Shown here piece by piece: positions 1 to 32,079 of a stretch of DNA of 32,079 nt. Source of the stretch: Candidatus Poribacteria bacterium (GTDB taxonomy: Bacteria; Poribacteria; WGA-4E; WGA-3G); NCBI GenBank assembly GCA_021295735.1, contig JAGWBU010000010.1, forward strand, positions 13,129-45,207. Reading direction: 5' to 3'. The notes beneath the pieces were generated by a model that had not been told where the DNA came from, searched no databases, and worked only from the letters and a program-made list of their open reading frames with translations. Within the stretch, counting starts at the first letter, position 1; each line of letters begins with the position of its first letter. Both the position numbers and the translations under genes were made by a program.

Positions 1-180
1 GAAAACCCGCCAAATGCCAAAAAGCGCATTTGGCGTTGATTTGGCAGCATGCCAAACGCGCATGCTGCGTTGATTTGGATGAATGCCATACGGGGAATGC
101 CTAAATGGAATTCATACCGTTGATTTGGATTTAAAAACTTGAGTCGCACAAAATCGGGCTTAGAAAGCCCTCCCACAAGA
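1..180 (+). repeat. Composite array of hairpins spaced by GTTGATTTGG, ending in a GGGCTT/AAGCCC repeat
   Basis: GTTGATTTGG occurs at 35-44, 69-78 and 119-128. Each copy directly follows an inverted repeat or lies 3 nt after one: 9-17 with 26-34 (9 bp perfect, 8-nt loop), 44-52 with 60-68 (9 bp perfect, 7-nt loop), and 79-88 with 106-115 (9 of 10 bp). The element ends at 153-180 with the dispersed GGGCTT..AAGCCC unit followed by CTCCCACAAGA. The same order of parts is found inverted at 25946-26055, so this is a dispersed composite element and not a chance palindrome. It is cut by the window edge, so more units may lie upstream. Function unknown. Nothing coding is supported in 1-226. Confidence 0.8.
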
Positions 181-226
181 GATAAGCCAGCATTTTTTTC
201 TTAAGTTTACATTTATGAGGACTGGC

Positions 227-1123
227 TTACATCCCCCGTTTGATTCCAAATTCTGCCTCAAACGCTTCCCAAATTTCTTCCGATATGTTAGCGGTAGCAG
301 CTTCATATCCATCTTCCACCTGCGCTTTATCCGCTGGACCGAACATTACAACCCCATCTATCGGCGCAGCAAGACAGAACTGCATTGCCAAGTGGCGGAT
401 ATTTACATCGCGTTCCTGACACCATTTCCACATTGCATAAGCCTTGAGTTCAGCATCAGGGTTACGTCTCCGTTCATCTTCAACGTTTGGTTCTGCACCA
501 GTGAGACTCCCCATCCCTAAAGGACTGGCAAGGATAATGCCGACATCATGTTTACGCGCTAACGGTAAAGTCGTCTGGGCTACGGATTGCGATAATAACG
601 TATAATCCAAGAAGGTGAGAATGATATCTATATGTCCTGTCTCAATCAGTTGTCTATGAAAATCGTGGGAACGTACCCCCGCACCGATATGTCGGATTAA
701 ACCCTTATCTTTCATCTCCAAAAGCGTATCCAACGCGCGTCCTTTATCTAACACGCTCTCCATGTTCTCTGGATCATGGATTAATACAGCATCAAGGTAA
801 TCTGTGCGAAGGTCTTTGAGGCTATTGCTGACACTCCACCTTGTACCATCCGCTGAAAAATCTTTTCTGCGTTCAGGGTGCGTACCGACCTTGGCTTGTA
901 GGTAGACTTTTTCTCTCAAACCGTCAGAAAGCGCTTCTCCCCAAAGATGTTCTGCGTGCCCCGGATAGGTGTCAATATAGTTGATACCAAGTTCAATAGC
1001 ACGTCGGATTGCACCGATGACTTCGACATCCGGTTTATGGCATAACCATGCTGCGCCAAGTGCTAAAGCATTCGGACGCATCTCAGTGCGTCCCATTCGG
1101 CGAGTCTCCAATTTTTGTGCCAT
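227..1123 (-). CDS. Aldo/keto reductase family protein (atypical active site)
   Basis: A 298-residue protein with the (beta/alpha)8 aldo/keto reductase pattern, a family that usually reduces carbonyls with NADPH in the cytosol. Visible landmarks are INYIDTYPGHAEHLWGEAL (residues 48-66), the catalytic-type Lys78 in LQAKVG and His116 in AVLIHD. The segment after Asp51 is short: the usual tyrosine of YGxSExxLG aligns with Pro54, and the nearest tyrosine is Tyr53, so catalysis is uncertain. The start at 1123 was chosen because AAGGAA lies 7 nt upstream; the open frame continues to 1264 but would overlap the preceding gene. It lies 25 nt downstream of the TPP-binding gene, as in an operon. Substrate cannot be predicted. 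Confidence 0.85.
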   Translation of the reverse strand: MAQKLETRRMGRTEMRPNALALGAAWLCHKPDVEVIGAIRRAIELGINYIDTYPGHAEHLWGEALSDGLREKVYLQAKVGTHPERRKDFSADGTRWSVSNSLKDLRTDYLDAVLIHDPENMESVLDKGRALDTLLEMKDKGLIRHIGAGVRSHDFHRQLIETGHIDIILTFLDYTLLSQSVAQTTLPLARKHDVGIILASPLGMGSLTGAEPNVEDERRRNPDAELKAYAMWKWCQERDVNIRHLAMQFCLAAPIDGVVMFGPADKAQVEDGYEAATANISEEIWEAFEAEFGIKRGM

Positions 1124-1148
1124 AATAAAATTCCTTAAAGAGCTGCTT

Positions 1149-1748
1149 CTATTGTTCCTCAAGTGCTTTTCGCAGCCTATGTGTTGACGTTGAAAGCGAC
1201 TCCTGCAAATATGGGTATGGAAAGCCACCCCATCGGTCAGGTGGTGGTTCATGTGCTTGTGCAATTTTTAGATTCACAAAAATGGGGCCGGCTTGATTCC
1301 AGATTTTTGGCAGATCGGTTTCAAGTATATTTATGTCATCAAATTCATAAACCTGCTCAAAACCTGTCCCGCGCGCAATTGTTGTCCAGCTAAAGTCTGC
1401 GTTTCGTGGAATAGGTTGATTACCAGTTACCTCGTACGTGCCGTTATCACAAACAAAAAGGAGATAGTTCGTAGGTGGTTTTTGCAAACTTGTAATCGTT
1501 GCGAGTGTTCCTAAACACATTAGCATGCTCCCATCCCCGTTAAGCACAACAACCTTTTTCTCAGGTTTTGCAAGTGCAATTCCGAGAGCGAGATCCGCAG
1601 CGTGCCCCATTGCACTTCCAACAGACGCATAGTCTAACGGATGTGTTGATATTTTGGCCCAGGGCACAGCCATTCCCATTGTGGTAACAACGATTTCGTC
1701 TGTTCGCTGCGCTGCGATAAGTTGTAGACATTCTTCCTTGTTCAGCAT
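1149..1748 (-). CDS. Stand-alone thiamine-pyrophosphate-binding subunit, sulfopyruvate decarboxylase beta-like
   Basis: A 199-residue protein equivalent to only the C-terminal TPP-binding domain of TPP enzymes (TPP_enzyme_C type). The cofactor motif is visible: VLNGDGSMLMCLGTLATI, then DNGTYEVTG about 25 residues later, the GDG-x(~25)-N pattern that binds Mg-TPP. Size and layout resemble the beta subunit of sulfopyruvate or phosphonopyruvate decarboxylase, which needs a separate alpha (PYR) subunit; none is visible in this window. The start at 1748 is preferred over an ATG at 1760 because GGAG stands 6 nt upstream of 1748 and nothing comparable precedes 1760. It sits between a DUF4861 lipoprotein and an aldo/keto reductase, on the same strand. 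The exact substrate is not inferable. Confidence 0.8.
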   Translation of the reverse strand: MLNKEECLQLIAAQRTDEIVVTTMGMAVPWAKISTHPLDYASVGSAMGHAADLALGIALAKPEKKVVVLNGDGSMLMCLGTLATITSLQKPPTNYLLFVCDNGTYEVTGNQPIPRNADFSWTTIARGTGFEQVYEFDDINILETDLPKIWNQAGPIFVNLKIAQAHEPPPDRWGGFPYPYLQESLSTSTHRLRKALEEQ

Positions 1749-1779
1749 AAAATTCTCCATCTTCAGGTAAGAGAAATTG

Positions 1780-3219
1780 CTACTTTTTGCCTTCCTCTGA
1801 CAGTAAAAATTCGATACTTGGTAGATTCTTCATCTCCGTTGTCATGAATTGGAGCAGCTGCTCAAATTCCGTTTTGGATTGTATTCCATTAATTCCACCT
1901 TCCCAGATAGCAAACGCACGATAACTGATCCGTCCTTCAGCATTCGGGTTTAGGACAATAGATATAAGGGATGGGTCAGTGTCAATCAATTCTCCAGCCT
2001 GTGTGGTAGGATAAATTAGTGCCACGCCGAGCGAATATGTTCCACCTGGGTCTGTTCCCCAGCTCCATAATAAACCTTGGTCTTCGTCAACGTCAGATGT
2101 TTCCCCAAGTTTCGGAATACCTACGACGATAGCATAATCCGAAGGCAATTCTCTGTCAACATGGATATGATGTTCAATCCACGGGTTTCCACCATAAATA
2201 AATGTAGTTGATGTGAGCTGATATGTTTCACCGTTGATGTTCCATCTCGGAAGAATTCGTTGAACAACCGAACGTGTGCCACCATTAGCGAGAATCCGAA
2301 TGTAATCCCCTTCATTTGGCAGCGGAATTAATTCCCTTTTCCCTTTATGCCATAGTGCAAATCCACCGCACCCAATTAGTCCTTCCTGAGGTGTTAACGC
2401 AACCATGGTTGTGTTTTCTGCGTCTAAAAGGGCATTTAGTGATAAACCGATTGATTTATAGAGAGTGAGTTGCTCTTGAGATTTTCGGACAAAGTAATCC
2501 TCTTGATTCTCAAAATCATGTATTACCCATCGATGTTCAGGCTTCTCTACCTCTATATGTAAGGCGTTTGGTTTTTGAGTCAGTGCGATTTTGTGACTTT
2601 CAAAATGAAACCTAAATTCCGGTGATAGCGACCCACGCTCTACTAATTCACCCTGAAACATGTTATTAACGCTAAAAAGTTCTTCCCGTTTTTTGCCATA
2701 AGCAACGACAGCACCGTTATGCTTCAGCAGATATGCGATTAAATCGGATTCTACCGCCGCCATAACATTCAGTTCAGGAAAAATGCCTGCGCGCGTCTGT
2801 TTTTTTACATCAAGTGTAAATGTTGCCTTTACATTTGGGTCATAAAGAATTGCGATCTCTTTTGTCTCCTCCGGTTCAAGATCTAAGAGAAAAACTAATT
2901 GGTCACGTTCGCCGTCATAGTTTAAGTCATCCGCTTGCGCGGGAATCATCGCCTCCCGCGGGGCTTTTCCGGTAACAACAGAATAAGCCTGGAGAGAGAA
3001 ATCGGGGCTGACCTTTCGGAGCTGCGCCAAAGTCATCACAATTGGAACGTTTTTTCGAGGAATTGATAGCGTATTTTGAATAGTAAAGCGAATGCGGTTT
3101 GTCTGCTGCTTACCACCCGGTAACGTACAACCTGCAAAAATTATCAAAAAACCTATAATAACCGATAGCCTACATTTCGCACTATGAATGTGAAATTTAT
3201 TTTTTGTTTGAAGAGTCAA
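1780..3219 (-). CDS. DUF4861-type lipoprotein
   Basis: About 479 residues. The N-terminus is basic, followed by a hydrophobic stretch (SVIIGFLIIFAGC), with the cysteine fitting a lipobox, so a lipoprotein exported by Sec is likely. After it comes the DUF4861-like pattern: IRFTIQNTLSIPRKNVPI at the start, then AQADDLNYDGERDQLVFLLD, and later GGNPWIEHHIHVD. DUF4861 proteins are often seen beside polysaccharide-use genes in Bacteroidota; the biochemical role is unknown. There is no ATG at the front. A TTG at 3219 has GAGG about 9 nt upstream, while a TTG at 3234 has no such site, so 3219 is preferred. It lies 54 nt after the class V aminotransferase. The family assignment is from recollection of the pattern. 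Confidence 0.7.
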   Translation of the reverse strand: MTLQTKNKFHIHSAKCRLSVIIGFLIIFAGCTLPGGKQQTNRIRFTIQNTLSIPRKNVPIVMTLAQLRKVSPDFSLQAYSVVTGKAPREAMIPAQADDLNYDGERDQLVFLLDLEPEETKEIAILYDPNVKATFTLDVKKQTRAGIFPELNVMAAVESDLIAYLLKHNGAVVAYGKKREELFSVNNMFQGELVERGSLSPEFRFHFESHKIALTQKPNALHIEVEKPEHRWVIHDFENQEDYFVRKSQEQLTLYKSIGLSLNALLDAENTTMVALTPQEGLIGCGGFALWHKGKRELIPLPNEGDYIRILANGGTRSVVQRILPRWNINGETYQLTSTTFIYGGNPWIEHHIHVDRELPSDYAIVVGIPKLGETSDVDEDQGLLWSWGTDPGGTYSLGVALIYPTTQAGELIDTDPSLISIVLNPNAEGRISYRAFAIWEGGINGIQSKTEFEQLLQFMTTEMKNLPSIEFLLSEEGKK

Positions 3220-3273
3220 ATTTTTTATCCTCAATTGAAGATCAAATTGAATGCTGTGAAATAGAAATAGTCC

Positions 3274-4434
3274 TTATAAGTCGGGTAAGGTTTCAAGCAA
3301 CCGTGCTATTTCCGATTCTGTGTTATAAAAATGTGGTGAGACTCTAACGCCGCTACCGCGTTCAGCTGTAATTATATTTTTTTTATGGAGTAGCGCATAG
3401 AGTTCTGCAGGTGTGTGTCGCGTGCTTTCAAAAACCACGATTCCTGACCGATCTGAATCTTTTTCAGGTGTGATAACGTGATACCCTTTGGCTTTCAATC
3501 CTTTAATTAAGCCTGCTGTAAGTTCTAAAATATAGGTCTCAATGTTTGAAATCCCAACTTCAAGTAACAACTCAATTGCTGCCTTCAGTCCATATAGACC
3601 TATGCTATTATAGGACCCCTCCTCAAAACGGGTAGCATCCGGTTTCTGTGTGAGATCATAATTGAGAAAATCGCGTGGATTCACGACACTTGCCCAACCA
3701 ACATTAGTGTTTATCAACCGTTCCAGTTTGTCATTAGTACAGTAGAAAATTGCTGCTCCCTCCGGTGCCAGCAACCACTTGTGCCCATCTGCTGCGAGAA
3801 TATCAATATGTGACGATTTCACATCTACCTCAATTGCACCGAGACTTTGAATTGCATCCACGACAAACCAGATATCGCGTTCTTGACATATCTCACCAAT
3901 CGCCTTAATGTTGTTTCGGAAGCCAGAGGCGAATTCCACATGGCTTATTGTTACAACTCGTGTGCGCTTATCAATTGCATCAACAATATCATCAAGATAA
4001 ATGCTCCCATTTCGCTCAGAGACCATGCGCGTTTCAACGCCGTAGCGTTCCTTCAAACTCCACCACGGATAGACATTTGCAGGAAATTCAACCGCCGTTG
4101 TAACGACGTTATCCCCTTCGCGCCAATCAATACCGTTCGCAGCGATGAGTATTCCCTGAGTTGTGTTCTTCATAAACGCAACTTCAGTTGTATTGGCGTT
4201 GATCAGTTGTGCTGCAACGGCTCGACACGCCTCAGCGGTTTCCACCCAAGATTCTACATTTACTGCACCGTTGACGGTAGCATCTTCTACAAAGCCTATC
4301 ATCGCATTCCTTACCCGGCGCGATAATGGTGCAACACCAGCATGGTTCATATAGATATAGGATTTGGTAACCGGAAATTCGGTTTGCCATTCATCAGGAA
4401 ATGTTTTCAAAAACTTTGTAATTGTATTTTGCAT
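3274..4434 (-). CDS. Class V aminotransferase (cysteine desulfurase / isopenicillin-N epimerase-like)
   Basis: A 386-residue fold-type I PLP enzyme. Typical features are YMNHAGVAPLSRRV near residue 28, the PLP-ring aspartate Asp193 in VVDAIQSLGA, and the Schiff-base lysine Lys219 in AADGHKWLLAPEG. This branch includes cysteine desulfurases, kynureninase-like and isopenicillin-N epimerase-like enzymes. I see no clear conserved Cys loop typical of SufS or IscS, so a role in Fe-S supply is not supported. Its start overlaps the end of the glycosyltransferase gene by 41 nt, suggesting translational coupling; no good Shine-Dalgarno site is visible. Its place in a sugar-nucleotide gene string could mean amino-sugar work, but these typically use a different aminotransferase class, so this is speculative. 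Confidence 0.85.
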   Translation of the reverse strand: MQNTITKFLKTFPDEWQTEFPVTKSYIYMNHAGVAPLSRRVRNAMIGFVEDATVNGAVNVESWVETAEACRAVAAQLINANTTEVAFMKNTTQGILIAANGIDWREGDNVVTTAVEFPANVYPWWSLKERYGVETRMVSERNGSIYLDDIVDAIDKRTRVVTISHVEFASGFRNNIKAIGEICQERDIWFVVDAIQSLGAIEVDVKSSHIDILAADGHKWLLAPEGAAIFYCTNDKLERLINTNVGWASVVNPRDFLNYDLTQKPDATRFEEGSYNSIGLYGLKAAIELLLEVGISNIETYILELTAGLIKGLKAKGYHVITPEKDSDRSGIVVFESTRHTPAELYALLHKKNIITAERGSGVRVSPHFYNTESEIARLLETLPDL

Positions 4435-5617
4435 TTAAAAATATTTCAACTGTGTAATCTTTAACCCGTTTAGCGTTTCCATAGGCTATAATTTCACCGA
4501 ACAGACCGCAGCAGAATGTCAAAATTCCTATACTCATCAGAATAGGGCCAACGTTTGGTAATCCTATCATTAGAATACCTCCCAATACGAATATCGTTGC
4601 ACCAGAGGGACCGAAACACCGAATGGGACGTCTTGCACAACGATAAATAAAAAAAGAAGCCAGTGGGCTTAAATCTGCAGCTTCACGTTGTGCTTTGCCG
4701 AGTGACCATCCTGTTATCAAACTGATTCCTATTAGAGATACCCCTAATCCGATAAAACTGAGAGCTGCAATAATGGCGACATTAATCAAAGGAAATCCTA
4801 TAATGAAGAAGGGAAGACTTAGAAACGCAGCGACTCGAAAGACATTAAATTTGGGGTTCATTTGGTTGCCGTAGGAATGTTGAGTAGATGGGTGACCATT
4901 CCGATTAGACTGCCGCGCGAAAACTGAGAGAATCAATTTAAACGCTAAAATATCCAGCATAACGCGCCAGATTCTACCGAGACCGTATTTACTTGTTCCG
5001 AAACGACGAGGGTGATGCTTAACGACAATTTCAGCAATGCGCGCGCCTACAACCGTAGACATCGCCGGAATGAACCGGTGCATCTCACCATAAAGTGGCA
5101 CCTGTTTGATAACCTCAGCCCGGTATGCTTTGAGTGAACAACCGTTGTCATGAATTCCAACACCCGTTACCTGACTAATTATCCAATTGGCAACGACAGA
5201 AGGAACTCGGCGTGTCCAGAATTTATCCTGTCGTTCTCTCCGCCATCCGCATACTAAGTCATAATCTTCATCAAGTTTCTTGAGTAGATGTGGAATATCG
5301 GCAGGATCATTTTGTAGATCACCGTCCATGCTGATAATACGTTCGCCTTGTGCAAATTCAAAACCAGCTGCCATCGCAGCTGTCTGACCAGCGTTCTTTT
5401 GGAACCGGATTACGGCTAAATGTGGTTCACCTTCACGCAATTCTGAAAGCACTTCAAAAGTTTTATCTCGGCTCCCATCATCTACAAATAGAACTTCATA
5501 CGTTTCACCAATTGACTCACATACCGTCCGAATTTTCTCATACAGTGGCTTGACATTCTCCTCCTCGTTGTATACAGGAACAACAATTGATAGATATGGT
5601 TTCTGTGTAGCGACCAA
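4394..5617 (-). CDS. Family 2 glycosyltransferase, dolichyl-phosphate-mannose synthase / GtrB-like, membrane-bound
   Basis: 407 residues. The N-terminal GT-A domain shows SIVVPVYNEEENV (10-22), VDDGSRDKT (45-53), the metal-binding region SMDGDLQNDP (96-105) and NGCSLKAYR (158-166), the pattern of enzymes moving a sugar from a nucleotide sugar to polyprenyl phosphate. The C-terminal part from about residue 255 holds several hydrophobic segments, so the enzyme should sit at the cytoplasmic membrane face. The gene begins with TTG; the start is decided by AAGGAG five nt upstream and by fit to family N-termini. It begins 2 nt after the nucleotidyltransferase stop, so both are likely translated together; that enzyme could supply its donor. 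Acceptor and sugar are unknown. Confidence 0.88.
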   Translation of the reverse strand: MVATQKPYLSIVVPVYNEEENVKPLYEKIRTVCESIGETYEVLFVDDGSRDKTFEVLSELREGEPHLAVIRFQKNAGQTAAMAAGFEFAQGERIISMDGDLQNDPADIPHLLKKLDEDYDLVCGWRRERQDKFWTRRVPSVVANWIISQVTGVGIHDNGCSLKAYRAEVIKQVPLYGEMHRFIPAMSTVVGARIAEIVVKHHPRRFGTSKYGLGRIWRVMLDILAFKLILSVFARQSNRNGHPSTQHSYGNQMNPKFNVFRVAAFLSLPFFIIGFPLINVAIIAALSFIGLGVSLIGISLITGWSLGKAQREAADLSPLASFFIYRCARRPIRCFGPSGATIFVLGGILMIGLPNVGPILMSIGILTFCCGLFGEIIAYGNAKRVKDYTVEIFLNAKYNYKVFENIS

Positions 5618-5619
5618 TG

Positions 5620-6363
5620 TTACTCCTTCCGATTTAAAAGAATTTGGTGAGCTTCAGCAAGAGAATCAAAAGTTCCCGCATCAACCCATTTTCCTTTTAA
5701 GAAGCTATGTTCGAGTTGTGCGCGATTAATATAGACATTATTAACATCTGTTATCTCGTACTCACCCCGAGATGAAGGTTCAATGGTGCGGATAATATCG
5801 AAAACTGATGAATCGTAAAAATAAACACCCACTATTGCATAATCACTTTTGGGATGCTTCGGTTTCTCCTCAATTTTTACAATTCGGTTTCCATTTAAGG
5901 TTGCCACCCCGTAACGTTGCGGGTCATCAACCTTTTTCAGCAAAACGCGAGCACCTGCTGGCTGCGCATGAAAATCAGAAACAACTTGTTCAATTGAGGA
6001 TTCAAAAATGTTGTCTCCAAGCAAGACAACTATTCTTTCTCCGGCAGCAAATCCTTCAGCTAAAGCAAGCGCATTTGCAATCCCTTTTGCTTCCTCCTGT
6101 ACTCGATAGGTGAATTCACAACCGAAATCTTTTCCACTTCCCAATACGTTAACAAAATTCCCTACGTAACTGGGATTTGTAACAATAAGAATATCGGTTA
6201 TTCCAACTGCCGTAAGTTGCCGAACGCTGTGAAAAATCATTGGTTCATTGCCAACAGGTAGGAGATGTTTGCTGGTAACCTTGGTAAGCGGGTATAAACG
6301 GGTGCCTAAACCTCCCGCAAGAATTACCCCTCTCAGCATCGCTTCTTTCGTGGTTGTCTGCAT
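5620..6363 (-). CDS. Sugar-phosphate nucleotidyltransferase, RmlA-like
   Basis: A 247-residue nucleotidyltransferase. The signature GGLGTRLYPLTKVTSKHLLP lies at residues 17-36, followed by VLLGDNIFE (metal-binding Asp), KIEEKPKHPKSDYAIVG and WVDAGTFDSLAEA, all in the order found in glucose-1-phosphate thymidylyltransferase. The reaction would be NTP + sugar-1-phosphate to NDP-sugar + PPi in the cytosol. It is shorter than the usual ~290 residues because it lacks the C-terminal extension. A second possible start lies 8 codons in. The rest of a dTDP-rhamnose pathway (rmlB, C, D) is not here, so the product may be another NDP-sugar. It is directly followed by a family 2 glycosyltransferase, 2 nt away. 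Confidence 0.88.
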   Translation of the reverse strand: MQTTTKEAMLRGVILAGGLGTRLYPLTKVTSKHLLPVGNEPMIFHSVRQLTAVGITDILIVTNPSYVGNFVNVLGSGKDFGCEFTYRVQEEAKGIANALALAEGFAAGERIVVLLGDNIFESSIEQVVSDFHAQPAGARVLLKKVDDPQRYGVATLNGNRIVKIEEKPKHPKSDYAIVGVYFYDSSVFDIIRTIEPSSRGEYEITDVNNVYINRAQLEHSFLKGKWVDAGTFDSLAEAHQILLNRKE

Positions 6364-6423
6364 TAGTCAGTTTCCGATGAAATTATCGTAGCATCGCGTC
6401 AGAACCTCATTATGCTTGGGCTA

Positions 6424-7326
6424 TTATTCGCTCTTTCCGCGTCCAGGGAATGTCAATTCAGCAACACCCGACTTATCTAAATCACCTAATCCCAATTCAA
6501 TCATCCGATCATACTGATCTTTCGTGGCTTGTGCCAGTGGAAGCGTGATACCTGCAGCATTTGCCAGGTCAAGCGCGATACCTGAATCCTTAGATGCGTG
6601 CGCAGCGGAAAAATAGCATTCATGATCGCGTAACTGCATATCTTCTCCGTCAGTTTCCAAAACGCGAGAGTTTGCCCCAGTTTGTGCGAAAACTTCCTGC
6701 AACATTTCCAAATCCAGACCAAGTGCAGCACCTAATCCAAGCCCTTCCGCGAGACCCGCAGTGTTGATGTTCATTACCATGTTGACCAGTGCTTTTACTT
6801 GCGCAGCCTTGCCTGCTTCACCGATATAACGTAGGGAAACACTCATTGAATCCAGAATCGCATGTGCCTTATCGAAAGTTGCCTTTTTGCCACCACACAT
6901 TAAATAGAGCGTGCCTTCGCGCGCCTGTGTAATGCTGCTCGCCATACATCCCTCAAGACTTTCAGCACCGTGCTTTTCCGCGAAACTCTCAACATCTACA
7001 TGAACTTGTGGACTAATTGTAGCACAGTTGATAAAAACTTTGCCTGATGCCCCTTTGAGCAAACTATCGTCCGCATCATCAGAATAAATCTGCCGCATCG
7101 CATCGTTATCTGTGACAACCGTAATGATGTAATCTGCAAGTTCAGTGACCTGTGCCAATTTGTCAGCAGCCGTTGTACTAAGTTCCGATGCTAATTCATT
7201 GGCACGTTCACTATCAGTATCGTAAACAGCAACGACTTTGAACCCTTCATCATTAAGGTGTCGGGCGATGTTTGCCCCCATCCTGCCAACACCCACTACA
7301 CCGATTTTATAGTCTGCGTTTGCCAT
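6424..7326 (-). CDS. NAD-binding beta-hydroxyacid dehydrogenase, 3-hydroxyisobutyrate dehydrogenase-like
   Basis: 300 residues. The N-terminal Rossmann motif GVVGVGRMGANIARHL (9-24) is followed by Asp36 at the end of the second strand, which favours NAD over NADP. The C-terminal domain carries the catalytic lysine Lys178 in QVKALVNMVM. The substrate-binding segment reads GCMASSITQAREGTL (127-141) where the family usually has PVSGGxxxAxxGTL, so substrate preference may differ from 3-hydroxyisobutyrate. The start at 7326 is set by a perfect GGAGG 5 nt upstream; a GTG at 7356 is in frame but has no such site. It is the first gene of the minus-strand string and lies just downstream of the promoter at 7396-7424. 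Confidence 0.88.
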   Translation of the reverse strand: MANADYKIGVVGVGRMGANIARHLNDEGFKVVAVYDTDSERANELASELSTTAADKLAQVTELADYIITVVTDNDAMRQIYSDDADDSLLKGASGKVFINCATISPQVHVDVESFAEKHGAESLEGCMASSITQAREGTLYLMCGGKKATFDKAHAILDSMSVSLRYIGEAGKAAQVKALVNMVMNINTAGLAEGLGLGAALGLDLEMLQEVFAQTGANSRVLETDGEDMQLRDHECYFSAAHASKDSGIALDLANAAGITLPLAQATKDQYDRMIELGLGDLDKSGVAELTFPGRGKSE

Positions 7327-7395
7327 ATTCGCCTCCCTATTATAATCAAGATTCACAAAAGGAAATTCAATTTACTATGAGTTTGCTATTGAATT

Positions 7396-7424
7396 ATTGT
7401 ATAAATTTTACTTTGATTTGTCAA
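7396..7424 (-). promoter_or_regulatory. Sigma70-type promoter for the minus-strand gene string
   Basis: On the minus strand, TTGACA (7424-7419) is followed after 17 nt by TACAAT (7401-7396). It lies about 70 nt upstream of the ATG at 7326 and diverges from the promoter at 7495-7522. Both boxes are near consensus at the best spacing. Confidence 0.65.
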
Positions 7425-7494
7425 CAAGTTTTGTTGAACAGTAAACAATAGATTATCTCACTTTCCAAAAAATTATTAACACAGAAGTTTTTTC

Positions 7495-7522
7495 TTGACA
7501 ATTTTTGTGTTTTTGTTATACT
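7495..7522 (+). promoter_or_regulatory. Sigma70-type promoter for the TPR gene
   Basis: TTGACA at 7495-7500, a 16-nt spacer and TATACT at 7517-7522, about 80 nt upstream of the ATG at 7603. It is divergent to the promoter at 7396-7424; the 70 nt between them could hold a shared regulator site, but I see no clear operator. Confidence 0.65.
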
Positions 7523-7602
7523 GAAACATAAATCAAAACCAGTAAACTTCATCAATTTGCTGGCAGGTTTCCATATTTCATTCCTTAGGAGGATTAACAA
7601 CG

Positions 7603-9006
7603 ATGATCCGTTTCACACCCGGTTCCGTTCTGAAATTAGGTATAAGCTACCTTATTATTCTCATACTTGGCATATTTGTGATAACACATATCGGTTGCAT
7701 AGGCGGCGTTAACATCGTACCATTGAGTGCGAAAATCCAAAATGCTGATAACGCATTTGACGAGGCCGAAGCTGTTTCTACCCGCTCCGATGACCCTGAA
7801 GAGAAACAAAAAGCACGTGCCAGACAGCAAAAAGCTTATGATAGAGCGATGTCTCTTTATCTGGAAGTCATTGACCGAGATGTTAAAGGAAAATATGCTC
7901 AGCGGTCTCACTATCAAATCGCAAAAATCTATAAGAAGCATTATGAGTGGGATAAAGCAAATGAACATTATCAAGCAATTGTAGAACTTGATCCAACGGG
8001 ATACTATGCAAGTGAAGCAAAAAGCGGTATTGCGAGTATTCGAAAAAACCGTGAATTAATTGCGCAGGAACTCGCGAATTATCAAAACTATAAAGCCCTT
8101 TATGACACTGAAAAGAGTGATGAAACCTATGATATTGCAGCAAAATCGCTCTATAAGGTTGCTCAGGCTTACGAAGCGTTAGAAAACTTTCCCGAAGCCA
8201 TCGTAACTTTTGAAAGAATGGTTAAGGAATTTGATAACCATGACAAAGCCGCGCAAGCTCAATTTCAGGTTGGCAACATCTATTTTTACAAATTGTATGA
8301 TTACACCAATGCTGGCGGTTGGGGTGCATTTGTAACAGTCGCGGATAAATTTCCCGACTCTTACGAAGCTGAGCAGGTTAGGGTATTGTTGAACAAGACA
8401 GAAATACTCTTAATTGAAATCAAACAAGATCAAGATGAAATTCAGCGAAACAAGAGCGCAAAAGCAATGGAGTTTGAGAAACTTGGGAGGTACATACTTC
8501 CATCCGAAAAATGGCTGATGGGAAAAACTGACCTGGTTGTCCAGAATTATCAACAAATCGCTCGGAATTGGCAAACACTCCGCAACTATCCGAACGCTAT
8601 TGAAACGTATAAAGTGTTAATTCGTGATCTTTCACACAAAAAGTTCGCCATTTCAGATGCGCTATACCGAGTCGGTTTACTTTACCAGCAAAGTGGTCAG
8701 TACGAACGTGCGATCCAAGCTTATGATGATCTGCTTGAAAATGCACCACAATCCACTTGGCTAAATGAATCTATATATCAACAAGCCGTCTGCTATCGCG
8801 CTATTCGTGAATTTGGTTCCGCTTACAAAGGGTTCAAAACATATATAAGCCTCACAAAAGGTGACAGGCCTTATCTTCGAGAGGCTGAACAGATCGTACG
8901 CCAATATGAACTTGACCAAGATCAAGACGGTTATAAGTTCTATGAGGAACAGGAAAACGGCACCTCTGACCAAGATCCAAACTCACAACCTGGAGCGGGA
9001 AACTAA
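7603..9006 (+). CDS. TPR-repeat envelope protein, possibly a lipoprotein
   Basis: 467 residues. A hydrophobic segment (about 10-30) ends in ITHIGC, with Cys32 as a weak lipobox candidate, so the protein is exported and either lipid-anchored or membrane-anchored. The rest is mostly alpha-helical tetratricopeptide-like repeats, for example around residues 95-135, 175-230 and 310-420, with the typical A--Y--A-----P spacing (QSGQYERAIQAYDDLLENAP). The layout resembles BamD/YbgF-like periplasmic scaffold proteins, but I cannot assign it to either. The C-terminus is acidic and low-complexity. AGGAGG stands 10 nt before the ATG, and a strong promoter lies 80 nt upstream. It appears to be a single-gene unit; the next gene is convergent. 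Confidence 0.8.
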   Translation: MIRFTPGSVLKLGISYLIILILGIFVITHIGCIGGVNIVPLSAKIQNADNAFDEAEAVSTRSDDPEEKQKARARQQKAYDRAMSLYLEVIDRDVKGKYAQRSHYQIAKIYKKHYEWDKANEHYQAIVELDPTGYYASEAKSGIASIRKNRELIAQELANYQNYKALYDTEKSDETYDIAAKSLYKVAQAYEALENFPEAIVTFERMVKEFDNHDKAAQAQFQVGNIYFYKLYDYTNAGGWGAFVTVADKFPDSYEAEQVRVLLNKTEILLIEIKQDQDEIQRNKSAKAMEFEKLGRYILPSEKWLMGKTDLVVQNYQQIARNWQTLRNYPNAIETYKVLIRDLSHKKFAISDALYRVGLLYQQSGQYERAIQAYDDLLENAPQSTWLNESIYQQAVCYRAIREFGSAYKGFKTYISLTKGDRPYLREAEQIVRQYELDQDQDGYKFYEEQENGTSDQDPNSQPGAGN

Positions 9007-9140
9007 AGATTCTGATGTTTTAAACTTATGATGGGCGGACCGTAGTGGTAGCAATCACTATTTCAACGTGACCATCCTATAATTTTAACAATAGCATTAA
9101 GCTAAAGTCTATTATTAATCCGAATACGATGAATGCATTG

Positions 9141-9962
9141 TCATAGAAATAAGTGAACACGGGCATGTTCAGAAGCAGGTAACTGTTTGAAAACTTCTTG
9201 CCGGATTAACTCAGGTGTATAGCGGCGTGAGAAGTGATTTAGAACAATATATTCACTCTCAAAATGTTCTAACAAGGAAGGTAACATATCCAGATGCAAA
9301 TGCTTCGTTTTCTTAGCCCGTTCACGATGTTCAGATGTAATAAAGGTGCATTCACAAATCAGAAGTTTACATTGTGTGAGCAACGGATGCGCGTCAAGGG
9401 AAATGCCGCGCGTATCACCCAAATAAGCGACCAAAGGTAACTGCACCTCATTTGTAATTTCAACACCTGAACGCTTGAGTGCCACGATTTCTCTTCCTGA
9501 TAAATCGCGGTATTCGGGCTTCAGTTTTTTTCGAACTTCACAAATCAGATAGGAGACAGCTGGGACGCTGTGGTTACCCGTTAGAATGTGTGCGACTAAA
9601 TTCTGCCGAAACGGAATAGAATTACCTGCTTCTACTGGTGTTATTTGATAACCCCAGTTTCGCCCTGCATCCAGTGTAGAAATCCTGTCAAGGATGTTCT
9701 TCAATTGCTTGAACCCGCTTGAAGGAACATAAATATTTCCCGGCGGCATTCCTGCAAGCCAACGTTGACTTATATAGATCGGCAACCCAAAATAGTGGTC
9801 AAGATGAAAATGTGAAATAAAAACATGGTTCGTCCCGATGAAATTCATTGGGCACCTGCCCAAATCAAAAATTAGGTCAAGTTCTTTTATCCTGATGTAA
9901 GTCGCAACAGCTGAACTTGATTTTCCCTCAAGTACCCAATTTCCACATTGTAGCAATGGCAT
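9141..9962 (-). CDS. Metallo-beta-lactamase fold hydrolase, ribonuclease Z-like
   Basis: 273 residues. All metal ligands expected for an RNase Z-type metallo-beta-lactamase are visible: His51, His53, Asp55 and His56 in ISHFHLDHYFGLP, His131 in TGNHSVPAV, Asp183 in YLGDTR and His243 in LNHFSRRYT. The last two segments are characteristic of tRNA 3'-processing endonuclease RNase Z. The N-terminus (CGNWVLEGKSSSAVATYI) differs from the usual FLGTGxGxPTxxRN of RNase Z, so it may be a divergent RNase Z or a relative acting on another phosphodiester. It is divergent from methylthioadenosine phosphorylase with only 50 nt between the starts. No strong Shine-Dalgarno site is visible. Confidence 0.8.
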   Translation of the reverse strand: MPLLQCGNWVLEGKSSSAVATYIRIKELDLIFDLGRCPMNFIGTNHVFISHFHLDHYFGLPIYISQRWLAGMPPGNIYVPSSGFKQLKNILDRISTLDAGRNWGYQITPVEAGNSIPFRQNLVAHILTGNHSVPAVSYLICEVRKKLKPEYRDLSGREIVALKRSGVEITNEVQLPLVAYLGDTRGISLDAHPLLTQCKLLICECTFITSEHRERAKKTKHLHLDMLPSLLEHFESEYIVLNHFSRRYTPELIRQEVFKQLPASEHARVHLFL

Positions 9963-10012
9963 AACTAATCAAAAGCACAATTCTTTTGCTTTTCCTTTGG
10001 AGAATAAAATAA

Positions 10013-10876
10013 ATGCATGTCAAAATCGGCATAATCGGTGGTAGTGGATTCTATCAAATGGAAGGTTTGACCGACATTGAAACAATCGAAATTGACACTC
10101 CTTTTGGCAAACCGAGTGATGACCTAATTCTTGGTAATCTCGATAGACAACCGGTAGTTTTTCTACCACGTCATGGTGTAGGACACCCACTTCTTCCTTC
10201 TGATATTAATGTCCGTGCCAACATTTATGCCCTAAAATCGTTGGGTGTAGAATGGCTTATCTCCGTTAGCGCGGTAGGTAGTCTCAAGCAAGAAATTGAA
10301 CCACGCCACTTCGTCGTACCGGATCAACTTTACGATCACACAAAAAACCGAGAATCTACTTTTTTTGGTGACGGTATTGCCGCCCACATTAGCCTTGCAC
10401 ACCCGTTCTGCTCACATCTAAGTACACTATTATACACAGCAGCAACAGAAGTCGGTGCGACCGTTCACAATGGCGGCACCTACATCTGTATGGAGGGACC
10501 CGCGTTTTCTACACAAGCTGAATCCAATGTATACCGAAATCTCGGTTTTGACATTATCGGTATGACTGCAGCACCGGAAGCAAAACTTGCACGCGAAGCA
10601 GAAATCTGTTACGCTGTCTTGGCATGTTCTACCGACTACGATTGCTGGCATCCCGAACACGACCACGTTACCACTGAGATGATTCTGAACAATCTACTTT
10701 CAAATGTGGAAATCTCCAAGAAAGCTGTCCGGAATTTAGTGTCAAAAATCCAAGATGAACAACGTAATTGCTTTTGTACCAATGCCCTCCAATTTTCCAT
10801 TGCTACACAACCGGATAAGATTCCGATTGCTAAACGACATCAGTTAAAACTTCTATTGGACAAGTACCTGACGTAA
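10013..10876 (+). CDS. mtnP: S-methyl-5'-thioadenosine phosphorylase
   Basis: A 287-residue PNP/MTAP-family enzyme that splits methylthioadenosine with phosphate into adenine and 5-methylthioribose-1-phosphate, the entry to methionine salvage. Visible motifs are IGIIGGSGFYQMEGL at the start, LPRHGVGHPLLPSDIN (phosphate and ribose pocket), CMEGPAFSTQAES, GMTAAPEAKLAREAEICYA and STDYDCW. The two aspartates in TDYD are those that select 6-aminopurines and so favour MTAP over purine nucleoside phosphorylase acting on guanosine. GGAG lies 10 nt before the ATG. The gene ends inside the convergent aminotransferase gene (24-nt overlap of the 3' ends). No other methionine salvage gene is near. Confidence 0.92.
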   Translation: MHVKIGIIGGSGFYQMEGLTDIETIEIDTPFGKPSDDLILGNLDRQPVVFLPRHGVGHPLLPSDINVRANIYALKSLGVEWLISVSAVGSLKQEIEPRHFVVPDQLYDHTKNRESTFFGDGIAAHISLAHPFCSHLSTLLYTAATEVGATVHNGGTYICMEGPAFSTQAESNVYRNLGFDIIGMTAAPEAKLAREAEICYAVLACSTDYDCWHPEHDHVTTEMILNNLLSNVEISKKAVRNLVSKIQDEQRNCFCTNALQFSIATQPDKIPIAKRHQLKLLLDKYLT

Positions 10877-12196
10877 AGTATTGTAAATTTTATCTGCCTC
10901 CGATTCAGTGAGGATAAGAGGGGGCGCAATGTAAATGATATTCTCTGGCTCGTCAACAGCGTGCCCGATCTTCCCAACAATAACACCTTTTTCTCTCAAT
11001 TGTCCCACAATTTGGTTCGTTTTCGCGGTTTCAAGATGTGTGCCATCGGCTTTGATGAACTCTACAGCAAGCATGAGACCTTTGCCCCGTACATCGCCAA
11101 CAATAGGTAGTGATTCCAAAGTCTTTAGTTTTTCAAGCAGATAACTACCTACCTTTTCAGCGTTTTCCCAGAGACGTTCTGATTGCAAAATGTTCAGATT
11201 TGCCACACCTGCTGCACAAGCAACAGGATGTCCGCCATAGGTACAAACTTGAGAAAATTCCCGATTTTCATCAGAATCCCCAAGAAATGTCTTGAATACA
11301 GGAGTTGATGCAACACATGCACCGAGTGGAATATATCCGCTCGTCAATCCCTTCGCAAGCGTGATGAGGTCTGGCTGTACGTCCCAATGCTCGCATGCAA
11401 ACATCTTCCCTGTTCGTCCGAAACCGGTAATAACTTCATCAAGAATAAGTAATAAACCGTAATCATCACAGATTTTTCGCAATTTTGGGAAATACTCGTC
11501 GGGCGGCACAATTATCCCACCGCCACCGATGATTGGCTCCGCAATCACCGCAATCACAGTTTCGGGTCCCTCTGACTGAATTATTCGTTCAATTTCATTT
11601 ACACATGCAACATTACACGATGGATACTCTAAACCGAGTGGACATCTATAGCAATAGGGTGGATGCGCATGATGGAATCCTGGTACCAACGGTTCAAACG
11701 CTTTCCGTCTTCGTGCTTGTCCTGTGGCTGACATTGCGCCATAAGTAAATCCGTGATAGCCGCGATATCGGGTAATTATCTTGTAGCGATTCTCTCCCGG
11801 ATAGGTCTGTCTGCCGTACTGTCGCGCAATTTTAATTGCGGTTTCATTTGCTTCAGAGCCACTATTGCAAAAAAAGACGTGATTCAGATCGCCGGGAAGA
11901 CATGCTGCCAACTGCGCTGCTAATTCAGTTGCTGGAACATTAATCTGAGAATGTGGATAATAACATAATTCTTGTATTTGTGCATAGACTGCATCCGCAA
12001 TTTCTTGTCTTCCGTAACCGACATTGACATTCCATAGTGCTGAATACGCATCTAAATATTCATTTCCGTCTACATCTACCAGGGTTGTGCCATGTGCCGA
12101 TTTAAAAACCAGCAAATCTGTTTCCTCAAGACGTTGGTGTTGGAACAGTGGATGCCAAACATGTGCCTTGTCAATTTCTCTATAATTTACTTCCAT
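10853..12196 (-). CDS. Class III aminotransferase (omega-amino acid:pyruvate type)
   Basis: A 447-residue PLP enzyme of the acetylornithine/omega-aminotransferase class. It starts with HVWHPLFQHQRL and shows the PLP phosphate site FFCNSGSEANETAIK, the ring aspartate in LLILDEVITGFGRTG and the Schiff-base lysine in ITLAKGLTSGYIPLG. The cysteine-rich stretch PPYCYRCPLGLEYPSCNVAC is common in putrescine-, taurine- and beta-alanine-type members. The donor cannot be chosen from sequence alone. It lies 23 nt after argS with GGAGA before the ATG, so co-transcription with argS is likely although the functions differ. The last 24 nt overlap the end of mtnP on the other strand. Confidence 0.88.
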   Translation of the reverse strand: MEVNYREIDKAHVWHPLFQHQRLEETDLLVFKSAHGTTLVDVDGNEYLDAYSALWNVNVGYGRQEIADAVYAQIQELCYYPHSQINVPATELAAQLAACLPGDLNHVFFCNSGSEANETAIKIARQYGRQTYPGENRYKIITRYRGYHGFTYGAMSATGQARRRKAFEPLVPGFHHAHPPYCYRCPLGLEYPSCNVACVNEIERIIQSEGPETVIAVIAEPIIGGGGIIVPPDEYFPKLRKICDDYGLLLILDEVITGFGRTGKMFACEHWDVQPDLITLAKGLTSGYIPLGACVASTPVFKTFLGDSDENREFSQVCTYGGHPVACAAGVANLNILQSERLWENAEKVGSYLLEKLKTLESLPIVGDVRGKGLMLAVEFIKADGTHLETAKTNQIVGQLREKGVIVGKIGHAVDEPENIIYIAPPLILTESEADKIYNTLRQVLVQ

Positions 12197-12219
12197 TTAT
12201 GGAAATCTCCGTTAAAGTT

Positions 12220-13935
12220 TTACATTGATTCTGGTGCTGAAATTCCTAACAATCTCAACCCATTTGCCAACACTGTTTGCACACTTTGAATGAGGATGAG
12301 TCTTGCATAAGTCCGTTCCATATTTGACGTATCAAGCACCCGATGCTGATTGTAATACGGATGGAATATGCCTGCTAATTCGTGTAGATAATGTGGAATG
12401 CGGTGTGCCTCTCGTTCCTCTGCGCTGGACAGGACAATTGCTGGAAATTCTGCCAACTTTCGGATCAGTTCGTGTTCATGCGCTTCTGTGAGTAGTGCAA
12501 GAGAAACTTCTGTGATCGGTTTCAACTCAATTCGCTGCTCTTTTCCTTGTTGGAAAATACTACAGCACCGCGCGTGTGCATATTGTATGTAAAAGACAGG
12601 GTTCTCATTCGCTTGCGTAACCGCTAATTCAAGATTGAAATCCAAGTGTGTATTGTTTGCGCGCATCAGGAAAAAGTATCGTGCTACATCCACAGCAAAT
12701 CCTTCACCTACAGCATCCGCAAGTTCGTCAATGAGTAAATCAAGTGTAAAGAACTGCCCCTGACGCTTTGACATATCCCGCCGAGTGCCATCTGAATCAA
12801 CCAGATTTACCTGTTGAATAATATCAATTTCCAACCAATCATCTGCCAAACCGAGTGCTTTCACAAAATTCTTGAGTCGAAACACATGCCCCTGATGATC
12901 TGGGCCAAGCAGGTCAATCACTTTGTCAAAGCCACGGTCAAATTTATCACGATGGTATGCTGCATCTGGAACAAAATATGTGTATTCACCATTGGTGCGG
13001 ATTACGACACAATCCTTATCGTCTCCAAAGTCCGTCATCCGAAACCATGTCGCACCGTCTGCATCGTAGAGATAATTTTTCTCACGAAACAGTTCAATAA
13101 TTTCGTCTGGCTTTCCACTGTCTCGGATCGCTTTTTCGCTTGTCCACACATCAAAGTTAACACCAAAACGTTCCAAAGAGGCTTTTTGTTGTCCAAGTAG
13201 ATGCCTTATTCCTTTATCTCGGAAAAGTTTAACCCGCTCTTCTTGGCTAAGTTTTAGATAGACATCACCTTCCTCATCGGCGATAGTTTGTGCAAACTCT
13301 CGCAAATATTTTCCTTGATATCCACCTTCTGGAATTTCTAAGTCATTTTCACCTAACGCTTGCCGATAGCGCACATCAATTGATTCTCCAAGTCGTTCAA
13401 CTTGCCCACCCGCATCGTTGACGTAATACTCACGGATAGCCTCATAACCCACCGCGTTTAACAAGTTGACAAGCGTATCGCCAACGGCTGCAGCGCGCCC
13501 ACTCACAATGTTGAGCGGACCTGTCGGATTTGCACTGACAAACTCAATTTGAATCCGCTTGCCAATACCTATTTCGCTATTTCCGTAAGCATCACCCGCT
13601 TCCACAATTGTCCTGAGTGTGTCGTCTAACCACTCATCGGAGAGATAGACATTAATAAACCCCGGTCCAGCAATTTCAAGTTTGCGGATACGCGGGTATT
13701 TATTTTTATCTACATGCTTGCGAATTATCTCGGCTATTGTCCGTGGTGCCATTTTTGCACTTTTTGCCAATCCCAAAGCAACTGGAGTCGCTATATCACC
13801 GTGTTCGGGGGTTTTAGTAGGCGAAAAAGGGATTCCGGGAACGTCCGATATTGGAAGTTCCCCCGACTCAATTGCAGCACGGATCGCGCCTTTTAATATA
13901 TCGTATATTTCTGATTTGATTTCATCCATATCCAC
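12220..13935 (-). CDS. argS: Arginyl-tRNA synthetase
   Basis: 571 residues, close to the normal bacterial length; it charges tRNA-Arg in the cytosol. The order of parts is normal: an N-terminal additional domain with PFSPTKTPEHGDIATPVAL, the catalytic core with VSANPTGPLNIVSGRAAAVGD, the KMSKS-type loop DMSKRQGQFFTLD, and a C-terminal DALR anticodon-binding domain starting near YIQYAHARCCSI and ending in GLRLLGISAPESM. The HIGH signature is unusual: NIVS replaces the usual HVGH. The first codon is GTG at 13935 with GGAAA about 6 nt upstream; an ATG two codons later (13929) is a possible alternative. Its promoter is at 13984-14012, and the aminotransferase gene follows 23 nt downstream. Confidence 0.93.
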   Translation of the reverse strand: MDMDEIKSEIYDILKGAIRAAIESGELPISDVPGIPFSPTKTPEHGDIATPVALGLAKSAKMAPRTIAEIIRKHVDKNKYPRIRKLEIAGPGFINVYLSDEWLDDTLRTIVEAGDAYGNSEIGIGKRIQIEFVSANPTGPLNIVSGRAAAVGDTLVNLLNAVGYEAIREYYVNDAGGQVERLGESIDVRYRQALGENDLEIPEGGYQGKYLREFAQTIADEEGDVYLKLSQEERVKLFRDKGIRHLLGQQKASLERFGVNFDVWTSEKAIRDSGKPDEIIELFREKNYLYDADGATWFRMTDFGDDKDCVVIRTNGEYTYFVPDAAYHRDKFDRGFDKVIDLLGPDHQGHVFRLKNFVKALGLADDWLEIDIIQQVNLVDSDGTRRDMSKRQGQFFTLDLLIDELADAVGEGFAVDVARYFFLMRANNTHLDFNLELAVTQANENPVFYIQYAHARCCSIFQQGKEQRIELKPITEVSLALLTEAHEHELIRKLAEFPAIVLSSAEEREAHRIPHYLHELAGIFHPYYNQHRVLDTSNMERTYARLILIQSVQTVLANGLRLLGISAPESM

Positions 13936-13983
13936 GAAATTTCCATTTGTGTATTATTTTATCAGCATATTTTAGTAACCGAA

Positions 13984-14012
13984 ATTATACCACACCAAAC
14001 TCCTCAAGTCAA
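13984..14012 (-). promoter_or_regulatory. Sigma70-type promoter of argS
   Basis: On the minus strand, TTGACT (14012-14007), a 17-nt spacer and a perfect TATAAT (13989-13984), about 50 nt upstream of the argS start. It forms one edge of the 467-nt gap between argS and nrdJ. Confidence 0.7.
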
Positions 14013-14186
14013 TTTTGTTACGAGTATTGAAAATCTATAGTTCTGTCTGCATAGAAATAGCAGGCATTCACAGCAAAATATAAATTTTCCATACCCCAAT
14101 GTTGTTCCAAATATTCTGTACCCAACGTTACATACTGAAGTTAAGAAATAGAAACGGTGCTGACCACATTTCCGTGTATAATTTTA

Positions 14187-14218
14187 TATAGTATTGTGAG
14201 CGTTCGGTATAGCACTGT
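14187..14218 (+). promoter_or_regulatory. Two 11-bp direct repeats, possible operator upstream of nrdJ
   Basis: TATAGTATTGT (14187-14197) and TATAGCACTGT (14208-14218) match at 9 of 11 positions and start 21 bp apart, two helical turns. They lie about 190 nt upstream of nrdJ. The TATATAG part recalls NrdR boxes, but the match to the NrdR palindrome and its usual spacing is poor. The rest of the 13936-14402 gap is AT-rich and shows no convincing gene, tRNA or cobalamin riboswitch. A weak promoter candidate, TTGCGA-17-TAAACT, lies at about 14310-14340. Confidence 0.3.
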
Positions 14219-14402
14219 TTGTAAAATTCTTCTGGTTAGAGGTTAAGTTTTAAATGGACGCCTCAGCAAATTTTTTGAGGAAATTAAGGTTTGATAATAT
14301 TATTTTTCTTGCGAAATTTTAAATTCTTTGGTAAACTACAAACTATTAAAATTGTGAAACAGTTCAGATTTAATTCTTAACTGTAAATTAGGGGGTGAAA
14401 AT

Positions 14403-17400
14403 ATGGCTGCTGATAATATCAAAGAAATTGATGAAGCAGCGAACCATCCAGTGGAAGGGGATGGAACCGGACTTACCTTTGGTCGGCATTTTACGAAATC
14501 GGCTGTTCACCCATTTGATGAGATCGAATGGGAACGCCGCGATGCCGCTATCTACAGCGAGAAAGGTAATGTCATTTTTAAACAGGACCAAGTTGAAGTT
14601 CCTGCTTTCTGGACCCAACTCGCAACGGATATTGCTGCCTCAAAATATTTCCGAAAAGCTGGTGTTCCTGATGTAGAATCAGAGGACAGCGTTCGCCAAT
14701 TGGTTACCCGCGTTGCACGTACACTTCGCCGTGCAGGTGAAGAAATTGGAGGTTATTTTGCGACCTCCGATGACGCGGAAACTTTTGAAATGGAGTTAAC
14801 ACATATCCTTGTCACGCAGCGAGGTGCTTTCAATTCTCCCGTCTGGTTTAACTGCGGTTTATGGCACGAATACGGGATTAAGGGCGCCGGTGGCAATTAC
14901 CATTGGGATAGGGAAGCACAAAAAGTTAATATCACTCAAAACGCGTATCAACACCCACAAAACTCAGCATGTTTTATCCAAAGTGTTGATGACTCTTTAG
15001 ATTCCATGCTTGATCTGCAAAAGGCTGAGGTAAGACTCTTTAAATACGGAAGCGGAACCGGTTCTAATTTCAGTAAGGTCCGCGCAAAAGGTGAACACCT
15101 CTCCAGTGGCGGTGAAAGTTCTGGTGTACTTTCATTTCTTGAAGGATTCGACAGATGGGCAGGCAGTATTAAGTCTGGTGGCACAACACGCCGCGCCGCA
15201 AAGATGGTCATTTTAGATATGGACCATCCCGAAATCGTTGACTATATTGACTGGAAGATGAAAGAGGAAGAGAAGGCGAAGGCACTCATTGCTGCTGGGT
15301 ACCCTGCAGACTTTAATGGTGAAGCTTATGGCACTGTCAGTGGACAGAACAGTAATAATTCGGTGCGGATTCCAGATATTTTCATGGATGCCTACCTACA
15401 AGGAAAACCTTGGCAAACAACTTATCGCACCAGTGGTGAAGTTGCCGAGGAGTATGAAGCGAAAACACTGATGGAAAAGATCGCAGAGGCAGCATGGGCT
15501 TGTGCTGATCCCGGGGTGCAATTTGATGATACGATTCAAAAATGGCATACCTGTAAACAATCTGATCGCATTTACGCAAGTAATCCTTGCAGCGAATATC
15601 TGTTCTTAGATGACTCTGCGTGTAACCTCGCGAGCATAAATCTTGTCAAGTATCTCAATGATGACGACACTTTTGACATTGATGGGTTCAGAGCAACTGT
15701 TCGTGTGTTTATCACCGCGATGGAAATCATTGTCAGTCTGTCTTCGTACCCGACTGCCAAAATAGCCAGACGATCTCATGAATATCGTCCACTTGGACTC
15801 GGATTCGCTAACTTAGGCGCACTCCTGATGCGATTAGGTATCCCTTATGATAGTGCAGAAGCCTGTAGTTATGCAGGTGCTATTACGGCTATTCTAAGTG
15901 GACAAGGTTACCAAACGAGTGCTGAAATCGCTAAAAGTATCGGAACTTTTTCTGGTTATGCTAAGAATCAGGATTCAATGTTAGGCGTTATCAGCATGCA
16001 TCGAGATGCTGCATATAAAATTGATGCGACGACTTGCCCATCTGATCTCTTGGAGGCAGCGCGCGAAGATTGGGATATCTGCCTGCAGAAAGGCGAAGAT
16101 TGGGGATACCGAAATTCGCAAATCAGTGTTATCGCTCCAACCGGAACCATCGCGCTTCTAATGGACTGTGATACAACTGGAATTGAACCTGAATTTGCCC
16201 TTGTCAAATTTAAAAAGTTGGCGGGTGGTGGTTATATCAAGATTGTGAACCAAAGTGTTCGCGACGCTTTGGAAAAACTTGGCTACATACCGCAACACAT
16301 AGAAGCGATTGTCACGCACATCGTCGGAACAGGAACACTTGAGGGCACGCCATATATCAATCCTGAATCCCTCAAATATAAAGGATTCAGAGAGGAAGAT
16401 ATTGAGCGTGTTGAAGAAATGTTGCCGAGTGCTTTTGATCTGAATCTCGCTTTCGCACCCGGTTTTCTGGGAGAAGAATGCCTTGAAAGATTAGGGATAA
16501 ATGTTGATAAAGCTGCGTCTCCAGATTTTGACCTGCTCACCTACATGGGATTCAATCCGAGTGAAATAGCAACCGCAGAGGAAATCATTTGTGGTACAGG
16601 GACTGTTGAAGGCGCGCCACATCTGTCTTCTAAACATTATCCTGTTTTCGATTGTGCTGTTCAATCTGGTAAGCACGGCACTCGTTTTATTCATCACATG
16701 GGACCACTGAAATTAATGGCAGCTGTGCAACCCTTTATTTCAGGTGCTATCTCCAAGACAGTCAACGTCCCGCGTGAAGCAACTGTCGACGATATTAAAG
16801 AACTTTATGTTGAAGCGTGGCGTCTCGGTGTGAAATGTCTTGCTATTTATCGTGATGGGAGTAAAGGTAGTCAACCGCTCTCAACCAGTAGCCAGCAGGA
16901 CGCACAGGGTGAAGCCAGCGAACGTCCTATTAGGAGGAGACGGCTCGCAGATACCCGAGACTCGAGAACACATAAATTCAGCGTTGGTGGTCATGAAGGA
17001 TACATGCATGTCGGTTTTTTTGAAGATGGCACCCCGGGTGAAGTTTTCCTTACCATGAGTAAACAAGGGTCTACCATCTCAGGACTCATGGACTCTATTG
17101 CCATCCTCATCTCTGTTGCTTTGCAGTACGGTGTGCCGTTAGAGTCACTCGTCAATAAGTTCAGCCATGTCCGGTTTGACCCATCGGGTTTCACCCAAGA
17201 CCCAGATATTCCGATGGCAAAATCAATTGTTGACTATGTTTTCCGCTGGCTTGGAAAAGAGTTCCTCCCGAAAGAAGTGCAAGAAGATACCATGGATGTT
17301 CTTGAGTTAGATGACCAATTGGCATTACCCGAAGAAACCGATCTACATGCACACGGAAATAACGGGGACGCAAATCCATTGGCAGATCGCGAGAAACTGA

Positions 17401-17513
17401 TTACACTCCGATACGGAGACGCACCTCCCTGTCACGAGTGTGGTACAATTATGATACGAAGCGGTATTTGCTACCGATGCACCAACTGTGGCGCAACAAG
17501 CGGCTGTTCATAA
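14403..17513 (+). CDS. nrdJ: Adenosylcobalamin-dependent (class II) ribonucleotide reductase
   Basis: 1036 residues. The enzyme makes deoxyribonucleotides with a cobalamin-derived radical, so it works with or without oxygen. Catalytic residues are visible: Cys190 in NSACFIQSV and Cys407 in ACNLASINL as the reducing pair, and Asn394-Cys396-Glu398 in NPCSE as the radical site. The phosphate loop APTGTIALLMDCDTTGIEP follows near residue 577. The C-terminal region holds a TSCPD-type domain (HKFSVGGHEGYMHVGFFEDG...) and a cysteine-rich tail with Cys at 1010, 1013, 1023, 1026, 1029 and 1035, likely for re-reduction or zinc binding. AGGGGG lies 6 nt before the ATG. No nrdA or nrdB is present here. 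A strong terminator follows at 17532-17583. Confidence 0.95.
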   Translation: MAADNIKEIDEAANHPVEGDGTGLTFGRHFTKSAVHPFDEIEWERRDAAIYSEKGNVIFKQDQVEVPAFWTQLATDIAASKYFRKAGVPDVESEDSVRQLVTRVARTLRRAGEEIGGYFATSDDAETFEMELTHILVTQRGAFNSPVWFNCGLWHEYGIKGAGGNYHWDREAQKVNITQNAYQHPQNSACFIQSVDDSLDSMLDLQKAEVRLFKYGSGTGSNFSKVRAKGEHLSSGGESSGVLSFLEGFDRWAGSIKSGGTTRRAAKMVILDMDHPEIVDYIDWKMKEEEKAKALIAAGYPADFNGEAYGTVSGQNSNNSVRIPDIFMDAYLQGKPWQTTYRTSGEVAEEYEAKTLMEKIAEAAWACADPGVQFDDTIQKWHTCKQSDRIYASNPCSEYLFLDDSACNLASINLVKYLNDDDTFDIDGFRATVRVFITAMEIIVSLSSYPTAKIARRSHEYRPLGLGFANLGALLMRLGIPYDSAEACSYAGAITAILSGQGYQTSAEIAKSIGTFSGYAKNQDSMLGVISMHRDAAYKIDATTCPSDLLEAAREDWDICLQKGEDWGYRNSQISVIAPTGTIALLMDCDTTGIEPEFALVKFKKLAGGGYIKIVNQSVRDALEKLGYIPQHIEAIVTHIVGTGTLEGTPYINPESLKYKGFREEDIERVEEMLPSAFDLNLAFAPGFLGEECLERLGINVDKAASPDFDLLTYMGFNPSEIATAEEIICGTGTVEGAPHLSSKHYPVFDCAVQSGKHGTRFIHHMGPLKLMAAVQPFISGAISKTVNVPREATVDDIKELYVEAWRLGVKCLAIYRDGSKGSQPLSTSSQQDAQGEASERPIRRRRLADTRDSRTHKFSVGGHEGYMHVGFFEDGTPGEVFLTMSKQGSTISGLMDSIAILISVALQYGVPLESLVNKFSHVRFDPSGFTQDPDIPMAKSIVDYVFRWLGKEFLPKEVQEDTMDVLELDDQLALPEETDLHAHGNNGDANPLADREKLITLRYGDAPPCHECGTIMIRSGICYRCTNCGATSGCS

Positions 17514-17531
17514 ACCTTTCATTTTGATACC

Positions 17532-17583
17532 AATAGGACTTACGCAAACCAAAGCAATGGTTCGCGTAAGTCCTATTATTTTT
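17532..17583 (+). terminator. Terminator after nrdJ: 19-bp hairpin with U-tract
   Basis: The arms 17532-17550 and 17559-17577 pair at 18 of 19 positions around an 8-nt loop, followed by TTTTT at 17579-17583. It begins 18 nt after the nrdJ stop. The stem contains TAGGACTTACGC and is unusually long, so it may also be a small mobile palindrome that now serves as a terminator. Confidence 0.75.
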
Positions 17584-17604
17584 AATGTGTGTTTGACTAA
17601 ACTT

Positions 17605-17738
17605 GTAGGTTGGGTAGAGCTTGCGAAACTCAACACATGGTAGCAGGCATACTCCGTATGCCGTCCGCTGTTTTCTGAATCTCGGTCTTGCGCGGATTAG
17701 CTCAAATCAATCGGGCTTACAAAGCCCTTCCACAAGAA
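17605..17738 (+). repeat. Composite repeat: hairpins plus GGGCTT/AAGCCC unit
   Basis: Contains an imperfect inverted repeat GTTGGGT..ACTCAAC (about 17608-17636), a perfect 7-bp hairpin GGCATAC-TCC-GTATGCC (17646-17662) and, at 17710-17738, the dispersed GGGCTT..AAGCCC unit followed by TTCCACAAGAA. The order of parts resembles positions 1-180, though GTTGATTTGG is missing. Together with the terminator and promoter it accounts for most of the 17514-17821 gap. Confidence 0.65.
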
Positions 17739-17783
17739 GGGTTCATGAAAATTGCATTCTTCTGAAATGCCTGTAAATTCATA

Positions 17784-17812
17784 TTGCCGACCCTACATAA
17801 ATATGGTATCCT
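17784..17812 (+). promoter_or_regulatory. Promoter of rnpB
   Basis: TTGCCG (17784-17789), a 17-nt spacer and TATCCT (17807-17812). The predicted start falls about 7-10 nt later, which agrees with the 5' end of RNase P RNA at about 17822 set independently by helix P1. Confidence 0.6.
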
Positions 17813-17821
17813 TAAGATGCG

Positions 17822-18164
17822 CTTGAGTTGAGTAGATGGTCGCGTCCCGTATTCGGGATGAGGAAAGTCCGGACTCCGCAGGGCAAGGGTGCTGGGTAAC
17901 CCCCAGGAGCGGCAACGCTATGGAAAGTGCAACAGAAAGTAGACTACAACGCGTAAAAACGTTGTACAGGTGAAACGGTGCGGTAAAAGCGCACCAGTCC
18001 ATGAGGTGACTTATGGAGCTGGTAAACCCCATCTGGAGCAAGGTAAAATGTGGACATTTAGAGGTGTGCCCGCCTCGTCCCGGGTAACCGCTTGAGGTTA
18101 ATGGCAACATTGATCCCAGATGAATGATCATCATATACAGAATCCGGCTTATTCTCAACTCAAG
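17822..18164 (+). ncRNA. rnpB: RNase P RNA (bacterial class A)
   Basis: The RNA subunit of RNase P, the ribozyme that trims tRNA 5' ends. The universally conserved 5' core GAGGAAAGTCCGG is at 17860-17872, a conserved-core ACAGAAAGTAGA block at 17932-17943, and the 3' core ACAGAATCCGGCTTAT at 18137-18152. Helix P1 pairs 17822-17832 with 18154-18164 (11 bp perfect) and sets both ends. The P3 stem TCCCG/CGGGA lies near 17845-17858. The length of 343 nt is normal for type A. Open frames on the opposite strand here are not genes. No clear U-tract terminator follows. Confidence 0.97.
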
Positions 18165-18210
18165 TTATTTTATAGTGAAGCAAAGAAATAGTGGTCAATA
18201 TTTGGAGTTA

Positions 18211-18247
18211 CGCCGTTTGTAGTCGCGCGATTCATTGCGCCTCTTAC
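18211..18247 (-). repeat. Dispersed palindromic repeat, family B
   Basis: Core GCGCGATTCATTGCGCCTC preceded by CGTTTGTAGTC. The same element, inverted, is at 24320-24356, and a variant is at 26085-26116. The in-frame TTG at 18235 lies inside this repeat, which argues against an earlier start for the methyltransferase gene. Confidence 0.7.
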
Positions 18248-18324
18248 ATTCACATAGTAAATTCGAAACCCTCCGAACCAAATGTATCAAATTTACCTTC
18301 TCTCATAATTTCAACTCAGATATT

Positions 18325-19266
18325 ATGATCGTTCAAACCGATTCTGATCTTTTTGGGGCATCCTTAAAAGTTTTATTTTTAGATGCTCTCAGAAGTCAAG
18401 GTAAGTACAAATATGCACGTTATAGAGGTCTCCCACTACGATATGCTGGCGGGAAAAGTCTCGGAGTTGGACATATAGTAGAGCAACTTCCTGATGGGTT
18501 AGAAAAACTCGTATCACCGTTCATGGGAGGCGGGGCAGTTGAAATTGCATGTGCCAAAGAACTTGGTATGCAGGTTCGGGCTTATGACATCTTTGATATT
18601 CTCGTAAACTATTGGCAGGTCCAACTTTCGTTAGGCAGTGCGCTTACTGAACAGCTTGAACAGTGGCAACCTACAAAAGCACAATATGCAGAGGTTAAGA
18701 CTCGCCTCAAAGCACACTGGAATAGCGAAACATTCATTTCTGATCCTTTGGAATTGGCAGCGCATTACTGGTTTAATCACAATCTATCTTATGGGCCCGG
18801 TTTTCTCGGTTGGATGTCAAAGATTTATGAATCTCCTGAGAGATACATTCGGACGTTGCAGACTGTACGTAATTTCAGATGTCCTAACTTGGCCGTTCAT
18901 GCCGGTAGATTTGAGGAGACTCTTCCAGTCCATTCAGATGACTTTCTGTATTGCGACCCTCCCTATTATCTTGATCAGGGAGAAATGTTCCGTGGTATCT
19001 ATCCGCAACGGAATTTTCCTGTCCACCATAAAGGCTTTAACCACGAATTACTGCGCGACCTACTTCACAATCACAAAGGAGGCTTCGTCCTTTCTTACAA
19101 TGATTGCCAAACTATTCGGCAGTGGTACGCTGACTTCAGGATTCTTGAGGTGCAATGGCAGTACACATTAGGACAAGGCGAAACCCGTATCGGTAAGAAT
19201 CGAATTGAAAATGGGACAGGACATGTCAAGCAATCGCATGAACTTTTGATTGTAAAGAATAGCTAA
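18325..19266 (+). CDS. D12-class DNA adenine-N6 methyltransferase (Dam-like)
   Basis: 313 residues. The MethyltransfD12 order is clear: LRYAGGKS (38-45), SPFMGGGAVE (64-73, the AdoMet-binding FxGxG), an acidic turn AYDIFD near 87-92 and the catalytic DPPY at 211-214, followed by HHKGFNHELLRDLL and GGFVLSYND. The enzyme would put a methyl group on adenine N6 in a short DNA site; the site cannot be read from sequence. The ATG at 18325 was chosen because the open frame before it runs through a dispersed repeat. No restriction enzyme gene is next to it, so it looks like an orphan methyltransferase for regulation, repair or phage defence. No clear Shine-Dalgarno site is present. Confidence 0.85.
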   Translation: MIVQTDSDLFGASLKVLFLDALRSQGKYKYARYRGLPLRYAGGKSLGVGHIVEQLPDGLEKLVSPFMGGGAVEIACAKELGMQVRAYDIFDILVNYWQVQLSLGSALTEQLEQWQPTKAQYAEVKTRLKAHWNSETFISDPLELAAHYWFNHNLSYGPGFLGWMSKIYESPERYIRTLQTVRNFRCPNLAVHAGRFEETLPVHSDDFLYCDPPYYLDQGEMFRGIYPQRNFPVHHKGFNHELLRDLLHNHKGGFVLSYNDCQTIRQWYADFRILEVQWQYTLGQGETRIGKNRIENGTGHVKQSHELLIVKNS

Positions 19267-19320
19267 AGTTATACAACCAATCTTACATAACTGCCAGAGC
19301 CATTCAATTGTCGCTAAGCA

Positions 19321-19373
19321 TTCTTGTGGGAGGGGTTTGTAACCCCGATTTCTTTTGTAGGAGTGACCCTACC
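19321..19373 (-). repeat. Dispersed GGGGTT/AACCCC repeat, family A
   Basis: TTCTTGTGGGAGGGGTTTGT followed by AACCCCGAT, the reverse complement of the unit at 153-180 with a compensated stem (GGGGTT/AACCCC instead of GGGCTT/AAGCCC). A second, degenerate copy TTTGTAGGAGTGACCCTACC follows at once. It fills part of the 19267-19513 gap, which otherwise shows only the promoter at 19427-19455. Confidence 0.6.
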
Positions 19374-19426
19374 AAAATATTGAGAAATTAGAAAACTGAA
19401 TAAATCTGACATAACCGCCAGTTCCT

Positions 19427-19455
19427 TTGACATTCATGGAATCATACGTTATCAT
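19427..19455 (+). promoter_or_regulatory. Sigma70-type promoter for the DUF1592 cytochrome
   Basis: TTGACA (19427-19432), a 17-nt spacer and TATCAT (19450-19455), about 60 nt upstream of the ATG at 19514. Confidence 0.65.
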
Positions 19456-19513
19456 GATATTATCAAAGAAAATATAAAATAAACCAATCCAATACCATCT
19501 ATGATTGAAAAAA

Positions 19514-21949
19514 ATGAAATTCACCATTTTCCCTAAGAAATCAGCAATCTATTTCAGGTACACATCTTTATTCTTTTTTCTCATCTTGCTACTGTTGATT
19601 GTTTCACTGACACCCAGTACTGGTGAAAAAATTACTCCCGACTTTGGAAAAGAAGGTATACCATTTTTAAAACAGTACTGCTTCGGCTGCCATGCGGGTG
19701 ATGAACCCAGTGCGGGTCTCGCGCTTGACTCATTTAAAGACAACTTATCGTTGATCAAGAATCACGATGTTTGGGAAAGAGTCTTAGAAATGTTAGATAC
19801 AAGCCAAATGCCGCCAGCAGAGAAAGAGCAACCTCTCATGGAGGAAGTGGAATCTTTTATTCAGCACGTTGATGCCATTTTTGAGGACGCAAGTCGCACG
19901 GCAAAACCGGATCCAGGGCGCATAACTGTTCGCAGACTCAACAGGATTGAATACAGAAACAGCGTTCGAGATTTGTTGTGGGCGGATTTTGATCCGACTG
20001 AAAATTTTCCCGCAGACGATGTCGGACACGGATTTGATAACATCGGTGATGTACTGACGATGTCACCACTGCTGATGGAGCGGTATCTCCAAGCAGCAGA
20101 AGCAATTGCCACACGTGTTATTATATTAAATCCACCGAAGCCGTCCACAAACTATATAAACACAAAGTATCTTATTCCGCGACACAAAGATGTTCCTGAT
20201 GGACGTTTCCGTCTGCTTGATCCAAATGCAGATGAACCGTGGAAATCAGGACCATTTAAAACTTATGCTGTCCCACTCAAACTCTTATCCGATGTAGAGA
20301 CATATTTCCGTGCTACGCTTTATGCTGAAACAGAAAGTGAAACCCCTGTTCAGGTCGCGCTATTCATTCAAGGCAATGATCTGAAAGATGTATCCCCACC
20401 AGATGAACTTACACGGTTAGTCGGTTATGACCCTACGACAAGAAACAGAATCAAGATCCTCAAGATATTTGACATTACTGCACGTGATCCAAAGAAACTT
20501 CAAACAATTAGGTTCCTTGTTAACCGAATTGCGAACATCGAATTTGCAGGAATTGCAATGGTAAAACCTGAAGATGGCGAACTACAAGCAAGACTTCAAA
20601 TTCGTTCCATCACGTCGGTAGGACCGTTGGAGACCAGACCTAAATCACATCTCAAGATATTAGCCTGCACACCGGACATTCCTCAAGCAGAGCAGACTCG
20701 TGAAGTCCTAACACGACTGCTTCGCAAGGCATATCGCCGTCTCCCGACTGAAAATGAAGTGCAGCAGCTTGTTCAGTTTGTGGAATCTGTTCAAGCAGGC
20801 GGTGCTAAATGGGAAGCAGGTATTCAGCAGGCGATTAAAGTCATCCTCTGTTCACCCAAGTTCTTATTTCGATTGGAGTTAGATGACCGCCCACAAAGCG
20901 AAGATCCACGTCCGATTGATGAGTTTCAACTCGCTTCGCGGCTTTCCTACTTTTTATGGAGCAGTATCCCTGATGATGAACTCCTTGAACTGGCGGAGAA
21001 AAATTTACTGACCGCAAACCTTGAGGCACAGGTTAAGCGGATGCTGGCAGATCCAAAAGCAAGGGAATTGGCTACCAACTTCGGTGTACAATGGTTACAA
21101 ATCCAACGGTTAGATACCGTTACACCCGATCCCAAACGTTTTCCTACCTTCAATCCCAAACTACGAAAAGCGATGTTAAAAGAAACGGAACTGTTTCTGG
21201 AATCAATCTTTCGTGAAGATCGGAGTATCCTCAATCTGCTTGATGCAGACTATACGTTTGTCAATCAACGTTTAGGGGGACATTATGAGATTTGGAGAGA
21301 TGCACAAGGAGAACCAATTAAAGGTGACGCGTTTCGGCGGGTTCCATTGAAAAATCCCGCACGCGGTGGTATCCTGACGCAAGCCAGCGTCTTGACGGTA
21401 ACCTCCAATCCAACCCGCACCTCACCTGTGAAAAGAGGACGTTGGGTTTTAGAACAGATACTTGGCTCACCGCCGCCACCACCACCGCCAGATGTCCCTG
21501 AATTGGAAGAAGACCATGATGCTATTACTGGAACCACATTGCGAGAACGACTTGAACAACACCGCGATGATCCGGCTTGTGCCAACTGTCACGCCAAAAT
21601 GGATCCTATCGGATTTGCAATGGAAAACTACAACGCCATCGGCAAGTTCCGAACGAAAGATGGAGAGCAAGATATTGATTCAGCCGGACAATTACCAGAT
21701 GGGACTTCGTTTGAGGGTATAACAGACTTAAAACAGATTCTTAAAAATAGAAAAACGCAGTTTGCCAGATGCTTAACAGAAAAGATGCTTATCTTTGCTT
21801 TAGGTAGAGGGTTAGAATATTATGACAAACCAACCGTTGACCGAATTGTCACTGAGCTTGAGGCTAACGATTACAGAAGTTCCGTTTTGATTACTGAAAT
21901 TGTTAAAAGCGATCCGTTTCTGTTACGACGTGGTACAAAGGCTAATTGA
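19514..21949 (+). CDS. DUF1587/DUF1595/DUF1592/DUF1588/DUF1585 cytochrome c-like protein
   Basis: About 811 residues. An N-terminal hydrophobic segment (about 17-33) is followed by a cytochrome c heme site CFGCH (56-60). Next comes the planctomycete-type domain series: DUF1587 (GRITVRRLNRIEYRNSVRDL), DUF1595 (TREVLTRLLRKAYRRLPTE), DUF1592 (QLASRLSYFLWSSIPDDELL), DUF1588 (GRWVLEQILGSPPPPPPPDV) with a second CANCH (689-693), and DUF1585 at the end. The protein should lie outside the cytoplasm with bound heme; substrates of these proteins are unknown, with roles proposed in breakdown of complex carbon. ATG at 19514 is preferred over the TTG at 19505. The stop overlaps the region just before the next start, and a DUF1552 gene, the usual partner, lies further down. 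Confidence 0.9.
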   Translation: MKFTIFPKKSAIYFRYTSLFFFLILLLLIVSLTPSTGEKITPDFGKEGIPFLKQYCFGCHAGDEPSAGLALDSFKDNLSLIKNHDVWERVLEMLDTSQMPPAEKEQPLMEEVESFIQHVDAIFEDASRTAKPDPGRITVRRLNRIEYRNSVRDLLWADFDPTENFPADDVGHGFDNIGDVLTMSPLLMERYLQAAEAIATRVIILNPPKPSTNYINTKYLIPRHKDVPDGRFRLLDPNADEPWKSGPFKTYAVPLKLLSDVETYFRATLYAETESETPVQVALFIQGNDLKDVSPPDELTRLVGYDPTTRNRIKILKIFDITARDPKKLQTIRFLVNRIANIEFAGIAMVKPEDGELQARLQIRSITSVGPLETRPKSHLKILACTPDIPQAEQTREVLTRLLRKAYRRLPTENEVQQLVQFVESVQAGGAKWEAGIQQAIKVILCSPKFLFRLELDDRPQSEDPRPIDEFQLASRLSYFLWSSIPDDELLELAEKNLLTANLEAQVKRMLADPKARELATNFGVQWLQIQRLDTVTPDPKRFPTFNPKLRKAMLKETELFLESIFREDRSILNLLDADYTFVNQRLGGHYEIWRDAQGEPIKGDAFRRVPLKNPARGGILTQASVLTVTSNPTRTSPVKRGRWVLEQILGSPPPPPPPDVPELEEDHDAITGTTLRERLEQHRDDPACANCHAKMDPIGFAMENYNAIGKFRTKDGEQDIDSAGQLPDGTSFEGITDLKQILKNRKTQFARCLTEKMLIFALGRGLEYYDKPTVDRIVTELEANDYRSSVLITEIVKSDPFLLRRGTKAN

Positions 21950-21951
21950 TA

Positions 21952-23016
21952 ATGCGAATTATTAATGTTTTTCTCTTTACCATCTCAGTTTTTCTATTAG
22001 GTTGTTATACAGTTCATTTAGAGACATTTAGTGATGATCCGATTTTAAAACTCAAACAAAAATATTCTGTGTATTTAGACGTTACGTGGACGACAAAACA
22101 AGCGGGTTCGCTTTTAAATATTTTTGAATCCTTCTCTACAGACCGAAATTTCCACCCCTCTATATGGAAGATAAGCAGCGATTTAGAAGAAGATATTACC
22201 ATAGAATTTCAAAACAGTTTGAAATCCGTTACTATCAGTAGTGATGTTTTTCCAGTTGAAGGCTCTCAACAGATGTTGTTGCCGGAGAAACGTTTATTTT
22301 TCGCTGCTGTTCAATTCATAACGGAAAATGGAACAAATACTGAGGCAATGAAACTGATACTAAAAGAGCGGTATGGCATTAGTGTAGATATACCGTCTTA
22401 TGCCCAACTAACGCAACGCGTCACACAGGAAACAGCAGAACATTATTCAGATTTTGAAAATGAAGACCTGATGATCTTCATATCAATACTTGAGGAATTC
22501 CCGAAAGCACTACATAAAATTCCTGAATTAAGATATGTGGTACGTAGAATTGATGATAAGATAAGAGCACCTGGTATAGCATGGACAAGTGAAGGTTATA
22601 TTGAACTTTCACAAACCCTTTTTACTCGTGATTTTCCAGATGATACTCGCCGCTTAATTGCGCACGAGAAATCACATTTTTTATGGACGTGTCTATTTTC
22701 TGACCAGCTTAAACGAGATTGGGCAGAACTTGGCGGATGGCAAAAAGACTCAAAAAGTGAATCGGGTTGGTCAACTACTAAAAATAGAGAAGAATTTGTA
22801 ACGGATTATGCTTATGAAAAGAATCCGAACGAGGATTTAGCGGAAAGTATCGGATATTATCTCGTATATCCGGATAAACTTCGTTCCTGCTCCTCTGCGA
22901 AATATGACTTCATTCATAATCGGATTATGCTTATGTATGGTCAACGTTATATTTCGTCAGATCTAACGCAGAACAATTCGGTCTCCGGTAAATTTGGCCA
23001 TTTGCTGAGGTATTAA
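21952..23016 (+). CDS. Predicted zinc-metalloprotease (zincin-like) lipoprotein
   Basis: 354 residues, not recognised as a named family. A short signal peptide ends in VFLLGC, a good lipobox with Cys18, so a lipoprotein is likely. In the C-terminal third LIAHEKSHFLW carries an HExxH motif (His238, Glu239, His242), typical of zinc proteases, and EDLAES at 294-299 could give the third ligand as in gluzincins. The region between shows no clear repeats or membrane segments. The ATG at 21952 lies 2 nt after the stop of the DUF1592 cytochrome, so the two are probably translated together and may act together. It could also be a catalytically dead relative; the motif alone does not prove activity. 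Confidence 0.65.
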   Translation: MRIINVFLFTISVFLLGCYTVHLETFSDDPILKLKQKYSVYLDVTWTTKQAGSLLNIFESFSTDRNFHPSIWKISSDLEEDITIEFQNSLKSVTISSDVFPVEGSQQMLLPEKRLFFAAVQFITENGTNTEAMKLILKERYGISVDIPSYAQLTQRVTQETAEHYSDFENEDLMIFISILEEFPKALHKIPELRYVVRRIDDKIRAPGIAWTSEGYIELSQTLFTRDFPDDTRRLIAHEKSHFLWTCLFSDQLKRDWAELGGWQKDSKSESGWSTTKNREEFVTDYAYEKNPNEDLAESIGYYLVYPDKLRSCSSAKYDFIHNRIMLMYGQRYISSDLTQNNSVSGKFGHLLRY

Positions 23017-23017
23017 T

Positions 23018-23047
23018 TTGACAAAAACACTGGATGTTTGGTAAACT
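23018..23047 (+). promoter_or_regulatory. Candidate promoter for the SMP-30-like gene
   Basis: TTGACA (23018-23023), an 18-nt spacer and TAAACT (23042-23047). It starts directly after the preceding stop codon and about 120 nt before the gene. The -10 box is off consensus. Confidence 0.45.
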
Positions 23048-23078
23048 ATGGTAGATTGTAGAATTTTCTGGACGCTCT

Positions 23079-23119
23079 GCGCGAGCGAGGTTAGAAAACC
23101 TCACCTACCGAGGGTGGGA
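23079..23119 (+). repeat. Degenerate family A-type hairpin repeat
   Basis: GCGAGGTT and AACCTC form a 6-bp stem in GAGGTTAGAAAACCTCACC, followed by CTACCGAGGGTGGGA. It is a variant of the dispersed hairpin-plus-CTAC unit seen elsewhere in the window. It lies in the leader between the promoter at 23018 and the gene at 23167. Confidence 0.4.
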
Positions 23120-23166
23120 AGTGTCTATTTTTTTAATCACCATAGACATTAACGATGGATATGCTT

Positions 23167-24216
23167 ATGAAGACTTCAAAACAATTGTCACGTCGATCAT
23201 TTTTACGCGGACTTGGTGTGAGTGTCGCGCTGCCTTGTATCGGTGCGATGGGTCCACTGGCATCTTGGGCAGATACATTTGCAGACGGCAAAGTCGTAAA
23301 ACGTTACCCGGACCCAGCAGTAGAAGTCCTTGATCCGCGTTTTGCAAAATACAAAATCGGAAACGCTGTTGTGGAACGGTTGTGGACAGGTGCGCGGTGG
23401 TCCGAAGGTCCTGTTTGGTTCGGCGATGGCGGATTTCTTCTCTGGAGCGATATTCCAAACAACCGAATTCTGAAATGGCAAGAAGCCACTGGTAAAGTAA
23501 GCGTCTACCGCAAACCGTCTAACTATACCAACGGTCATACGCGGGACAGACAAGGCAGACTCATCAGTTGCGAACACGGTACACGGCGCGTCACACGAAC
23601 CGAATATGATGGAACGATTACTGTACTGATTGACAACTTTGAGGGAAAACGGTTCAATGCACCAAATGATGTCGTAGTCCATCCCGATGGACATATCTGG
23701 TTTACCGATCCTGGATACGGGATCATGTTCAATTACGAAGGCCATAAAGCTGAATTTGAACTACCGACTTCCGTTTATCGCCTCAATCCAGATACAGGAA
23801 AAGCCACAGTTGTAACGAGTGAACCGGAAAAACCGAATGGGATATGCTTCTCACCAAACTACGATAAACTCTATGTTGCCGATACAGGCACACCAAAAAA
23901 CATCGTTGTCTTTGATGTCGTGGACGGTGAACGGTTAAGTAAAAAACAGGTGTTTTATGAGACAGCACCTGGCAACGCTGATGGGCTGCGGTGTGATACT
24001 GATGGAAATGTGTGGGCAGGTGCAGGTTGGGTCGGTGAAGGCTACGATGGGGTGCATATCTTCGCACCTGATGGAACGCTTATCGGAAAGATTCATCTGC
24101 CAGAGATCTGTTCCAATATCTGCTTCGGTGGCGTTAAAAGGAATAGACTCTTTATGACAGCGAGTCAATCTCTCTACTCGGTTTATGTTGAAGCACAAGG
24201 AGCACCACTTTTTTAA
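23167..24216 (+). CDS. Tat-exported SMP-30/gluconolactonase-like beta-propeller protein
   Basis: About 349 residues. The twin-arginine leader SRRSFLRGLGVSVALP starts at residue 8, so export in folded form is likely. The body matches the SMP-30/gluconolactonase/LRE family: WSEGPVWFGDGGFLLWSDIPN at the start, NAPNDVVVHPDGHIWFTDPGYG in the middle, EKPNGICFSPNYDKLYVADTG and NADGLRCDTDGNVWAGAG towards the end, each a propeller blade; Glu, Asn and Asp residues in these form the usual divalent-metal site. The reaction is probably lactone hydrolysis, substrate unknown. The leader is almost the same as that of the DUF1552 gene downstream. ATG 23167 is chosen because it aligns with that gene; ATGs at 23155 and 23161 are also in frame. 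Confidence 0.88.
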   Translation: MKTSKQLSRRSFLRGLGVSVALPCIGAMGPLASWADTFADGKVVKRYPDPAVEVLDPRFAKYKIGNAVVERLWTGARWSEGPVWFGDGGFLLWSDIPNNRILKWQEATGKVSVYRKPSNYTNGHTRDRQGRLISCEHGTRRVTRTEYDGTITVLIDNFEGKRFNAPNDVVVHPDGHIWFTDPGYGIMFNYEGHKAEFELPTSVYRLNPDTGKATVVTSEPEKPNGICFSPNYDKLYVADTGTPKNIVVFDVVDGERLSKKQVFYETAPGNADGLRCDTDGNVWAGAGWVGEGYDGVHIFAPDGTLIGKIHLPEICSNICFGGVKRNRLFMTASQSLYSVYVEAQGAPLF

Positions 24217-24319
24217 TTTATTAGATTTCGTTATGTAGCATTAAAAATTTTAAGTATTTACTGCCAGCAATTAGTCATATAATACCAATTCTATGAATTA
24301 TTTTCTCTTTTGAAAAAAT

Positions 24320-24356
24320 GTAAGAGGCGCAATAAATTGCGCGACTACGGACGGCT
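24320..24356 (+). repeat. Dispersed palindromic repeat, family B
   Basis: GTAAGAGGCGCAATAAATTG followed by CGCGACTACGGACGG, an inverted copy of 18211-18247. GCGCAAT..ATTGCGC forms a 7-bp palindrome. The rest of the 24217-24562 gap is AT-rich with a promoter at 24448-24476. Confidence 0.7.
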
Positions 24357-24447
24357 TATTTCTTTAAGAGAAGTTATTTTTGGAAATAGTATAACTTAAA
24401 TCGGAGCACTTATCGGCAATATCCATATTTTTCAGATTTTACTATAG

Positions 24448-24476
24448 TTGCAAATTATCACAAATTGAATTATAAT
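24448..24476 (+). promoter_or_regulatory. Sigma70-type promoter for the DUF1552 gene
   Basis: TTGCAA (24448-24453), a 17-nt spacer and a perfect TATAAT (24471-24476), about 90 nt upstream of the chosen ATG. Confidence 0.65.
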
Positions 24477-24562
24477 ATAACATCAACTCCGTACAAATTC
24501 ACAGATTATAATTGTGATCTGTTTCGCAAATGAAACAGGACAAAGGAGTAAAAGATACACTT

Positions 24563-25912
24563 ATGAAAAAATCAAAACAACTTTCACGTAGAACATTTTT
24601 ACGCGGGTTAGGTGTCAGCATAGCACTACCGTGGTTAGAATCGATGGGTCCACTCACAAGTTGGGCAACCGCAGCCACGAAAGGTGTAACAGAACAAGTA
24701 ACACCGAATCGGATGGCATTCCTCTATGTTCCCAATGGGAAAATCATGGAGAATTGGACACCGAAACAGGTAGGGACAAGTTATGAACTCACGGACATCT
24801 TAAAACCGCTTGTAAACGTAAAAGAAAAAATGTTGGTCCTCAGTGGGTTGACAGCCGATAAAGCACGCGCCAATGGTGATGGCGGAGGCGATCATGCCAG
24901 AGCAATGGCGGCGTTCCTCACAGGCGCACAGCCGCGCAAAACGAGCGGTACGGATATTCACGCAGGTATTTCTGTCGACCAAGCCGCAGCATCACATATC
25001 GGCGATCAAACACGGTTACCTTCACTTGAACTTGGCATTGATCCCGGTTACAGAGCCGGCAATTGCGACTCCGGTTATAGCTGCGTCTATTCAGCAACGA
25101 TGGCATGGAAGTCTGCAACCCAACCGCTTCCGAAAGAGGTTAATCCGAAACTCGCTTTTGAACGCCTATTTTCTACCGAGCCTAACACTGAAAAACTACA
25201 ACGCGATGAAGAACGAAAAAGTATTCTTGACTTTGTTAGACAGGATTCAAAAGACCTGATTCGACAGGTCAGCGGAAACGATGCGCGAAAACTTGATGAA
25301 TACTTCTCTGCTATTCGCGACATTGAGATGAGAATAGAATCGGCAGAAAAGTTCCCACCAATCGAAAATCCTGATTACACTGCACCAGAGAAAATTCCGG
25401 CAGATTTCCAAGAGCATGTTCACCTGATGTTGGACCTGATTGCTCTTGCATTCCAAACAGATGTAACCCGAATTGTGACCTTTACGTTAGCAAATGAAGG
25501 TAGTAACAAGACATATCCGACTATCAATATTACTGATGGACACCATAATTTATCGCATCATGGTGGAGATAAAGCAAAAATAGAGAAAATTCGGAAAATA
25601 GACATTTTGCATACACAGCAGCTTGCATACCTACTGGAAAAACTTGACTCCATTCCTGAAGGGGAAGGAACACTACTTGACCATTCTATGATTTTATACG
25701 GTAGTGGAAATTCTGATGGCAATCGCCATAGCCATCACGATCTTCCAATTCTATTAGCTGGTCAAGGGTGTGGCACGATTAAGAGTGGACGACATATCCA
25801 ATATCCAAAGGAAACGCCGCTCAATAATCTTTGGTTGTCTATGCTTAATCGAATGGATGTTAATTTGCAGCAATTAGGGGATAGTACAGGGAGTTTAGAA
25901 GGGTTATCTTAA
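24563..25912 (+). CDS. Tat-exported DUF1552 protein
   Basis: About 449 residues, the usual size of DUF1552 proteins, which occur next to DUF1592-type cytochromes in planctomycetes and relatives; their reaction is unknown. The twin-arginine leader SRRTFLRGLGVSIALPWL is followed by family segments NRMAFLYVPNGKIMENWTP, GGDHARAMAAFLTGAQPRKT, ATMAWKSATQPLPKEVNPKL, DVTRIVTFTLANEGSNKTYP, and LDHSMILYGSGNSDGNRHSH HDLPILLAGQG near the end, all in normal order. The ATG at 24563 is preferred since the leader from there aligns with the SMP-30-like gene; an upstream ATG at 24530 would add 11 residues, with AAGGAG lying between the two. It likely works with the cytochrome at 19514, though it has its own promoter. 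Confidence 0.9.
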   Translation: MKKSKQLSRRTFLRGLGVSIALPWLESMGPLTSWATAATKGVTEQVTPNRMAFLYVPNGKIMENWTPKQVGTSYELTDILKPLVNVKEKMLVLSGLTADKARANGDGGGDHARAMAAFLTGAQPRKTSGTDIHAGISVDQAAASHIGDQTRLPSLELGIDPGYRAGNCDSGYSCVYSATMAWKSATQPLPKEVNPKLAFERLFSTEPNTEKLQRDEERKSILDFVRQDSKDLIRQVSGNDARKLDEYFSAIRDIEMRIESAEKFPPIENPDYTAPEKIPADFQEHVHLMLDLIALAFQTDVTRIVTFTLANEGSNKTYPTINITDGHHNLSHHGGDKAKIEKIRKIDILHTQQLAYLLEKLDSIPEGEGTLLDHSMILYGSGNSDGNRHSHHDLPILLAGQGCGTIKSGRHIQYPKETPLNNLWLSMLNRMDVNLQQLGDSTGSLEGLS

Positions 25913-25945
25913 TCCTACCTATAAGATATCAATTTACAACCTCTC

Positions 25946-26116
25946 TCTTGTGGGAGGGCTTTGCAAGCCCGATGTAGTGATTGTATCGAAATCAACGCCT
26001 CATACCGTATGGCATTTGTCCAAATCAACACAGCGTGCGCGTGTGGCACGCTGCGGAGTTGAAAACCCCTCCTACAAGAAAGTTTCGCAATGAATTGCAC
26101 GACTACAAACGCGGCT
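25946..26116 (-). repeat. Composite repeat: family A, GTTGATTTGG hairpins, family A, family B
   Basis: Read on the minus strand, this copies the order of 1-180. The hairpin at 26053-26031 (8-bp stem, 7-nt loop) is followed by GTTGATTTGG (26029-26020), a segment with AATGCCATACGG (26016-26005), GTTGATTT (25996-25989) and the GGGCTT..AAGCCC + CTCCCACAAGA unit (25973-25946). A second family A-like unit (26055-26080) and a family B unit (26085-26116) are attached at the other side. The hairpin differs from 45-67 by a paired A-T to G-C change, so the stem is conserved. It covers most of the 25913-26114 gap and touches the stop codon of the hydantoinase gene. Confidence 0.8.
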
Positions 26117-27692
26117 ATTTCAAATTTTTCTTCCCGTACCCACCACCTCCAGGCGTTTCAATCTGAATAATATCGCCTTCTTTAATGGAAAAGGTGGCTT
26201 TGCCAGCGACAGGCTGTTCCTTACCATCACGGATTAGGACGTTACGTCCCAATTGCCCTTTTTCACCACCTTGCAAGCCATAGGGTTGAAACACTCGGCG
26301 TTCCGATAAGATTGTAATCTCCGCGTCTGTCAAAAGTCGTAGAGATCGCACAATTCCTGCCCCACCTTGAAATTCACCTGCCCCGCCATTTCCACGTCGG
26401 ATCGCATACTGCTCCACCTGCATCGGATAACTTGTCTCAATTGCTTCTATCGGAGTATTCATCGTATTTGTCATGTGAGTATGAATGGCGTCAATTCCGT
26501 CACAGTTGGGGCGCGCTCCCATACCACCAGCGATGGTTTCATAGTAAGTAAAATCTTTTCCGCGTAAAACATCATACCCGCCTACAGTGAGATTACTCAT
26601 AGACCCACAACTCGCGGCAGGAATTCGGTTTGGACAAGCTTTTGCTAATGCCCCGAAAAGCACGTCAACAATTCGTTGAGAAGTCTCAACGTTTCCACCG
26701 GCGACCGCCGCAGGGAATTTTGCATTGATTACACTACCTTCAGGTGCAATAATTTGAATTGGTTCCAGACACCCAGCATTGGAGGAGACATCTTCACCTG
26801 CAATACATCGGAACGTGTAAAAAACAGCTGAGACTGTGATGGCGTAAATAGCATTAACTGAACCTCGTACCTGTCCCGATGTGCCTGTAAAATCTACGAT
26901 TGCGGTCCCGTCTTTAATTTCTATGGCAACACGGATTTCAATCGGTTCGTCAGTAATAGCATCATTATCAAGGAAATCTGAAAATGTATAAATGCCATCA
27001 GGAATTTCTCGTAAGAACGACCGTACCATCCGACCGGAATATGCACAGAGTTCCTGCATATACGCCTCAATTCCCGACATGCCGTATTTGGTTGCAATCT
27101 CTTGTAATCGACGTTCACCGATGCGATTTGCGGCAAGTTGTGCCTCCATGTCGCCACGTCGTTCCGTTGGCGTTCGGACATTCGCGAGAATTAGTTCCCA
27201 CAGATCGCTGTCCAGTTCTCCAGCTCGGACAAGTTTCACTGGTGGAATGCGGATACCTTCCTGAATTACACTTGTTGCAAGGGGCATGGAGCCTGGAGTC
27301 ATACCACCGACATCTGCATGATGTGCACGGTTTGCTACAAAAAAGTTCGGACGATTCGTTGACTTTTCTCCGAAAACAGGTGCTACCAAAGTAATATCTG
27401 GCAGGTGTGTTCCCCCGCGATATGGATCATTTAGCACAACCATGTCACCGGGTGCCATTTCGGTATGCTCAATTGCTGCTAATACCGAAAGCGGCATTGA
27501 TCCCAGATGGACAGGAATATGTGCGGCTTGTGCTACCATCTGTCCTGAAGCATCAAAAACCGCACATGAAAAATCGAGACGTTCCTTGATGTTCGGTGAA
27601 AAGGCAGTACGTTGCAGCGTAACACCCATTTCCTCTGAAACTGAGGTGAGTATGTTCTTATAAAGTTCTAATTTGATAGGGTCAAAGTTCAT
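26115..27692 (-). CDS. Hydantoinase B / 5-oxoprolinase family protein (HyuB-like)
   Basis: 525 residues. The typical HyuB start FDPIKLELYKNILTSVSEEM is followed by LVAQ-type core segments: VAQAAHIPVHLGSMPLS, VVLNDPYRGGTHLPDITLV, VDFTGTSGQVRGSVNAIYA, FPAAVAGGNVETSQRIVD and, at the end, IQIETPGGGGYGKK. This family forms one subunit of ATP-dependent N-methylhydantoinase or 5-oxoprolinase, and HyuA is the usual partner; no hyuA is in the window, so the partner must be elsewhere or absent. The start at 27692 is chosen from family N-termini; the frame stays open to 27761 but the added residues do not look like the family. The stop lies at the edge of a repeat. Confidence 0.9.
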   Translation of the reverse strand: MNFDPIKLELYKNILTSVSEEMGVTLQRTAFSPNIKERLDFSCAVFDASGQMVAQAAHIPVHLGSMPLSVLAAIEHTEMAPGDMVVLNDPYRGGTHLPDITLVAPVFGEKSTNRPNFFVANRAHHADVGGMTPGSMPLATSVIQEGIRIPPVKLVRAGELDSDLWELILANVRTPTERRGDMEAQLAANRIGERRLQEIATKYGMSGIEAYMQELCAYSGRMVRSFLREIPDGIYTFSDFLDNDAITDEPIEIRVAIEIKDGTAIVDFTGTSGQVRGSVNAIYAITVSAVFYTFRCIAGEDVSSNAGCLEPIQIIAPEGSVINAKFPAAVAGGNVETSQRIVDVLFGALAKACPNRIPAASCGSMSNLTVGGYDVLRGKDFTYYETIAGGMGARPNCDGIDAIHTHMTNTMNTPIEAIETSYPMQVEQYAIRRGNGGAGEFQGGAGIVRSLRLLTDAEITILSERRVFQPYGLQGGEKGQLGRNVLIRDGKEQPVAGKATFSIKEGDIIQIETPGGGGYGKKNLK

Positions 27693-27747
27693 AAGATATG
27701 GTATCGCTTGATGTTTGGGTTGAGATAATTTTGTATTCAGAAGTTGG

Positions 27748-27776
27748 TTGCATTTTAACATTTTCTTTTGTAATAT
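27748..27776 (+). promoter_or_regulatory. Candidate promoter for the Gfo/Idh gene
   Basis: TTGCAT (27748-27753), a 17-nt spacer and TAATAT (27771-27776), giving a leader of about 100 nt that contains the hairpin repeat at 27811-27839. Confidence 0.4.
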
Positions 27777-27810
27777 ACAAGAAAAACCATTAGAACACAG
27801 AGGACATGGT

Positions 27811-27839
27811 CGCGAGCTGGAGCTCGCTCCTACAGGAAG
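27811..27839 (+). repeat. Family A-type hairpin repeat variant
   Basis: CGAGCTGGAGCTCG forms a short palindrome (CGAGCT/AGCTCG) followed by CTCCTACAGGAAG, resembling the other units in which a small hairpin is followed by CTCC(C/T)ACA. It lies in the leader of the Gfo/Idh gene. Confidence 0.45.
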
Positions 27840-27884
27840 AAACTATTGGAAAATTCAATGACCCTGATTAGAACAGAGGAAAAG

Positions 27885-28844
27885 ATGAAAAAAGTTAATA
27901 TTGCTTTAATCGGTGCAGGCGGGATGGCAAATGGTGTTCACTACCCATCTCTCGCGGAATGTGAAGATGTCCATCTTGTCGGATTGTGTGATCTGGTAGA
28001 GGCGAAACTTCACGCCACAGCAGAAAGGTTTCAGATAGAACAGACCTTTACGGACTATAAGAAAATGCTTGACGAAACAAATCCTGATGCTGTTTATATT
28101 TTGATGCCGCCACAACACTTGTTCCCGCTTGTTATCCATTGCTTGTCGCAGAAACACCATGTATTTATTGAGAAACCACCAGGCATAACACTTCATCAAA
28201 CAAAGGAAATGGCTTTAGCAGCTGAAAAGCACGACTGCAAAACGATGGTAGGGTTCAACCGGCGATTTATTCCACTGATGCAAAAAGTCAAAGCGATAGT
28301 TGAAGAAAACGGGCCGATTATCCAATGCATGTCTACCTTCCACAAAAATTCCGCAAACGCGCTCTATTATGACGGAGTCATAGATGTTTTAACTTGTGAT
28401 GCAATTCATGCTGTGGACGCACTCCGTTGGCTTGGCGGTGGCGAGATTCAAGCTGTTGCAAGCGACATCAATTCCTTCTATTCCGATCGCGAGAACAGTT
28501 TCAACGCACTTGTCAAGTTTACGAGTGGTGCCTCCGGATATCTCTGCACAAATTGGGCTGTCGGCGGACGTATCCACACTTTTGAAATGCACGCACACGG
28601 AATTTCTGCTTACATTAACCCAGATGCTGGTGGAAGCGCAATACTTCACACTCCTGACGGAATAACTGAAATTACACCTGAGGAAGCTGCCGATTCTGAC
28701 GCAACTCACAAAACTTATGGATTTTATGGAGAAAGTCTACATTTTGTGGATTGTATTCAGCAAAACCAACAACCATTAACATGTTTTGCTGATGCGGTCA
28801 AAACAATGGAACTCGTTGAAGCCATTTACCAGAATAGAATCTAA
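27885..28844 (+). CDS. Gfo/Idh/MocA family oxidoreductase
   Basis: 319 residues. The N-terminal Rossmann site is ALIGAGGMANGVHYPSL (7-23), with Asp36 favouring NAD. The family mark EKP lies at 96-98 in HVFIEKPPG, and MVGFNRRFIPLMQKVK follows at the domain border. The C-terminal part holds DAIHAVDALRWLGG, with the His and Asp expected near the substrate. Members oxidise or reduce sugars and cyclitols; the substrate here cannot be told. The start at 27885 is fixed by AGAGG 5 nt upstream, in preference to a TTG at 27846 and an ATG at 27858. It is followed by an aldo/keto reductase with its own promoter. Confidence 0.9.
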   Translation: MKKVNIALIGAGGMANGVHYPSLAECEDVHLVGLCDLVEAKLHATAERFQIEQTFTDYKKMLDETNPDAVYILMPPQHLFPLVIHCLSQKHHVFIEKPPGITLHQTKEMALAAEKHDCKTMVGFNRRFIPLMQKVKAIVEENGPIIQCMSTFHKNSANALYYDGVIDVLTCDAIHAVDALRWLGGGEIQAVASDINSFYSDRENSFNALVKFTSGASGYLCTNWAVGGRIHTFEMHAHGISAYINPDAGGSAILHTPDGITEITPEEAADSDATHKTYGFYGESLHFVDCIQQNQQPLTCFADAVKTMELVEAIYQNRI

Positions 28845-28871
28845 CGGTGTATCCATATTACAAATTTTACA

Positions 28872-28900
28872 TTGAAATCGTCCGTCTAATGTGGTATAAT
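28872..28900 (+). promoter_or_regulatory. Sigma70-type promoter for the second aldo/keto reductase
   Basis: TTGAAA (28872-28877), a 17-nt spacer and a perfect TATAAT (28895-28900), about 85 nt upstream of the ATG at 28984. Confidence 0.7.
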
Positions 28901-28983
28901 TTTGTGATGTGGAATTCCTTAACATGTATGAAAGAACGAATTCTACGCAGAAATCAAAAGTATAAGTGAGGGAATAGATTTCA

Positions 28984-29931
28984 ATGAAGCGTATAAAAAT
29001 TCCCGGAGTTGACCAAGAAATTTCACAACTGATTCTGGGAACTATGATGTATTCACCTGCAAGTTTCGACCACAGCACCGAGATGCTTGATACATTCTTT
29101 GAAGTAGGTGGAAATGCTTTGGACACGGCGCACATCTATGGAGGCGGGAATAGTCAAAAGTTAATCGGTCTTTGGATGCAGGAACGTGGAAATAGAGACG
29201 AGGTATTCTTAATAGATAAAGGAGGACACCCACAAGGCGGTGTTCCACGCCGCGTTTCACCAGAATACGTTAAACAAGACCTTGACGAAAATCTCGTACG
29301 TCTCCAGACAGATTATATTGATCTTTATATGCTTCACAGAGACGATGTAGAGATTCCGGTTAGCACAATAATTGATTATTTGAATGAAGAGATAGATGCA
29401 GGGCGTATCCGAGCCATCGCCGCTTCTAACTGGGAACCCCAGCGTATTATTGAAGCAAATACATACGCCGAAGAACACGGGTTAAGCGGGTTCGTTGCAT
29501 GTAGTAACAACATCAGCCTCGCGGTCCCAATGGAACCGATGTGGGGTGGATGTGTTTGCGTTGATGATGACGCACGCCGTTGGCATGTGGAGAATCAATT
29601 TCCGTTAATGCCATGGTCATCCCAAGCACGTGGGTTCTTCAGCGGTGCATTTACGCCTGAAAACAGAGATAACGGAGATATGGTGCGTGTCTATTACAAC
29701 GAAGATAACTTTGAAAGGCTGGCACGCGCAAAACAATTAGGTGAAAAATACGGCTTTTCCGCCATTCAAGTCTCGCTTGCATATTGCATTAATCTTCCCT
29801 TTCCGATTTTTCCGATTGTTGGTCCAGCTAATTTAGTAGAGATGAAATCTTCCCTCGGCGCATTGAATCTTCAACTCTCCCACGATGAAATGGCGTGGCT
29901 AAACCTCAAAACAGAACAGACAAAGTTATAG
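28984..29931 (+). CDS. Aldo/keto reductase family protein
   Basis: 315 residues with a full catalytic set: Asp47 and Tyr52 in ALDTAHIYGGG, Lys79 in FLIDKGGH and His118 in LYMLHRDD. The cofactor end is seen in FPIFPIVGPANLVEMKSSLG. Unlike the gene at 227-1123, the tyrosine is in its usual place, so this is probably an active NADPH-dependent reductase or dehydrogenase in the cytosol, of the Tas/YajO-like branch. GAGGGAA lies about 9 nt before the ATG. It follows the Gfo/Idh gene by 139 nt with its own promoter, a neighbourhood pointing to sugar or polyol metabolism. Confidence 0.92.
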   Translation: MKRIKIPGVDQEISQLILGTMMYSPASFDHSTEMLDTFFEVGGNALDTAHIYGGGNSQKLIGLWMQERGNRDEVFLIDKGGHPQGGVPRRVSPEYVKQDLDENLVRLQTDYIDLYMLHRDDVEIPVSTIIDYLNEEIDAGRIRAIAASNWEPQRIIEANTYAEEHGLSGFVACSNNISLAVPMEPMWGGCVCVDDDARRWHVENQFPLMPWSSQARGFFSGAFTPENRDNGDMVRVYYNEDNFERLARAKQLGEKYGFSAIQVSLAYCINLPFPIFPIVGPANLVEMKSSLGALNLQLSHDEMAWLNLKTEQTKL

Positions 29932-30008
29932 ACACCCTCTGTACTATAAAAACAGCTCACAATAAGTTAGGAGTAGGCGTATATTTATGCTGTCGCATAT
30001 AAAATTCT

Positions 30009-30134
30009 ATGGAAACAAAAATTTTTTACGCACTACTAATCCTTCAGTTTCTTTTTCCTTTCGGTGTTCTACATAATGTGTTTGGGCAAGAAAGCTGAGG
30101 CGCCTGAAGCAATCCCGCAATCCCACGTGGCGGG
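30009..30134 (+). other. Signal-peptide leader in frame with the barrel gene, containing two in-frame TGA codons
   Basis: An ATG at 30009 opens a frame coding for METKIFYALLILQFLFPFGV and then LHNVFGQES, a good Sec signal peptide with likely cleavage after VFG. The frame then meets TGA at 30096-30098 and, after GGC GCC, TGA at 30105-30107, and runs on without any shift as SNPAIPRGG into the ORF at 30135. A 7-bp stem (112-118 with 130-136 of 30000) lies 4 nt after the second TGA. TGA is used as a true stop elsewhere in the window (for example 21947-21949). Either the TGA codons are read as selenocysteine, or the gene is broken. No strong Shine-Dalgarno site is seen before 30009. Confidence 0.5.
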
Positions 30135-31115
30135 ATGGGTGGAGTCAGTTTGACTTCAGATAGCAAAAGATTTCAAGCCTCTTTCAGCACGATGCGGTGG
30201 TTTGATGCACAAGGTGGACATCTTGAAGATGAAGGAGTTTTCATTAGTCTAAACGGAAACCGAAAAATAGACAAAGTCCCAGAGCATAGACATCATGTCG
30301 TCTTAAACGTTTATCGCTTTGATGTTGGGTTAAAATATCTACTCGGTTCTCAATGGATATTGGAAGCAAACCTCCCTTATGAATCCAAAGTTCAAGAAGC
30401 AACTATTGAGAAGATTGACGGTGTTGAATATACTCAAGAACAATGGGAAGCGATTGAAGAGAATGGGTTTATCCATCATCGCAATGAAACCTACACCGGT
30501 CTAACAGATTCAGAAGTTTTTCTTGGATATTATAGACTGGGTGTTTTGGCAGAGGGTGATTATTTTATGGGGCGTATCGGAACGTCGATTCCATTTGGAA
30601 AAACTGAGGATGACCCGTGGAAACTCGGAGAGAAGGGAGAGGAGCATCTACATATCCAATTTGGGACTGGAACTTTCAACCCTATCTTAGACCTACACTA
30701 TAATCTGCCTATCTATAAGGGGTTAGCATCTCATACCAGTGTCCGCGCAAAATTACCTTTCTACGAGAACAGCAAAACATATCGTGGTTCAAATGAACTT
30801 ACATATTCAGCAGGATTGAACTATCGCCTGAATAAATGGTTTTCTTTCCGATCAGGTTATCTTGGGATATATCAATCTTTTGCGCATTGGGATGGAGGAA
30901 TAGACAAAAATACTGGACTTCTTTTTGGCATGGCATCGCTCGGCACATCTATTAAAACCCCATTCAATGTCCCATTATCACTTTCGTTTTTGTTACCATT
31001 GCATCAAAAAACACTATATGATGATAGTGACGCGTTTGTTGATGGTAAATATGAAGAAAGCGATGCGTTTGAATTTGGTCCGCTTGTCTCCTTAACAGCT
31101 TTATATTCATTTTAG
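30135..31115 (+). CDS. Outer-membrane beta-barrel protein (transporter-like); start probably at 30009
   Basis: 326 residues from the first ATG, without a signal peptide of its own. The composition is that of a beta-barrel: alternating polar and hydrophobic strands with aromatic girdles (YLLGSQWILEANLPYES, DSEVFLGYYRLGVL, LNYRLNKWFSFRSGYLGIYQ) and a final LVSLTALYSF ending in Phe, the signal for outer-membrane assembly. The type resembles uncharacterised transporter or phenol-degradation MetA-like barrels. Because a barrel needs export, the real start is likely the signal peptide at 30009, in the same frame but split off by two TGA codons. The body shows no other stop or frame shift, so if it is a pseudogene it is a young one. 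Confidence 0.7.
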   Translation: MGGVSLTSDSKRFQASFSTMRWFDAQGGHLEDEGVFISLNGNRKIDKVPEHRHHVVLNVYRFDVGLKYLLGSQWILEANLPYESKVQEATIEKIDGVEYTQEQWEAIEENGFIHHRNETYTGLTDSEVFLGYYRLGVLAEGDYFMGRIGTSIPFGKTEDDPWKLGEKGEEHLHIQFGTGTFNPILDLHYNLPIYKGLASHTSVRAKLPFYENSKTYRGSNELTYSAGLNYRLNKWFSFRSGYLGIYQSFAHWDGGIDKNTGLLFGMASLGTSIKTPFNVPLSLSFLLPLHQKTLYDDSDAFVDGKYEESDAFEFGPLVSLTALYSF

Positions 31116-31166
31116 GCTTTCACAATGATAATCCACGAGTGTACAAAAAGGTTTATAATAAAATAA

Positions 31167-31598
31167 ATGGTAACACACAGCAGAGGGGTACAAATTTTTC
31201 AGGGTGTTATTAGCATTATTTTGGGCGTTGTCAGTATCCTCTTAGCTATTGTGTTGCAACGATCCGCATATCCGACTATGACTCTTATCACTTTTTTTAT
31301 AGTTGGGTTGACCCTTATTTTTTCTGGAGACTACCTCATAAACCCTTTTGGTATGCCTGTAAATGCCTTCAAACAACAACTTCTCAGTGAGTTGTGCCTC
31401 ATCGCTTATGGTGCTTTTTATGTGAATATTGGGATATCTCGACTGCTACAACCGCTCTTGATATTAAACATCTCACAGATATTACACCCTGTTTGGATAC
31501 GGCGGGGTATAAGCAGCATAGGCATTCTCTTAATCATCGGTGGTATTTACGGCATCTTAAGTTTGCTAAAAGACTTGCACACAGAGGCCTCTGAATAA
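31167..31598 (+). CDS. Small integral membrane protein of unknown function
   Basis: 143 residues with about four hydrophobic segments (near 10-28, 37-55, 72-90 and 112-132), separated by short polar loops, so it should sit in the cytoplasmic membrane. No catalytic motif is visible and I do not recognise the family. The ATG at 31167 has only a weak AAGG about 15 nt upstream. It lies 51 nt after the barrel gene on the same strand and is convergent with the cupin gene, 30 nt away. The hydrophobic pattern supports a real gene. Confidence 0.6.
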   Translation: MVTHSRGVQIFQGVISIILGVVSILLAIVLQRSAYPTMTLITFFIVGLTLIFSGDYLINPFGMPVNAFKQQLLSELCLIAYGAFYVNIGISRLLQPLLILNISQILHPVWIRRGISSIGILLIIGGIYGILSLLKDLHTEASE

Positions 31599-31628
31599 GT
31601 GGTGTAAGGATACCTTCAATACTACATT

Positions 31629-31934
31629 TTACCGGGCTATAATAACTGCATAGCGAAGTGTTGTCTCCCCAACGTTTCGTATGCCGTGTAAAACTTGGCA
31701 ATCAACATGCACGGCTTCGTTGTCACTGACACGGTGTGTTTGTTCTCCGAATAAGACTTCGCCTTTCCCAGAAAAAACATAGAAAATTTCTTGTCCGTCG
31801 TGTGTATGTGGTGGATGTGCACGTTGCCCCGGTCCAACTTCGGAGATGTGTAGATGGAGTTGTTCCGTGTCTGCCCCGGTTTCAAAAACAAACCGATCAA
31901 TACCCTTGATGTCAGTTCTTACTGTTTCTGCCAT
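31629..31934 (-). CDS. Small cupin-domain protein
   Basis: 101 residues forming a single cupin barrel. Cupin motif 1 is PPHTHDGQEIFYVFSGKGEV with metal ligands His43, His45 and Glu49; motif 2 is DCQVLHGIRNVG with His83. All four ligands are kept, so it can bind Mn, Fe or Zn. Such single-domain cupins serve as isomerases, dioxygenases or sensors, and the substrate cannot be told. AGGAGG lies 7 nt before the ATG and a good promoter is at 31958-31986. Confidence 0.88.
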   Translation of the reverse strand: MAETVRTDIKGIDRFVFETGADTEQLHLHISEVGPGQRAHPPHTHDGQEIFYVFSGKGEVLFGEQTHRVSDNEAVHVDCQVLHGIRNVGETTLRYAVIIAR

Positions 31935-31957
31935 TGCAAACCTCCTTTTTTTACACT

Positions 31958-31986
31958 ATTCTATCACACCCCTTAAAACCTTTCAA
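31958..31986 (-). promoter_or_regulatory. Sigma70-type promoter of the cupin gene
   Basis: On the minus strand, TTGAAA (31986-31981), a 17-nt spacer and TAGAAT (31963-31958), 24 nt upstream of the ATG. Beyond it (31987-32079) I see nothing. Confidence 0.65.
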
Positions 31987-32079
31987 GTTGAAAAGTCTCT
32001 CTGGGTGTGTAAAGTTTTTGGCATGAATATCACGCTGCTTTTGTGTTTGTATACCAATAATTATTCCATGCTTCATTTT

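Follow-up and report, generated by a model that had tools for sequence, protein, structure and literature searches.

A barrel gene with two in-frame TGA codons

On the forward strand of the window (the whole stretch of DNA analyzed, 32,079 nucleotides), positions 30009 to 31115 hold a putative double-selenocysteine outer-membrane barrel gene, encoding 368 residues when TGA is read as selenocysteine (Sec). The frame opens with an ATG at 30009, the next in-frame stop ends at 31115, and the only internal stops are the TGA codons at 30096 to 30098 (codon 30) and 30105 to 30107 (codon 33), both on the forward strand and together forming TGA GGC GCC TGA (30096 to 30107). The read-through product is METKIFYALLILQFLFPFGVLHNVFGQES-U-GA-U-SNPAIPR, with the pair in the context ESUGAUSNPAIPR directly after a signal peptide (residues 1 to 26, 30009 to 30086, forward strand) that is recognizable in the sequence and forms a helix at residues 2 to 23 of the structural model. 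Cleavage, placed by eye, would fall before Q27, making U30 the fourth residue of the mature protein. A sequence-only reading of the window had described a signal peptide from 30009 in frame with the barrel open reading frame (ORF), with the TGAs at 30096 and 30105 as the sole interruptions, and both features are as described.

The window gene shows no frameshift across 1.1 kb, and its dN/dS against six relatives, calculated from the motif onward with the TGA codons omitted, is 0.10 to 0.23. Standard gene callers would tend to place the start of a gene like this one past the TGAs, with loss of the signal peptide and the motif, as happens in the mechanical ORF from 30135.

The barrel gene is preceded by what appears to be an aldo/keto reductase gene (28984 to 29931, forward strand) and followed by a gene for an apparent small membrane protein (31167 to 31598, forward strand; weak DUF981 match, 19.9 bits versus a cut-off of 29). 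Members of these two clusters occur, besides the window, at 18 and 15, respectively, of 38 loci whose barrel gene carries both TGAs (UGAU loci).

Conservation of the TGA pair in Poribacteria

When we searched the read-through protein against 145 genomes, relatives were found in 66. The full-length matches contain one or two in-frame TGAs, with the single exception of one in G025 that has three, and the matches lacking an in-frame TGA are pieces without the N-terminus plus two distant hits. The best 80 of 115 confirmed relatives in named genome records are all Poribacteria (80/80), and a plasmid collection searched by tblastn gave no match to the family.

Once genes sharing the same first 600 nt from the motif had been dereplicated, 98 distinct motif-bearing genes remained (51 and 47 from two genome collections), a count restricted by construction to those with U or Cys at each of the two motif positions. 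The motif is UGAUSNP in 70 genes, UGAUNNP in 1, CPAUSNP in 26, and CSAUSNP in 1; both TGAs are thus present in 71 of the 98 and Cys followed by TGA in 27. The second TGA is found in all 98, although the motif search also permitted Cys at that position. Full-length genes account for 96, the other two being N-terminal pieces of less than 250 residues (L060 and L063). Fifteen further rows lacking the motif comprise seven fragments of family genes and eight distant homologues (L151 to L158).

Four families of a single order have the TGA pair at identical codons, and it is also seen in OX639992.1 and OY282374.1, assemblies titled as single chromosomes; such recurrence in independent assemblies argues against base-call error. 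A second family member, again with UGAUSNP, is encoded in the window's own genome (L051, 4894 to 5991; G000:C195). Broken copies do exist within the family: L060, L063, and L068, in G068, G010, and G019, are frameshifted or fragmented. One metagenome-assembled copy (L092) contains a third in-frame TGA about codon 33 after the first UGA (UGA1), where relatives have Trp, and this is probably a nonsense change or a base error.

TGA also terminates members of the same family. In 16 of the 96 full-length genes it is the true stop, located just after the last strand (YSF-TGA and the like), and L051 is one of these, with its stop 327 codons on. The genetic code is therefore unchanged, which agrees with the earlier proposal that TGA is a normal stop elsewhere and that a general code change is unlikely.

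Cysteine at the proposed selenocysteine positions

In a tree of 96 genes, the 26 CPAU genes form one clade with support of 100/100, while the one CSAU gene (L057) falls within the UGAU genes and shares a genome with its UGAU sister L056, to which it is 87% identical. It is in this clade and in L057 that Cys replaces the first TGA. The tree, whose midpoint root serves for drawing only, requires two label changes at the first motif position; because the branches around them carry UGAU, these changes are most simply read as Sec giving way to Cys twice.

More distant relatives extend this pattern to both positions. In a distant family from a different phylum (G375 and relatives), the signal peptide is followed by CCAHCGGNMP in 12 of 12 sequences inspected, and internal stops are absent from its 44 matches, found in 42 of 77 genomes from this phylum. 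By hhalign, the CxxC cysteines of this family fall on both Sec positions (probability 95.3, E 2.4e-8); because this alignment is anchored close to the signal peptide, the pairing of residues at that point is likely rather than certain. Among the distant homologues in Poribacteria genomes, L156 has CxxC, and the motif was not seen in L151 to L155, L157, or L158. The sequence-only reading had expected Cys at the TGA positions of homologs, and it is found there, at the first position in 27 of 98 genes and at both in the distant CxxC family; the “CxxC-SNP-like” motif that it proposed for related barrels was right in kind, the distant Cys relatives reading CCAHCGGNMP.

Two hairpins downstream of the TGA pair

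Two predicted RNA hairpins follow the pair on the forward strand. Hairpin 1 (30112 to 30136) has a 7-bp stem, ATCCCGC/GCGGGAT, an 11-nt loop, and an energy of -11.3 kcal/mol in the window gene. Hairpin 2 (30140 to 30158), our favored SECIS candidate, has the stem TGGAGTC/GACTTCA and the loop AGTTT and lies 39 nt after the second TGA. In 46 dereplicated genes less than 85% identical, compared with synonymous codon shuffles, excess RNA stability peaks in the 48-nt window that opens five codons downstream of UGA1 (mean z -2.23, t -17.5), and beyond codon 17 the lowest window has a z of -0.83. Excess codon identity is highest at codons 11 to 20 (0.42), with values of 0.16 to 0.35 in neighboring windows and 0.0 to 0.15 elsewhere. 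The excess is weaker over the 51 nt from the second UGA (UGA2): mean z is -0.93 in the 71 UGAU genes (12.7% at p<=0.05) and -1.59 in 25 CPAU genes (40% at p<=0.05), and z is 0.0 in the window gene.

Within hairpin 2, 94.8% of cells in 29 distinct rows are paired, a value reached by 0 of 500 shuffles (mean, 92.1). Covariation counts, which may be inflated by relatedness, give both-side changes in hairpin 2 at 4 pairs (reached by 17/500 shuffles) and in 9 cells (0/500), and in hairpin 1 they are higher for an inner stem closing a 3-nt loop (20 cells, 0/500) than for the outer stem of the sequence-only reading (9 cells, 2/500). Inner and outer stems are paired in 83 to 85% of cells, and the inner-stem alternative is supported in many relatives. 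The second loop position of hairpin 2 is G in 42 of 43 aligned rows; L059 is gapped there and has a different hairpin.

According to the accessible text of PMC13188914, the model of the bacterial SECIS (bSECIS) has a stem of 4 to 16 bp, a loop of 3 to 9 nt, an energy of <=-7.5 kcal/mol, a distance of 16 to 37 nt from UGA to the apical loop, and a G in the first two loop positions, mostly as N1-G-[G/U]-N-N2 with N1-N2 pairing. Hairpin 2 conforms in stem and loop size (7 bp closing AGUUU or 8 bp closing GUU), in loop pattern (AGUUU in the window), and in energy (-8.1 kcal/mol for 30138 to 30160), but not in spacing, being 39 nt from UGA2 and 48 nt from UGA1 versus the 16 to 37 nt of the model. 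Hairpin 1 as folded has a loop of 11 nt, larger than the model allows. We set aside hairpin 1 alone as the main SECIS candidate because its loop is variable, and 11 nt long in the window gene, while hairpin 2 is strongly conserved at synonymous sites. Of the earlier suggestion that the stem-loop at 30112 to 30136 may be a bSECIS element, the 7-bp stem stands, whereas hairpin 2 is the more probable and better conserved element. On this comparative sequence evidence, we favor hairpin 2 over hairpin 1 as the SelB-binding hairpin.

Possible hairpins after the UGA of selD were read in 27 cases from 30 loci (26 TGA, 1 TGT), each as the best of many positions and with no control. In the selD gene of G083 (L222), TGATGCA-AGTTT-TGCATCA lies 32 nt after the UGA, with the same pentaloop as barrel hairpin 2. 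Six of seven selD genes of family f4 have an AGUU loop 17 nt on as their best hairpin, but in the window's own genome the selD loop differs, being CCG or TCCGG and located about 15 nt from the UGA.

Selenocysteine machinery and tRNA-Sec

The window's own genome encodes selA (608 bits; cut-off, 268), selB (344 bits; cut-off, 242), and selD (372 bits; cut-off, 125), the last of which has one in-frame TGA of its own in the context KCAGUASKLAP. We detected selD in 61 of 70 genomes, with one TGA in 60 of the 61. A tRNA-Sec-like pattern is present in 66 of 82 genomes, including the window's own, and the strict pattern had no match in the other 16. Intact tRNA-Sec genes, scoring 73 to 78 bits with the Rfam model, were found in seven relatives (L195, L191, L182, G003, G018, G002, and G021). 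With the same model, no tRNA-Sec was found in G004, G011, G032, and G038 (150 of 247 to 463 candidates scored in each); these are four of the seven family f1 genomes missed by the pattern, and the other three have an Rfam tRNA-Sec.

The tRNA-Sec of the window's own assembly is located just 3' of selB (G000:C204:24041-24106; L007, L159 4042 to 4107, L200). Its 5' third is replaced by about 100 nt of unrelated sequence, and both flanks are syntenic with relatives in which the 5' third is intact. Owing to the replacement of the 5' acceptor strand and much of the D arm, it scores 38 bits, below the gathering score of 47. It is not called by ARAGORN, and the missing 5' part was not found elsewhere in the assembly at up to 2 mismatches. 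The assembly is a draft of 230 contigs with an estimated completeness of 93.5%, which makes a local misassembly of the tRNA-Sec plausible. The Sec genes sought in the same genome are thus present for selA, selB, and selD, but the sole selC found is truncated at its 5' end.

Reading of the interrupted frame

We assign a probability of about 0.9 to the reading that the window gene is intact and encodes an exported outer-membrane beta-barrel channel with selenocysteine inserted at both UGAs. A decayed gene or a sequencing error, kept as a remaining option by the sequence-only reading, would likewise present one frame with two stops, and the family does have genuinely broken copies elsewhere (fragments in G010, G019, and G068). 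However, the same TGA codons are kept in independent assemblies from four families of one order, including OX639992.1 and OY282374.1, and a dN/dS of 0.10 to 0.23 with no frameshift over 1.1 kb is at odds with decay, so that a pseudogene or base-call error is scarcely credible. The related argument that a chance pair of nonsense mutations is improbable gains from the fact that these codons are TGA in dozens of diverged homologues, and again from the dN/dS. Very improbable, too, is that UGA stands for an ordinary amino acid throughout, or is read through with Trp or some other residue: an open frame alone does not tell which residue is inserted, but TGA is a real stop in 16 of 96 genes, Cys is aligned in relatives, and selA, selB, and selD are present. 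It is also very hard to sustain that the barrel is translated from the internal ATG at 30135 with the upstream part unused. This start does give a mechanical ORF of 326 amino acids, and ATG stands at that codon in 15 of 25 CPAU genes as well; yet only 3 of 71 UGAU genes have ATG there (mostly it is Ile), the product would be without a signal peptide, and UGAU genes retain ESUGAUSNP together with a signal-peptide-like start.

A different question is whether the family encodes selenoproteins while this particular strain has freshly lost its tRNA-Sec, leaving the window copy untranslatable. The single tRNA-Sec copy found, with its 5' third replaced in otherwise kept synteny and no 5' part elsewhere in the assembly (up to 2 mismatches), points in that direction. 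Against it, selD retains its in-frame TGA, and selA, selB, and two barrel genes are intact, as in a living system, and local misassembly is plausible in a draft of this kind (230 contigs, 93.5% complete). We consider such a loss improbable.

Predicted barrel fold

The beta-barrel domain spans residues 55 to 368 (30171 to 31112, forward strand). From a 21-sequence alignment with Sec replaced by Cys, AlphaFold2 predicts a barrel of 13 strand segments, compared with the 12 strands of the COG4313 channel fold (mean pLDDT 75.5, pTM 0.73), for which the best Foldseek matches in the PDB are FapF (5o67, E 2.5e-11) and a COG4313 channel (4rl8, E 4.1e-9), with TM scores of about 0.5 by query length and 0.63 to 0.73 by target. 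The model thus suggests that the window protein is a FapF/COG4313-like barrel. By sequence, neither the open part nor the read-through protein matches a Pfam family, NCBIfam has no model that matches the window protein, and a profile search of the PDB gave 0 hits for the window family. PF13557 is matched by 7 of 21 members (best, 2.8e-5), the window protein not among them. Weak matches of other members, to OMP_myx_plus (4/21, best E 0.0043) and to several barrel families, were not used.

Both Sec/Cys positions are invariant in the 21-row alignment, as are His 71, 93, 95, 156, 157, 213, and 215. The N-terminal segment is modeled with low confidence, residues 17 to 34 and 42 to 46 falling below pLDDT 50. 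In the solved COG4313 channel, the first ~14 residues lie inside the barrel and partly occlude it, as described in the accessible text of PMC4493636. The UxxU of the window protein is at the same sequence place as this occluding segment, in the low-confidence region of the model.

Gene neighborhoods of the family

The neighbors of the window gene show no link to metals. At the CPAU loci, a 146-residue Cys-containing protein is encoded upstream of the barrel in 23 of 24 cases (L126, 7379 to 7819; L125, 2828 to 3268), with no Pfam match for the L125 copy and no NCBIfam match for the L126 copy. Then come, among the same 24 loci, a YHS-domain protein (16 loci) and an outer-membrane efflux protein (16), a CusB-like adaptor with heavy-metal-binding domains (14), and a CusA-type pump (11, limited by the 7-kb flank); these families were scanned on representatives only, the YHS match falls slightly short of the Pfam cut-off, and the CusA piece is truncated where the locus ends. 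At six other CPAU loci a YtkA-like gene takes the place of the YHS gene.

One UGAU locus, L069 (G019), contains the 146-residue gene and a YtkA-like gene in a neighborhood otherwise of the CPAU type, from which the metal or redox setting may not be limited to the CxxU form. The distant homologue L156 adjoins genes for a ResA/TlpA-like thioredoxin and a small cytochrome-c-like protein (weak matches) as well as His-rich proteins. From these surroundings, and from the CPAU paralogue in cus-type heavy-metal efflux operons, we infer a soft-metal or redox role.

Proposed decoding and function

Decoding of both UGAs as Sec would give a mature N-terminus of QES-U-G-A-U-SNP. SelB carrying Sec-tRNA-Sec would be recruited by the hairpins just downstream, chiefly by hairpin 2 with its N-G-U-N-N loop, and UGA would still terminate translation normally elsewhere, including at the ends of sister genes. 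In the exported protein, the N-terminal segment could sit within the barrel and occlude it, like that of the solved COG4313 channel, and its UxxU, which is CxxU or CxxC in relatives, might bind a soft metal such as Cu(I) or cycle between diselenide and diselenol. Selenocysteine is costly to the cell.

That this occluding UxxU segment gates or guards the channel through a soft metal or redox chemistry is a proposal to which we give somewhat less than even odds. An alternative, tentative but to be taken seriously, is that the barrel is a channel that takes up a nutrient or a hydrophobic compound, with a purely structural UxxU pair. COG4313 channels have been implicated in the uptake of hydrophobic molecules (accessible text of PMC4493636), and the absence of a metal link among the window gene's neighbors fits this as well. 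It sits less easily with the retention of a costly Sec at both positions, where Cys is the only replacement seen, with the paralogue in metal-efflux operons, or with the neighbors of the distant Cys relative L156, which include a ResA-like thioredoxin, a small cytochrome-c-like protein, and His-rich proteins. The gating proposal can be carried further, to a soft-metal- or redox-gated channel with a diselenide plug in its lumen, decoded from two UGAs at a 9-nt spacing through a SECIS of two tandem hairpins with its SelB-binding loop outside the accepted distance, and forming a lineage trait of sponge-symbiotic Poribacteria; as a whole, this combination appears less likely than not.

If both UGAs are indeed decoded, a double-Sec outer-membrane channel family would be added to the bacterial selenoproteome, and the finding would suggest that a largely uncultured phylum of sponge symbionts uses selenium at the cell surface. 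The locus would also provide a natural case, with two UGAs and two hairpins, for how far from the UGA a bacterial SECIS acts, and the paralogue in metal-efflux operons gives the family a testable job.

Comparison with known systems

In the accessible part of a 2026 review (PMC13188914), the table of 119 prokaryotic selenoprotein families and subfamilies names no such double-Sec barrel family. We found no earlier description of the window family in the literature searched, with most subscription journals and preprints outside its scope. The same accessible list does include another outer-membrane barrel, the GSU2204-family MtrB/PioB (NF041027), but with one Sec and no Sec motif, whereas the window family has two; none of 21 window-family members matches the NF041027 model up to E 0.1. 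The FCYXU type of TonB-dependent receptor (NF049945) has its Sec in a CxxU motif (accessible texts of PMC13188914 and PMC12013277). It is, however, a TonB receptor with one Sec, and the 21 members gave no NCBIfam match to such a model. The UxxU arrangement itself is shared with Prx-like proteins (PF00578, one to two Sec), a metal-binding protein (NF041115), and the FmdB family (TIGR02605), the latter two with two Sec; these are not listed as barrels in the accessible part of PMC13188914, and window-family members match none of them. The distant Cys relative L156 matches PF13557 (31 bits versus a cut-off of 22), whereas the window protein matches no Pfam family, and by Foldseek the window protein has its barrel fold in common with the COG4313/Phenol_MetA_deg channels and FapF.
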